A stretch of 64,000 nucleotides of DNA from an uncultured Pelagibacteraceae bacterium (GCA_902565935.1 CACFGT010000002.1:1-64000); one strand, 5' to 3'. Positions 1-64,000 are shown, counted from the first letter of the stretch. The notes: generated by a model from the letters alone, not told the origin. Made by a program: numbers and translations.

Positions 1-191
1 CACGAAGCCTTGCTATACATCCTGCTAGTACTACTCATAGTCAATTAAATGAAAAAGAGTTAGCAGCATCAGGTGTAACTCAAAGTTATGTTAGACTTTG
101 CATAGGTATTGAGCATATTGATGATATAATTGATGATTTGGACCAAGCATTGAACAAGTCATCGAAAGGAAGTTTGAAAGCTGTTAGTTAA
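1..191 (+). CDS. metY: O-acetylhomoserine sulfhydrylase / PLP-dependent Cys/Met metabolism enzyme, 3' end (partial)
   Basis: Frame starting at base 3 reads [50 protein letters not shown]..., typical C-terminus of the Cys/Met_Meta_PP family; stop TAA at 189-191. Confidence 0.8.
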
Positions 192-1200
192 TTTTTGTAT
201 TTAAATAAAAAAAATAAATACTTGAACTAACTAAAAAAATTGAACTAATTTGGTGCATAGATGCCACTAAAATCTGTGCACCATACAATACTGTAAAAAT
301 ACCCAATATAATTTGAAGAATTATAAAAAACCCTAAGAAGTTTATAGATCTATATAAATCATTCATCCTGTTTGTATAAATCTTGTAGAGAATTAATAAA
401 TAAAAAATTCCTATCAAATAAGCTAAATTACGATGTATAAATTGAACTAAAGATGGATCACTTAAAGCTGAAACTTCAAATAAATTTTTAATATTATTAT
501 CATCAGGAAAATATGAATTGCCCATCAGAGGCCAAGAATTATATATTTTTCCAGCATCCATACCAGAAACAAAAGCACCAATTGAAATTTGTAAAAAAAT
601 TAGAATTAAGAACAAAAATGGAATAAATGAATTGAGTTTATTTGTAATGTCTCTTGATATGTTGATTCTTAAATAATTCCAATAAATTAATGATATAATC
701 AAAAATGCAATAAGTAGATGCACAGATAACCTAAAGTGACTTACGTCTACTCTATCAATTAATCCACTGCTGACCATATACCAACCAATAAATCCTTGAA
801 AACATATGAGTAAAAAAATGAAATATAGATTTAATAATTTAGTAAACTTTATTTTAAAAGAAAAATAAATTAATGGTATCAAAAATCCAAGACCAATCAA
901 TCTACCGAGAAATCTATGAGCCCATTCCCACCAAAAAATAATTTTAAACTCACTCAAAGTCATATTAAAATTTTGTAATTTAAATTCGGGAATTTCTTTA
1001 TAAAGATTAAAATAAATAATCCAATCATTTTGGTTTAGAGGTGGAAAAAAACCAGTAAACAATTCCCACTCAGTTATTGAGAGACCAGAGTCAGTAAGCC
1101 TTGTTAAACCTCCAACAATTATCATGATGGAAATAATCCAAAACATCGTGATTAGCCAGATTGATAATTGATTATTTATTTTTGTATTTGTTGTGTACAT
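184..1200 (-). CDS. ctaA: Heme A synthase, COX15/CtaA family
   Basis: 338 aa multi-[53 protein letters not shown] motifs. Confidence 0.93.
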
Positions 1201-1204
1201 GTGG

Positions 1205-1233
1205 GGATAAATATAATAATTTTTATATTATCC
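1205..1233. repeat. Imperfect inverted repeat in ctaA / chorismate mutase divergent promoter region
   Basis: ggataaatataataatttttatattatcc; arms GGATAA(A)TATAA / TTATATTATCC. Confidence 0.5.
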
Positions 1234-1243
1234 AAATATATAA

Positions 1244-1534
1244 ATGTCGCCTTTAAAAAGAAAAAAACTTAATAAAATTAGATCTGAATTGGATAAATTA
1301 GATAATTCATTAATCAAATTAATCAAAAAAAGAACCAATCTTGTTAATCAAGTTTTGAAATTAAAGGATAAAAAGAAAGAAATTATTGATAATAAAAGAA
1401 TTAAGATAATTTTAAAAAATATAAGAAAAAAATCTATCTCAAATAAAATAGATCCTAAAATTACTTATCGTATTTGGAAAAATATGATTTGGTCTTACAT
1501 TGATTACGAAAAAAGAAATTTTAAAAAAAAATAA
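1244..1534 (+). CDS. Chorismate mutase type II (AroQ-like)
   Basis: 96 aa; IRSELDKLDNSLIKLIKKRTNLVNQVLKLK pattern and C-terminal RIWKNMIWSYIDYE. Confidence 0.75.
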   Translation: MSPLKRKKLNKIRSELDKLDNSLIKLIKKRTNLVNQVLKLKDKKKEIIDNKRIKIILKNIRKKSISNKIDPKITYRIWKNMIWSYIDYEKRNFKKK

Positions 1535-1726
1535 CTATTTACTGTGAGGTGGAAGTTTCTTTTCAACAAATATTTCGTGTTTTCGTGTAACAGGATTATA
1601 TTTTTTTGCTTTTAGTTTAACTTTAGCTTTTTCACCGCCAGCAGGTTTCTTTACATAATAATAAAACGCACTATCAGGATTTGCTTCTGGGACTAATCTT
1701 ACTTTAACGTGTGTTTTTTTTGCCAT
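1535..1726 (-). CDS. rpmG: 50S ribosomal protein L33
   Basis: MAKKTHVKVRLVPEA...KKYNPVTRKHEIFVEKKL. Confidence 0.85.
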   Translation of the reverse strand: MAKKTHVKVRLVPEANPDSAFYYYVKKPAGGEKAKVKLKAKKYNPVTRKHEIFVEKKLPPHSK

Positions 1727-2098
1727 TTACTTTAATTTTTTTAAATTTTTTACAAGATTAGAAATTTTTGTAACTTTATTTCTAATATTTGATTTACTTA
1801 TAGATCGATTTGAGATTTCGTCAAGTTCTAAAGTTTCTTTATTTTTTAAAAATTTTTTTACTCCATTAATCGTCATACCACGATCTTTCAAAAGAAAATG
1901 GATTTTTTTTAATAATTCAATATTTTTTTCATCATAATATCTTCTGCTACCTTTTAGAATTCTTGGTTTAATTTGATTAAATTCTTTTTCCCAATAACGT
2001 AAAGTATGAGTTGGTTTTAATTTACCTTTTTTTGATTTTAAGCCTATAATTTCTACAACTTCACTTATTGTCTTGTAAGCATTTTCTGATTTATCCAT
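1727..2098 (-). CDS. MerR family transcriptional regulator
   Basis: YKTISEVVEIIGL...HTLRYWEKEFNQIKPRILKGSRRYYDEKNIELLKKIHFLLKDRGMTINGVKKFL; start taken at internal Met (MDKSEN), just before the ihfA stop. Confidence 0.85.
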   Translation of the reverse strand: MDKSENAYKTISEVVEIIGLKSKKGKLKPTHTLRYWEKEFNQIKPRILKGSRRYYDEKNIELLKKIHFLLKDRGMTINGVKKFLKNKETLELDEISNRSISKSNIRNKVTKISNLVKNLKKLK

Positions 2099-2390
2099 TA
2101 TCCTCTTGATTAACAAATTCTTTAAATTCCTTTGATGGTTTAAATAATACTACTTTTCTGGCTTTAATTATCTTATTTTCTTTAGTTTTAGGATTTCTTC
2201 CAATTCTTTCCTTTTTTTCCCTGATAGTAAAGGTTCCAAACTTTGATAATTTAATTTTTTTTTCTTTAATTAAATTTTCAACTAAAAGAGATAGAAAATC
2301 ATCTATAAGACTTTCTGATATTTGTTTTGAAAATCCTATCTGCATATAAATTTGATTAATTAAATCTTTTTTAGTTAGATTTATTCTCAT
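2091..2390 (-). CDS. ihfA: Integration host factor alpha / HU-family DNA-binding protein
   Basis: HU/IHF fold: KLSKFGTFTIREKKERIGRNPKTKENKIIKARKVVLFKPSKEFK. Confidence 0.88.
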   Translation of the reverse strand: MRINLTKKDLINQIYMQIGFSKQISESLIDDFLSLLVENLIKEKKIKLSKFGTFTIREKKERIGRNPKTKENKIIKARKVVLFKPSKEFKEFVNQEDNG

Positions 2391-3392
2391 TTATATATTG
2401 CTCTTAATTTTATCTATAAGATTACCTTTAACAATTTTATTACAAACACTCAATGAATTTGAAAAACCTATATAGTCAATTCCACCATGGCTTTTAACCA
2501 CAGGAGCATTTAAACCTATAAAAATTGCTCCATTATATAGCCTTGGATCTAATCTTTTTTTAAATTTTTTTAAATTTGAAATATTTAAGAATGATGAAAT
2601 TTTTCCAATTATTGAACCACCAAGTGCTTTTTTAAGTTCATCAGTGATAAAATTTGCTGTCCCTTCTGCTGTTTTGAGAGCAACATTACCTGTAAAACCA
2701 TCGGACACAATTACATTTACATTACCATTCATTAATTCATTACCTTCGATATATCCTGCAAAATTAAAACTATTAGATTTTTTCTCATTTAATAATTGGT
2801 ATGTTTCTTTAATAATCTCGTTTCCTTTAAGCTCTTCTGAACCAATATTAAGTAAAGCAACACTAGGTGTGTCATCTGGAAATAGTGATTTATATAAAGA
2901 GGATCCCATGACTGAAAAATCAAATAAATTTTTTGAACTACATTCTATATTTGCACCTAAATCAAGAACAACACTCATTCCTTTTTTGTTCGGCCATAGA
3001 GCTGATAAAGCTGGTTTATCTATATTTTCTATCATTTTTAAATTTAATTTTGCTATTACAAGCAATGCTCCTGTATTACCTGCTGAGATCACTACATCAG
3101 CTTCATTTTTTTTTACACTTTCAATTGAAAGCCACATACTTGTATCTTTACCTTTTTTAGCTGCTTCAAGTGGTGTGTCAGTATTTTTAACCTGATTCTG
3201 GGTATGTATAATTTCAAAATTTTGTTCATCAATTTTATTATTAATCAATGGAAAAATTTGTTCTTTATCTCCAAAAATTTTATAAAAATTATCTTTTTCT
3301 TTTGAATAATTATGAATTATACCATCAATTACTTTTTTTGGTGATCCATCACCACCCATTGCATCAACTGCAATTTTAATAATATCTGACAT
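2391..3392 (-). CDS. plsX: Phosphate acyltransferase PlsX
   Basis: IAVDAMGGDGSPKKVIDG, ISAGNTGALL, VSDGFTGNVALKTAEG. Confidence 0.95.
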   Translation of the reverse strand: MSDIIKIAVDAMGGDGSPKKVIDGIIHNYSKEKDNFYKIFGDKEQIFPLINNKIDEQNFEIIHTQNQVKNTDTPLEAAKKGKDTSMWLSIESVKKNEADVVISAGNTGALLVIAKLNLKMIENIDKPALSALWPNKKGMSVVLDLGANIECSSKNLFDFSVMGSSLYKSLFPDDTPSVALLNIGSEELKGNEIIKETYQLLNEKKSNSFNFAGYIEGNELMNGNVNVIVSDGFTGNVALKTAEGTANFITDELKKALGGSIIGKISSFLNISNLKKFKKRLDPRLYNGAIFIGLNAPVVKSHGGIDYIGFSNSLSVCNKIVKGNLIDKIKSNI

Positions 3393-3412
3393 TAACTATA
3401 ATTCTAAATTAT

Positions 3413-3595
3413 TTAATCTTTTGGGTCTAGAACTTGACGACCTTTATACATGCCGGTTTTTAAGTCTAAATGATGAGATAATCTATATTCACCTGATTTT
3501 TTATCTTCAATTACATTTTTGGAAGAAAATTTCATATTTTTTGCTCTTCTCATTCCAGTTCTTGAAGGTGTCTGTTTTCGTTTTGGTACAGCCAT
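3413..3595 (-). CDS. rpmF: 50S ribosomal protein L32
   Basis: [20 protein letters not shown]. Confidence 0.95.
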
Positions 3596-3597
3596 AA

Positions 3598-4065
3598 TTA
3601 TGGACTAATTACACTTTTTAGATAAGATTTCAAAGTTTTTTTTGATAATTCTTGATTATAATCATCAAAATATTCAACTAAATTGTTAATTTCTTCAAAA
3701 TTACTTAAAAAAGAGGTAATTTTTTTTTCTTTTTCATCTTGTTTTAAGTCATCCCACAATCGTATTTCTAATAAAATAAAATGAAAAAAATTGATATATT
3801 CTTTCATCTTTTTATTAATAGATTGATCACCATAACCTATTTCTCTTATAGTTAACTCCATTTGTCTGAAATTAAAATCATATATTTCTTGTAAAATTTT
3901 TGTATTTTCTTTTTTTTTAAATACTTTTAAAAAAAAAGCGAAATGAATAAGAAATAGTATTAATCTATCACTAAAACTATCTTGTGATTTTAAGCCTTTA
4001 TACAAATTTTTATTTGTGGTTAATCTAATTAAATTGTTGTAAAAATTTAGATATTCAATGCTCAT
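3598..4065 (-). CDS. Ubiquinol-cytochrome c chaperone family protein (CBP3/UQCC1-like)
   Basis: [23 protein letters not shown]...[20 protein letters not shown]; start placed at internal MSIEYLNF. Confidence 0.75.
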
Positions 4066-4528
4066 GATAAAAAAAATATTCATTATCCTCATAATTTTGA
4101 CAAACACAAGTTGTTCTTTTAAAAATGTAGTTAAGCATCATGGAGTTCATTTTTTAGAAAAAAAACAAACAAAGCTAAAAATACTGGAAAGTAACACTAA
4201 CGATACAAAAAATATTTTGGGATATCCATCAACCAAAAATACTTTTGACAATGATATTTGGATCTATATAGAAAGGAAAACTACCGTGAGTCAAATTCGA
4301 ACTTTAGGTAGAAAAAAAATCTTAAAAAATGATGTATTGGTTTTAGAATTTGATAAAAGAGGTTTATTGATAAAAAAGGATTTTTATAATGTAAAAGATA
4401 TGAAAAAAATTGAAATATCAAAAGATCAGACAGATGTTTTATCTAAAAAAGATACTTTTGTAAGAACAATTATATCTACCCTTAGACAAAAAATTAATGA
4501 TCCTTTGGGAAAGAGACAAGCAAAATAA
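4064..4528 (+). CDS. bamE: Outer-membrane assembly lipoprotein BamE/SmpA/OmlA family
   Basis: Lipoprotein signal ...ILTNTSCSF; GYPSTKNTFDNDIWIYIERK; ORF may start at 4058. Confidence 0.82.
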   Translation: MIKKIFIILIILTNTSCSFKNVVKHHGVHFLEKKQTKLKILESNTNDTKNILGYPSTKNTFDNDIWIYIERKTTVSQIRTLGRKKILKNDVLVLEFDKRGLLIKKDFYNVKDMKKIEISKDQTDVLSKKDTFVRTIISTLRQKINDPLGKRQAK

Positions 4529-4532
4529 CTTT

Positions 4533-6638
4533 TTAACCTGCTATAACAGCTAATAACAATAAAGCTACAATATTTGTAATTTTAATCATCGGATTAACTG
4601 CAGGTCCGGCAGTATCTTTGTAAGGATCTCCAACTGTATCACCTGTTACTGCAGCTTTATGTGCTTCTGATCCTTTTCCACCGAAATTTCCATCTTCAAT
4701 ATATTTTTTAGCATTATCCCATGCTCCTCCGCCTGCAGTCATAGATACAGCGACAAACAAACCTGTGATGATCACACCTAGAAGCATAGCGCCAACTGAT
4801 GCTAGAGCAGCAACTTGGCCACCTATAAAAAAAATAATAGCATATAAAACAATTGGAGATAAAACAGGTAATAAAGATGGTATTATCATCTCTTTAATTG
4901 CTGCCAATGTCAATAAGTCAACTAGTTTTGCATAATCAGGTTTTTGTTTTCTTTTCATAATACCTGGATATTTTTTAAATTGTCTTCTTACTTCTATAAC
5001 AACTGCTCCACCTGCTCTCCCAACTGCTTGCATACCCATAGAACCAAACAAATAAGGAAGCATTCCTCCTATCAGTAGCCCCACTACTACATAAGGATTG
5101 GATAAATCAAAAGTTACAACAATACCTTCAAGTTTAGATCCAGCAACTTTTGAAAAATGTTTAATATCTTCTGTATAAGCTGCAAAAAGAACTAAAGCAC
5201 CTAAGCCGGCAGAACCAATAGCGTAACCTTTGGTTACTGCTTTTGTTGTGTTGCCCACAGCATCTAGTGCGTCTGTCGTTTTTCTCACATTGTTTGGTAA
5301 TTTAGACATCTCAGCAATACCACCGGCATTATCTGTGACTGGTCCATAAGCATCTAATGCAACTACCATTCCAGCCAAAGCTAACATAGTTGTAACAGCT
5401 ATAGCAATCCCATATAAACCAGCGATATGATTAGTAAGTAAAATTCCTCCAACAATAATCAAAGCTGGAATAGCCGTTGCTTCTAATGAAATAGCAAGAC
5501 CTTGAATTACATTTGTTCCATGGCCAGTAGTTGAAGAGTTAGCAACACTTCTTACAGGTCTATAATTTGTACCAGTATAATATTCTGTAATCCATATTAA
5601 CAATCCTGTGATAACTAATCCTATAATACCACAATAATATAAATCCATCCCAGAAAATGATTTATTATTTAGATTGTAAGTATTCTCAAGACCTAAAACA
5701 AAATCTGTTACAGGATATAAAATAACTAATGAAGCTAAAGCAGAAACAACGAAACCTTTGTATAAAGCTCCCATAACATTTTTACTTTTGCCAAGTTTAA
5801 CAAAAAAAGTTCCTAAAATTGATGTTAAGATACACGCACCACCAATTGTCAGCGGGTATATCATCATTAACATATCACCTGGAAAAAAGATTGATGATAA
5901 AACCATTGTAGCAACTATTGTAACTGCATAAGTTTCAAACAAATCAGCAGCCATACCCGCACAATCTCCAACATTATCTCCAACATTATCTGCAATCACT
6001 GCTGGGTTTCTTGGGTCGTCCTCAGGTATTCCGGCTTCAACTTTACCAACTAAATCTGCTCCGACGTCAGCCCCTTTCGTAAAAATACCTCCACCTAATC
6101 TTGCAAAAATTGAAATAAGAGATGCACCAAAACCTAAGGCAACAAGAGCATTTACTATCTCTCGTTCATCAACATTAAATTTTAATAATAAATAGTAATA
6201 AACAGCAATAGCTAAAAGTGCTAGACCAGCAACTAACATTCCAGTTACAGCACCAGATTTAAAAGCAACTGAAAGACCACTAGCTAAACCTTTTCGAGAA
6301 GCCTCTGCTGTTCTGACATTAGCTTGAACGGATACTAACATTCCTACATATCCAGCAATACCAGACAATACAGCTCCTATTAGATAACCTAAACCAACTA
6401 GAAGACTAAAAGCATAACTAACTATAACTAAAACAACAACTCCAACGATTGCTATAGTTTTGTATTGTCTTGCTAAATAAGCTTTTGCACCTATTTGGAT
6501 TGCAGATGCAATTTCTTGCATTTTTAAATTTCCTGTGCTTGAGTTTAATATATTTTTTCCTGTTAAATAACCATAAACGACTGATAAAAAACCTGCTGCT
6601 ATTGTGTATAAAAGAATAGTTTCTACTGTAGAGTCCAT
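4533..6638 (-). CDS. hppA: Membrane-bound pyrophosphatase, predicted K+-independent H+-pumping type
   Basis: 701 aa, [41 protein letters not shown] motif diagnostic of K+-independent class. Confidence 0.95.
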
Positions 6639-6682
6639 ATTTACCTTAAATAAGTTGTTGCTTGTTACTTTTTAAAATGCGG

Positions 6683-6710
6683 ACAATACAAAAAAAGCTA
6701 TAAAACGCAA
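6683..6710 (-). promoter_or_regulatory. Candidate sigma70-type promoter for hppA
   Basis: On minus strand TTGCGT - 16 bp - TATTGT in the 82-bp gap upstream of hppA; eye inspection only. Confidence 0.4.
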
Positions 6711-6720
6711 CGATTAACTT

Positions 6721-7680
6721 TTAGAATTTGTGATAATAACCTTTGCTTTTAAGGGTTATTTTCTTATTTTTTTCATCAATAATTTGAGATTTTTGATAGT
6801 GAGGACAAATTTTTCCAATTTTGGAAATCTTTATACCTAATAACTTACTATATTTTAAGATGATTCTAGATTTTGAGGGATTGGCAGTAAATAAAATCTG
6901 GTAATCATCTCCATTGGATATACAAGATATTTTTTTGTATTTTTTCAAATCAATTAAATTTTTTAGATTTTTTGAAATTGGTATATCTTTTAAAAAAAGC
7001 TTATAAGAATATTTTTGATCATTAATTAATTTTTCTAAATCAGTTAACAATCCATCTGAAATATCAATAGATGTATTTGCAAATGATAACAATTTTTTGG
7101 ATATATTGGTTTGTAAATCAGGAAGGTAATATTTATTAATGAAATATTTATTTAATTTACTATTAAGATTAATTTTCTTTTTTAAAAGTTTAAGACCAAT
7201 AAAACTATCACCTAAATTACCAGTTACATAGATATCATCATTTAGTTTTGCTTTATTTCTAAAAATTATTTTATTAGAAAATCCAATAGAGGTTATAGTA
7301 AAACTTAACTTATTTGAGAAAACAGTATCACCACCACATAAAAAAATTGAATATTTTCTTTGTTCTTCTTTTAGTGATATTGAAATTTTTGAAAGATTTA
7401 TCTTTGAAAATGACTTTTTATTTCCAGATCCAGATATAAAATAATATTTTGGCTCAACACCTTTACAAATTAAATCAGAAATTGAAGATCTCAATATCTT
7501 TTTTATTACTAAATTTGGTTTCTTAAAATTTAAAAAATGGATACCTTCGACGTATGTATCTACAGATGCTACTAGTTTTTTTGATCTATCAAAAAAAACA
7601 TCGTCATTTAACTCTAAAGAACTTTTGTTTTTTTTAGCTAATTTAGAAAAATATTTTTTTATAAGTTCAAACTCATGCAT
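6721..7680 (-). CDS. thiL: Thiamine-monophosphate kinase
   Basis: NDDVFFDRSKKLVASVDTYVEGIHF, CGGDTVFSNKLSFTITSIG, DISDGLLTDLEKL. Confidence 0.88.
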   Translation of the reverse strand: MHEFELIKKYFSKLAKKNKSSLELNDDVFFDRSKKLVASVDTYVEGIHFLNFKKPNLVIKKILRSSISDLICKGVEPKYYFISGSGNKKSFSKINLSKISISLKEEQRKYSIFLCGGDTVFSNKLSFTITSIGFSNKIIFRNKAKLNDDIYVTGNLGDSFIGLKLLKKKINLNSKLNKYFINKYYLPDLQTNISKKLLSFANTSIDISDGLLTDLEKLINDQKYSYKLFLKDIPISKNLKNLIDLKKYKKISCISNGDDYQILFTANPSKSRIILKYSKLLGIKISKIGKICPHYQKSQIIDEKNKKITLKSKGYYHKF

Positions 7681-8077
7681 TATTTATTCTTATTTTTTTT
7701 GCAATATTGTCTAATAAAGCATTTAAATATTTTGTCTGTGAATTTTCTAAAAAAAAATTTGAAGCATTAAGATATTCTTTAATAATAATCTTTATCGAAA
7801 CATTTGGCTTGTATAAAAGTTCATAAGTAGCTGATTTTAGTATAACTTGAAATAATTTATCTAAATTATCTATCTTAAATTCTTTACCTAAATTTTTATC
7901 CAATTCTTCTGTAAGTATTTCATTTCTTTCAATTGTTCCATTAACGATATCTTTTATAAACTTCTTAAATCGATGCTTTGGAAAAACTAAATCCTCCTTA
8001 TCATTTAAAAATCTTCCATATAATTTTTGAATTATAATAACTCTTGGATTGTTCTTCGGACTGTAAAGAGTTTTCAT
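7673..8077 (-). CDS. nusB: Transcription antitermination factor NusB
   Basis: Position after ribH; KPNVSIKIIIKEYLNASNFFLENSQTKYLNALLDNIAKK. Confidence 0.82.
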   Translation of the reverse strand: MKTLYSPKNNPRVIIIQKLYGRFLNDKEDLVFPKHRFKKFIKDIVNGTIERNEILTEELDKNLGKEFKIDNLDKLFQVILKSATYELLYKPNVSIKIIIKEYLNASNFFLENSQTKYLNALLDNIAKKIRINNA

Positions 8078-8463
8078 CTCTGATTTAATATTGAAATTAT
8101 AGCTTTTGCAGCCTCAGCACCTTTTTTCTTTCTTTCTTTAGCTTGTTTCATATTTAAACATGTAATAATTCCATTGCCTATTGGTTTTCTTGAGTCTATA
8201 GATAAAGTCATAATTGCAGTAGTTGAAGCTTGTGAAATAAAATCAAAGTGTGGTGTTTGACCTTTTATAACACACCCAAGTGCTATAAAAGCATCAAATT
8301 TTTTTAGGTTTTTTGAAATGGTTACAGGTATTTCAAAAACTCCCGGCACATCAATTATCTTTATGCTATATTGTCCTTCTATCAATTTCAAAGCACTTGA
8401 AATAAGGCCACCTGAAATCTTCTTATAATAATTCGCATTTACAATTAATATCTTTTTTTTCAT
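8074..8463 (-). CDS. ribH: 6,7-dimethyl-8-ribityllumazine synthase
   Basis: VPGVFEIPVTISK, ALGCVIKGQTPHFDFI, KGAEAAKAII. Confidence 0.93.
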   Translation of the reverse strand: MKKKILIVNANYYKKISGGLISSALKLIEGQYSIKIIDVPGVFEIPVTISKNLKKFDAFIALGCVIKGQTPHFDFISQASTTAIMTLSIDSRKPIGNGIITCLNMKQAKERKKKGAEAAKAIISILNQR

Positions 8464-9560
8464 TAAATTAATTCTTGTTTAGTTATCTTTATATCAAAAC
8501 CCTCTAAACCAATAACTTTTTTTGGTGATTTTGTTATTAAAATCATTTTTTTTATCTTTAAATCTTTTATGATTTGAGCACCAATACCATAATTTCTAAT
8601 TTGCTTGTTTTCTTTTTGATTGTTTTTCTTTTCTTTATAATCTTTGAGAGTTTGAGACACAGATTTTAAGTTTGTATCTTTTATAAAAACTAAAACACAA
8701 TTATTATATTTTTTAAAATAATTAAGTGTTTTCTTAAATGAATTTGGTAATTTTTGATTAATCAAATAATTTTGCACAACATTTGAAGAAATTACTCTTA
8801 CTCTTGGAATAATTCCTTTTTTTATAACACCTTTGACTAAACAAAAATGTTCTGAACCATCTAGTAAGTTTTCATAAATTTTGATCTTATATTTTTGATT
8901 ATTAACTTTAATGTCAGATATTTTTTTTAATCTTATTAATTTTTCTTTTTTTAATCGATAAGAAATCAAATCTTCAATTTTACCAATCTTTAAATTATGT
9001 TTTTTGGCAAAGTTAAGTAAATTTTGACCTTTGGCCATTGTTCCATCCTCATTCATAATTTCACAAATTACTGCTGAATTATTTTTTTTTGCAATCTTTG
9101 ATATATCAACTGAAGCCTCTGTATGACCAGCTCTTACAAGGACACCACCATCTTTCGCAATTATAGGAAATACATGACCAGGAGAAACAATATCTTTTTT
9201 ATTTACATTTTTCTTAGAGGCAATCTTGATTGTTCTTGCTCGATCCTTGGCTGATATTCCAGTAGTTATACCTTTTTTTGCCTCAATAGATACAGTGAAG
9301 GCTGTTTTATTTCTTGATTGATTAACTGGTGACATTAAGGTTAGATTTAATCTTTTTGCCTGCAAACTATCTAAAGCTAAACAAATTAACCCACGACCAT
9401 ATTTGGCCATAAAATTAATATTTTTAGCACTAGTATCAGATGTGGAAATTACAAGATCACCCTCGTTCTCTCTTTTTTCGTCATCAACTAAAATAAACAT
9501 GCCTCCTTTTCTTGCGATCTTAATTATTGTTTCAATTGGGGAATAATTACTTTTTTTCAT
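8463..9560 (-). CDS. ribB: 3,4-dihydroxy-2-butanone-4-phosphate synthase with degenerate GTP cyclohydrolase II-like C-terminal domain
   Basis: [55 protein letters not shown]-terminal half lacks GCH-II cysteines. Confidence 0.9.
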
Positions 9561-10140
9561 GTAAGAAATTTTTAACGTATTTAGAAAGTATGTCTATTTC
9601 AACATTAACATAATCACCTTTTTTAATCTTAGATAAGTTAGTTAATTTAAAAGTATGAGGAATTATCCAAATCTGAAAACCTTTTTTGGTAACACTAGAT
9701 ATTGTCAAAGAGATACCATTAATACAAATCGAAGCCTTTTCAATAAGATCTTTTTTTTCATTTTTTTTAATTTCAAAATCAAAAAGATATGATCTATCTA
9801 TCTTTTTAATTTCTATAACCTTACTGATTGTATCAACATGTCCTTGACAAATATGACCAGAAATTTTTTGACCATATTTGAGTGGAAGTTCTAAATTTAT
9901 AAGGTCATTAATTCTTATATAATTAAATTTTGATCTTTTGATAGTTTCATTTGAGAGATAAAACTCCATTACTTTCTTTTTTATAGAAATCAATGTTAGG
10001 CAGACACCATCACAAGCAATTGAAACACCAATATCTTTTTTTGTTACTTTGAGATCTGATTTTATGTATATATTTGTGCCCTTAGGTCTTTTTTGAATTT
10101 TCTTAACAATTCCTTTATTAAATATTATTCCATTAAACAT
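9547..10140 (-). CDS. ribE: Riboflavin synthase alpha subunit
   Basis: MFNGIIFNKGIV, SIACDGVCLTL, GHICQGHVDT, INGISLTISSV. Confidence 0.93.
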   Translation of the reverse strand: MFNGIIFNKGIVKKIQKRPKGTNIYIKSDLKVTKKDIGVSIACDGVCLTLISIKKKVMEFYLSNETIKRSKFNYIRINDLINLELPLKYGQKISGHICQGHVDTISKVIEIKKIDRSYLFDFEIKKNEKKDLIEKASICINGISLTISSVTKKGFQIWIIPHTFKLTNLSKIKKGDYVNVEIDILSKYVKNFLHEKK

Positions 10141-10141
10141 T

Positions 10142-11248
10142 TTATCTTTTATAAATTGTAATATTATCTTTTGCCAGTTTAGTAATAACTTTTGACACGT
10201 TTTTATACTTTTTTTTTAGAATATCATTAGACGTAAAAAACACATGTTTATCGTTTTTTATTAAGTTTTTTGGACTTTTAAGTAGGTAAAATTGATCAGC
10301 TAATTTATAAGAAAGAATATTTTTTGTTATTTTATCCCCTCCTTCAATTAATAAACTTCTTATTCCTAATCTAAATAATTTTCTTAAAATAATAGTAAGG
10401 TCAAATTTTCCTTTATTATTTAATTTCATCTTAAACAGTAAAATTTTTTTATTTCTTAAAATCCTAATTTTTTGTTTATTCAAAGAATTATGAAATATTA
10501 TTGTATTATGTTTCTTTACTGTATTAAAAATATAAGTATTCAATTTGATATCCAAATCTTTATCTAAAATTATTCTCTTTGGCGAAAAATTTTCAAAACC
10601 TTTTAATCGGCAATTTAATTTAGGATTATCAATGTTAAGAGTTTTACTTGAGATCAAAATTCCATCATGTTTGTACCTTAGGTAATGAGTTAATTTATCT
10701 GTTGATTGGTCAGTAATTCTTCTTACATTCTTACTATAAATAAGACGATTCTTTGAAATTGCTAACTTAGCTGTAACAAATGGTAATTTGTATTTTCTAT
10801 TTTTTATATATGAATCATATAAATTGTTCGCTTCTTTTTTTAAAAGACCCTTTCTCACTTTAATATTCTTTTTACTTAAGATATTAAAACTTTTACCTTT
10901 CACTTTTTTATCAATATCATTCATTGAATAAATAACTTCTTTAATACCACTTTTTATAATCTTTTTTGTACATGGAGGGGTTTTTCCATAATGGTTACAC
11001 GGTTCAAGTGTTACATACATTTTAGAACCAGATAAATTTTGAACTGAATTATTTATAGCATTAGATTCAGCATGTGGTCTTCCATTTAAGCCTGTTTGTC
11101 CTATAGAAATTATTTCATCATTTTTTACTATTAAGCATCCAACAGAGGGATTTTCACCTGTAAGACCTTTTCTAACTTTTGCTAAATTAATAGCAATTTG
11201 CATATATTTCTTATCTTTTAATGAAAAATTATCTTTTTTTGTAGACAT
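10142..11248 (-). CDS. ribD: Bifunctional diaminohydroxyphosphoribosylaminopyrimidine deaminase / reductase
   Basis: [40 protein letters not shown]. Confidence 0.93.
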
Positions 11249-11687
11249 CTAATTTGTCCACAAATTGTACAAAATCTTTTTCTTCTCTAAAATTTCTATA
11301 AACGCTTGCAAACCGAACATAAGCTACTGGATCAAGTTCTTTTAAACCCTCCATTACCATAGTACCGATTGTATTACTCGAGATTTCATTTTGACCAAGT
11401 TCTTCTAAAGATCTTGTGATTTTACTTATAAATTTTTCAACAGTTTCTGTATCTAAAGGTCTTTTCTTTAAAGCGATATAAATTGACTTTGATAATTTAT
11501 CACGATCAAAAGATGATTTTCGCCCATTTTTTTTTACAACCATAACTTCTCGATGTTGTATTCTTTCGAAAGTTGTAAACCTTGCACCACAACTACAAAG
11601 TCTTCTTCTTCTTATTGCAGTTCCATCTTCAGTTGGACGGGAATCTACTACAGATGTTTCACCTTTTTTTTCACAGGGACAAATCAT
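11229..11687 (-). CDS. nrdR: Transcriptional repressor NrdR
   Basis: [45 protein letters not shown]-cone. Confidence 0.95.
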
Positions 11688-12997
11688 TTACTTAAGTTTT
11701 TATAAATTGGAAAATTAGAGCATAAATTAACAACTTCATCTTTTACTTCATTTTCCACTTTACTGTTATCCTCTGGATTTTCAGATAAACCTTTAATAAC
11801 TTTTGTAATTAATTCTCCAACTTTCTCAAATTCTTTTAAACCAAAACCTCTAGTCGTTGCAGCTTGAGAGCCTAATCTTATCCCTGAGGTGATCATCGGT
11901 TTTTCGGTATCAAATGGAATACCATTCTTATTACATGTGATGTTAGCTCTACACAAACTTTCTGCAGCAACATTTCCTTTAACGTTAAAAGGTCTTAAAT
12001 CAACTAACATTAGATGAGTATCAGTTCCGCCTGAGTAAATCTTGAAACCGTTATTTTTTAATGTTTCGGCTAGTATTTTTGCATTAGCTAAAACATTTTT
12101 TATATAAGTTTGGAATTCTGGTTTTAGTGCCTCAAAAAAGCCTGCTGCTTTTGCAGCAATAATATGCATTAGAGGACCACCTTGGTAACCTGGAAAGACA
12201 GCTGTATCAAATTTTTTACCAAGTTCAGGATCATTAGATAATATGATACCACCTCTTGCACTTCTAAAAACTTTATGTGTAGTCGATGTAACCACATGAG
12301 CATAGTCACATGGGTTAGGATAACCTTTTCCAGCAACAAGACCTGAAAAATGAGCCATGTCTACCATTAGATAGGCTCCAACTTTGTCCGCTATTTCTCT
12401 AAATCTTTTAAAATCAATAACTCTTGAATATGCACTACCTCCAGCAATAATAAGTTTTGGTTTATGTTCAAGTGCAAGTTTTTCAACATTATCATAATCT
12501 ATAAGCTCAGATTTTTTATCAACGTCATAACTTATTGCATTAAACCATTTTCCAGACATAGAAATTTTCAGTCCATGTGTAATGTGACCACCTGAGTTTA
12601 AACTCATCCCCAAAAAAGTATCATTCGGTTTTAATAAAGCTAAAAAGACAGCACCATTTGCTTGAGCACCTGAATGAGGTTGAACATTTGCATATTTACA
12701 ATTAAAGAGTTTTTTAATTCTTTCTAAAGCTAATTGTTCAGCAACATCTACATGTTCACACCCATTATAATATCTCTTGCCAGGATAACCTTCCGCATAT
12801 TTATTTGTTAAAACCGAACCTTGAGCTTCTAAAACAGCCTGTGACACAATATTTTCAGATGCTATAAGTTCAATGTGATTTTGTTGTCTTATTAATTCAT
12901 CATTGATGGCTTTAAATAAATCTGGATCTGACTTTTTAAGACTTTTTTCAAAAAAATCCTGATAACTTTCATTAATATATTTTGTTTCACTAGACAT
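11684..12997 (-). CDS. glyA: Serine hydroxymethyltransferase
   Basis: [51 protein letters not shown]. Confidence 0.97.
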
Positions 12998-13004
12998 ATT
13001 TTTT

Positions 13005-13430
13005 CTAAATTTTTTTTACTCTTTTGTTGTGTCTACCACCCTCAAATTTTGTTTTCATAAATACCTCTATACATTTGAAAGCGGTATTTTTTTTAGTTAA
13101 CCTAGATCCTAATGTTATAATATTTGCATTGTTATGCAATCTAGATAATTTAGTGTTTTTTACGGAATAACACACTGCAGCTCTTATTTTTTTATGTCTA
13201 TTTGCTGCCATTGACATGCCCATTCCAGATCCACAAACCAAAATACCCATATTTTTACTATTATTACTCACCTTTCTACAGAGTTTGTGAGCATAATCTG
13301 GATAATTAACAGATTTTTTTGAATTGTCGGTCCCCAAATCTTGGAACCTGTATTTTCTCTTAAATTTTTTTTTAATTTGTTCTTTAAGTATATAACCAGC
13401 ATGATCTGATGAAATAAATATTTTTTTCAA
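13005..13430 (-). CDS. rpiB: Ribose 5-phosphate isomerase B
   Basis: [38 protein letters not shown]. Confidence 0.93.
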
Positions 13431-13431
13431 A

Positions 13432-14022
13432 TTAATTAAATTTATGATCTAAAACACAAGCTACCAGGTGAATTCTATTTTCTTCTCCACCATTAAAAGC
13501 ATTATGATATTTTGTATTGTTTGTAATCCACACTGATCCATCAGCTGGTAAATGTTTTGCGACATTGTCAATAACCATGATAGATCCAGGGTTCGTTATA
13601 ATTGGAATATGTAGTCTTGGTTCTGGATCTCTATGCCAACTCAAAGTTGATCTTGGTGTTTTTAATAAAATTCTAACTCTACCTAATTTATATTTTGCAG
13701 ACAGTACATCAAAAACCTCTTTAAAATATGTATCTTTATACTCTTCAATAAATTCAGAATATGCAGCTTCATTTATTTTCTCATCTCTTACAACTTCCTT
13801 ACCAGTCGCATCTGGCTTTGTCCAAAATACACCTCTTGCCTTATGACCTTTGATAGAATCTGGATCGCCAGGAATTTGAGTAAGAGATATAGCTCCAAAA
13901 TTTGATACACCCTCGGGACCACTAAAATTTTTAATTTGTAAAATCTCTTTATAAGCCTTTTGTAGTTTATTAATGTCAAATTTGACGTCTTGTTTTTCAA
14001 AATCGTTAAAATTTAAATCCAT
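13432..14022 (-). CDS. Aspartyl/asparaginyl beta-hydroxylase-like Fe(II)/2-oxoglutarate oxygenase
   Basis: STLSWHRDPEPRLHIPIITN (HxD + Arg) and TKYHNAFNGGEENRIHLVACV (distal His, Arg), AspH-family layout. Confidence 0.7.
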   Translation of the reverse strand: MDLNFNDFEKQDVKFDINKLQKAYKEILQIKNFSGPEGVSNFGAISLTQIPGDPDSIKGHKARGVFWTKPDATGKEVVRDEKINEAAYSEFIEEYKDTYFKEVFDVLSAKYKLGRVRILLKTPRSTLSWHRDPEPRLHIPIITNPGSIMVIDNVAKHLPADGSVWITNNTKYHNAFNGGEENRIHLVACVLDHKFN

Positions 14023-14053
14023 AAGATTGTTTAATATCTTTTTTGAGTTATAT

Positions 14054-14080
14054 TTGTATATAACATTTGTCGCATATAAT
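14054..14080 (+). promoter_or_regulatory. Candidate promoter for hemB
   Basis: TTGTAT - 15 bp - TATAAT (14075-14080) 12 nt before the hemB ATG; eye inspection only. Confidence 0.35.
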
Positions 14081-14091
14081 AAATATATTTA

Positions 14092-15084
14092 ATGATGATT
14101 ACAGGTAAATTTCCATCTTTGAGACTTAGACGCAGTAGAAAGAACGACTGGTCTAGAAGACTTGTTCAAGAAAACAATCTTACACCCAATGATTTTATTT
14201 TACCTATCTTTTTAATTGATGGAAAAAACAAAAAACAAAGCATTAAAACAATGCCTGATGTTTATCGTTATACTTTAGATAAGTTAAGCTCTGTAGTCGA
14301 TAAAGCAGTAAATAAGGGTTTACCTATGATTGCACTATTTCCATATACTGAAAAAAAAAAGAAAAATGCACTTGGAACAGAAGCTTTAAATGAAGACAAT
14401 CTTGTCTGTAAAGCAATTCAATTAATAAAGAAAAAATATAACAACGAAATTGGCATAATGTGTGATGTAGCTTTAGATCCTTATACATCACATGGACATG
14501 ACGGATTACTAAAATCTGGATATGTTTTAAATGATGAAACAAATAAAATCTTAATCAATCAATCTCTTTTACAAGCACAAATGGGATGTGATGTATTAGC
14601 ACCATCAGATATGATGGATGGAAGAATTGGTGAAATTAGAAAATCACTTGATAAAAATGGATTTAAGATGACTCAAATTTTATCTTACGCTGTGAAGTAT
14701 GCATCGAATTTTTATGGACCTTTTCGTGATGCAGTTGGATCAAAAAAAACACTTCAAGGAAATAAAAAAAATTACCAAATGGATTTTAAAAATAGTGATG
14801 AAGCCTTAAGAGAAGTTGCTTTAGATATTAAAGAAGGTGCAGATATGGTAATGGTAAAACCTGGACTACCCTATCTAGATATTATCAAACTTGTAAAACA
14901 AAATTTTAAAGTTCCCGTTATGGCTTACCAAGTTTCTGGTGAATATAGTTTATTGTCTAATGGTATTAAAAAAAACATTGTAAATAATCAAGTGATAATA
15001 GAAAGTTTAATTGCATTTAAAAGAGCTGGAGCAAATGCAATTATTAGTTATTATGCAGACAGATTAGATCAGATACTTCGTTGA
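14092..15084 (+). CDS. hemB: Delta-aminolevulinic acid dehydratase (porphobilinogen synthase)
   Basis: LRLRRSRKNDWSRRLVQEN, DVALDPYTSHGHDGLL, MVKPGLPYLDII, YQVSGEYS. Confidence 0.97.
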   Translation: MMITGKFPSLRLRRSRKNDWSRRLVQENNLTPNDFILPIFLIDGKNKKQSIKTMPDVYRYTLDKLSSVVDKAVNKGLPMIALFPYTEKKKKNALGTEALNEDNLVCKAIQLIKKKYNNEIGIMCDVALDPYTSHGHDGLLKSGYVLNDETNKILINQSLLQAQMGCDVLAPSDMMDGRIGEIRKSLDKNGFKMTQILSYAVKYASNFYGPFRDAVGSKKTLQGNKKNYQMDFKNSDEALREVALDIKEGADMVMVKPGLPYLDIIKLVKQNFKVPVMAYQVSGEYSLLSNGIKKNIVNNQVIIESLIAFKRAGANAIISYYADRLDQILR

Positions 15085-15765
15085 TTACTTGAGAGTATTT
15101 AAAAATTGAACTCTATTAAATGGATGACTTAAATTATTAGGCCTCAATATAGTCTTATCTAAGTAGTCTCCAACTAGTCTAAATCCATCTACTAATGTCT
15201 GTAAATTGTCTACTTTTATATCTTTATCAATTAAAAAGTTAGGAATATTTTTTTTGTTTATTTGTGATTTAGTAAAATATTTAAGCTCATTACCAATTAT
15301 TTTTTTTTCAACTAATCTATTTAATTCTAAATCGTAACCAAGATTTTTAAATAACTCTAATTCCCATAAGATATATTTTTGTATCCAAGCATCGTTACCC
15401 AAAAATTCATAAAAATCTAATATCAATTCAAATATTTTTTCATTTTTTTGAGACTCAGCTGTCAAAATTTTAATAAGACTCATGGCAGATAAAATACAAC
15501 ATAGCTTTTTTTTTTCCTCAAAATATATAGGAGATAATGCCTTTTCAATTTCTAATTTAAAGTAACCTAGTTGGCTATCAGATTTTGAATTAAAACTTAC
15601 ATGAAGTTTATTTCCTATTTGAAGATAATTCTTAATTTTTTTTGAAGTACCACCAAATATAATTCCTGTAACTTTACCATGAGATTGGGTATATATTTCA
15701 GCAATTAAAGAGTTTTCGTTATATTTATTCTTCGAAATTAAAAAACCTTTGTCATCCCAATTCAT
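15085..15765 (-). CDS. recO: DNA repair protein RecO
   Basis: MNWDDKGFLISKNKYNENSLIAEIYTQSHGKVTGIIFGGTSKK; position next to rnc. Confidence 0.88.
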   Translation of the reverse strand: MNWDDKGFLISKNKYNENSLIAEIYTQSHGKVTGIIFGGTSKKIKNYLQIGNKLHVSFNSKSDSQLGYFKLEIEKALSPIYFEEKKKLCCILSAMSLIKILTAESQKNEKIFELILDFYEFLGNDAWIQKYILWELELFKNLGYDLELNRLVEKKIIGNELKYFTKSQINKKNIPNFLIDKDIKVDNLQTLVDGFRLVGDYLDKTILRPNNLSHPFNRVQFLNTLK

Positions 15766-15766
15766 T

Positions 15767-16429
15767 TTATACTATATCATTTAAACATAAGACAGCCGCA
15801 TTTTGTTCTGCATCTTTTTTTGATTTTCCTTGTGAAACATAAAATTTAGTGTCATGTAGCTTAACTCCAACCTTAAATAATGGTTTATGTTTTGGTCCAG
15901 TATTAGAAATCACTTTGTAAACTGGAAGTTTTTTGAATTTTTTTAGTGAAAATTCTTGTAGTTTTGTTTTTGCATCTATATGGGTTACAATACTTTTTTT
16001 AATATGATCTGACCATAAATTTAAAATAACTTTTTCAACAATCTGAAATCCTTGATCAAGATAAATAGATCCTATAAGAGCCTCACAACTATCAGATAAA
16101 ACTTTATCTTCAATCAAATTTTTTTTATTTCTCAGGTTGAATGTTAAAACATATTTATCTAACTCAATCTTTTTTGCAATTTCTAAACATGTCTTTTTAT
16201 TTACAAGAGATGCAAATTTTTTATCAAGAATTCCCTCTTTTTCATTTGGATATATTTCCAAAAGTTTTTTTGCCATAACCAAACCCAATACACGATCACC
16301 AAGAAATTCTATTTTTTCATTATTATTCTTTTTATCGAAACTTTTATGCGTTAATGATTTCACTAATAAACTTTTATTCTTAAAACTTATTTTTATTTTT
16401 TTTTCTAAATTTTGATAATCTATTTTCAT
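15767..16429 (-). CDS. rnc: Ribonuclease III
   Basis: NEKIEFLGDRVLGLVMAKKL; C-terminal dsRBD with KSKKDAEQNAA. Confidence 0.95.
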   Translation of the reverse strand: MKIDYQNLEKKIKISFKNKSLLVKSLTHKSFDKKNNNEKIEFLGDRVLGLVMAKKLLEIYPNEKEGILDKKFASLVNKKTCLEIAKKIELDKYVLTFNLRNKKNLIEDKVLSDSCEALIGSIYLDQGFQIVEKVILNLWSDHIKKSIVTHIDAKTKLQEFSLKKFKKLPVYKVISNTGPKHKPLFKVGVKLHDTKFYVSQGKSKKDAEQNAAVLCLNDIV

Positions 16430-17163
16430 TATTGTATCTTTTTAAAAAATCTATCAAATCGTATAGATTTGTTCCATTTCCAAAATGCAAATATACTTCC
16501 GATATTTTTATCTGAAGAAAAGAAAATAAAACGTGCTTTACCAACTAAGTTATTTTTGTGAACATATCCAACGCTTGTTAAAAATCTACTATCTTTTGAA
16601 CAATCTCTATTATCTCCTAAAAAAAAATAATGATTCTCTGGGACGATAAAAGTGTCTGAATTTTGGAAAGAAAAGTCTTTTAAATAAACAGAAATATATT
16701 TTCTATTATTAGGTAATAATTCTTCAAAAGTGAAAACATCTAATTTTTTTTTTCCACAAAAAATAACGTCCGAACTTGATATTTTTGATTTAATTATTTC
16801 AGAATTATTTAAATATAAATTTGAGTCTATAAATCTTATTTCATCTCCAGGTAAACCAATCAGTCTTTTAATATAATCCGTTCTATTATCTGCTGGAGTT
16901 TTAAATACTACAACATCTCCTCTTTGTGGTTTCTCAAAAAGGATTCTACCTTTGAATATTGGAGGGCTAAAAGGAAAAGAATGCTTACTGTAACCGTATG
17001 AATATTTTGTAACAAAAAGTCTATCACCAACCAATAAATTTGGTTCCATTGAGGAAGATGGAATATAAAAAGGTTGTATAAACAGAGATCTAATTATCAC
17101 TGCAATAATCAATGCATAAATAAGGGTCTTTAAATTTTCAATAATAAAATTTTTATTTAACAT
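16429..17163 (-). CDS. lepB: Signal peptidase I
   Basis: FIQPFYIPSSSMEPNLLVGDRLFV, GDVVVFKTP, YIKRLIGLPGDEI, LGDNRDCSKDSR. Confidence 0.95.
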   Translation of the reverse strand: MLNKNFIIENLKTLIYALIIAVIIRSLFIQPFYIPSSSMEPNLLVGDRLFVTKYSYGYSKHSFPFSPPIFKGRILFEKPQRGDVVVFKTPADNRTDYIKRLIGLPGDEIRFIDSNLYLNNSEIIKSKISSSDVIFCGKKKLDVFTFEELLPNNRKYISVYLKDFSFQNSDTFIVPENHYFFLGDNRDCSKDSRFLTSVGYVHKNNLVGKARFIFFSSDKNIGSIFAFWKWNKSIRFDRFFKKIQ

Positions 17164-17165
17164 TG

Positions 17166-17549
17166 CTAAACTTGTAAAATTGTAAATGCTACTGAATAAT
17201 CTTTTTCATCTGAAATTGAAAGAAACAAATCAAATTTTTTAACTTTAAATCTTTTATTAATGATTTTCTTAATTTTTGGTGAAACATAGTAATATGGTTT
17301 ACCTAATTTATCGTTCAAAATTTCAATATCTTTATAATTCAAATTTTTTCTAAAACCGGTTCCTAGAGCTTTCGATAAAGACTCTTTAGCAGCAAATCTT
17401 TTAGCAAAATAATTCAACTTTTTTTTAATTTTTTTAGAAAATTTTATTTCATTTTTCCCATAGATTCTTTTAATAAAGATTTTTTTTTGTGATAATAATT
17501 TAAATCTTTTATTATGTATTATATCAACACCGACGCCCAAAACTTTCAT
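17166..17549 (-). CDS. acpS: Holo-[acyl-carrier-protein] synthase
   Basis: GVGVDIIHNKRF, FAKRFAAKESLSKALGTGFR. Confidence 0.93.
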   Translation of the reverse strand: MKVLGVGVDIIHNKRFKLLSQKKIFIKRIYGKNEIKFSKKIKKKLNYFAKRFAAKESLSKALGTGFRKNLNYKDIEILNDKLGKPYYYVSPKIKKIINKRFKVKKFDLFLSISDEKDYSVAFTILQV

Positions 17550-17550
17550 T

Positions 17551-18267
17551 TTATTTAATTATGTTTTTGAATCTTTTAATTACTTTTTTAAGACCAAAAA
17601 AAATTGACTCACCAATTATAAAATGGCCAATATTAAATTCTTTAATTGAATTGATTTTTGTTAAAATTTTTGTAGTTTTATAATCTAAGCCATGGCCAGC
17701 ATGCACTTCTAATCCTAAGTTAGCAGCAGTTTTTGAGCATTTCTTTATCTTATTTAATTCATTTTGATAATTTTTTCCTGATTTGACTAAATTTGAAAGT
17801 CGACCAGTATGAATTTCTACACAGTCTGCATTTAAATTTTTTGAAATTTTAATATCTGAAACATTTGGATTAATAAATAAACTTGTTCGTATTTTTCTTT
17901 TTTTGAATATTGAAATTATTTTCTTTATCTTTAAGGAATTTCTTTTTAAATTTAGCCCACCTTCTGTCGTAATCTCATTTCTATTTTCAGGTACAATACA
18001 AATAAAATCAGGTTTGATTTTTAGAGCTATATCTACGATTTTATTGTTAGTTGATATTTCTAAATTTACTGGAACTTTTTTAAGTAAACAAATTTTTTTT
18101 GCATCTAAATCTTTAATGTGTCTTCTGTCTTCTCTCAAATGAATTGTAATTGAATCTACTCCGATATTAATCAAAAATTTTGCAGCCACAATTGGATCTG
18201 GATGAATTTCACCTCTAGCGTTTCTAAGTGTAGCTACATGATCTATATTTACTCCTAACCTTTTCAC
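17551..18267 (-). CDS. pdxJ: Pyridoxine 5'-phosphate synthase
   Basis: LGVNIDHVATLRNARGEIHPDPIVAA, ITIHLREDRRHI, EVHAGHGLDY. Confidence 0.96.
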   Translation of the reverse strand: MKRLGVNIDHVATLRNARGEIHPDPIVAAKFLINIGVDSITIHLREDRRHIKDLDAKKICLLKKVPVNLEISTNNKIVDIALKIKPDFICIVPENRNEITTEGGLNLKRNSLKIKKIISIFKKRKIRTSLFINPNVSDIKISKNLNADCVEIHTGRLSNLVKSGKNYQNELNKIKKCSKTAANLGLEVHAGHGLDYKTTKILTKINSIKEFNIGHFIIGESIFFGLKKVIKRFKNIIK

Positions 18268-18851
18268 TTAACAAACCTACTTCCAGGTATAGTTATCGGT
18301 ATAGATTTAAGCTCTTTAGGCAATTTGTTTTTTCTAAAAGTTGGAACACTTATACGTAAGTGTGAAATTATTTTTTTTTTAATCTTTAATGTTTTTTTTG
18401 ATGATCTGTCAATAATAGCTGCAAATCCTACTAAATTAGCCTTGGCATTTTTAATTAACTTTAAACATTCCATACTTGATTTACCTGTTGTTATTACATC
18501 TTCAACTATTAAAACTTTAGCACCTTTATTTATGCTAAAACCTCTTCTAAGGGTAAATTTACCTTTTATACGCTCACAAAAAATTGTCTCTTTTTTTAAA
18601 ATTTTACCTATTTCATATCCAATTATAATTCCACCCATCGCTGGAGATAATATAATGTCAAATTTCTTAACATTTTTTTTTATTTTTTTTGCAAGAGATT
18701 TGCATATTTTATCAGCGTGGTGTGGTTGGCTCAGTAATTTAGCACACTGAATATATTTAGAAGAATGTAAACCTGATGATAAAACAAAATGTCCTTCTAA
18801 TAATGCATTAGTTTTTCTTAAAATATTTAAGGATTTTTTGTGTGAAAGCAT
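18264..18851 (-). CDS. pyrE: Orotate phosphoribosyltransferase
   Basis: LLEGHFVLSSGLHSSKYIQCAKLL, VLIVEDVITTGKSS. Confidence 0.93.
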   Translation of the reverse strand: MLSHKKSLNILRKTNALLEGHFVLSSGLHSSKYIQCAKLLSQPHHADKICKSLAKKIKKNVKKFDIILSPAMGGIIIGYEIGKILKKETIFCERIKGKFTLRRGFSINKGAKVLIVEDVITTGKSSMECLKLIKNAKANLVGFAAIIDRSSKKTLKIKKKIISHLRISVPTFRKNKLPKELKSIPITIPGSRFVK

Positions 18852-20553
18852 TTCTTTTATCTTCGTGTCTAATTATTTTAAATTTTATACCTTTTTGCTT
18901 AAGCTCTGCAATAAAATTAGTGAAATTTTTTAAATCTCTAATAATTAACTGAAATTTAAAATTTATGTAATTGGGGTTTTTTCCCACCATTTCTAAATTA
19001 GATATATTCAATTTATGTTGTCCAATCAAAGAACTTACATTACCTAATTGACCAGGTTTATCAGGTAAAGAAATCCATAATGTAGTATTATATTTCTTAA
19101 CTCTTTCTTGTTTTTTCTCTCCTTTATCATGCCAATATCTTCTAATAGCTGATCTAGCTTTTCCTGTTTTTGTAATCGGTATCCAATGAAGTGATGGGGA
19201 ATTACTTTTAGATGTAAGGATCTTTACAGTATCTCCATTCCTCAAGATAGATTGAAGCTCACTCTTATTTCCATTAATTTCACATCCTATTGCTGTATCA
19301 CCCACCTTAGTATGAACTGCATATGCAAAATCTATAGGTGTTGCATCTTTTGGAAGCTTGATAACTGATCCTTTTGGTGTAAAACAAAATACATTTTCCT
19401 GAAACATCTGTAATTTTGTATATTCATATGAATGTTCTGGATTTTCATTTTTTTCAATTATTTCAACTAGATCCTTCAACCAATCATATTCTTTCCAAGT
19501 TAAAGAATTAAATTTTTCTGATGATTTATATTGCCAATGAGATGCTATTCCTCTTTCAGCAAAATCATGCATTTCTTTAGTTCTAATTTGAATTTCAATT
19601 GGTTTTTTAAATGAACCAATTACAGCGGTATGTATAGATTTATATCCATTGATTTTCGGTGATGATATATAATCTTTAAATTTTCCTGGTATACAATTCC
19701 AATTTTTATGTAAAACACCTAAAGACTTATAACAATCATCTATATTCTCTAGAATAATCCTAAAACCAATAATGTCTGTTATTTGTTCTAATGAAACTCT
19801 TTTTTTTTGTACTTTTCGCCAAATTGAAAATGGTGTTTTTTCTCTTCCATAAATCTTTGGTTTAATATTATTTTGACTCAATAATATGTCAACTTCGTTA
19901 GAGAGAGTTTCAAAAATATCTTTTTTATCTAATTTAATTTCATCAAGTCTTTTTTGTATTAATGACCTTGCGTCATGATTAAGTATTTCAAAAGACAGGT
20001 CCTCTAATTCATCTCTTATTCTGTGCATTCCCATACGATCAGCTAAAGGTGCATAAATCTCCATAGTTTCTTGCGCAATTCTTTTTCTTTTATCTTCCCG
20101 ACTTATAGCTTTAATAGTTCTCATATTATGTAATCGATCTGCAATCTTTACTAGTAAAACTCTAATATCTTTTGATGTAGCTAAAATTAACTTTCTAAAA
20201 TTTTCAGCTTTTGAACTTGAAGATGCGGTATTTTCTAAAACTGAGATTTTTGTAACGCCATCTACTAAATCTGCAACTTCAACTCCAAATTCACCTTTGA
20301 TTGTCTCGTAAGTTGCGTAAGTATCTTCAATAGTGTCATGCAACAAGCCTGTTGCTATTGTTGCACTATCTAATTTTAAATCTGTTAAAATATTAGCAAC
20401 TTCTATAGGGTGAACAGAATAAGGATCACCGGATGCTCTTTTTTGATTGCTATGTGCTTTAACTGCAAATTCAAATGCTTTATTTAATTTTTCAGGATTA
20501 AGAAATTTATTATAAACTTTAACTTTATTTATTAATTCTTCAGAATTTTGCAT
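18808..20553 (-). CDS. spoT: RelA/SpoT-family bifunctional (p)ppGpp synthase/hydrolase, shortened C-terminal region
   Basis: HD domain (HSNQKRASGDPYSVHPIEVA, GLLHDTIEDT), synthetase domain (ITDIIGFRIIL, NGYKSIHTAV), TGS (FTPKGSVIKLPKDATPIDFAYAVHT), ACT. Confidence 0.94.
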   Translation of the reverse strand: MQNSEELINKVKVYNKFLNPEKLNKAFEFAVKAHSNQKRASGDPYSVHPIEVANILTDLKLDSATIATGLLHDTIEDTYATYETIKGEFGVEVADLVDGVTKISVLENTASSSSKAENFRKLILATSKDIRVLLVKIADRLHNMRTIKAISREDKRKRIAQETMEIYAPLADRMGMHRIRDELEDLSFEILNHDARSLIQKRLDEIKLDKKDIFETLSNEVDILLSQNNIKPKIYGREKTPFSIWRKVQKKRVSLEQITDIIGFRIILENIDDCYKSLGVLHKNWNCIPGKFKDYISSPKINGYKSIHTAVIGSFKKPIEIQIRTKEMHDFAERGIASHWQYKSSEKFNSLTWKEYDWLKDLVEIIEKNENPEHSYEYTKLQMFQENVFCFTPKGSVIKLPKDATPIDFAYAVHTKVGDTAIGCEINGNKSELQSILRNGDTVKILTSKSNSPSLHWIPITKTGKARSAIRRYWHDKGEKKQERVKKYNTTLWISLPDKPGQLGNVSSLIGQHKLNISNLEMVGKNPNYINFKFQLIIRDLKNFTNFIAELKQKGIKFKIIRHEDKRNAFTQKILKYFKKN

Positions 20554-20573
20554 CTATTAACTATATCATTAAA

Positions 20574-21086
20574 TTAGATTTGTTTAATAGATGTTATATT
20601 TTTTTTTGGGAGTGTCAAAATTAGTCTTTTTATGTGACGTTTTAATCTTGGGTGAACCCATTTTTTATTAATTTCAAATAAAGGAATTAAAACAAAATTA
20701 CGGTTATGCATTCTTGGGTGTGGCAAATTAATACAACTATTCATAATTTTTTGATCATAATCCAAAATATCAATATCGCATTCTCTTGGGGAGTTTTTAA
20801 CCAATTGTTTCCGTCCTAAAGCAACTTCAATTTTTTTACAAACTTGCATTAAATTCTTAGGAGCTAGGGAAGTTTTAACTTCCAAAACTATATTAATATA
20901 TTTTGGCAGATTTGGATTTGGCCACGATAGAGTTTCATAATAACTTGAAGATTTCAAAATTTTAATTCCTTTTTCTAAAAGTTTAGATTTTGCTAATTCG
21001 ATATTAATTATTCTATTCCCTAAATTAGAGCCCAAAGCTAAATAAACTAATCTAACTTGATTTTCTGATATATCTTGCCTTGTCAC
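20574..21086 (-). CDS. folK: 2-amino-4-hydroxy-6-hydroxymethyldihydropteridine pyrophosphokinase
   Basis: [43 protein letters not shown] at 21086 a plausible start; the ORF track extends to 21146. Confidence 0.85.
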
Positions 21087-21522
21087 GATTCCAATCCCTT
21101 GTTTTTTTTGCCAAACGTTTATCATATTGTTTTTTTCCTTTAGCAACAGCTAATTCAATTTTAGCTTTACCTTTTTTAAAATACATTTTAGTTGGAATTA
21201 TAGTAAATCCTTCTCTCTGTATTTTTCCAATAAGCTTATTAATTTCTTTTTTGTTTAATAGTAATTTTCTTTCATCCAAAGGTTTATGATTTGTATAACT
21301 AGCTTGTTTATATGAGGCAATATGAGAATTAATCAAAACTATTTCATTATTTTTTTCAACCGCATATGAGTCTGCTATATTTACCTTGCCTTCTCTTACA
21401 GACTTTATTTCAGATCCTTTTAAAACAATTCCAGCTTCAATCAAATTTTCAAAAAAATAATTGAAGCTAGCTTTCCTATTTAAACAAATAATTTTTAAAC
21501 CAATATTGGTTTTTTTTCTCAT
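21052..21522 (-). CDS. smpB: SsrA-binding protein SmpB
   Basis: [60 protein letters not shown]. Confidence 0.96.
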
Positions 21523-22403
21523 TAAATCAATTTTGCAGAAAGAAGAGCTTCTTTTACAATTTTTTTTGTATCATCTGTAACTTTAACTAATGGTAATCTT
21601 ACCTCATCATCACATAAATTTAATAATTTTGCTGCATATTTAACTGGACTTGGATTACTTTCAACAAACATAGCATGATGAATAGGTTGTAATATCTTAT
21701 TTAATCTTTCTGCTTCTTTTAATTCGTTATCAGTTTCTGACTTTGAAAATTTTTGAAAATCTGAACAAAGTTTTGGAACAATATTAGCAGTAACACTTAT
21801 GGCCCCTACTCCACCTCTTTTATTAAATTCAAGTGCATTATCATCATTACCAGTTAATTGTATAAAATCTTTACCCATCTTTTTTAATGTTTGATCAACT
21901 CTATTAAGATCACCTGTTGCATCTTTTACTCCAACTATATTTTTTAACTCATAAAGTCTCGCCATTGTATCAACAGACATATCTATTACTGATCTTCCAG
22001 GTATATTGTAAATTATAATTGGAATTCCACATTTATCATTTATAGATTTGTAGTGTTGGTATAAACCTTCTTGTGTTGGTTTATTATAATAAGGTGTAAC
22101 TACCAATGCTGCATTAGCACCAATTTTTTCAGCGTGTGTCGTTAAAGAGATTGCTTCCTCTGTAGAATTTGATCCAGTGCCCGCAAATACGGGTAATTTA
22201 CCTTTACTTTCTTTAACACATAATTCAATAACTTTTTCATGTTCATCATGACTTAAAGTTGGAGATTCACCAGTCGTTCCAGCTGGTACAAGGCCATTTG
22301 TCCCATTTTGGATATGAAAATGAATCAACTTGATGTAAGTATCAACATCAAGTTTATTATTTTTAAATGGAGTGACTAAAGCTACATTTGAACCTTTAAA
22401 CAT
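21522..22403 (-). CDS. dapA: 4-hydroxy-tetrahydrodipicolinate synthase
   Basis: [64 protein letters not shown]. Confidence 0.97.
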
Positions 22404-22440
22404 AAATACTTATAACATAGATTACTGATTCATAAAGATT

Positions 22441-24648
22441 ATGTTCAAGAAAATATCATTTTTAATTATAACATTAATACTAATAAATATAGTTAATTTA
22501 GTTTTAGCAGATATTGTCCCAATTAAAAAACCTTCACAATCTAAAGAAGAAAAAGAAAAAAAATTAATGGTTGATGTCCTAAAACCTCTTCCAAAACCAG
22601 TTATTAAAGATCAAATTAAAAAAATAGATAAAAAAATTGAACCAGAAATAACTAAGGTTGCTGGGATGATTTTACCCAAAAAAAAACCTGTAATAGCTGG
22701 AAAGAAATCTTTAGAAACAGTTAAAAAATCAAAATTTTACAGTAAAAAAGATTTTATAATAGCAAAAAAAGCTTTTTCAGAAATGAAAAAAGCAAAATGG
22801 ACCGATGCATTAAAAACTGCGAAAAGAGCTAGAGATAAATCCATATATAATTTCATCCAATGGAGGCATCTTTTAACAAAAGGAAACAGGGCTTCTTTTT
22901 ACGATTACAAAACATTTATTGATAAAAATGAAAATTTTCCAAGAATTGGCAGGGTTAAATATTTGGCCGAACACAAATTATCTACTGATAAAATCTCACC
23001 AAATAAGATAATTGATTGGTTTGGATCAAACGAACCACTAAGTGGTTTTGGTAAAATGATTTTAGGAGAGAGTTTAATTTTAAAAGATAATCGGCAAGAA
23101 GGTGTAAGATTAATTAAAGAAGGTTGGGTTACTGCTGAATTAAATAAATCACAACTACGATTTTATAGAAAAAAATTTCGAAAATATTTAAATGCAAATG
23201 ATTATATTAAAAGAGCCGATTACTTAGCATGGAATAATAAATATTGGGATTTAAGAAGACTTTTGAGATATTTACCAAAAGAGTATGAGCTATTATACAA
23301 CGCTCGACAGCTTTTAATGAGTAGGTCTTATGGTGTTGATAATGCAATATCAAAAGTACCTGATAAATTTAAAAATGATGCTGGACTAAATTATGATCGA
23401 CTAAAGTGGAGAAGAAAAAGAGGTCGAGTAGATAGTTCAGTTGAAATTTTATTAAAAATTAAAAATACAGAAGATTATTTAGTAAGACCTGATAAATGGT
23501 GGATAGAAAGAGAAATTATTTCTAGATCTTTAATTTATAAAAATAAATATGAGTTAGCTTACAAAATAGCGAGCAATCATGCTTTAACTCAAGGCCCAAA
23601 ATATGCAGAGGCAGAGTGGATGAGTGGCTGGATAGCACTGAGTTTTTTAGATGATCCATTATTAGCCAAAGATCATTTTGAAAACTTTTACAATAATGTA
23701 GGTTATCCAATAAGTGTTTCTCGAGGTGCCTATTGGCTAGGCAGAAGTTATAAAAAATTAGGAAATAATGATTTATCTTTAAAATGGTTTCAAGAAGCTG
23801 CAAATTATTTAACAACTTATTATGGTCAATTGGCATTTATGGAATTAAACGGTGACAAAAAATTTGAATTATCTAAAGATCAAGAAGTTAAAAAAGAATA
23901 CAGAGATTATTTTTTTAAACAGGAATTAGTAAAAATTATTTATCTTTTGGATGAACTAAATGAAGACAAATATGCTAAACATGTATTAAGATATTTGGCA
24001 AATGATGATATCAAAAACGGAAGTGAAATATTAGCTGCAGAATTAGCTACAAATATAGAAAGATTTGATTTTGCAATTCAAATCGCTAAAATTGCTTCAT
24101 ATGAAAAAAGATTTCATAATAAATATAATTATCCAATTATAAGCACACCAAATTATATTAACGGGCGAAAAATTCCTGAATCAGCTTTTATATTATCAAT
24201 AATTAGACAAGAGAGTGAATTTGACTTAAAAGCAAATAGCCATGCTGGTGCAAAAGGTTTAATGCAATTAATGCCTTACACTGCAAAATTAGTAGCTAAA
24301 CAAGCAAAATTACCTTACTCAAAATCAAGACTAACAACTGATCCTGAATACAATATCAATCTCGGATCTCATTATATTGCAGGTTTAATACTTGAATATG
24401 ATGGAGCATATCCTTTTGCAATTGCAGCCTATAACGCTGGACCCAAAAGAGTAAGATATTGGAAAAGAATAAATAAAGACCCACAAAAAAAACAAACAAA
24501 CTATGTAGACTGGATAGAATTAATAAAATTTAGAGAAACTAGAAATTATGTTCAAAGAGTTTTAGAAAATTATAATGTTTATAGATATATTTTAGAACAA
24601 AAACCAATTTCTATGAAAAATTATTTTAAAGATAACCCTCTATTTTAG
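22441..24648 (+). CDS. slt: Soluble lytic murein transglycosylase (SLT domain, N-terminal signal and alpha-superhelix)
   Basis: ESAFILSIIRQESEFDLKANSHAGAKGLMQLMPYTAK, AIAAYNAGPKRVRYW. Confidence 0.92.
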   Translation: MFKKISFLIITLILINIVNLVLADIVPIKKPSQSKEEKEKKLMVDVLKPLPKPVIKDQIKKIDKKIEPEITKVAGMILPKKKPVIAGKKSLETVKKSKFYSKKDFIIAKKAFSEMKKAKWTDALKTAKRARDKSIYNFIQWRHLLTKGNRASFYDYKTFIDKNENFPRIGRVKYLAEHKLSTDKISPNKIIDWFGSNEPLSGFGKMILGESLILKDNRQEGVRLIKEGWVTAELNKSQLRFYRKKFRKYLNANDYIKRADYLAWNNKYWDLRRLLRYLPKEYELLYNARQLLMSRSYGVDNAISKVPDKFKNDAGLNYDRLKWRRKRGRVDSSVEILLKIKNTEDYLVRPDKWWIEREIISRSLIYKNKYELAYKIASNHALTQGPKYAEAEWMSGWIALSFLDDPLLAKDHFENFYNNVGYPISVSRGAYWLGRSYKKLGNNDLSLKWFQEAANYLTTYYGQLAFMELNGDKKFELSKDQEVKKEYRDYFFKQELVKIIYLLDELNEDKYAKHVLRYLANDDIKNGSEILAAELATNIERFDFAIQIAKIASYEKRFHNKYNYPIISTPNYINGRKIPESAFILSIIRQESEFDLKANSHAGAKGLMQLMPYTAKLVAKQAKLPYSKSRLTTDPEYNINLGSHYIAGLILEYDGAYPFAIAAYNAGPKRVRYWKRINKDPQKKQTNYVDWIELIKFRETRNYVQRVLENYNVYRYILEQKPISMKNYFKDNPLF

Positions 24649-24653
24649 GATAA

Positions 24654-24745
24654 TGGCGGAAGAGGAGGGATTCGAACCCTCGGTACAAGTTTCCTCGCAC
24701 GGTCATTTAGCAAACGACTGGTTTAAGCCTCTCACCCACTCTTCC
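24654..24745 (-). tRNA. tRNA-Ser (anticodon GCU), CCA encoded
   Basis: Minus strand GGAAGAGTGGGTGAGAGGCTTAAACCAGTCGTTTGCTAAATGACCGTGCGAGGAAACTTGTACCGAGGGTTCGAATCCCTCCTCTTCCGCCA: class II with long variable arm, acceptor GGAAGAG/CTCTTCC, T-loop GGTTCGAATCC. Confidence 0.96.
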
Positions 24746-24760
24746 AAAGTATAAATTTAA

Positions 24761-26341
24761 CTAATATTCTACAATTTTAGATAAATCTATAAAACTTTTA
24801 TTAACTTTTAAAAACGTATTTTTATTAGTGAATTTTGAGTAACAAGTCAATTTTTTATCATTATTACTTTGAATTGCTCTATTTACCAAAATTGCATAAT
24901 CAAATCTTTCATTAAGATCAACAATATCAAAATTTTTAATATCGTATTTTCTTAAATAATATTTCACATTATTTGGATTTGCTCCACAAACTGAAATTTT
25001 TACAAATCTTTTATTATCAATTTTATATGAAAATTTTTTAATCAATTCTTTTAATGATGTGCCCCAGTAATCATTTTCAAAAGAGTCTTTTTTCAAAAAG
25101 ATATCATTAAAGACATTAAGATAAGTATAATGATATGGTGAAATAATAAAAAATTTTATTAAGAAAATAATAAAAAAAGGTATTAAAAAGACAATCAAAA
25201 CTTTATTATGAATTTTGTCTCGATTTTCTAATAAATAATGTAAATATATAGCGGGAAAAAAATTAAAAATAGGAATTAAATATAAGAAATATCTTAAACC
25301 ATCATGAATTTTTAATTTTAAAAAGATTGCAATAAGCGCTGGTAATATTAATAAAATTAAAGAAATTGTAATTTTATAATTAAAATCCTTAATATTTAAA
25401 GAAGTTGCTAAATTCTTATAAAAAATAAAGAAAAATAAGAAACCAAACAAAAAGATTGAAGGAAATTTAAATAAAACATTAGTAAATAAATAATTCCATG
25501 GAGTAAATTTTGTCTCATAAAAAATACCCTTAAAATAACTTACTTGGACTCCTTGAGAAATATCCTTTAATGACTCAAAAAAAATTTTAAAAGGCTCAAC
25601 TACAATATTAGAATGAGTATTAGGCCAACAAAGAACTAGTAAAATATAAGAACTGAAAATTATTATAGTAATATGATAAATAAAATCTTTAAAGATTATT
25701 TTTTTTGTAAACTTTTTGAAAATTAAAATTTCTAATAATAAAAAAAAAATTATAGGTATCAAAGTGCCCAAAAAAATTACTCTGACACCTGTGCCTAGAC
25801 CAACAAAAATTCCAATTTTTAATGAAATATTTTTTCTTAAATTAACATCCTCAGTTTTTAAATATTTAACTACATAATATAATATCCAAAAGTGTGAGGT
25901 CGCTATAATTGTATCCTTCGGATTGATACTTAAGTGACCAAAAATAATTGGTGAAAAAATAGATATTAAAAAAAAATATTTTGCAATTTCTGATCCAAAA
26001 AAAAATTTAACAATTTTTTTTAGCCCAATTAATCCAGCAAGTCCAACCATAAAATTTAACAAATAAAAACTCTCATAATAAAAATTTCTTGGAAAGATTG
26101 AGCTAAATAAAGCTGAAATAGTATCGTACAGACCTGGATAGTATCTTAAATGTAAAATATCATAATAATCATATCTACCTAAACTAAATAAATATTTTAA
26201 TCTCCTCTCACCATTTTCTATGTGAAAGACTTGGTCATAAGACAGACCAAGAGAAAAAATACAATATAGTGAGAATAATATTCCTGATATGATTAAAAAA
26301 TAATTAACAAATTTATTTTTATTTATTCTCAATATCAGCAA
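24761..26341 (-). CDS. GT-C fold membrane glycosyltransferase (ArnT/PMT-like, GT39-related)
   Basis: 526 aa polytopic; LSYDQVFHIENGERR first loop with acidic residue, GHLSINPKDTIIATSHFW motif. Confidence 0.65.
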   Translation of the reverse strand: MLILRINKNKFVNYFLIISGILFSLYCIFSLGLSYDQVFHIENGERRLKYLFSLGRYDYYDILHLRYYPGLYDTISALFSSIFPRNFYYESFYLLNFMVGLAGLIGLKKIVKFFFGSEIAKYFFLISIFSPIIFGHLSINPKDTIIATSHFWILYYVVKYLKTEDVNLRKNISLKIGIFVGLGTGVRVIFLGTLIPIIFFLLLEILIFKKFTKKIIFKDFIYHITIIIFSSYILLVLCWPNTHSNIVVEPFKIFFESLKDISQGVQVSYFKGIFYETKFTPWNYLFTNVLFKFPSIFLFGFLFFFIFYKNLATSLNIKDFNYKITISLILLILPALIAIFLKLKIHDGLRYFLYLIPIFNFFPAIYLHYLLENRDKIHNKVLIVFLIPFFIIFLIKFFIISPYHYTYLNVFNDIFLKKDSFENDYWGTSLKELIKKFSYKIDNKRFVKISVCGANPNNVKYYLRKYDIKNFDIVDLNERFDYAILVNRAIQSNNDKKLTCYSKFTNKNTFLKVNKSFIDLSKIVEY

Positions 26342-26612
26342 ACTCTTTCTGAATTTTCTTATAAAGTTTATATAATAAAATTTTATCTTCTTTATTCAAA
26401 ATATTCTCTTTTTCTAAACCATTTTTAATTTCGTTTCTGACTTTATTTTTTAAATCATTTCTGAACTTACTTTTATCTAAGGATAGTAAAGTATCAATTT
26501 TCTCAATTCTTTCAGCTAATAATAGGTTAAAAACTACATTAATAATGATTATAATTGAGAGCGTAATAGCAGCAAGTTTTATAAAAAAAATTTTTAAATT
26601 ATTTTTTTCCAT
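26319..26612 (-). CDS. Unassigned small one-TM protein with charged C-terminal helix
   Basis: 97 aa: LAAITLSIIIIINVVFNLLLA TM followed by Lys/Glu-rich segment; translationally coupled on both sides. Confidence 0.55.
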   Translation of the reverse strand: MEKNNLKIFFIKLAAITLSIIIIINVVFNLLLAERIEKIDTLLSLDKSKFRNDLKNKVRNEIKNGLEKENILNKEDKILLYKLYKKIQKEFADIENK

Positions 26613-27348
26613 AATATTTTTTATACCATTCTAAAGTTAAGAATAAAGCTTGATATTGAGGTTTATTAATAATTTTATTTAAATTACTCGATTTTAGAAT
26701 TTTGTATAGTTTCTTTAGGTTTATTTTATTTGACTTAATTTCTTTATAAATAAATTTATCATTATAAGAAAGTAATTTAAAAATATCTTTATTTAGATCT
26801 TTTACAAAAGTAAAATTTTTTACTTGATTCAAATTAAAATTTTTTTTCTTTTTTTGATAAAGGTGTTTAAAAATAGATGGAAAAATTCGTCTATTATTCA
26901 GATCATAAGGACCAAAAATACTATCAATATTTAATAATCTTAATTTACAATTATTTTCTTTACTCAATATATAAACTTTAAGCATTTCTTTACTCAATGC
27001 ATAAAAATTCTTATTTTTTTTATTTTCAATCATATCTTTTGAAAGAAATAAAAAAAGTTTAATTCTAAGTTTATTTGATATTTTTAAGATTGATAAAGGT
27101 AAATAAAAATTTGCCTCTAAAATTTTTGAAAAATTACTTGAATAAGAATTATCATTATTAGCAGCAAAATTCAAAATTGTATCTATCTTATTTTTTTTAA
27201 CAATTTTTTCTAAATCTTTTTCAAATAAAAATTTTTTATTTTTTTTAAACGTCTTATTAAAATAAAAAATTTTTAATTTATCTTTAAAATCATATGTAAA
27301 ATTTTTAGCAATGAATGAGTTTTTTCCAATTAAAAGAATATTATTCAC
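26599..27348 (-). CDS. NAD(P)-dependent epimerase/reductase (SDR, RmlD-like)
   Basis: N-terminal ILLIGKNSFIAKNFTYDF; NFAANNDNSYSSNF; YALSKEMLKVYI (YxxxK); LRLLNIDSIFGPYD. Confidence 0.7.
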   Translation of the reverse strand: MNNILLIGKNSFIAKNFTYDFKDKLKIFYFNKTFKKNKKFLFEKDLEKIVKKNKIDTILNFAANNDNSYSSNFSKILEANFYLPLSILKISNKLRIKLFLFLSKDMIENKKNKNFYALSKEMLKVYILSKENNCKLRLLNIDSIFGPYDLNNRRIFPSIFKHLYQKKKKNFNLNQVKNFTFVKDLNKDIFKLLSYNDKFIYKEIKSNKINLKKLYKILKSSNLNKIINKPQYQALFLTLEWYKKYYGKK

Positions 27349-28607
27349 TAGAAATTATACGAAAATGAGTCAAAGTTATTATTTAAAAAATATTTATAAT
27401 TAAATCTATCAACTATATGAAGCATAGGTAAATGAAAAACTAATTTACCACCATTTAATAAAAATCTTTTTTCTTGGTCAATTACTTCCTTACGAAAAGA
27501 CCAAATCAAAACTAAAAGATATTTAGGTTTCATTTTCCTCATTTTTTGTTTTGAGATAATTTTGATATTGCTTCCTGGCGTATAACGATTGAATTTAAAA
27601 GGATTTGCATCACATATGTATTTAAGTTTTTTTTCATCAATTTTACAATGATTTAAAACTATATTTCCTTTAGTTGAGGCCCCATATCCAATGACATTAT
27701 TTTTATTTTTCTCTAAAAATAAATTCAATATTTTTTTAATATTATCGACTCTTTTATTGAAGTTCACAAAGCTTATATCGTTTATTTGTTCTTCAATTTT
27801 TTTTTGATCATTTATTTTTTTAATTTTTGCTTTATATTTTGAGTTTTTTTTAGCACAAATAATTTCTATACTCCCACCATTAATATCATTCAAGTTAAAG
27901 TCTAAAATTTTTAAACCATTTTTTTTTATAACATTTTCAAATGTGTTTAATGTATAGTATGTTACATGTTCATGACAAATTTGATCATAAGTTAAATTTT
28001 TTAAAAGTGATGGAAAATAAGATAATTCTAAAACCCACCTTCCATTCTTACTTAATAAATTATTGATATCTTTGCAAAAAGAGTTTGGATCTTCTATGTC
28101 GTAAAACATTGCAAAAGATGTAATTAATTCAAATTTAATATTATCATATTTTTTCTCAATTTTTTCTTTTTTAAAATAATCAACAATTAAATTAATTTTT
28201 TTAGAATGATATTTCTTAAATTTTTCAGCTGATGGATCAATTCCATATAAATTTAAATTCTTAAAACTTTGAAAAAAATTCAAAAAAGTCCCATCATTAC
28301 AACCAATATCTAAAATATTACAATTTTTTTTACTCAAATCTTTTTTTAATGATAAATATTTTTTTTTCATATGGTTAATCATTAGTGGACTGAGCGATGT
28401 TCTGTATCCATAATTCAATCCATACATTTGATTTAATTTAGGTAATGTTTTAAATTGAATTAATTCACATTTTTTACATATATATAAATCAAGCGAGTAA
28501 TTTCTTAAGTTACTCATCTTTTTTTTATAAAAATGACTGCTTATTGGTTGTTTACCAATATTAATTATTTTTTTTAGAGATCTAGATTTACAATTTTTAC
28601 AAGACAT
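27348..28607 (-). CDS. NDP-sugar C-methyltransferase (TylC3-like, with N-terminal zinc-binding domain)
   Basis: SCKNCKSRSLKKIINIGKQPISSHF...LYICKKCELIQ; CNILDIGCNDGTFLNFF; HEHVTYYTLNTFENVIKKNGLKI; VIGYGASTKGNIVLNHC. Confidence 0.82.
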   Translation of the reverse strand: MSCKNCKSRSLKKIINIGKQPISSHFYKKKMSNLRNYSLDLYICKKCELIQFKTLPKLNQMYGLNYGYRTSLSPLMINHMKKKYLSLKKDLSKKNCNILDIGCNDGTFLNFFQSFKNLNLYGIDPSAEKFKKYHSKKINLIVDYFKKEKIEKKYDNIKFELITSFAMFYDIEDPNSFCKDINNLLSKNGRWVLELSYFPSLLKNLTYDQICHEHVTYYTLNTFENVIKKNGLKILDFNLNDINGGSIEIICAKKNSKYKAKIKKINDQKKIEEQINDISFVNFNKRVDNIKKILNLFLEKNKNNVIGYGASTKGNIVLNHCKIDEKKLKYICDANPFKFNRYTPGSNIKIISKQKMRKMKPKYLLVLIWSFRKEVIDQEKRFLLNGGKLVFHLPMLHIVDRFNYKYFLNNNFDSFSYNF

Positions 28608-28635
28608 TTATAATCATTAGTAATTATTAATTTTT

Positions 28636-29556
28636 ATGATATCAATAGTTATTCCCTGCTATAACGAAGAAACAATTATTGATGATTTTATTAAAGAACT
28701 TCATCAAAATATATCTAAAATAAGTGAAAGTTTTGAAGTAATTTTTATTGATAATAAAAGTAATGATGAAACAGTCAATAAATTAAAAGAAAAAATAAAT
28801 ATTTTTGAAAATGCAAAAATTATTTGTCTTACGAACTATTTTGGGAAAGAATCAGCTATACTTTCCGGCATAGATAACTCAAAAGGTAACTCTTGCATCA
28901 TAATGGATCCTGATTTAGAGGATCCACCCTCTTTAATCAAAGACATGATTAATGAGTCAAAAAAAGGTTTTAATGTTGTTTATGCAGTTAGAAAAAGTAT
29001 TGAAACTACTTTAATTAAGAAATTTATGAGATCAATTTTTTATTTTTTATATAAAAATCTAGTTGATAAAAATTTTTTGATACCCGCGAATACAGGAGAT
29101 TTTAGGTTGATAGATAAAAAAATAATTGATCAATTAAAAAGTATGAGAGAAAGAACAAGATTTTTAAGAGGTCTTGTTTCTTTTATTGGTGCAAAGCAAA
29201 AATCAATAGAATTTGATAGGCCTTTTAGAAAAAAAGGAAAATCTAAATCTAATATTTTTTTTCTGATAAGATATGGCTTTGATGCATTACTTTCGTCTAC
29301 TGCAGGACCGGCTAATCTTATAACTAAATTTGGAATTTTTTCATTGGCTACGATTTTTATCTTTTTAATTTTTATTTTAATTAATAAATTTTTTTTTAAT
29401 CCCTATGAGGGTTTTTCTTTTACAATTATCTTAATACTTTTTTTATTTTCATTAAATACAATAATGATTGGTATTATTGGAGAATATATTACTCGTATAT
29501 ACAATGAAGTAAAACAAAGACCAAATTACATAATTGAAGAGATTATCGAACGTTAA
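28636..29556 (+). CDS. Family 2 glycosyltransferase, GtrB/ArnC/DPM-like polyprenyl-phosphate sugar transferase
   Basis: ISIVIPCYNEETIIDDF, DPDLEDPPSLI, GDFRLIDKK, RTRFLRGLVSFIGAKQKSIEFDRPFRKKGKSK, two C-terminal TMs. Confidence 0.85.
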   Translation: MISIVIPCYNEETIIDDFIKELHQNISKISESFEVIFIDNKSNDETVNKLKEKINIFENAKIICLTNYFGKESAILSGIDNSKGNSCIIMDPDLEDPPSLIKDMINESKKGFNVVYAVRKSIETTLIKKFMRSIFYFLYKNLVDKNFLIPANTGDFRLIDKKIIDQLKSMRERTRFLRGLVSFIGAKQKSIEFDRPFRKKGKSKSNIFFLIRYGFDALLSSTAGPANLITKFGIFSLATIFIFLIFILINKFFFNPYEGFSFTIILILFLFSLNTIMIGIIGEYITRIYNEVKQRPNYIIEEIIER

Positions 29557-30610
29557 AATAATTTTCAATTTGCGAATGGGTAAATTTTTTAATATCTTTT
29601 TTTTCTAGATAATATTTATACCATAAAGCCGTTAAATAAATACTTTTTTCAAAATCATACAATGGAAACCATTTTAGAAATTTTTTAATCTTCTGAGAAT
29701 TTAATAATAATAATCTTGACTCTATAAATTTTATTTTTCGCACTTTGATTTTGTATTTTTTACCAATAACATTTGAAAATTTCTTAGTTAGATTCAAAAC
29801 ATTAATATATTTTTTTTTAAATGGTCCAACGTTATAAGGTCCGCTGTATCTTACTTTATTTTTATAATGAAAAATTGGAATAAGAAGATAGCCGTAACAT
29901 ACATCAAGGACATGTTGCCAAGGCCTGATATGTTTTGGGTTTCTTAAACTGATAACTTTTGTTTTTGAATTTTTAATAATGTCAGGGATTATTCTGTATT
30001 TACTAAAGTCACCACCACCAATTACATTGCCAGCTCTTACGCTACTCAAACCAAAATGTAATTTTTTTTTTGATTTTAGTAAATATGAATTAATTAATTG
30101 TTCGCACATCGCTTTTGAAGAGGAATACACTTCAACACCACCCAGTGTAGAGTTTTCGTTGAAAGCTTTTTTTTTATTTGTATTTAAATAACATTTATCA
30201 CTAGTTGCAATTACAACAGATTTAACTGATTTTTGGATTATGCTGCTTTTAATTAGATTATTTGTACCTAAAACATTTGTTTCTAATGTTTCGAGTGGTT
30301 TTTTTTGACTTTCAATCACTAAACTTTGTGCTGCTAAATGAAAAATAATATGTGGTCTAAAAGTATTAATTTTTTTTGATAAAGTCTTATAGTCAACTAT
30401 ATCATTAAAAAAAGATTCTTTTAGAAACTTTTTTTTAAATATTCTAAAAAAAATAAAATTATCATTTTTGGATAAAGATAAAGAATATCCTTTTACTTTG
30501 GCGCCAAAAAAACTTAAAATCAAAAAAAGCCACATACCCTTAAATCCTGTATGACCTGTGATAAATATTCTTTTATTTTTATAAAAATTTTTTAATTGCT
30601 TTAAACCCAT
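29543..30610 (-). CDS. rfbG: CDP-glucose 4,6-dehydratase
   Basis: RIFITGHTGFKGMWLFLILSFFGAKVKGYSL, HLAAQSLVIESQKKPLETLETNVLGT, VYSSSKAMCEQL, RPWQHVLDVCYGYLLI. Confidence 0.9.
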   Translation of the reverse strand: MGLKQLKNFYKNKRIFITGHTGFKGMWLFLILSFFGAKVKGYSLSLSKNDNFIFFRIFKKKFLKESFFNDIVDYKTLSKKINTFRPHIIFHLAAQSLVIESQKKPLETLETNVLGTNNLIKSSIIQKSVKSVVIATSDKCYLNTNKKKAFNENSTLGGVEVYSSSKAMCEQLINSYLLKSKKKLHFGLSSVRAGNVIGGGDFSKYRIIPDIIKNSKTKVISLRNPKHIRPWQHVLDVCYGYLLIPIFHYKNKVRYSGPYNVGPFKKKYINVLNLTKKFSNVIGKKYKIKVRKIKFIESRLLLLNSQKIKKFLKWFPLYDFEKSIYLTALWYKYYLEKKDIKKFTHSQIENYFNVR

Positions 30611-31371
30611 GGTAGCTTTTTATCTTTAAATTTCTCAAGAAATTTTCTATCTCTTATTGTATCCATACACTTCCAAAATCCAGTATGTTTAAATGCTGCT
30701 AGTTGTTTTTTGTTAGCAATTTTCTCCATTGGTTTAGCTTCCCATCTTGTTTGATCATTTTTTATAAATTTAAAAATTTTATTACTTAATACAAAGAAGC
30801 CGCCATTGATAAAAATTTCTTTTATATCTGGTTTTTCAATAAATTTTTTAACAACATTTCTTTTTTTGAAATACACTACACCAAATCTTTCCTGAGGAAC
30901 TTGTATTTTTACAGCTGTTACAGTTGCTAACTTTTTGTTCATTAAATGAAATTTTGTTAAACTTGCAATATTTATATTAGATAAGCCATCGCCATAAGTC
31001 ATGTGAAAATATTTATCTTCTTCTACATATTTTCTAATTCTCTTTATTCTTCCACCCGTAAGTGATTTTTTTCCAGTATCAACTATTCTAATTGATAAAT
31101 CTCCATTCTTAATAAATGTATTATTTTTTTTATTAATTAAGATGTTTTTTCTAAATTTCTTTTTAAAGTGATTTCTAATTACTTCTCCTTTATAGCCTGT
31201 GCAAATTATAAAATTTGAATATCCAAATCTATGATAAATCTGCATAATATGTTCGATGATAGGTTTGCCGCACACATCGACCATAGGTTTTGGTTTTAAT
31301 TTAGTTAAAGTCCCAAGTCTTGTGCCATATCCACCAGCTAAAATCACTACCTTACAATTATTTTTATTCAT
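30601..31371 (-). CDS. rfbF: Glucose-1-phosphate cytidylyltransferase
   Basis: VVILAGGYGTRLGTLTKLKPKPMVDVCGKPIIEHIMQIY, YGDGLSNINI, NGGFFVLS, RWEAKPMEKIA, GFWKCMDTIRD. Confidence 0.92.
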   Translation of the reverse strand: MNKNNCKVVILAGGYGTRLGTLTKLKPKPMVDVCGKPIIEHIMQIYHRFGYSNFIICTGYKGEVIRNHFKKKFRKNILINKKNNTFIKNGDLSIRIVDTGKKSLTGGRIKRIRKYVEEDKYFHMTYGDGLSNINIASLTKFHLMNKKLATVTAVKIQVPQERFGVVYFKKRNVVKKFIEKPDIKEIFINGGFFVLSNKIFKFIKNDQTRWEAKPMEKIANKKQLAAFKHTGFWKCMDTIRDRKFLEKFKDKKLPWV

Positions 31372-31438
31372 TAAGTTGCTTACTTTTAAAATTCATTATT
31401 TCTTGATATATAAACTATATTGATTTATTCGTTTAAAT

Positions 31439-32692
31439 ATGAAGAAAAAATACTCTATTTTTAGCTTAATTAAAAATTCTTTATCTTACCATGAAAATTG
31501 GGAGAAAGCGTGGAAAGATCCTGAACCAAAAAAAGAATATGAAATTGTAATAATTGGAGGTGGAGGACACGGTCTAGCCACTGCTTATTATTTAGCAAAA
31601 AAACATGATTTAAAAAATATAGCTGTTGTTGAAAAGGGTTGGATCGGTGGAGGTAATACGGGTAGAAACACTACAATAATTAGATCTAATTATTTATGGG
31701 ATGCTAGCGCAGGTCTATATGATCATGCCTTAAAAATTTGGGAAGGACTTTCACAAGAATTAAATTACAATGTAATGTTTAGTCAAAGAGGAGTAATGAA
31801 TCTTGCACACAATCTTCAAGATGTCAGAGATTTAAAAAGAAGAACTCATGCAAATAGATTAAATGGTATTGATGCTGTTTATCTTAATACAGAACAAGTA
31901 AAGAAATTTTGTCCAATAATAAATACATCACCTGATATTCGTTATCCAGTTCTAGGTGGGACTCTTCAAAGAAGAGCTGGTACTGCACGTCACGATGCTG
32001 TTGCATGGGGTTACGCACGAGGAGCTGATGAAATGGGTGTAGATATCATACAAAATTGTGAGGTTAAAGGTATTAAAAGAAATGGTGATAGTATCGAAGG
32101 AATTGAAACTACTAAAGGTTTTATTAAAACTAACAAAATTGGTGTTGTAGCAGCTGGTCATTCAAGTGTAATTGCAAACATGGCAGGTTTAAGATTACCC
32201 TTAGAAAGTAAACCACTTCAAGCTTTAGTTTCAGAACCAGTAAAACCAATTATTGATACTGTTGTTATGTCAAATGCTGTTCACGCTTATGTGAGCCAAT
32301 CAGACAAAGGTGAACTTGTTATTGGTGCTGGTACAGATGATTATGTATCTTATTCACAAAAGGGTAGTCATGACATAGTAGAAGGTACTTTAAATGCTAT
32401 ATTAGAATTATACCCAATATTTAGTAGAATGAGAATGTTAAGACAATGGGGTGGAATTGTTGATATATGTCCTGATGCAAGTCCAATAATAAGTAAAACC
32501 TCTATTAAAGGTTTATATTTTAATTGCGGCTGGGGCACTGGAGGTTTTAAGGCAACACCTGGTTCAGGAGATTTATTTGCACATACAATTGCAAATGATG
32601 AGCCACACAAACTAAACGCTGCATTTAATCTAAATAGATTTGTTAGCGGTGATCTTGTGGATGAACATGGTGCAGCAGCAGTAGCACACTAA
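31439..32692 (+). CDS. soxB: Sarcosine oxidase beta subunit
   Basis: [68 protein letters not shown]. Confidence 0.95.
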
Positions 32693-32967
32693 TGTTCGTT
32701 ATTAATTGTCCTTACTGTGGTGAGAGAGAACAAAGTGAGTTTAAAGCAGGTGGTGAAGCTCACATAGTAAGACCAAAACAACCAACTGAATTAAGCGATG
32801 ATCAATGGGCAGAATATCTATTTATGAGAAAAAATATAAAAGGTATTCAATTTGAGAGGTGGGTACATACTCATGGATGTAGAAAATGGTTTAATGTAGT
32901 TAGAGATACATCTAATGATGTAATTACGGCAGTTTATAAAATGGGTGAAAAACCTCCAACTAAATAA
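32692..32967 (+). CDS. soxD: Sarcosine oxidase delta subunit
   Basis: [25 protein letters not shown]...WVHTHGCRKWFNVVRDT. Confidence 0.95.
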   Translation: MFVINCPYCGEREQSEFKAGGEAHIVRPKQPTELSDDQWAEYLFMRKNIKGIQFERWVHTHGCRKWFNVVRDTSNDVITAVYKMGEKPPTK

Positions 32968-32970
32968 ATA

Positions 32971-35900
32971 ATGAAAAAAAAATTAAGAGTAAAGACAAGC
33001 AAGTTTATTGATGAAACATATAAGATTTCATTTAGATTTAATGGAAAAACTTACTATGGATATAAGGGAGACACTTTAGCTTCTGCGCTTTTAGCAAACG
33101 ATGTTCATTTAGTAGGAAGAAGTTTTAAATATCATAGGCCTCGAGGAATAATGACAGCCGGATCAGAAGAACCAAATGCAATTGTTCAATTACATAAAAA
33201 TACTTCAAGAACAGAACCAAATGTAAGAGCTACTGAAATAGAAATCTATGAAGGACTAGAGGCCTCAAGTCAAAATTGTTGGCCAAGTGTAAATTTTGAT
33301 ATTGGTGGTATAAACAATTTTTTAAGTCCATTATTGCCTGCAGGTTTTTATTATAAAACTTTTATGTGGCCAGCTAGCTTTTGGGAAAAATATGAATATT
33401 TTATTAGAAAGTCTGCTGGATTAGGTAAATCTCCAACGGAACCTGATCCTGATATTTATGAGCATAAATATATTCATTGCGATGTATTAGTTGTTGGAGC
33501 AGGTATTTCTGGAATTATGGCTGCAAAAACTGCTGCCAAAAATGGGTTTAAAACTCTTCTAGTTGATGAAAAACCCTATTTAGGAGGTTCGACAATTTAT
33601 CAAAATTCTGAACAATTTAAGATCAATAATCAAATCTCAAGTTCATGGTTGGAAAAAGAAATTAATGAAATAAAAAAAATTAAAAATTTAGAAATTAAAA
33701 TAAGAACAAGTGTAGCTGCATATCATGGCTATAACTTTCTATTGGCAAGAGAAAATCTAACTGACCACATACCTTTAGAACAAAGAAACAATAAAACTCG
33801 TCACAGATTACTCAAAATAAGAGCTAAAAAAGTAATAACTGCAACTGGATCTTTAGAAAGACCACTCATTTTTGATAATAATGATCGTCCTGGTATTCTA
33901 CTGTCTTCAGCTATTGAAAGATATGCAAATTTATATGGTGTTGCATGTGGAGAAAAAAACGTTCTCTTTACAAATAATGATAGTGCATATGAAACAGCCA
34001 TTAGTTTATATCAAAAAGGAATTAATATAGAGGCTATTATTGATAATAGAGAAGAAACTGACTCAAAATTAATTAAAGAGACTGAAAAAAATAATATCAA
34101 AGTCTACAAGGGATATACAGTAGTGGATACCTATGGATACAAAAGGATTAATAAAGTTTCAATAATGCAACTATCTAAAGATGGTCAAAAAACGATAGGT
34201 TCAAAAATATCTATTTCATGTGATTGTCTTGGTATTTCTGGTGGATGGACACCAGCTGTACATCTTTTTACACAATCTGGTGGAAAATTAAAATTCAGAA
34301 ATGAAGATCATGTTTTTATACCAAATATATATTCATCAGATCAAATTAGTATAGGTTCATGTAATGGAGATTTTACTTTAGATGAGATATCATCAACTGT
34401 TCCTAAAACTCTAAAAGAATTTTTAAATTTAAAAAAAATAGATTATGAAGATTTAGAAATTAAATCTTCTTTTAATAAATCAAAGAGAAATATTTGGTTA
34501 CTTCCATCTGACAAAATTATTGGAAAAACAAAACCTTTTGTAGATTATCAAAATGATGCAACAGCCAAAGATATTAAATTAGCTTTAAGAGAAGGTTTCA
34601 GATCAATCGAACATGTAAAAAGATACACAACAACAGGTATGGGAACTGATCAAGGTAAACTTGGTAATATGCATGCATTAGGAATTATTTCTGAAACTGC
34701 TGGATCTAAAATGGGTGAACTTGGTACTACAACTTTTAGACCACCCTACACTCCTCTTACTTTTGGAACAATAGTTGGTAGAAATGTTGGTGAGTATTTT
34801 GATGTATTCAGAAAAACACCAATTCATGGGTGGCACGTTGAAAATAAAGCTGAATTCGAAAACGTCGGTCAATGGAAGAGAGCTTGGTATTATCCAAAAA
34901 ATGGTGAAAATATGCACGATGCGGTTCAGAGAGAAAGTAAAGCGGCTAGAGACAGTGCAGGTATTTTAGATGCATCTACATTAGGTAAAATTGATATTCA
35001 AGGCACTGATGCCTCTGAATTTTTAAACAGAGTTTATACAAATGCTTGGTCAAAACTAGCAATTGGAAAATGTCGATACGGGTTAATGCTAAATGAAGAT
35101 GGTATGGTTTATGATGATGGTGTTACAACAAGATTAGATGAAAACCATTATATTATGACCACTACTACCGGTGGAGCTGCAACGGTTTTAGGAAAACTAG
35201 AGGATTATTTACAAACTGAATGGCCTGAATTAGATGTTTATTTAACGTCTGTAACTGACCATTATGCAACAGTAAGTGTTTGTGGACCTAATAGTAAGAA
35301 AATTGTATCTCAAGTAATTCCTGATCTTGATTTTTCTGATGAGAATTTTCCACATATGTCTTTTAAGAATGCGAAAATTGGTAGCATTAAATGCAGAGTA
35401 ATGAGGATTAGTTTTACAGGTGAACATAGCTATGAAATAAACATTCAAGCTAATTTTGGTAAATCAGTATGGGAAAAATGTATGGAAGCAGGAAAAGAGT
35501 TTAATATCACACCATATGGTACTGAGACAATGCATTTATTAAGAGCTGAAAAAGGATTTATCATTGTTGGTCAAGATACTGATGCAACTATGACTCCTAT
35601 AGATTTACAAATGGATTGGATAGTTAGTAAAAAGAAATATGATTTTATAGGAAAAAGATCTTTATATAGATCTGATACAATAAGAGAAGACAGAAAACAA
35701 TTGGTTGGTCTACTTACAGAAAATCCAGACGAAGTTTTAGAAGAAGGTGCACAGATAGTAGCTGATATCAAAAAATCCCCAGTTGAAATGTTAGGACATG
35801 TAACTTCAAGTTATTATAGTCCAAATTTGAAAAAATCTATAGCTCTTGGGGTTGTAAGAGGAGGAAAAAATATGATGGGTCAAAAATTAATTATTCCTAT

Positions 35901-35976
35901 GGAAAATAAACAAATTAATGTAACCGTTGCAGACCCAGTTTTTTTTGACAAAGAGAATAAAAGATTAAATGCTTAA
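32971..35976 (+). CDS. soxA: Sarcosine oxidase alpha subunit
   Basis: 1001 aa; FRFNGKTYYGYKGDTLASALLANDVHLVGRSFKYHRPRGIMTAGSEEPNA; FAD domain; C-terminal GcvT-like domain. Confidence 0.96.
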   Translation: MKKKLRVKTSKFIDETYKISFRFNGKTYYGYKGDTLASALLANDVHLVGRSFKYHRPRGIMTAGSEEPNAIVQLHKNTSRTEPNVRATEIEIYEGLEASSQNCWPSVNFDIGGINNFLSPLLPAGFYYKTFMWPASFWEKYEYFIRKSAGLGKSPTEPDPDIYEHKYIHCDVLVVGAGISGIMAAKTAAKNGFKTLLVDEKPYLGGSTIYQNSEQFKINNQISSSWLEKEINEIKKIKNLEIKIRTSVAAYHGYNFLLARENLTDHIPLEQRNNKTRHRLLKIRAKKVITATGSLERPLIFDNNDRPGILLSSAIERYANLYGVACGEKNVLFTNNDSAYETAISLYQKGINIEAIIDNREETDSKLIKETEKNNIKVYKGYTVVDTYGYKRINKVSIMQLSKDGQKTIGSKISISCDCLGISGGWTPAVHLFTQSGGKLKFRNEDHVFIPNIYSSDQISIGSCNGDFTLDEISSTVPKTLKEFLNLKKIDYEDLEIKSSFNKSKRNIWLLPSDKIIGKTKPFVDYQNDATAKDIKLALREGFRSIEHVKRYTTTGMGTDQGKLGNMHALGIISETAGSKMGELGTTTFRPPYTPLTFGTIVGRNVGEYFDVFRKTPIHGWHVENKAEFENVGQWKRAWYYPKNGENMHDAVQRESKAARDSAGILDASTLGKIDIQGTDASEFLNRVYTNAWSKLAIGKCRYGLMLNEDGMVYDDGVTTRLDENHYIMTTTTGGAATVLGKLEDYLQTEWPELDVYLTSVTDHYATVSVCGPNSKKIVSQVIPDLDFSDENFPHMSFKNAKIGSIKCRVMRISFTGEHSYEINIQANFGKSVWEKCMEAGKEFNITPYGTETMHLLRAEKGFIIVGQDTDATMTPIDLQMDWIVSKKKYDFIGKRSLYRSDTIREDRKQLVGLLTENPDEVLEEGAQIVADIKKSPVEMLGHVTSSYYSPNLKKSIALGVVRGGKNMMGQKLIIPMENKQINVTVADPVFFDKENKRLNA

Positions 35977-36532
35977 TTACTCAAATACAATAACTGATGA
36001 AAAATCTTATTCAGGTTTACAAATGAAAGAAATTAAACCTGTTATGAAATTAATTATTAGAGGTAAAAAAAGAGAATTTTTATCTGCAATTGGTAAATCA
36101 TTAAATTTATTACTACCTACAGAAGCTAATACATCATCAAGAAGTGAAAAATTAACTGCTCTTTGGCTTAGTCCAGATGAATGGATGATTTACTCTAATG
36201 AAACATTAAACTCTGAAAGTAATGACTATGAAACTGAAAATTTATTAAGTAAGAATATTTCTAAAACAAATTTAGGAGCTGTGACAGATGTTACTGATCA
36301 ATTTGTTCTTATAAATATTAAAGGTGACAAAATCTTTGACTTATTCGAGACCGGATCTCCTTTTAATTTTAATGATTTTAGAGACAAAAAAGGCTCTGTT
36401 GCTCAAACGATTCTCGCTAAAATTGATGTTATTATTCATAATCAAAATCAAAATGAAGTAAATCTTTTTGTAAGACGTTCCTTTTCACAACATTTGTTTT
36501 CGTGGATAAATGATAGTGCGTCAAGATTATAG
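35969..36532 (+). CDS. soxG: Sarcosine oxidase gamma subunit
   Basis: [43 protein letters not shown]; last gene of soxBDAG. Confidence 0.9.
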
Positions 36533-36567
36533 TTTCATTTATTTTTTCAAATAAGTTACTAAATAGA

Positions 36568-37335
36568 ATGAAAAAATTATTTCTTATAACATTATTTGCT
36601 CTTTTACCCTTTTCCTTAAACGCAGAGTCTAATTTAGACAAAATTTTATCATCAGGAGTTTTAAAAGTTGGAACAACTGGTGATTGGGATCCTATGACAA
36701 TGAAAGATCCAGCGACAAATAAATATAAAGGTTTTGATATAGATGTAATGAATGAACTTGCAAAAGATATGGGTGTCAAAATAGAGTTTGTACCTGCTGA
36801 ATGGAAAACAATTGTTTCAGGTATAACATCTGAAAGATATGATATTTCAACAAGTGTAACAAAAACTCCAAAAAGAGCTGAGGTAGCAGGTTTTACAGAT
36901 ACATATTATAAATATGGAACTGTTCCACTAGTACTTAAGAAAAATTTAAAAAAATTCTCAACATGGGACTCTTTGAATAACTCAAATGTAACAATTGCTA
37001 CTACTCTTGGTACATCTCAAGAGGAAAAAGCAAAAGAATTTTTTCCTAAATCAAAACTAAATTCGGTTGAAGCTCCTGCTAGAGATTTTCAGGAAGTTTT
37101 AGCTGGAAGAGCTGACGGAAATATAACTAGTTCAACAGAAGCTAATAAATTAGTAATCAAATACCCACAATTAGCAATTGTTCCTGATGGAGAAAAAAAT
37201 CCAGCATTCTTAGCTATGATGGTTCCAAAAGGTGATAACAAATGGAACAGTTACGTTAATGATTGGATAAAAAAGAAAAAGTCATCAGGCTTTTTCACTA
37301 AGTTACTAGCTAAATATAATTTAAAAAGCTTATAA
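36568..37335 (+). CDS. Amino-acid ABC transporter substrate-binding protein (SBP family 3)
   Basis: Signal peptide; [46 protein letters not shown]. Confidence 0.85.
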
Positions 37336-37375
37336 TCAATTAGTAATTAATTTTTAATTCTTTATAACATTAAAA

Positions 37376-38107
37376 GTGAGAAATTTATTTTTTTTACTTT
37401 TAGTTTTACCTTTGACCTCATGTGGCGAGAGTGAACTTAATTGGTTAATATTATCTCCTAATAATATGGAGGGATTAACTAATTTAAAATTTTTATTAAG
37501 TGGTTTAACAACAACTATTTTTATCTCTGTAGTTTCAATAATCATTTCTATCTTTTTAGGTTTAGTAATTGCAATTCCCTCTTTAGCTAAGAATAAATTT
37601 CTAACCTATCTAAACATAGCTTATGTGGAAATAATAAGAGCAATACCTTTATTAGTTCTGATTTTATGGATTTATTATGGTTTACCAATTATGACAGGTA
37701 TAAGTTTTAGTCCATTTGTCTCTGGTATCATTGCTTTATCAATTAGTGAAAGTGCTTTTCAAGCTGAAATTTTTAGAGCAGGTATTAATTCAATTAAAAA
37801 GTCTCAATGGGAGGCAGGAAGCTCTTTGGGATTAAATTTTTTTAGAAAATTAAAATTAGTTATTCTTCCTCAGGCAATAAAGAATATTTTACCAGCCATA
37901 GGAAATCAATTTGTTTATGTATTAAAAATGTCTTCCTTGGTATCAATTATTGGTATTGGTGATTTAACCAGAAAAGCTAATGAATTAGTTGTCACAACTT
38001 ACCGACCATTAGAAATTTATACATTTTTAATTTTAGAATATTTAGTTTTGATATTAATAGTTTCTTATTTAGTCAGGAAATTGGAAAAAAAACTACAGAA
38101 AGATTAA
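37376..38107 (+). CDS. Amino-acid ABC transporter permease (HisM/GlnP-type) with lipobox-like N-terminus
   Basis: GTG start; ALSISESAFQAEIFRAGINSIKKSQWEAGSSLGLNFFRKLKLVILPQAIKNILPAIGNQFV EAA-type loop. Confidence 0.88.
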   Translation: MRNLFFLLLVLPLTSCGESELNWLILSPNNMEGLTNLKFLLSGLTTTIFISVVSIIISIFLGLVIAIPSLAKNKFLTYLNIAYVEIIRAIPLLVLILWIYYGLPIMTGISFSPFVSGIIALSISESAFQAEIFRAGINSIKKSQWEAGSSLGLNFFRKLKLVILPQAIKNILPAIGNQFVYVLKMSSLVSIIGIGDLTRKANELVVTTYRPLEIYTFLILEYLVLILIVSYLVRKLEKKLQKD

Positions 38108-38631
38108 TTATTTTTTCTATAATCCCAGGGCATCATAAAGGTGCCAGACCATAAACCTAGCTTTTCTTTTTTAGCAAAAACTTCTTGGGAAACAAATTTT
38201 TTAGAATATTTTCTATATGCAACTGCATAACCATTTCTAACCATCCAGGCATTTATATTAGTTTTATCCTTAAAACATTCAGCAATATATCTTTTATATC
38301 TATCTTTGTTGCTCCATTTGCAAATTAACAATTTATTATTTATCTTTTTTTTCAACTTATCAGTAGAAATCTGCCCACATGGATAGTCCTTACTTAAAGA
38401 TATAAAGGATATGGTTAACCACGGTTTTCTACATTGTTGTTTTTTTTCTGGAGCATCAATTCCAAAAAAACGTATCTTTTTTCCTTCTATTCGAATTGTG
38501 TCTCCATCGGTAACTTTGGCTATACCAGAAATTATCTTAATCTCTTCTGATTTAACATCATTATAAGTTAAGAAAAAAAATATAAGACAAATGCTAATAC
38601 GTAAAAAGAGTTTTATTTTGTTTAAAAACAT
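38104..38631 (-). CDS. Secreted thermonuclease-like (SNase) nuclease
   Basis: Signal peptide; AKVTDGDTIRIEGKKIRFFGIDAPEKKQQC; NINAWMVRNGYAVAYRKYS; EKLGLWSGTFMMPWDYR. Confidence 0.85.
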   Translation of the reverse strand: MFLNKIKLFLRISICLIFFFLTYNDVKSEEIKIISGIAKVTDGDTIRIEGKKIRFFGIDAPEKKQQCRKPWLTISFISLSKDYPCGQISTDKLKKKINNKLLICKWSNKDRYKRYIAECFKDKTNINAWMVRNGYAVAYRKYSKKFVSQEVFAKKEKLGLWSGTFMMPWDYRKNN

Positions 38632-39964
38632 TATTCAAAAAATAACCAATAAATATTAAAACAGCAATTCCCATTGCCCAATTTGTAGCCATTATCGTAT
38701 AAAATATATCTTCATAGCCGCCACCCCTGATATTTATTACATACCAAAGGCTTAAAAAAGGAAATGCGGTTAATCTTAATATACTTAAGTATAAACTATA
38801 AAGAGGCTTCTTAACTGCCTGAAATACTGCAGTAGTGATAAAAAAAACTGGGTAAATTGGTCCAATTAATGCTGCAACTTTTAAATAAATAGCTCCACTC
38901 ACAACTGCTTGTTGATTGTCAGTAAATAAAGAAACAAAAAATTCTGCACCAAAAAATATTATTATTCCAGCAATTGTCATAAAAGAAGAGCCAAATAATA
39001 AAGCTTTTGTATAAAGTTCTCTAATCCTATCATAAGCTCTAGCACCAAAATTTTGTCCACCAATAGAAAGAACGGCTGTATTTAATCCGATAACAGGAAG
39101 TAAAAAAACTTGCTCTACTCTTAATGCAGCACCATAACCAGCGGTAGCTAGATCACCAAACTGCCCAATAAAATATAAAATATTAAATATACCTACTCCA
39201 ATAAATAACATACTAAACATAACGGGGACAGCTTGTGTTGTTAGCGGTTTTAAATATTCAAACTTTGGAACGAAGCATTGCAATTTTAGATATTCTTTTA
39301 TCTTACAATTATTGACTTTGTAAGCTAGATAGATTGTTCCAATTAACTGTGAAATCACTGTTGCTATTGCAAGTCCTGCTATACCAAATCCAGGAATAAA
39401 ACCATATCCCCATATAAAAAGAGGGTTTAAAAAAATGTTCAGAAAAAAACTAAATATTAAAACATTTCTATAACTTCTTGTGTCACCTTGAGCATTAAGA
39501 GTTCCATTTAAAGAAATTTGTATCAATACAATAAAAGTTCCATAAAAAATTATATCTAAATACTCTCTTGTTAATGCTATACCAGCAGCATCAGATCCCA
39601 TAACACCTAATAAATAATTTGAAGCATTTAATCCAAATAAAGTTACAAATATTGATACTGTTAAAGCGAAAATCAGTGACTGAGCTATATACATAGATGC
39701 AACTCTTACTTTTTTTTCACCAATTGAATTTCCAATCAAAGCATTTGTTGCAGCACCTAAACCAACGCCAACTGCAATTATTGTAAAATAAATAGGAAAT
39801 GATTTTGCTATTGCTCCTATAGCTTCTGCAGAAATTCTACCAGCAAACCAAGTATCAACTAAATTATAAAAAGTTTGAAACAATGAGCCTACACTTGCGG
39901 GTATCGTGACTTTTCTTAATAGAGTCCAAATTGGATCTTTAGTTAATTTGATTGATTTAGACAA
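38594..39964 (-). CDS. MATE family efflux transporter
   Basis: KVTIPASVGSLFQTFYNLVDTWFAGRISAEAIGAIAKSFPIYF; 12-TM pattern. Confidence 0.88.
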   Translation of the reverse strand: MSKSIKLTKDPIWTLLRKVTIPASVGSLFQTFYNLVDTWFAGRISAEAIGAIAKSFPIYFTIIAVGVGLGAATNALIGNSIGEKKVRVASMYIAQSLIFALTVSIFVTLFGLNASNYLLGVMGSDAAGIALTREYLDIIFYGTFIVLIQISLNGTLNAQGDTRSYRNVLIFSFFLNIFLNPLFIWGYGFIPGFGIAGLAIATVISQLIGTIYLAYKVNNCKIKEYLKLQCFVPKFEYLKPLTTQAVPVMFSMLFIGVGIFNILYFIGQFGDLATAGYGAALRVEQVFLLPVIGLNTAVLSIGGQNFGARAYDRIRELYTKALLFGSSFMTIAGIIIFFGAEFFVSLFTDNQQAVVSGAIYLKVAALIGPIYPVFFITTAVFQAVKKPLYSLYLSILRLTAFPFLSLWYVINIRGGGYEDIFYTIMATNWAMGIAVLIFIGYFLNNVFKQNKTLFTY

Positions 39965-39972
39965 AATTATCC

Positions 39973-40881
39973 TTATTTAAATTCTTTTTGAAAAATATGC
40001 TTTTTTCCAGATTGTTTTGCTTTGTATATCTGACTTTGTCTCATTCTAAAACGTGATTTTTGAGTTTCTGTTGATTTATCATAACAATTTGGACAAGAAA
40101 CACCTTCCTCATACTTGTTTGATCTTTTATCTTTTGAAGATATAGGTACTCTACATCCACTACACATGGAATAAGAACCTAACTTTAGTCCATGTCTTAG
40201 ACTAATTCTATTATCAAATACAAAACACTCACCTTTCCACAAACTTTCATTTTTCTTTATCTTATTTAGATAATTTAAAATTCCACCATTTAGTTGATAA
40301 ATATTCTTAAATCCTTTCTTCTTTAGATAAACAGAAGTTTTTTCACAACGTATTCCACCAGTACAAAACATTGCTACTGGTTTATCTTTCTTCAGTTTAT
40401 TTAAATACTTAGGAAAATCTCTAAAATTAGTTACATTTGGATTTACTGATCTTTTAAAAGTTCCAACCTTATATTCAAAAGATTTTCTAGCATCAATTAT
40501 CTGAGTTTCTTTATTCTTAATTAGTTTATTCCAATCTTTTGGGTCTAAATGATATTTCATATTTCTCTCTTTAGGATTTATAGTTAAATTCATTGGTACG
40601 ATTTCTTTTTTAATCTTAACTTTAGGTTTATGAAAAGGATGAAATTTAGATTTAGATTCATTGCTACTATCGAATTGTTTAAATGAGAATAAAGATTTAA
40701 GTTTTTTAGTAGTTTTATTAATATCTTTGATGCTACCAGAAATGGTGCCATTTAATCCTTCTTTAGCAATGATTAAGGTTCCTCTAATATGATTTAAAAT
40801 AAAGAACTTTTGCAAAATAACTTTATTTTTTTTTAAAGATTTAACCTGTACGAATTTATAAAATCCAAAAACTTTAAACAT
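39973..40881 (-). CDS. trhO: Rhodanese-domain tRNA uridine hydroxylase TrhO/YceA family
   Basis: RGTLIIAKEGLNGTISGS, MFCTGGIRCEKTSVYLKKKGF, CSGCRVP...VSCPNCYD. Confidence 0.88.
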   Translation of the reverse strand: MFKVFGFYKFVQVKSLKKNKVILQKFFILNHIRGTLIIAKEGLNGTISGSIKDINKTTKKLKSLFSFKQFDSSNESKSKFHPFHKPKVKIKKEIVPMNLTINPKERNMKYHLDPKDWNKLIKNKETQIIDARKSFEYKVGTFKRSVNPNVTNFRDFPKYLNKLKKDKPVAMFCTGGIRCEKTSVYLKKKGFKNIYQLNGGILNYLNKIKKNESLWKGECFVFDNRISLRHGLKLGSYSMCSGCRVPISSKDKRSNKYEEGVSCPNCYDKSTETQKSRFRMRQSQIYKAKQSGKKHIFQKEFK

Positions 40882-41531
40882 TATAAAATCCTACAAACAG
40901 TCATTCCGTCACCTAATGGAATGATAATTTGTTCTACTCTTTTGTCTTCAGATACAAACTTATTAAATTCTCTTATATTTGTTGTAAATTTATCATTATT
41001 TTTTTCATCTACTACTTCACCATGCCATAAAACGTTATCGATGATAATTAATCCACCTTGGTTTAATAAACCTAAAGACCTTTCATAATATTCTTTATAG
41101 TTCATTTTATCAGCGTCTATAAAAATCATATCAAATTTATTATTTGATAATTCTCCTAAACTTTCAAGAGCAGGTTTAATTATTGTTTTAATTTTATGAT
41201 CTTGATTTGCTTTTTTAAAAAAATCACATGCAATTTTGTTTGTCTCTTCATTATTATCGAGAGCAATTAATTTTCCATTATCAGGTAAGGCGAGTGAAAT
41301 TGTGAGAGCACTTAGTCCCGTAAAAGTTCCAATTTCAAGAACACTTTTTATATTTGAAACTTTTATAATTAGATGAAGAAAATGACATTGAGTTGGATCG
41401 ATCTGCATTCTTTTGATTTCACCTAAAGTTTTATTATAATCAATTATTTCTTGTTGAACTGGATGTAAATTTAATCCAAAATCATTTATATAATTTTGTA
41501 ACTTTTCTGTAATATCAAGGTTTGCACCCAT
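40881..41531 (-). CDS. Class I SAM O-methyltransferase (caffeoyl-CoA OMT-like)
   Basis: KSVLEIGTFTGLSALTISLALPDNGKLIALDNN, FDMIFIDADKMNYKEYYE, GLIIIDNVLWHGEV. Confidence 0.88.
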   Translation of the reverse strand: MGANLDITEKLQNYINDFGLNLHPVQQEIIDYNKTLGEIKRMQIDPTQCHFLHLIIKVSNIKSVLEIGTFTGLSALTISLALPDNGKLIALDNNEETNKIACDFFKKANQDHKIKTIIKPALESLGELSNNKFDMIFIDADKMNYKEYYERSLGLLNQGGLIIIDNVLWHGEVVDEKNNDKFTTNIREFNKFVSEDKRVEQIIIPLGDGMTVCRIL

Positions 41532-41532
41532 T

Positions 41533-43011
41533 TTACTGAAGTTTTTTCTTTAAAATCTCATTTATAAGTTGGGGATTGGCTTTACCACCAGAAGCTTTCA
41601 TAGCTTGACCAACAAAGAAACCAAATAATTTTTCTTTACCTTGCTTATATTCAATTGCTTTCTCTCTATTATCATTAATTATTTTATCAATTAGAGCCTC
41701 TATCGCTTTAGGATCACTTTGTTGTTTAAGTCCTTTTTCTTCAACTATTTTTTGAGGATCTTTATCCCCATCTAACATTAATTCAAATACAGTCTTTGCT
41801 ATTTTTCCTGAAATTGTTCCATTCTTAATTAAGTTAACTAGTATAGCTAAATTTTTTGCACTTACTGGGCTTTGAGAAATTTCTAAATTTTTATTATTTA
41901 AAACTGCAAATAATTCACCTGTAATCCAGTTAACTGCTAATTTCATATCTTTGTTCTTGCCCATCTTAGCTACAACTTCTTCAAAATATTTTGCTGTTTC
42001 GATATCTGAGACTAAGATTGTTGCCTCATATGCTGAAAGCTTAAACTCATCAATAAATCTTTTCTTTTTATCATCTGGTAATTCGGGAATATTATTTTTA
42101 AGTTCGTTTATAAATTCATCAGAAACTTCTAAAGGTAATAAATCAGGATCTGGAAAATATCTATAATCATGCGCATCTTCTTTTGATCTCATTGATCTTG
42201 TTTCATTTTTTTTTGTATCAAATAATCTTGTTTCTTGATCAATTGATTTACCTTCTTCGATTAAATCAACTTGTCTATTTGCTTCATATTCAATAGCCAT
42301 TTGCATAAATTTGATTGAATTTACATTTTTAATCTCACATCTTGTTCCAAATTCTTTTGAACCTTTTGCTCTCACAGAAACATTGACATCTGCTCTAAGT
42401 GATCCCTCTTGCATATTGCCATCACATGTACCTAGATATCGCATAATAGATCTTAGTTTTTTGATATAAGCACTTACCTCATCTGGAGATCTAAGGTCTG
42501 GTTTGCTTACAATTTCCATTAAAGCTACACCTGATCTATTAAGATCTACAAAAGTATTTTGAGGATCAAAATCATGAATACTTTTTCCTGCATCTTGTTC
42601 TAAATGTAATCTTTCAATACCAACTTCTTTTTGTCCATCAGGCATGTCTAAAATGACTTTACCCTCACCAACTATAGGATCTTTAAATTGAGAAATTTGA
42701 TATCCTTGAGGTAAATCTGCATAAAAATAATTTTTTCTATCAAATACAGAACGTTTATTAATTTTTGCATTAAGTCCAATTCCAGTTTTAATAGCTTGTT
42801 TTATACAAAATTCATTTATTACAGGTAGCATTCCTGGAAATGCTGCATCAACTAAACTTACCTGAGTATTTGGTTCGGCTCCAAATTTGGTAGCAGAGGA
42901 AGAAAATAATTTTGAATCTGACAATACTTGAGCATGAACCTCTAAACCAATAACAACCTCGTATTGATTATCTTTTCGATTGATTAAATATTCTGAATTT
43001 TTTTTACTCAC
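41533..43011 (-). CDS. gatB: Asp-tRNA(Asn)/Glu-tRNA(Gln) amidotransferase subunit B
   Basis: [65 protein letters not shown]. Confidence 0.97.
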
Positions 43012-44465
43012 TTAATCCACCAATCTGTAATTTTATTTTTAAAATTAATCTTTTCCTCCATTGCAAAGGCAATATTTAATATATTTTGTTCATCAAAAGC
43101 TTTACCAATTATTTGTAAGCCTAATGGGTACCCCTTTGAGTCATGTCCTGCCGGAATTGAAATTCCTGGTAAACCTGCAAGATTAACTGGGACTGTAAAT
43201 ATATCATTAAGATACATCGACACTGGATCATCTGTTTTTTCACCTATTTTAAATGCTGAACTTGGTGTTGACGGAGTTAAAATTGCATCAACCTTTTTAT
43301 ATGCTTCATCGAAATCGTTTTTAATTAACTTTCTTACTTTTTGAGCTTTTAGATAGTAAGCATCATAATAACCAGATGATAAAACATAAGTTCCTATCAT
43401 AATTCTTCTTTGTACTTCAGCACCAAAACCTTCAGATCTTGTCTTTTCATACATGTCAATTAGATTTTCACCTTTAGCTCTAAATCCATATTTAACACCA
43501 TCATATCTTGCTAGGTTTGAAGATGCTTCAGCAGGAGCAACAATATAATAAGTTGGTAACGCATAGCTTGTATGAGGAAGAGAAATATCAATTGTTTCTG
43601 CACCACAATCTTTGACATACTGAATTCCTTTTTGCCAAAGATCTTCGATTTCCTTTGGCATTCCATCAACTCTATATTCTTTCGGTATCCCAATTTTTTT
43701 TCCCTTTATATTATTAGTGAGTTCTTCACTGTATTGATTTCTTTTAAAATTAATTGAAGTAGAATCTTTTGAGTCGTAAGAACTAATTACTTCTTGTAAC
43801 AAAGCACAATCTCTTACATTTTGTGCCATTGGACCTGCTTGATCTAGTGATGATGCAAAAGCAACAATTCCATAACGTGAGCAGCTTCCATAAGTAGGTT
43901 TTAATCCAACTGTTCCTGTAAAAGAAGCAGGTTGTCTAATTGATCCTCCAGTGTCAGTACCAATTGTAATTGGTGTTAATTGTCCGGCCACTGCTGAAGC
44001 AGACCCACCTGACGAACCACCTGGAACTAGGTCTTTATCAATTGGATTTTGTACGTTACCAAAAAAACTAGTTTCATTTGATGAGCCCATTGCAAATTCA
44101 TCACAATTTAATTTACCTAAAAGTATTGCACCTTCATTCCAAATATTATCAGTTACTGTTGACTCATATGTTGGTACAAAATTATTTAAAATTTTACTAC
44201 CAGCAGTTGTTTTAACATCTTTTGTGCAAAATAAATCTTTTACTGCCATTGGAATACCAGGCAATTTTAAATCTAAATTAGGTTTTTGATCAAATTTTTT
44301 TGCTTTGTCTAAAGCTGATGTGAAATCTTCAGTAATATATGCATTCAATTCTTTAGATTTTTCTGATCTTTCAATAAATGCTTTAGTAACATCAGTTGAA
44401 GATAGCTTTTTATTTTTAATATTTTCAACCAATTCTGTTAAAGATTGTTTTGTTATATCTGACAT
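43008..44465 (-). CDS. gatA: Asp-tRNA(Asn)/Glu-tRNA(Gln) amidotransferase subunit A
   Basis: [53 protein letters not shown]. Confidence 0.97.
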
Positions 44466-44752
44466 TATTCTATCACCTTTGGTACAACAAAATAATCTTC
44501 ATTATCATGAGGTGAATTTTTAATAATTTGCTCTCTAATATTCTTACTTTTAACCTCATCAGATCTTAGTTTTAATGTTGTTTCAGCAACTGATGTTAAT
44601 GGCTCAACATTGTCTGTTTTTAATTCATTTAGTTTTTCAATAAAGTCAAAAATTGAATTTAAATCACCAGCTAATTTTTCAGCTCTTTTTTCATCGACTG
44701 AAATTCTTGATAATTTAGAGATATGCTTTATTGTTTTAAGATCTATACTCAT
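44465..44752 (-). CDS. gatC: Asp-tRNA(Asn)/Glu-tRNA(Gln) amidotransferase subunit C
   Basis: IKHISKLSRISVDEKRAEKLAGDLNSIFDFIEKLNELKTDNVEPLTSV. Confidence 0.94.
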   Translation of the reverse strand: MSIDLKTIKHISKLSRISVDEKRAEKLAGDLNSIFDFIEKLNELKTDNVEPLTSVAETTLKLRSDEVKSKNIREQIIKNSPHDNEDYFVVPKVIE

Positions 44753-44802
44753 ATGCTATTTAAATATGACGCAAACTATCACTTAAGTTTAAAATATACA
44801 AT

Positions 44803-45258
44803 ATGATCACTTTGGAAGAATTTAAAAAAAAACACTTAGATAAGTGTAGATTGATAGGTTTAGACCTTGGTTCCAAAAGAATTGGTGTATCTATTTGTGA
44901 TGAAAAACAATTAATTGCCACTCCTCTCAAAACAATAAATAGGAATACACTTAATGAATTAATTTCTGAGCTTAAAGTGATTATTGATGAAAATAATATT
45001 AAAGGAATCATAATTGGAAATCCTCTTAATATGGATGGTTCCTCAGGAAGATCAGCACAATCTGTGAAAGACACCTCTCAAAAAATTCAGGAAAATATTA
45101 ATATTCCTATTTGTCTATGGGATGAAAGGTTATCAACAGTCGGTGCTTTTAGTCTATCTAGTCAATTAGATATTAATGTGAGTAAAAGAGAAAAGAAAAT
45201 TGATGAAAATGCTGCTGCTTTTATATTGCAAGGAGCAATAGATTTTTTAAATAATTAA
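44803..45258 (+). CDS. ruvX: Putative pre-16S rRNA nuclease (YqgF/RuvX)
   Basis: LIGLDLGSKRIGVSICDEKQLIATPLKTI, GIIIGNPLNMDGSSGRSAQSVK, WDERLSTVGA, KIDENAAAFILQGAID. Confidence 0.93.
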   Translation: MITLEEFKKKHLDKCRLIGLDLGSKRIGVSICDEKQLIATPLKTINRNTLNELISELKVIIDENNIKGIIIGNPLNMDGSSGRSAQSVKDTSQKIQENINIPICLWDERLSTVGAFSLSSQLDINVSKREKKIDENAAAFILQGAIDFLNN

Positions 45259-45300
45259 TACTTGCTATTGTAGACGTTTATAGTTATAGAGTTGGTTTTA

Positions 45301-46242
45301 ATGGCAATTAAAACAAATAAAGCTATTAAAATTTCCCAAAAACATTTGTTAGGTATCCAGGATTTATCAATTAATGATGTTAATTTTATACTTGAAGAAG
45401 CACACACATTTATAAAAGTTAATCAAAGCAAAAATAAAAAGATAGATGTATTGAGAGGAAAAACTCAAATCAATTTATTCTTTGAACCTTCTACTAGAAC
45501 TCAGAGTTCATTTGAGTTAGCTGGTAAAAGACTTGGAGCAGATGTTATGTCTATGAACATAAGTAATTCTGCAATTAAAAAAGGTGAAACATTAATAGAT
45601 ACGGCCATGACTTTAAATGCGATGCATCCAGATATTATTGTAGTTAGACATCAAGATTCTGGAGCTTGTAACTTACTTTCACAAAAAGTAAATTGTGCGG
45701 TACTAAATGCTGGCGATGGAAGAAGAGAACACCCTACTCAAGCTCTTTTAGATGCTTTAACAATTATTACTCGAAAAAATAAAATTGAAGGATTGAAAAT
45801 TGCAATATGTGGTGACATTCTACATTCAAGAGTAGCTAGATCAAATATATATTTACTCAATATGTTAGGAGCTGAGGTAAATATAATTGCACCAACAAAT
45901 TTAATGCCAAAGGAAATTGAAAAATTTGGTGTTAATACTTTTACTGACATGAAAAAAGGATTGAAAGATTGTGATATTGTGATGATGTTAAGATTGCAGA
46001 ACGAACGAATGACAAGTTCATATCTTTCATCAAATAGAGAATATTATGAATATTATGGATTAACTCCTGACAAATTAGAACATGCTAAATCTGATGCATT
46101 AATTATGCACCCTGGACCAATGAATAGAGGTATAGAAATAGATACAATACTAGCAGATGACATTAATAAAAGCGTAATTAAAGAACAAGTTGAACTAGGT
46201 GTAGCTGTAAGAATGGCTTGCTTAAAGATATTTTGTAGATAA
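45301..46242 (+). CDS. pyrB: Aspartate carbamoyltransferase catalytic subunit
   Basis: [46 protein letters not shown] start preferred to the upstream TTG of the ORF track. Confidence 0.96.
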
Positions 46243-47529
46243 ATGAAAAAACAATATTTCATAAATGCAAACATAATTGACCCTCATAACTCTATTAATG
46301 AAACTGGAGGTTTGATTATAAGTGAAGAAGGTACAATTGAAGCTGTAGGAAAAAAAGTTAATACTAATAATTTACCAAGTAGAGAAAAGCCTATTGACTT
46401 GAAAGGAAAATATATTTTTCCAGGATTAGTAGATATGAGAGTCTTTGTTGGTGAACCTGGTTATGAATATAAAGAAAATTTTAGAACTTTAAGTAATGCA
46501 GCGCTATCAGGTGGAGTAACATCAGTAGTTACAATGCCTAATACGGATCCTGTAATTGATAATGTATCGATTGTAGATTTTTTAAAAAGAAGAGGAAGAG
46601 ATAAGTCAAAAATAAATATTTTCCCATGTGCATCGCTAACTAAAAACACTGAGGGCGCAAACATGACTGAATTTGGTCTTTTACAAAATAAAGGAATAAT
46701 TGCATTCACAGACGGAATTAGAACAATTCAAAATCCTAGATTAATGTCAAGAATAATGAATGCAGCTAAAGATTTAGGATGTTTAATTATGCAGCATGCT
46801 GAAGATTATGAGCTTGCAAAGAATGGGATGATAAACTCTGGAATTATTGCCTCTCAATTAGGATTGTCAGGCATACCTGAAATTGCAGAAAGAATTTTAA
46901 TTGAAAGAGATTTAACTTTGTTAGAAAAAGTCAAATGTAGATATCATATATCTCAATTATCATCACAAAAATCAGTTGAAGTAATAAAATATAGAAAAGA
47001 AATTGTGAACTTTACTTCAGGAGTTTCTATTAATAATTTATCTTTGAATGAAAATGATATTGGTGATTTTAGAACTTTTTTAAAATTGTCTCCCCCTTTA
47101 AGGAGAGAAGAAGATAGGTTAGCTTTAGTTGAGGGATTAAAAAATGGTATCATTGAAGTTATTGTTTCAGATCATAAACCTGAAGATGAAGAGTCTAAAA
47201 GGTTAACATTTGCACAGGCGGCTACAGGAGCATCAGGAATAGAGACCCTTTTATCTTTAAGCTTAGAATTATATCACAATGGATCGCTCAAACTTGAGAC
47301 AATTATAAGAGCCTTGACTTCGAATCCAGCAAAAATATTAAAAATAGATAAAGGAAATCTCTCAGTTGGTAATGATGCAGATCTTTGCATAGTTGATATT
47401 GATAAACCTTGGATTGTAAAGAAAGAAAAATTAATATCAAAATCTAAAAATACATCAATAGAGGATAAAAAACTTCAAGGCAAAGTTATGAATACATTTG
47501 TAAAAGGAAAAGAATTATTTAAGCTATAG
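46243..47529 (+). CDS. pyrC: Dihydroorotase
   Basis: IFPGLVDMRVFVGEPGYEYKENFRTLSNAALSGGVTSVVTMPNTDPVID; VSDHKPEDEESK. Confidence 0.92.
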   Translation: MKKQYFINANIIDPHNSINETGGLIISEEGTIEAVGKKVNTNNLPSREKPIDLKGKYIFPGLVDMRVFVGEPGYEYKENFRTLSNAALSGGVTSVVTMPNTDPVIDNVSIVDFLKRRGRDKSKINIFPCASLTKNTEGANMTEFGLLQNKGIIAFTDGIRTIQNPRLMSRIMNAAKDLGCLIMQHAEDYELAKNGMINSGIIASQLGLSGIPEIAERILIERDLTLLEKVKCRYHISQLSSQKSVEVIKYRKEIVNFTSGVSINNLSLNENDIGDFRTFLKLSPPLRREEDRLALVEGLKNGIIEVIVSDHKPEDEESKRLTFAQAATGASGIETLLSLSLELYHNGSLKLETIIRALTSNPAKILKIDKGNLSVGNDADLCIVDIDKPWIVKKEKLISKSKNTSIEDKKLQGKVMNTFVKGKELFKL

Positions 47530-47530
47530 A

Positions 47531-48109
47531 ATGGATATTTTTTTAATAGGTATAATTTCTTACCTCATGGGCTCCATACCATTTGGCTTCATACTTACAA
47601 AAATCTTTTTAAAAAAAGATATTAGAGAAATTGGTTCAGGTAACATCGGAGCCACTAACGCTCTCCGAACTGGAAATAAAACAATAGGATATTCAACATT
47701 AGTGCTTGATATTTTGAAAGCTGTAATTCCAGTCATTTATGTAAAAATTTTTTATCAAGATTTTTTATATATTGCCTCTCTGTGTGCTTTTTTAGGTCAT
47801 GTTTTTCCAATTTGGTTAAAATTTAAAGGTGGAAAAGGTGTTGCAACTTATGTTGGAATTTTATTTGCCATAAATATCTATTTTGGAATTATCTTTGCTA
47901 TTTCTTGGTTTATAACTTTTTTCGTTTCTAAGTATTCCTCGTTATCATCTTTGGTGGGTGCAGTTTCTATACCAATATATTCATTGATTTTAAGTCAATT
48001 TGATCAAGGAATTTTTTTCACGATTATGTTCGTCTTGATTTTTTTTACTCATAGAGAAAATATTAAAAGATTGAAAAATAAAGAAGAAACAAAGACAAAA
48101 ATTTATTAA
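47531..48109 (+). CDS. plsY: Glycerol-3-phosphate acyltransferase PlsY
   Basis: YLMGSIPFGFILTK, DIREIGSGNIGATNALRTGNK, FLGHVFPIWLKFKGGKGVAT. Confidence 0.96.
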   Translation: MDIFLIGIISYLMGSIPFGFILTKIFLKKDIREIGSGNIGATNALRTGNKTIGYSTLVLDILKAVIPVIYVKIFYQDFLYIASLCAFLGHVFPIWLKFKGGKGVATYVGILFAINIYFGIIFAISWFITFFVSKYSSLSSLVGAVSIPIYSLILSQFDQGIFFTIMFVLIFFTHRENIKRLKNKEETKTKIY

Positions 48110-48145
48110 ATTGACTATCTAAGTGATTTAAGTAGTTTGTAGTTT

Positions 48146-50731
48146 ATGAATTTAGTCATTGTAGAAAGTCCTGCTAAAGCTAAAACAATAAATAAGTATT
48201 TGGGTGATGATTACAAAGTTCTAGCAAGTTATGGTCATATAAGAGACTTACCTTCTAAAAATGGTTCAGTTGATCCAGACCAAGATTTTAAAATGGAATG
48301 GGAAGTTGACAGTTTTTCAAAAAAATATCTTAAAGAAATTACTGATGCAGCAAAAGATTCGTCTAAAATTATATTAGCTACCGACCCTGACCGTGAAGGT
48401 GAAGCTATTGCCTGGCATGTAAAAGAATATTTAAATGAAAAAAAACTTTTAAAAGATAAAGAAATTGAAAGAGTTGTATTTAATGAGATAACTAAAAAAG
48501 CTGTAATACAGGGAATTGAAAATCCAAGACAAATTGAACCTCATCTAGTTGATGCTTATATGGCTAGAAGAGCTTTAGATTACTTGGTTGGTTTTAATAT
48601 TTCACCAATACTTTGGACAAAACTACCCGGCTCAAAATCTGCAGGAAGAGTTCAGTCTGTTGCTTTAAAATTAATTACTGAGAGAGAACATGAAATTGAG
48701 GGATTTAAACCAGAAGAATTTTGGACTTTAAGTATAAACTTTATAGATCAAAATAATCAAAAAATTACCGCAAGTATTAGTCAATTAGATAATAATAAAA
48801 TTGAAAAATTTTCATTTAGAAATAAAGAAGAAATAAACAAAGCTATAGAGAGTATAAATAAAAAAAAATTTAATATTACAGATATTTCAAGCAAAGTTGT
48901 TAATCGAAATCCATCTGGACCATTCACTACATCTACTCTTCAACAAACCGCATCAAGTAGATTAGGTTTCGGCGCATCTAGAACAATGCAAATAGCACAA
49001 AAACTTTATCAAGGAATAGAGATAGAGGGTGAAACAATTGGCTTGATTACTTATATGAGAACAGATGGAACTAATTTATCAAAAGATGCAGTGTCAGCTT
49101 TTAGAGATTATATCCAAAAAGAAATTGGTAATGAATACTTGCCTAAAAATGCTTTAAATTATTCTGGTAAAAAAGCTAAGAATGCTCAGGAAGCTCATGA
49201 AGCAATTAGACCTACAGATATAATCAGAACACCCCAGAGTGTTAAGAAATATTTAAGTACAGATCAAAATAAACTATATGATCTTATATGGAGTAGAGCT
49301 TTATCTTCTCAAATGGAGTCAGCCAAATTTGACAGGAACACTATTACTATAACTTCTGGAAATAATGACACTATTTGTAAAGCTAGTGGATCAGTAATGA
49401 AATTTGATGGATTTTTAAAGATTTATAACAATCAAAGTAAAGATGATGATGAAAATATTTTACCATCTATGTCTAAAGGACCAATTAATATCGAGGCATT
49501 AATAGATGAACAACACTATACACAACCACCTCCAAGATACTCTGAGGCTAGCTTAGTTAAAAAACTTGAGGAACTTGGTATTGGAAGACCATCTACTTAT
49601 GCAAGCATCATTTCTACTATTGCTAACAGAGGTTATGCGGAAATATTAAATAAAAGATTTTTTCCTACTGACAGAGGAAAATTAATTTCTGCCTTTTTAG
49701 AAAAATTGTTCTCAAAATATGTGGATTATAACTTTACAGCAGGATTAGAAGATCAACTTGATGAAATCACCACTGGAAAAGAAAGTTGGATTAAAGTTTT
49801 GGAGCTTTTCTGGAAAGACTTTAATAATAATGTATCAGAGGTAAAAGAAAAAAGGACTAGAGAAGTCTTAGATTTACTCAATGATAGTTTGGGTGAATTG
49901 ATTTTTGATAAAGATAATGAAGGAAATGTTGTTAGAAAGTGTCAATTATGCAATTCTGGAACATTAAGTTTAAAAAATAGCTTCAGAGGTGGTGCTTTTA
50001 TAGGATGCTCAAATTACCCTGAATGTAAGTTTACACGACCATTATCTAAGGCAAAAGCTGCAGCTCAAGCACAATTAGCAGAACCAAAATTAATTGGAAA
50101 ACACGAAAATGGAAATGAAATTTATTTAAAAAATGGAAGGTTTGGCCCGTATCTTCAGTATGAGAAAATTCTTTCTGATGTTGAACTTGAGAAGACTACT
50201 AAAAAAAAGAAAAAAACTAAAAAATCAAAATCAGATGTAAATGAACTCTTAAAAAATGTTTCAATACCTAAGGGTTTAGATCTAGAAAGTATTAATTTAG
50301 AAAAAGCTCAATTCTTATGTTCACTACCTAAATCACTTGGGATAAATCCTGACAATCAAAAAGAAATTACATTAAACACTGGAAGATTCGGCCCTTATCT
50401 AAAATGTGAAAATAAATCTGCAAGAATAGAAAATATAGAGGACATATTTTCTATAGGTTTGAATAGAGCAATAACACTAATAGCTGAAGCAAAACCTGGT
50501 CGAATGTCTTCATCAATGATAAAAGATTTAGGGGAGCATCCTGAAGATAAAAAACCTGTTAGAGTTATGAAAGGTCAATACGGTCCTTATATTAAGTACA
50601 AATCACTCAATGCAACAATACCTGAAGAGAAAGATCCTGCAGAATTAACGATGGAAGAAGCTTTAATATTGATTGAGAAAAGAAAAGAATACGATAAAAC
50701 TAAAAAATCAAAAAAAAGGAAATTGAAATGA
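48146..50731 (+). CDS. topA: DNA topoisomerase I
   Basis: MNLVIVESPAKAKTINKYLG, ATDPDREGEAIAWH, GLITYMRTDGTNLS; C4 zinc motif CQLCNSG...GCSNYPEC. Confidence 0.97.
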   Translation: MNLVIVESPAKAKTINKYLGDDYKVLASYGHIRDLPSKNGSVDPDQDFKMEWEVDSFSKKYLKEITDAAKDSSKIILATDPDREGEAIAWHVKEYLNEKKLLKDKEIERVVFNEITKKAVIQGIENPRQIEPHLVDAYMARRALDYLVGFNISPILWTKLPGSKSAGRVQSVALKLITEREHEIEGFKPEEFWTLSINFIDQNNQKITASISQLDNNKIEKFSFRNKEEINKAIESINKKKFNITDISSKVVNRNPSGPFTTSTLQQTASSRLGFGASRTMQIAQKLYQGIEIEGETIGLITYMRTDGTNLSKDAVSAFRDYIQKEIGNEYLPKNALNYSGKKAKNAQEAHEAIRPTDIIRTPQSVKKYLSTDQNKLYDLIWSRALSSQMESAKFDRNTITITSGNNDTICKASGSVMKFDGFLKIYNNQSKDDDENILPSMSKGPINIEALIDEQHYTQPPPRYSEASLVKKLEELGIGRPSTYASIISTIANRGYAEILNKRFFPTDRGKLISAFLEKLFSKYVDYNFTAGLEDQLDEITTGKESWIKVLELFWKDFNNNVSEVKEKRTREVLDLLNDSLGELIFDKDNEGNVVRKCQLCNSGTLSLKNSFRGGAFIGCSNYPECKFTRPLSKAKAAAQAQLAEPKLIGKHENGNEIYLKNGRFGPYLQYEKILSDVELEKTTKKKKKTKKSKSDVNELLKNVSIPKGLDLESINLEKAQFLCSLPKSLGINPDNQKEITLNTGRFGPYLKCENKSARIENIEDIFSIGLNRAITLIAEAKPGRMSSSMIKDLGEHPEDKKPVRVMKGQYGPYIKYKSLNATIPEEKDPAELTMEEALILIEKRKEYDKTKKSKKRKLK

Positions 50732-51189
50732 GTTATGATGATAAAATTACTGAACTTAAAATAAGACTTCCTGAAGCTAAATCTCCAGTTGGCAATTATG
50801 TTGCAACTAAAGTTTCAGGTAAAATGTTATTTATATCAGGACAAATTTCTATTGACGAAAATGGTCAGCTAATAAAAGGAAAAGTTGGAAAAGAATTAAA
50901 TACTGAAGCAGGTTATAATGCTGCTAAAAGATGTGCATTGAGTATTATCGCTCAAGTAAAAAAAGCTTGTGATGATGATTTGTCGAAGATCAAATCATGT
51001 GTGAAATTAACTGGTTTTGTTAATTCAACTGATGACTTTACTGATCAACCAAAAGTAATAAATGGTGCATCTGACCTAATAGCATCAATCTTTGGTGATG
51101 CTGGTATGCATACTAGAGCAGCTGTTAGTACTAATAGTTTACCATTAGGTGTTTCAGTAGAAGTTGACGCAATATTTGAGTTAAATTGA
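50728..51189 (+). CDS. RidA (YjgF/YER057c/UK114) family protein
   Basis: MLFISGQISIDENGQLIKGKVGKELNTEAGYNAAKRCALSIIAQVK; GMHTRAAVSTNSLPLGVSVEVDAIFEL. Confidence 0.9.
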   Translation: MSYDDKITELKIRLPEAKSPVGNYVATKVSGKMLFISGQISIDENGQLIKGKVGKELNTEAGYNAAKRCALSIIAQVKKACDDDLSKIKSCVKLTGFVNSTDDFTDQPKVINGASDLIASIFGDAGMHTRAAVSTNSLPLGVSVEVDAIFELN

Positions 51190-51193
51190 AATC

Positions 51194-52492
51194 TTATCTA
51201 CCAACACTAAAATATTTTAAACCTTGTTCTTTCATCTTTTCAGAGGAATAAATATTTCTCATATCATATATAATAAATTTCTTTTTTTTAACTAAACTCT
51301 TAAAGTTTATTGATTTGAAATCATTCCATTCAGTATGAATTATAACTAGATCTGAATCTTCAATTGTTTTTTTAATTGAATTTTCAAATGTTACGTTTTT
51401 ATTTTTTGATAATTCTTTTTTGAACCCAGTAGGATCATAATATTTAATTATTGCACCTTTTTTGGATAACGATGGTATCATAATTAAGCTTGATGAGTCC
51501 CTCATATCATCCGTATTAGCTTTAAAAGTAACACCTAAAAAAGATATCCTCTTATTCTTAATATTATTATTTAAAATTTTATGTATTCTTTTTAACAAAA
51601 CATTTGATCTATTTTCGTTAGATTTAATCACTGATTTTATTACTGAAAGATTTGATTTAAATTTATCAGCTGTTGAAATTATTGCTTTTGTATCTTTTGG
51701 AAAGCAAGATCCACCATATGCTGGGCCGGCTCTTAGAAATCGACTCCCTATTCTTTTATCTAAACCCATACCGATAGATATATCTTCAACATTTATGCCT
51801 GTTTTTTCACACAAATTTGCAATTTCATTTATAAATGTAATTTTTGTAGCTAAGAAAGCATTTGAAGCATATTTTATTAACTCTGCTGCTCGTCTAGATG
51901 TATTTAAATATTGTGCTCCTTTTGAGATTAAAGGACTATATAAATTTCTTAAAATACGATTTGTTTTTTTATCATTAGATCCAACAACTATTCTATCAGG
52001 AAAAGTAAAATCTCTTATAGCCTCTCCTTCTCTTAAAAATTCTGGGTTAGAGACAACTGAAAATTTTTTTTTAGAATTTTTTTTTGAAATAATTTTTTCA
52101 ATTTCATCACCGGTAGTGACTGGAACTGTTGATTTAGTTATGATTATTTTAAATTTTTTTATTGAGGAACTTATTTCTTTTGCAACATTATAAATTTGAC
52201 TTAAATCAGCTGAACTTCCGCCTTTTTTAGTTGGTGTACCTACACAAATAAATATAATATCAGACTCATTAACAGATTTTTTCAAATTTGTTGAAAATGA
52301 TAATCTTTTATTTTTGAAATTCTTTACTACTAATTCTGATAAACCAGGTTCATAAATAGGTATTTTACCCTTTTGAAGTAAATCAATTTTGTTTTTATCT
52401 TTATCTACACATATCACGTCATTTCCTAAATCTGAAAAACAAACACCACTTACTAAACCGACATATCCTGTACCTATCATGCAGAGTTTCAT
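51194..52492 (-). CDS. ugd: UDP-glucose 6-dehydrogenase
   Basis: KLCMIGTGYVGLVSGVCFSDLGNDVICVDKD, SNPEFLREGEAIRDFTFPDRIVVG, GPAYGGSCFPKDTKAI. Confidence 0.95.
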   Translation of the reverse strand: MKLCMIGTGYVGLVSGVCFSDLGNDVICVDKDKNKIDLLQKGKIPIYEPGLSELVVKNFKNKRLSFSTNLKKSVNESDIIFICVGTPTKKGGSSADLSQIYNVAKEISSSIKKFKIIITKSTVPVTTGDEIEKIISKKNSKKKFSVVSNPEFLREGEAIRDFTFPDRIVVGSNDKKTNRILRNLYSPLISKGAQYLNTSRRAAELIKYASNAFLATKITFINEIANLCEKTGINVEDISIGMGLDKRIGSRFLRAGPAYGGSCFPKDTKAIISTADKFKSNLSVIKSVIKSNENRSNVLLKRIHKILNNNIKNKRISFLGVTFKANTDDMRDSSSLIMIPSLSKKGAIIKYYDPTGFKKELSKNKNVTFENSIKKTIEDSDLVIIHTEWNDFKSINFKSLVKKKKFIIYDMRNIYSSEKMKEQGLKYFSVGR

Positions 52493-53304
52493 AATTTAGA
52501 TATCTCCAAGCTTGATTTTATATAACCACTCATACTTCCACAATCTAGATACTTTCCAGAAAAATTGTGAGCTATAAACTTTTCATCTTCATTAATCAAA
52601 GATTGAATTGCGTCAGTAATATGTATTTCACCACCTTTACCCGGTTTTAGTTTTGATAGTTTAGAGAAAATTTTTCTTGGTAGTATATATCTACCTATAA
52701 CTGCTCTATTAGATGGAGCATTCTTAATAGTAGGTTTCTCAACCACTCCTTTAATCATATAATTATTCTTATTTATTTTTTTTGATAATCTGTAAATTCC
52801 CCATCTTGAAACATTATTTTTCCTTACATTCATGCTTGCCATTACAGAGGAATTATATCTTTTATGTAGAGCAATCATTGACCTTGAACAATTTTTTTTA
52901 ATAATCAAATCATCTGGTAATAACATTAAAAAAAACTTATCTTTAATATATTTTTTTGTTTTCAATACCGCATCACCAGTTCCTAAAGGCTTATTTTGAT
53001 ATACAAACCTAATCATTTTCTTAAATTTAAGTATTTTTTTATATTCTTGTAAAACTCTTTTGTCTTTTTTCTTTTTTATAATCTTTTTATAAAATTTATC
53101 GTTGTAAAAATAATCTTTAATCATTTTTTTTTTATCAGATATAATAAAAATAATTTCTCTAATACCTGCCTGGACACATTCATCAAGGATATATTCAATT
53201 CCAGGTTTACCATTGATAGGCAAAAGTTCTTTTGCAAATACACTTGTTAAAGGCAATAAACGAGTACCAAGTCCTGCTAAAGGAATTATTGCTTGTTTAA
53301 TCAT
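52489..53304 (-). CDS. galU: UTP-glucose-1-phosphate uridylyltransferase
   Basis: QAIIPLAGLGTRLLPLTSVFAKELLPINGKPGIEYILDECVQAGI, GKGGEIHITDAIQSL. Confidence 0.93.
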   Translation of the reverse strand: MIKQAIIPLAGLGTRLLPLTSVFAKELLPINGKPGIEYILDECVQAGIREIIFIISDKKKMIKDYFYNDKFYKKIIKKKKDKRVLQEYKKILKFKKMIRFVYQNKPLGTGDAVLKTKKYIKDKFFLMLLPDDLIIKKNCSRSMIALHKRYNSSVMASMNVRKNNVSRWGIYRLSKKINKNNYMIKGVVEKPTIKNAPSNRAVIGRYILPRKIFSKLSKLKPGKGGEIHITDAIQSLINEDEKFIAHNFSGKYLDCGSMSGYIKSSLEISKL

Positions 53305-53338
53305 TTAAATGTTTTACTTATTAAAATTATTTATACAA

Positions 53339-54151
53339 ATGAAAATTATATTAGATAAAGATGATTTAAATGAGGCATTATATAATGTCAAAAATTTAGG
53401 TTTTGTTCCAACTATGGGTAGTCTTCATAAAGGACATATTTCTCTTATCAAAAAATCCAAAAAAATATGCAATAAAACAATTGTAAGTATTTTTATAAAT
53501 CCAACCCAGTTTAATAAAAAAGCTGATTTCTTTAAATACCCCAGAAATTTTAAAAAAGATATTAAAATTTTAAAAAAACTTAATGTAAACTTTGTATTTA
53601 TTCCTAATAAAGAGCAAGTTTATAATTCAAAAAAAACAAAGAAAATAAAGCTATTAAAAAGCCAAAAAATATTATGTGCAAAATACAGAAAGGGACACTT
53701 CGAGGGTGTGATTGATGTTATGGATAGATTAACAAAAATTATAAAACCAAAAAAAATTTTTATGGGCGAAAAGGACTTTCAACAATTATATTTAGTTAAA
53801 AAATATATTGAAAAAAAATATGATAGTAAAATTATTCCATGTAAAACCATAAGAGATAATAATTCGATTGCATTTTCATCTAGAAATTTGAATATTAAAA
53901 AAAGCCAATTAATTAAAGCTGCTAAATTAACAAAAGAATTAATTAATTTTAAAAAAAGTTTAAAAATAAAAAAAAAGATTGTAAAAAATATTAATCAAAA
54001 AAAAAAGGAGTTAAGTCAAAAATATAAAGTCAAAATTGAATATTTAGAATTAAGAAATAAAATGAACCTAGTTAAATCAAATAGTATAAATAATTCTAAT
54101 TTATTTTTTGCTTATTATGTAAATAATATAAGATTAATTGATAACGTTTAA
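53339..54151 (+). CDS. panC: Pantothenate synthetase
   Basis: LGFVPTMGSLHKGHISLIKKSKK, SIFINPTQFNKKADFFKYPRNF, IFMGEKDFQQLYLVKKYI; internal ATG chosen, ORF extends to 53309. Confidence 0.93.
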   Translation: MKIILDKDDLNEALYNVKNLGFVPTMGSLHKGHISLIKKSKKICNKTIVSIFINPTQFNKKADFFKYPRNFKKDIKILKKLNVNFVFIPNKEQVYNSKKTKKIKLLKSQKILCAKYRKGHFEGVIDVMDRLTKIIKPKKIFMGEKDFQQLYLVKKYIEKKYDSKIIPCKTIRDNNSIAFSSRNLNIKKSQLIKAAKLTKELINFKKSLKIKKKIVKNINQKKKELSQKYKVKIEYLELRNKMNLVKSNSINNSNLFFAYYVNNIRLIDNV

Positions 54152-54154
54152 GCG

Positions 54155-55528
54155 CTACAAAAAATAAGCTCCAACACCTAAAAAAGAAACAAATCCAATA
54201 ACATCTGTTATTGTTGTAACAAAAACACTTGAAGCTATTGCCGGATCAATGTTCATTTTTTTTAATGTGACTGGAACTAAAATCCCAAAAAGGCCTGCTA
54301 CAATCATTGTTAAAACCATAGAAATAGAAATTATTAAAGACAATTGAATATCTTGAAACCATATTTGTACAATAAATGAACTTATGATTGCAAATATAAT
54401 TCCATTCAAAATTCCAATATTAAATTCTTTGAGTATATTTTGATTGAAATTATTTTTAGTTAAATCATTAGTAGCTAAGGTTCTAACTGTGACTGCTAAA
54501 GTTTGCATTCCTGCATTTCCACCCATTGAAGCAACAATTGGCATCAAAAAAGCTAACACTACCATTTGTTCAATTGTTGCTCCAAACAAACTTATACACC
54601 ATGTTGCTAGAAAAGCTGTGAATAAATTAAGAAGTAACCAATTAAATCTTCTTTTTGTTTTTGTTAACACTCCATCAGTAATTTCTTCGTCACCAACACC
54701 AGCTAATCTTAAAGTATCTTCCTCAGCTTCTTCTTTTAAAACTGTTAAAACATCATCTGAAGTAATCATACCAACTAGTTTATTAGTTTTATCAACCACA
54801 CATGCAGAGTTTAAACCGTAATTTTCGAATAAATTACCAACTTCCTCTTTATCCATGTCAACAGGAACTAAGAAAATTGTATCTTCCATAATCGATGACA
54901 TTTTAGTCTCTCTAGGAGTTCTTAAAACTTTAGATGAAGGAACCGTACCAACTGGTTTAAAGTTTTCATTTACAATAAAAATCTCTAAAAACTGTTCAGG
55001 TAAATCTTTATTTTCTCGCAAATAATCAATTGTCTGACCTACTGACCAATTACTTGGTATAGCAGTAAATTCTCTTTGCATGATTCTTGCTGCACTATCT
55101 TCTGGATAACTAAGACCTTCCAATAAAGCAAAACGGTCTTTGGGTGGTAAAGCCTCTAAAATTGAATTTTTATCTTTTTCTTCAACATTTTCTAGAATTG
55201 CAATTGCATCATCTGACTCGAGGTTTTTCAAAATTCTAACAATTGAATCTGATGATAAATATTTAATAATTTCTGTTTGCACTGACTCATTCAATTCAAC
55301 AAAAACCTCAGGATTAATCTTAAAATTATTCAATTTAAGTAAATTTTCACGATCACCCTGGCTTAGATGCTCAATAATATCTGCTGCATCTGCAGGATGC
55401 ATTTCACTAAAAGAATTTGTGATAAAATCTACATCATTATTTATGATTTTATCAGTAACTACTTTGATGTATTCTTTATTGAATTCAAAGTTGACTTTTT
55501 TATCTTTGATTTTTTTAATTAAAGTCAT
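54155..55528 (-). CDS. mgtE: Magnesium transporter MgtE
   Basis: EMHPADAADIIEHL, tandem CBS, MPIVASMGGNAGMQTLAVTVR. Confidence 0.95.
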   Translation of the reverse strand: MTLIKKIKDKKVNFEFNKEYIKVVTDKIINNDVDFITNSFSEMHPADAADIIEHLSQGDRENLLKLNNFKINPEVFVELNESVQTEIIKYLSSDSIVRILKNLESDDAIAILENVEEKDKNSILEALPPKDRFALLEGLSYPEDSAARIMQREFTAIPSNWSVGQTIDYLRENKDLPEQFLEIFIVNENFKPVGTVPSSKVLRTPRETKMSSIMEDTIFLVPVDMDKEEVGNLFENYGLNSACVVDKTNKLVGMITSDDVLTVLKEEAEEDTLRLAGVGDEEITDGVLTKTKRRFNWLLLNLFTAFLATWCISLFGATIEQMVVLAFLMPIVASMGGNAGMQTLAVTVRTLATNDLTKNNFNQNILKEFNIGILNGIIFAIISSFIVQIWFQDIQLSLIISISMVLTMIVAGLFGILVPVTLKKMNIDPAIASSVFVTTITDVIGFVSFLGVGAYFL

Positions 55529-55587
55529 AAATTTACCTATTTTCAGATGGATCTTTTAATACAAAATGAGAAGAATACAATTTTTAA

Positions 55588-56208
55588 ATGAATATAGAGA
55601 TTAAAAAGTCAGAAAAACCTGTAAAATACGAAAGTGCAATTCAATTTATGGAAAATAGATTGGTTGATTTAAGTAAAGAAAAGACAAATGAATTAATTTG
55701 GACTCTAGAACATAATGAGATTTATACAGCTGGCACAAGTTTTGATGAAAATGAAATTTTAGATAAAAAAATTAATGTAATAAAAACAAATCGAGGTGGA
55801 AAAATTACTTACCATGGACCAGGTCAATTAATTTGTTATTTTGTAATTGATTTAAAAAAAAGAAAAAGAGATATAAGAAAATTTATATCAGTCATAGAAA
55901 AAACAATCATAGATACAATCAAATTTTATAATATTGACACATTTCCTGATAAAAAGAATATTGGAATTTGGTACAATGATGGATCTGAGATAAAAAAAGT
56001 TGCTGCAATTGGAGTTAGAGTAAGTAAATGGATAGCTTATCATGGTTTCGCAATAAATATCAATAATGATCTCAATAAGTACAAATCTATAGTACCTTGT
56101 GGTATTAAAGATAAGGGAGTGATAAATCTAAATACTATTAAAAGTCAAGATTATAATGATTTAGAAAAAAAACTTATTGAAAATTTTATTATAAATCTAA
56201 AAAATTAA
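55588..56208 (+). CDS. lipB: Lipoyl(octanoyl) transferase
   Basis: [63 protein letters not shown]. Confidence 0.96.
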
Positions 56209-57103
56209 GTCTCTTACTTTTTATTAATTTTTTAAAATATTCTGGTAATAAAGCTTTGTAAGTAAACTTTTTATTTTTTATCATAAATTTAATTTGATAA
56301 GAGTGTAACATCAAATTTTTATTTGTCTTTTTAATTGAGTCAATCAATTTATATTTATCATCTCCATATATAGGATGACCAATATTAAATAATTGTTTCC
56401 TTAATTGATGCTTTCTTCCAGTTATTGGTTTCATTTCAACTAAACTTGAGTTAGAGTTTTTATCTAATACTTTGTAAATAGTCTTGGCTTTTTCTATAAT
56501 TTTTTTTTTATTATCATATCTAATTAAATCATCATTCCATTCCCCAAAATTTTTTTCTATTTCACCGTGACAAATTGCTAGATAAGTTTTATGAACTTTT
56601 CTAAGTCTAAAAAGTGATGTTAGCAACTGAGCAGATTTTCTATTTTTAGCCATAATAAAAACACCTGATGTTTCTTTATCTAATCTATGGACAGAAAACG
56701 GTTTAGCACCTTCAAAAATTTTACTTTTTGAAAATATATCTATTAAGTTTTTTTTTGATTTTGTTCCACCCTGAACTGAAATTCCTGAGCTTTTATTAAG
56801 AACGATAAAATCATCATTATTATCAATAATTAAATCTTCATTTTCCTTTATAGTTGTATTTGACGGAGTAAATTTTACTTTATCATTTGTTATTTTATGT
56901 TGAAAACTAAGATTAAAAACTGCAATTCTATCGTTTAACTTTAATTTAAATGAACTTTTTACCTTTTTTTTGTTTAATTTAATTTTTCCATTCCTTAGAT
57001 TTTTTTCGATTAAACTTTGAGGTAAATTTCCTAATTTATTTCTCAAAAATCTATCAAGACGCATATCGACAAATGTTGAATCAACAACAAAACTTTTATT
57101 CAT
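56189..57103 (-). CDS. rluC: RluA-family 23S rRNA pseudouridine synthase (RluC-like)
   Basis: [55 protein letters not shown]-terminal S4. Confidence 0.9.
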
Positions 57104-57121
57104 GAATTATATTTAAAGATT

Positions 57122-57568
57122 TTATTTTGATGAGGCTACTTTTTTATCTTCTTGATTTGTTGCCTCTTTTTTGTCGTCTTTCTTTTTTCTATCAACCCTT
57201 TTTGCCTCTAAATCTCTATCTACAAACTCTATGATTGCCATTGGTGCATTATCACCATATCTAAAACCAGCTTTAACGATTCGAGTGTATCCGCCATTTC
57301 TTTTTTCATATCTTTTGGATAATGTTTTTTTTACTTTATTTGCAGATTGTGAATTTTGTAATTTTGAAACTAATAATCTTGTTGTTTGTAGTGAATCTTT
57401 TTTTCCTAATGTAATTATCTTGTCAGCCTGAGGTTTTAAAAACTTAGCTTTTGGTAAAGTAGTCTTTATCTGCTCATATTTGATTAATGAATTAAGCATA
57501 TTCATCAACAAAGCCTTTCTGTGCTCAGAAGTTCTATTTAACTTTTTATTGGCCATTCCATGTCTCAT
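57122..57568 (-). CDS. rplQ: 50S ribosomal protein L17
   Basis: [42 protein letters not shown]. Confidence 0.97.
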   Translation of the reverse strand: MRHGMANKKLNRTSEHRKALLMNMLNSLIKYEQIKTTLPKAKFLKPQADKIITLGKKDSLQTTRLLVSKLQNSQSANKVKKTLSKRYEKRNGGYTRIVKAGFRYGDNAPMAIIEFVDRDLEAKRVDRKKKDDKKEATNQEDKKVASSK

Positions 57569-58596
57569 TAAATAGCCTCCTCCAGTTTTTTAGACATTTC
57601 AGCTATATTATCTGGTGGCCAATTTGGAATTTCCATACCTAGATATAATGACATACCAGTTAAAACCTCTTTAATTTCATTAAGAGATTTTCTTCCAAAA
57701 TTAGGAGTTCTTAACATTTCTCCCTCTGATTTTTGAACTAAATCACCTATGTATATAATATTATCATTTTTTAAACAATTCATTGATCTCACCGATAGCT
57801 CTAACTCATCAACTTTTCTTAATAAATTTTTATTAAACTCAGGCTCAGTTGAAACTTCTTTTACTGGTACTTCGACTGGTTCATCAAAATTTATAAACAT
57901 CTTTAATTGATCTTGAAAAATTCTTGCTGAATAAGCAACTGCATCTTCGGCAGATATTGATCCATTAGTTTCGACCACCATTGTTAATTTATCATAATCT
58001 AAAGCTTTTCCTTCTCTAGCCGTACTTACTGAATATGAAACTTTTTTTACTGGACTATATAAAGAGTCTATGGCTATTAATCCTAAAGGTGGCTCTTCTG
58101 GTTTATTCAATTCAGCAGGCACATAACCTTTTCCAGTATTTACATTCATTTCCATATGAAAATTAGTATTTTCATCTAAGTTACAAATTACTAGATCAGG
58201 ATTCAGTATTTCGACGTCAGCAACAGGGGTAATATTTGATGCTTTTATTTCACCTGGACCTTTTGCATCTAAAACAAGTTTTTTTGTACCCTCAGATGAA
58301 CATTTCAAAGCTAAAGACTTAACATTCAAAACAATATCAGTGACATCTTCTCTTACACCTTTGATAGATGTAAATTCATGTAAAACTCCATCAATTTGAA
58401 TTGAAGTAACAGCCGCACCTCTTATAGATGATAAAAGTATTCTTCTTAGTGAATTACCTAATGTTAGTCCATAACCTTTTTCTAATGGTTCAGCTATAAT
58501 TGTAGCTTGGGTTAAATCATCACTTATCTTAACATCAAGTTTAGTTGGTTTAATAAGTGATTTCCAATTTTTTACGTTTACGTTTTCAGTTTCCAT
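57568..58596 (-). CDS. rpoA: DNA-directed RNA polymerase subunit alpha
   Basis: [40 protein letters not shown]; alpha-CTD. Confidence 0.97.
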
Positions 58597-59045
58597 TAAA
58601 CTCTCCTTTTTTTTGGCGGTCTTGTACCGTTATGTGGCATTGGTGTAGTATCTTTTATAGATAAAATTTTAAAACCTCTTGCTTGCAAAGCTCTCAAGGC
58701 AGTTTCCCTACCCGACCCAGGACCTTTAACCTCGACAGATAATGTTTTCATTCCAAATTCTAATGCTTTAGAAGCAGCTGAGTCTGCAGCAATTTGAGCA
58801 GCATATGGAGTTGATTTTCTTGATCCTTTGAAACCTTTTTGACCAGCTGAAGCCCATGAAATTACATTTCCGTTTGTATCAGCAATAGAAATTATCGTAT
58901 TATTAAATGTAGACTGCACATAGGCAATCCCATTTAAAATATTTTTTTTTGTTTTTTTCTTTTTAGAATAAGAGCTTTTAGCTACTTTCTTTGAAGATTT
59001 TTCAACTTTTTGGTCTTTACTTTCAACCTTATCAACTTTAGCCAT
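58596..59045 (-). CDS. rpsK: 30S ribosomal protein S11
   Basis: [49 protein letters not shown]. Confidence 0.97.
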
Positions 59046-59047
59046 AA

Positions 59048-59431
59048 TTATTTTTTAAGCGGTGTTAATTTTTTACCAGCAATAGCAATTGCTTTACCTT
59101 TTCTCGTTCTAGCATTACATCTCGTCCTTTGACCTCTTACAGGTAATTTTTTTCTATGTCTTGAGCCTCTATAACAAGCTAGGTCGATTAATCTTTTTAT
59201 ACTTAGAGAATAATCTCTTCTTAAATCTCCCTCAACTTTAAAATTTTGATCAATATACTCTCTTATTTTTAAGATTTCTTCATCCGTTAATTGATTTACT
59301 CTTTTTTCTCTCGGAATTTCCAAAGATTTACAAATTTTTTGGGAAAATTTATCACCAATACCATAAATGTAAGTTAACCCTATATGGACTAATTTATTCT
59401 GTGGAATATTAATACCTGCAATACGAGCCAT
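59048..59431 (-). CDS. rpsM: 30S ribosomal protein S13
   Basis: [48 protein letters not shown]. Confidence 0.97.
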
Positions 59432-59486
59432 AAATTTTGTGATAAATTTAGCCTTTTATATAAGAAGATCTTCCAAAGTCAATGTC

Positions 59487-60050
59487 TTAAACCTTAAGAA
59501 AAGCCCCAATTTTATTGGTAATTTGATCAATTTCTAGAGCACCATCAATTTCATAAAAATTTGGTTTTTTTGAATAGAATTCTAATACTGGTTTTGTTGT
59601 TTCCATATATGTATCGTATCTTTTCAGAATGGTATCCAATTCATCGTCTGATCTTTTTTCTATTATTTTTCTTTTTTCAATTCTTTTAATTATTGTGTCC
59701 TTATTAACGTTTAGAAAAAAAATAAAATCAATTTTTTGATTTGAGTTTTTTAATAGTAAATCTAGCTTCTCAGCTTGACTTAATGATCTTGGATATCCAT
59801 CAAATATTAATTTCCCTTTTTTTTGATCATCAAAAATAACATTCTTTATTAAATTGTTAACGATCTCATCACTTACAAATTTTCCTTCGTTCATATCATC
59901 AATTATTTTTTTTCCAATATCTGAATTTTTTTGTATCTCATCTCTTAACATGTCACCTGTGGATATTTGATAACCTTTAAGTTTTGTTACTAAAAATTTT
60001 GCTTGAGTACCTTTTCCAGCTCCAGGAGGTCCAAACAGGATAATATTCAC
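59487..60050 (-). CDS. adk: Adenylate kinase (short form without LID zinc domain)
   Basis: MNIILFGPPGAGKGTQAKFLVTKLKGYQISTGDMLRDEI; FDGYPRSLSQAEKLD. Confidence 0.95.
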   Translation of the reverse strand: MNIILFGPPGAGKGTQAKFLVTKLKGYQISTGDMLRDEIQKNSDIGKKIIDDMNEGKFVSDEIVNNLIKNVIFDDQKKGKLIFDGYPRSLSQAEKLDLLLKNSNQKIDFIFFLNVNKDTIIKRIEKRKIIEKRSDDELDTILKRYDTYMETTKPVLEFYSKKPNFYEIDGALEIDQITNKIGAFLKV

Positions 60051-61334
60051 TTAAGATCTTCCAAACTTTGTTTTTTTTATTAGTTGTTCATATTGCGAAC
60101 TCATAAGTCTAGTTTGAATTTGAGTGACTGTGTCAATTGCAACTACAACTACAATTAAAATTGAAGTACCGCCTAAATAAAATGGTATTGGATAATTTGC
60201 TATCAAAAATTCAGGCATCAAACAAACAAGTGTTAAATATAATGCTCCAATTGTTGTTAATTTTGTTAAAATATTTTCTATATATAAAGCAGTGCTCTCA
60301 CCAGGGCGAATACCAGGAATAAATCCTCCATACTTTCTTAAATTATCAGCAGTCTCAACAGGATTAAAAGTAATCGAAGTGTAAAAGAAAGTAAAAAATA
60401 TTATTCCAGAAGCATATAATAACATATACAAAGGTTGCCCTTGAGTAAAATAAGAGCTTAAATTTAAAAAAGTTTCGTTATCAGAAAAATTAAAATTAGA
60501 AAAGGTAACCGGTAATAATAGTAATGCAGATGCAAATATTGCTGGGATCACACCTGCTTGATTTATTTTAAGTGGAAGATGTGATGACTCTCCTCCATAC
60601 ATTTTATTACCCATCTGTCTTTTAGGGTAATTAATTAAAATTTTCCTCAGAGCTCTCTCCATAAAAACAATAAATAAAATCGTTAAAATTAATAAAACAA
60701 AAATTCCAATTATCATTACAGTTGATATCGCACCAGTTCTACCTAATTCAAAAGTTGTAACCAAAGCTCTTGGGATTTCAGCAACGATACCAGCAAAAAT
60801 TATTAGAGATATTCCATTACCAATTCCTCTTTGTGTAATTTGTTCTCCTAACCACATAAGAAATATTGTTCCAGCCACTATAGTGGTTACAGTCGAAACT
60901 TTAAAAAATAAACCTGGATTAATAACTAAATTCGCAGATGATTCTAATCCAACAGCTAAACCATATCCTTGTACAGTTGCTAATAAAACTGTTCCATATC
61001 TTGTTATCTGAGTTATTTTCGATCTGCCTATCTCACCTTGGGCTTTCAAATTTTTAAAATAATCAGAAACTCCTGTTAAAAGTTGAACAATGATTGATGA
61101 GGAAATATATGGCATAATTCCTAAAGCAAAAATTGCCATTCTACTCACAGCACCTCCAGCAAATACGTTAAACATTCCCAGTAACCCTTTTTGGTTTCCT
61201 TCCATCATTATTCTTAATTGCTCTGGGTCAATACCTGGTAAAGGAATAAATGTTCCTAATCTATAGACTGCAAGAATTGCAATTGTAAATATTATTCTAT
61301 TTTTTAAATCATTATTTGATGAAGACGAACTCAT
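60051..61334 (-). CDS. secY: Preprotein translocase subunit SecY
   Basis: LGTFIPLPGIDPEQL, ALGIMPYISSSIIVQLLTG, GIGNGISLIIFAGIVAEIP, RKYGGFIPGIRPGEST. Confidence 0.97.
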   Translation of the reverse strand: MSSSSSNNDLKNRIIFTIAILAVYRLGTFIPLPGIDPEQLRIMMEGNQKGLLGMFNVFAGGAVSRMAIFALGIMPYISSSIIVQLLTGVSDYFKNLKAQGEIGRSKITQITRYGTVLLATVQGYGLAVGLESSANLVINPGLFFKVSTVTTIVAGTIFLMWLGEQITQRGIGNGISLIIFAGIVAEIPRALVTTFELGRTGAISTVMIIGIFVLLILTILFIVFMERALRKILINYPKRQMGNKMYGGESSHLPLKINQAGVIPAIFASALLLLPVTFSNFNFSDNETFLNLSSYFTQGQPLYMLLYASGIIFFTFFYTSITFNPVETADNLRKYGGFIPGIRPGESTALYIENILTKLTTIGALYLTLVCLMPEFLIANYPIPFYLGGTSILIVVVVAIDTVTQIQTRLMSSQYEQLIKKTKFGRS

Positions 61335-61344
61335 AAACTAATAA

Positions 61345-61797
61345 TTATTTTTTTAATTGAATAGAACCACCAACTTTTTCAAGTTTTTCTACTGCCGATT
61401 TTGAGGCCAAATCTGCCTCTATATTGATTTTGTCTTTAATTTCACCCGACCCCAAAATTTTAAGTTTTACAGAATTCTTGTTTATTAATTTTAATTTTTT
61501 TAACAAAGATGTGTTTATAGTGTCACTAGCTTTGATATTTTTTTTATCGATATATAACTGAATTTTATCTAAGTTTAGAATTGCAATATTTTTATTTCCA
61601 ATTGGATTAAATCCTCTTTTAGGCAGTCTTCTATATAACGGCATTTGACCGCCCTCAAAACTTTTTATAGCCACACCTGATCTAGATTTTTGGCCTTTAA
61701 CACCTCTACCTGAGGTTTTGCCTTTGCCTGAACCTATCCCTCTACCAACTCTAATCTTAGTTTTGTTTAATTTTACTCTGTTATTTAATGTAATCAT
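61345..61797 (-). CDS. rplO: 50S ribosomal protein L15
   Basis: [48 protein letters not shown]. Confidence 0.97.
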
Positions 61798-62309
61798 TAT
61801 CCTCTTTTTTCTATAATTTCTGATATTTTCTTATTCCTTATTGTAGAGATTTGTTTTGGTGAACTTTGCTTCAACAAAGCTTTCATTGTGGCTCTTATGA
61901 CATTATGAGCATTAGAAGTGCCCATAGATTTTGCAACAATATCTTTAACACCTAATACTTCACAGACAGCTCTGACTGGCCCTCCTGCTATTATACCTGT
62001 TCCTTTAGAGGCAGCCCTTAATACTATTTTCCCTGATCCATCCTTTGCCTTAACATCGTGATGAATAGTTCTTCCCTCTCTTAATGGAATATGTATCAAT
62101 TTTCTTCTTGCCATTTCATTTGCTTTTTTTATAGCATCAGGAACTTGTTTAGCTTTAGCATGAGCTATTCCAATTCTTCCAGCTTGATTTCCTACAACTA
62201 CTAACGCTGAGAAACCAAACCTTCTACCACCTTTAACAACTTTGGTTATTCGGTTAATATGAACAAGTTTTTCAAGAATATTATCACTATTTTTATCTTT
62301 ATTTTCCAT
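61797..62309 (-). CDS. rpsE: 30S ribosomal protein S5
   Basis: [51 protein letters not shown]; start at MENKDKN, ORF extends to 62327. Confidence 0.97.
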
Positions 62310-62310
62310 A

Positions 62311-62667
62311 TTAGAATTCCATCCCATTTTTTCTTAAAGTTTCAGCAAATATTTTTATTCTTCCATGATATTTATAAACACCTCTATCAAAAAATATTTT
62401 TGTTATTTTTTTTTCTTGAGCTTTTTTTGCCAGTTTTTCTGCTACAATTTTTGACAACTCAGATTTATTAACTTTAGATTTTGATTTTATGTCTTTTTCG
62501 ATTGAAGACGCTGCTAAAAGTGTGATATTTTTTCTATCATCAATTATTTGAGCTGAAATATTTCTTGATGATCTTGATATACTTAATCTAAATCTTCCAT
62601 CTGAGGCAACTTTTTTGACCTTATTGCTAACTCTAAATCTTTTTCTTGTAGTTGTATTAAGCTTCAT
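62311..62667 (-). CDS. rplR: 50S ribosomal protein L18
   Basis: [57 protein letters not shown]. Confidence 0.95.
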
Positions 62668-63203
62668 TATTTTTTCTTTCCCTCTTTTTTAAGAACATAT
62701 TGTCCTTTTTCTCTAACACCTTTACCTTTATACGGCTCAATTTTTCTCAAAGTTTTCAACTTGGAAGCTACTGAACCAACTTTTTGTTTGTCTGAACCAG
62801 TTATCTTTAACGTGGTTTGTTTTTCTACAGCTATCTTAATTCCATCAGGTATATCAAAATCTATGTCATGACTATAGCCAAGTTGAAGATTCAATTTATT
62901 TCCTTTTAATGCCGCTCTGTACCCAACTCCCACTAATTCAAGTATTTTTTCATAACCCGTGCTTGATCCAATAACAGCGTTGTTTATTAAACTTCTATTC
63001 ATACCCCACAACCTTTTTGTGTTTTCATCAATTTTTTTAGGTTTAATTGAAATTTCTTTATCTTTAATATCAAGGTTAAAGATATCTAGGTCAATATCAA
63101 TTGAACTTTTTCCTTGTGGACCCTCTACATTTAAAATATTACCCGCTAAAGCAACTTTTACTTTATCAGGGATAGATATATTTATTTTACCAATTTTAGA
63201 CAT
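62667..63203 (-). CDS. rplF: 50S ribosomal protein L6
   Basis: [17 protein letters not shown]...[56 protein letters not shown]. Confidence 0.97.
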
Positions 63204-63598
63204 TAAAATACCTTACAAATAATTTCTCCACCTACACGTTGTTTTCTTGCATCAATATCAGTCATAACACCTTTGGGTGTAGAAATAATAGCAATACCAA
63301 GACCATTATTTATCTTTGGTAATCCATCAGCACTTGAAAAAATTCTTCTTCCTGGTTTTGATACTCTTTCAAAAGCGCTTATCACTGGATTTCCTGAGTG
63401 ATACTTTAGCTCTAAAGATAATATTGATTTATTATTATCAGTACTAACTTTAAAGTCTTTTATAAATCCCTCATTTTTTAGTATATCAGCAATTTTTGTT
63501 TTAAAATTAGAAGATGGCAAACTAACTTTTTTATGACTTCTATCTTGAGCATTTTTTACTCTAGCGATCATATCTCCTATTGGGTCACTTAAACTCAT
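63203..63598 (-). CDS. rpsH: 30S ribosomal protein S8
   Basis: MSLSDPIGDMIARVKNAQ; RVSKPGRRIFSS; GLGIAIISTPKGVMTDIDARKQRVGGEIICKVF. Confidence 0.97.
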   Translation of the reverse strand: MSLSDPIGDMIARVKNAQDRSHKKVSLPSSNFKTKIADILKNEGFIKDFKVSTDNNKSILSLELKYHSGNPVISAFERVSKPGRRIFSSADGLPKINNGLGIAIISTPKGVMTDIDARKQRVGGEIICKVF

Positions 63599-63608
63599 AT
63601 TATCCTTT

Positions 63609-63914
63609 CTACCAGCTTGATTTTACTAATCCAGGTATCTTTCCTTGCAATCCGAGTTGACGTAATGCAATTCTAGATATTCTTAATTTCCTATAAACAC
63701 CGTGAGGTCTTCCTGTAATTTGACACCTATTCATCACTCTTACTTTAGCTGAATTTCTTGGCAACTTTGATAACTTTTGTTGCGCTATAAATCTTTCCTC
63801 TAGCGGGAGCTTTTTATTCATAATGATCTTTTTTAATTTTTCTCTTTTTTTATAAAACTTATTTGAAAGTTTTATTCTTCTATTATTTTTATTAATTGAA
63901 CTTAATTTAGCCAT
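63609..63914 (-). CDS. rpsN: 30S ribosomal protein S14 (zinc-independent form)
   Basis: LPRNSAKVRVMNRCQITGRPHGVYRKLRISRIALRQLGLQGKIPGLVKSSW. Confidence 0.97.
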   Translation of the reverse strand: MAKLSSINKNNRRIKLSNKFYKKREKLKKIIMNKKLPLEERFIAQQKLSKLPRNSAKVRVMNRCQITGRPHGVYRKLRISRIALRQLGLQGKIPGLVKSSW

Positions 63915-63915
63915 T

Positions 63916-64000
63916 CTAGTTATCTCCTTTTTTAATAAATGGGAAATTCAACTTTTCTAATAAAGCAAAACTATGTTCCTTATTTTTTGCAGATATAACA
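63916..64000 (-). CDS. rplE: 50S ribosomal protein L5, 3' end (partial)
   Basis: Minus strand reads ...VISAKNKEHSFALLEKLNFPFIKKGDN* directly upstream of rpsN. Confidence 0.85.
   Translation of the reverse strand, partial: VISAKNKEHSFALLEKLNFPFIKKGDN

Follow-up and report, generated by a model that had tools for sequence, protein, structure and literature searches.

An accessory gene cassette, probably for surface-glycan decoration, in an exchangeable slt/tRNA-Ser/soxB slot of a SAR11-like bacterium

The window, i.e., the whole 64,000-nucleotide stretch of DNA from an uncultured Pelagibacteraceae bacterium that was analysed here, carries seven intact open reading frames at positions 24761-31371, beside tRNA-Ser(GCU) and between slt and soxB, as an earlier first-pass annotation had proposed. 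On the left, the cassette is preceded by slt, which encodes a soluble lytic transglycosylase (22441..24648, plus strand; PF01464, 3.1e-26), and by the minus-strand tRNA-Ser(GCU) gene identified by ARAGORN (24654..24745). The genome has no second copy of this tRNA gene, which sits between slt and the GT-C gene; the stop codon of the latter is 15 bp away. The cassette itself comprises, from left to right, genes for a GT-C glycosyltransferase of 526 aa with a TTG start (24761..26341, minus), a 97-aa protein with a single transmembrane (TM) segment (26319..26612, minus), an extended SDR with a YxxxK motif (26599..27348, minus), a sugar C-methyltransferase of the TylC3/TcaB9 type (C-MT; 27348..28607, minus), a GtrB-like polyprenyl-phosphate GT2 with a C-terminal TM pair (28636..29556, plus), the CDP-glucose 4,6-dehydratase RfbG (29543..30610, minus) and the glucose-1-phosphate cytidylyltransferase RfbF (30601..31371, minus). 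A spacer of 67 bp (31372..31438) separates rfbF from soxB (31439..32692, plus), which is identified as the gene for the beta subunit of sarcosine oxidase (TIGR01373, 712.7 bits). Two minus-strand blocks, rfbF-rfbG and C-MT-SDR-small TM-GT-C, are therefore arranged around the plus-strand GT2 gene, which starts 28 bp from the divergent C-MT start and overlaps the convergent end of rfbG by 14 bp. Adjacent genes overlap by 1-23 bp or nearly touch, and every joint is either overlapping or at most 28 bp long. The GC content of the cassette, which was compared within the 64-kb window, is 22.0% as opposed to 28.4% in the remainder, and the lowest value for other window stretches of the same length is at least 25.7%. 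A promoter scan of the cassette was uninformative (49 sites, 57.8 expected). A chance arrangement is ruled out, since three further genomes carry these seven genes in an unchanged order and the genes are under purifying selection.

Six of the seven genes, all but that for the small TM protein, are supported by profile, PDB or structure matches, and the family assignments made previously by motif reading were upheld for the whole set. RfbG scores above the equivalog cut-off of its family (TIGR02622, 346.7 bits, cut-off 278.45; PDB 1wvg, 1.9e-64), while RfbF has TIGR02623 as its best match at 266.8 bits, against a cut-off of 300.25, and aligns over its full length with PDB 1tzf (6.6e-62). The C-methyltransferase possesses the full Methyltransf_13/23/14 architecture (PF08484, 7.6e-39) and its alignment with TcaB9 (4e2w, 5.7e-38) and MtmC runs from one end to the other; this full-length match to the three-domain enzymes TylC3, TcaB9 and MtmC (PDB 3ndi, 4e2w, 4rv9) includes the catalytic E-H pair and the GYGA motif, the residue preceding E-H being Cys where TcaB9 has Tyr. 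The SDR (PF01370, 1.8e-9) is a probable 4-ketoreductase for which a search for a PDB match returned none. The GT2 is readily matched to phrog_841 (1.9e-71) and PDB 5ekp (1.5e-59). With 23.3 bits, the GT-C protein remains below the cut-off of Pfam PMT_2 (26.1). However, an AlphaFold (AF2) model built from 25 relatives (pLDDT 85.9, pTM 0.88) retrieved ArnT, ALG9, PglB and STT3 in Foldseek at probability 1.00, and a conserved Asp36 lies in the first periplasmic loop within the motif SYDQ (SWDE in relatives). Thus, despite the sub-threshold profile score, the predicted structure confirms the assignment of 24761..26341 as a GT-C.

Based on these families, a pathway from sugar activation and tailoring to lipid loading and transfer can be proposed, in agreement with the logic suggested by the first-pass annotation. 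The sequence supports the first steps, in which RfbF would make CDP-glucose and RfbG would form CDP-4-keto-6-deoxyglucose. The C-methyltransferase would, by family, methylate C3, the carbon beside the 4-keto group, and the SDR may then reduce C4, so that the predicted product is a CDP-linked 3-C-methyl-6-deoxyhexose, with regiochemistry and sugar identity resting on family membership. The coupling of the C-methyltransferase to RfbF and RfbG leads us to predict CDP- rather than dTDP-sugars, and in this, as in its surface-glycan instead of antibiotic context, the enzyme would differ from TylC3, TcaB9 and MtmC. The GtrB-like GT2 would load the sugar onto undecaprenyl phosphate, a flippase, for which no gene is present in the cassette, would carry the lipid-linked sugar into the periplasm. 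The GT-C, putatively assisted by the one-TM protein as a dedicated small partner, would then attach it to a surface acceptor, candidates for which are the O-chain, lipid A/core or protein. A probable role of the cassette is hence the synthesis of an unusual methylated sugar and its attachment to the cell surface.

The combination of a GT-A polyprenyl-phosphate-sugar synthase and a GT-C transferase is that of multi-component transmembrane glycosylation, as described for gtrABC (PMC8035078), and both a GtrB-like GT-A enzyme and a GT-C-fold transferase are found in the cassette. Unlike gtrABC, it lacks a GtrA-family flippase, has its own nucleotide-sugar genes and encodes the additional one-TM protein. 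GtrA (PF04138) is also absent from the 95.8%-complete genome as a whole, while it was detected in 8 of 14 controls. Furthermore, a pattern scan of 2.9 million viral contigs brought up no viral proteins closely related to GT-C, C-MT, GT2 or RfbG, the best phage GT2 being less than 37% identical to that of the cassette, so that the earlier comparison to phage-type gtrABC systems was not borne out. The same applies to the proposed likeness to arn systems. The cassette shares an ArnC-like GT2 and an ArnT-fold GT-C with the ArnC/ArnT lipid A L-Ara4N pathway, but the GT2 reaches only 139.8 bits with the ArnC model NF007986 (cut-off 529), L-Ara4N synthesis genes are missing, with no ArnA, ArnB or ArnD among the cassette genes, and the predicted route is by CDP- and not by UDP-sugars. 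Protein glycosyltransferases, e.g., OST/PglB and PMT, are among the fold matches of the GT-C model; GT2, GT-C and the sugar genes might therefore serve a pathway unrelated to the surface glycan, such as periplasmic protein glycosylation or the synthesis of a secreted glycolipid. We regard this as unlikely, as the GT2/GT-C logic is that of multi-component transmembrane glycosylation and the other genes found at the same chromosomal position are typical of polysaccharide loci.

This position was compared across the genus, among relatives that are Pelagibacterales single amplified genomes (SAGs), which supports the assignment to a SAR11-like cell. In 131 genomes, slt and soxB lie on one contig; the distance between them is 159-183 bp in 111 of these, and inserts of 0.5-6.8 kb are present in 18. 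Apparent inserts in G165 and G215 result from truncated soxB matches and were counted as empty. Adding the sites at contig edges (8 occupied, 3 empty), the slot is occupied in 26 of 142 informative genomes and empty in about 82%. The 111 include the closest relative of the cassette genome, G003 (94% and 98% protein identity in slt and soxB, respectively), with a gap of about 160 bp. This near-empty gap and the low occupancy indicate that the cassette is accessory, and the full set of seven genes is carried by 2 of the 142 informative genomes rather than by essentially all relatives. Occupied slots nearly always contain glycan genes, located on either side of tRNA-Ser(GCU): GT2 and GT1 glycosyltransferases, methyltransferases, SDR/epimerases, UDP-galactopyranose mutase (GLF), a nucleotidyltransferase with a TPP enzyme and an AsnB-like protein, a TPR-glycosyltransferase, and GT-C with a small TM protein. 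Exceptions are a 96-aa open reading frame in G071 and a few multi-TM open reading frames without family assignment. Two classes of position can be distinguished. Cargo in the slt-tRNA interval usually lies close behind slt or the tRNA 3' end, whereas in the tRNA-soxB class, to which the present cassette belongs, the ancestral tRNA/soxB spacer of about 62 bp found at empty sites is replaced. Accordingly, the slt/tRNA-Ser/soxB spacer is a hotspot for insertions in its own right, and the surroundings of the cassette are not the otherwise core region that the first-pass annotation had assumed.

An identical gene set in the same order is found in G210 (Pelagibacterales SAG-MED39), AG-893-K09 and AG-453-I04. 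The contig of AG-453-I04 stops inside the GT-C gene, and a TPR-glycosyltransferase gene follows slt in this genome, so that both sides of the tRNA appear to be filled. In AG-893-K09, the tRNA gene is found on the soxB side of the cassette, between rfbF and soxB, and the ancestral spacer is preserved; in the cassette genome and in G210, it is on the slt side, between slt and the GT-C gene. The two arrangements of cassette and tRNA are therefore circular permutations of each other. Compared with the cassette genome, core identity is 86.1% for G210 and 74.3% for AG-893-K09, but that of the cassette is 71.6% and 72.0%, respectively. Among all carriers, cassette identity is similarly flat (65-72%) although core identity ranges from 74 to 86%, which argues against inheritance with the hosts. 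Where defined, dN/dS of the cassette genes among carriers is about 0.05-0.54, and synonymous sites are near saturation (dS about 0.8-1.9). As judged from these sequence comparisons, the cassette is old, under purifying selection and not inherited together with its hosts. The most divergent gene is that for the SDR (46-62% identity), suggesting that the sugar may vary between carriers.

How the cassette is exchanged is indicated by its flanks. Between the cassette genome and G003, identity at third codon positions of slt is 0.88 over the first 375 codons and falls to 0.71 in the remaining, cassette-proximal part (Fisher P 1.9e-8); soxB shows 89% identity over its first 210 bp and 94-99% in the rest of the gene. 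A corresponding drop in slt occurs between G029 and G056, which hold different slot cargo (0.955 to 0.798), and a smaller one between G060 and G067 (0.854 to 0.767), while in 17 control pairs with both sites empty it is at most 0.05. The slt drop alone could reflect an unrelated recombination tract, and a similar identity dip is seen further out, in soxA. However, the fall in identity towards the cassette is indicative of homologous recombination via the flanking genes, and together with the discordance between host and cassette it supports movement by recombination. Raised synonymous divergence in the flanks is also the signature described for replacement islands that are exchanged through homologous recombination (PMC4033161). 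The cassette would thus pass from one SAR11 lineage to another when the conserved genes on its two sides recombine homologously, without a recombinase of its own.

The tRNA gene offers a different route. In AG-470-O10, the tRNA-Ser gene of the slot is split by a prophage of about 37 kb with a tyrosine integrase (phrog_1, 2.4e-29). The 5' half adjoins a GT-C gene and the integrase, the 3' half is found next to another glycan-type open reading frame at a distance of about 37 kb, with phage genes between the two halves, and joining the halves at a TTGCTAA core restores a normal tRNA-Ser(GCU) fold. The tRNA gene is thus a phage attachment site. The prophage brings its own intact tRNA-Ser(GCU), which matches the tRNA-dependent lysogeny described in mycobacteriophages (PMC10865867), with the difference that it resides in a SAR11 SAG and outside the window itself. 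The existence of this attachment site is no proof that the cassette arrived by phage. Still, the cassette might have been carried in, or left behind, by a temperate phage or another tRNA-targeting mobile element whose integrase inserted it at tRNA-Ser before being lost, in the manner of phage gtr serotype-conversion cassettes; the match of the GT2 to the GtrB-like phrog_841 and the opposite position of the tRNA in AG-893-K09, which would fit a tRNA-cassette-tRNA arrangement or a circular intermediate, are in line with this view. We consider such an origin improbable, since no integrase, direct repeat or tRNA fragment was found in the cassette or in the other tested occupied slots except that of AG-470-O10, the pattern scan gave no close viral relatives of four cassette proteins, and the footprint reaches into slt and soxB, which site-specific integration does not predict. 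A phage-borne serotype-conversion cassette was likewise not supported, as the cassette has no integrase, phage genes or att repeats and the scan gave no close viral relatives of these four proteins. Least probable is the vertical inheritance of an ancient locus that most lineages would have lost independently of one another: the near-saturated dS and the conserved gene order and position among carriers attest to age, but cassette identity fails to track that of the hosts (a discordance already suggested with four carriers), the tRNA lies on differing sides, sister genomes hold other cargo in the same slot, and G003 is empty with the ancestral spacer intact. We therefore favor an accessory surface-glycan decoration cassette in a slot exchanged by recombination, with a probability of roughly 70%.

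The cassette is best grouped with the flexible glycan islands already known from SAR11, as a new variant that sits at a slot for which we found no description in the literature searched, which covered papers outside subscription. Discussions of SAR11 surface diversity usually centre on a single large island, the O-chain biosynthesis cluster (OBC) or HVR2, a replacement flexible genomic island between the 23S and 5S rRNA genes (PMC2217521, PMC11898729, PMC4033161). Glycan genes, many alternative contents at one place, the divergence footprint in the flanks and a low GC content (22.0% for the cassette, 23.8% as the OBC mean) are common to both. However, the slot between slt, tRNA-Ser and soxB takes up 0.5-6.9 kb instead of 10-90 kb and is usually empty, and the cassette provides a self-contained path from activation to transfer. 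It is not the OBC itself, as it is not flanked by 23S and 5S rRNA genes; the 5S gene is on another contig of the same genome (C31, the cassette being on C2), with a nucleotide-sugar SDR beside it. The slot displays alternative gene sets of similar function and raised border divergence, as do replacement flexible genomic islands, but not their presence in nearly all strains. Hence, a much smaller slot that is empty in most species holds complete or partial decoration pathways, which seem to be exchanged by recombination around an essential single-copy tRNA gene also targeted by a prophage. It might be speculated, tentatively and against the odds as we see them, that this spacer is a second, phage-linked SAR11 glycotype locus apart from the O-chain cluster, in which phages attach at the tRNA, the flanking glycan cassettes recombine and change phage adsorption, and the one-TM protein serves as a new subunit dedicated to a SAR11 GT-C class. 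In any case, the cassette offers a compact and testable system in which to ask if one sugar modification alters phage susceptibility in the most abundant bacteria of the ocean.

The locus also highlights a small, uncharacterised protein that is linked with GT-C enzymes. The 97-aa one-TM family, defined by alignments and its distribution in the genus, has 22 genus loci at E below 1e-9, and a GT-C gene is adjacent or one gene away in 19 of them; at least two of the remaining three lie at contig ends. Among 289 sampled alphaproteobacterial genomes, only the cassette's own matches the protein well. Weak small-TM profile matches within open reading frames of about 950 aa look like chance and were dropped. 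The one-TM protein is thus a SAR11-specific neighbour of GT-C genes. Its gene overlaps the GT-C gene, and where dS is defined its dN/dS is 0.07-0.11; it may act as a small GT-C subunit. The protein occurs alone with GT-C beside soxB in G216, AG-453-E13 and AG-470-O10, and the pair is also found at a second place, between grxD and rpsD.

A second accessory location for the cassette's small one-TM protein and ArnT-like glycosyltransferase (GT-C) is the interval between grxD (glutaredoxin) and rpsD (ribosomal protein S4), where the pair, usually arranged tail to tail, was found in the genomes G258, G066, G026, G009, G034, G199, G075, G201, G221 and G152 (loci L177, L180-L185, L188-L190).

Immediately 3' of slt, a TPR and glycosyltransferase (OGT-like) gene is a repeated cargo, starting a few bases beyond the slt stop codon (loci L155-L159, L164, L167, L168, L272, L098, L099). 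The slt gene itself carries a frameshift in G063 (C11:19597-21772), whose slot is occupied, and several internal stops in G206 (C13:21817-24000); these lesions may be either assembly errors or true gene decay. In AG-470-O10, tRNA-Ser(GCU) is interrupted in the anticodon-loop region by a prophage of about 37 kb (CACLYO010000008.1; L196:9532-17449, L275-L277), with the 5' half of the host tRNA at one end and the 3' half at the other. The prophage encodes a tyrosine integrase and an intact tRNA-Ser(GCU) of its own, and looks like a case of tRNA-dependent lysogeny in a SAR11 genome.

The source genome, G000, harbors a further glycan locus at C9:16300-23700 (L169, L170), which encodes a 565-aa fusion of a cupin with a C-methyltransferase as well as a dTDP-glucose 4,6-dehydratase-like protein, and which is adjoined by a tRNA at C9:21909. 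At C31:313-2460 (L004, L280), a nucleotide-sugar SDR gene adjoins the 5S rRNA gene, and this region is probably the assembled edge of the genome's own O-chain cluster, the known SAR11 glycan island between the 23S and 5S rRNA genes.
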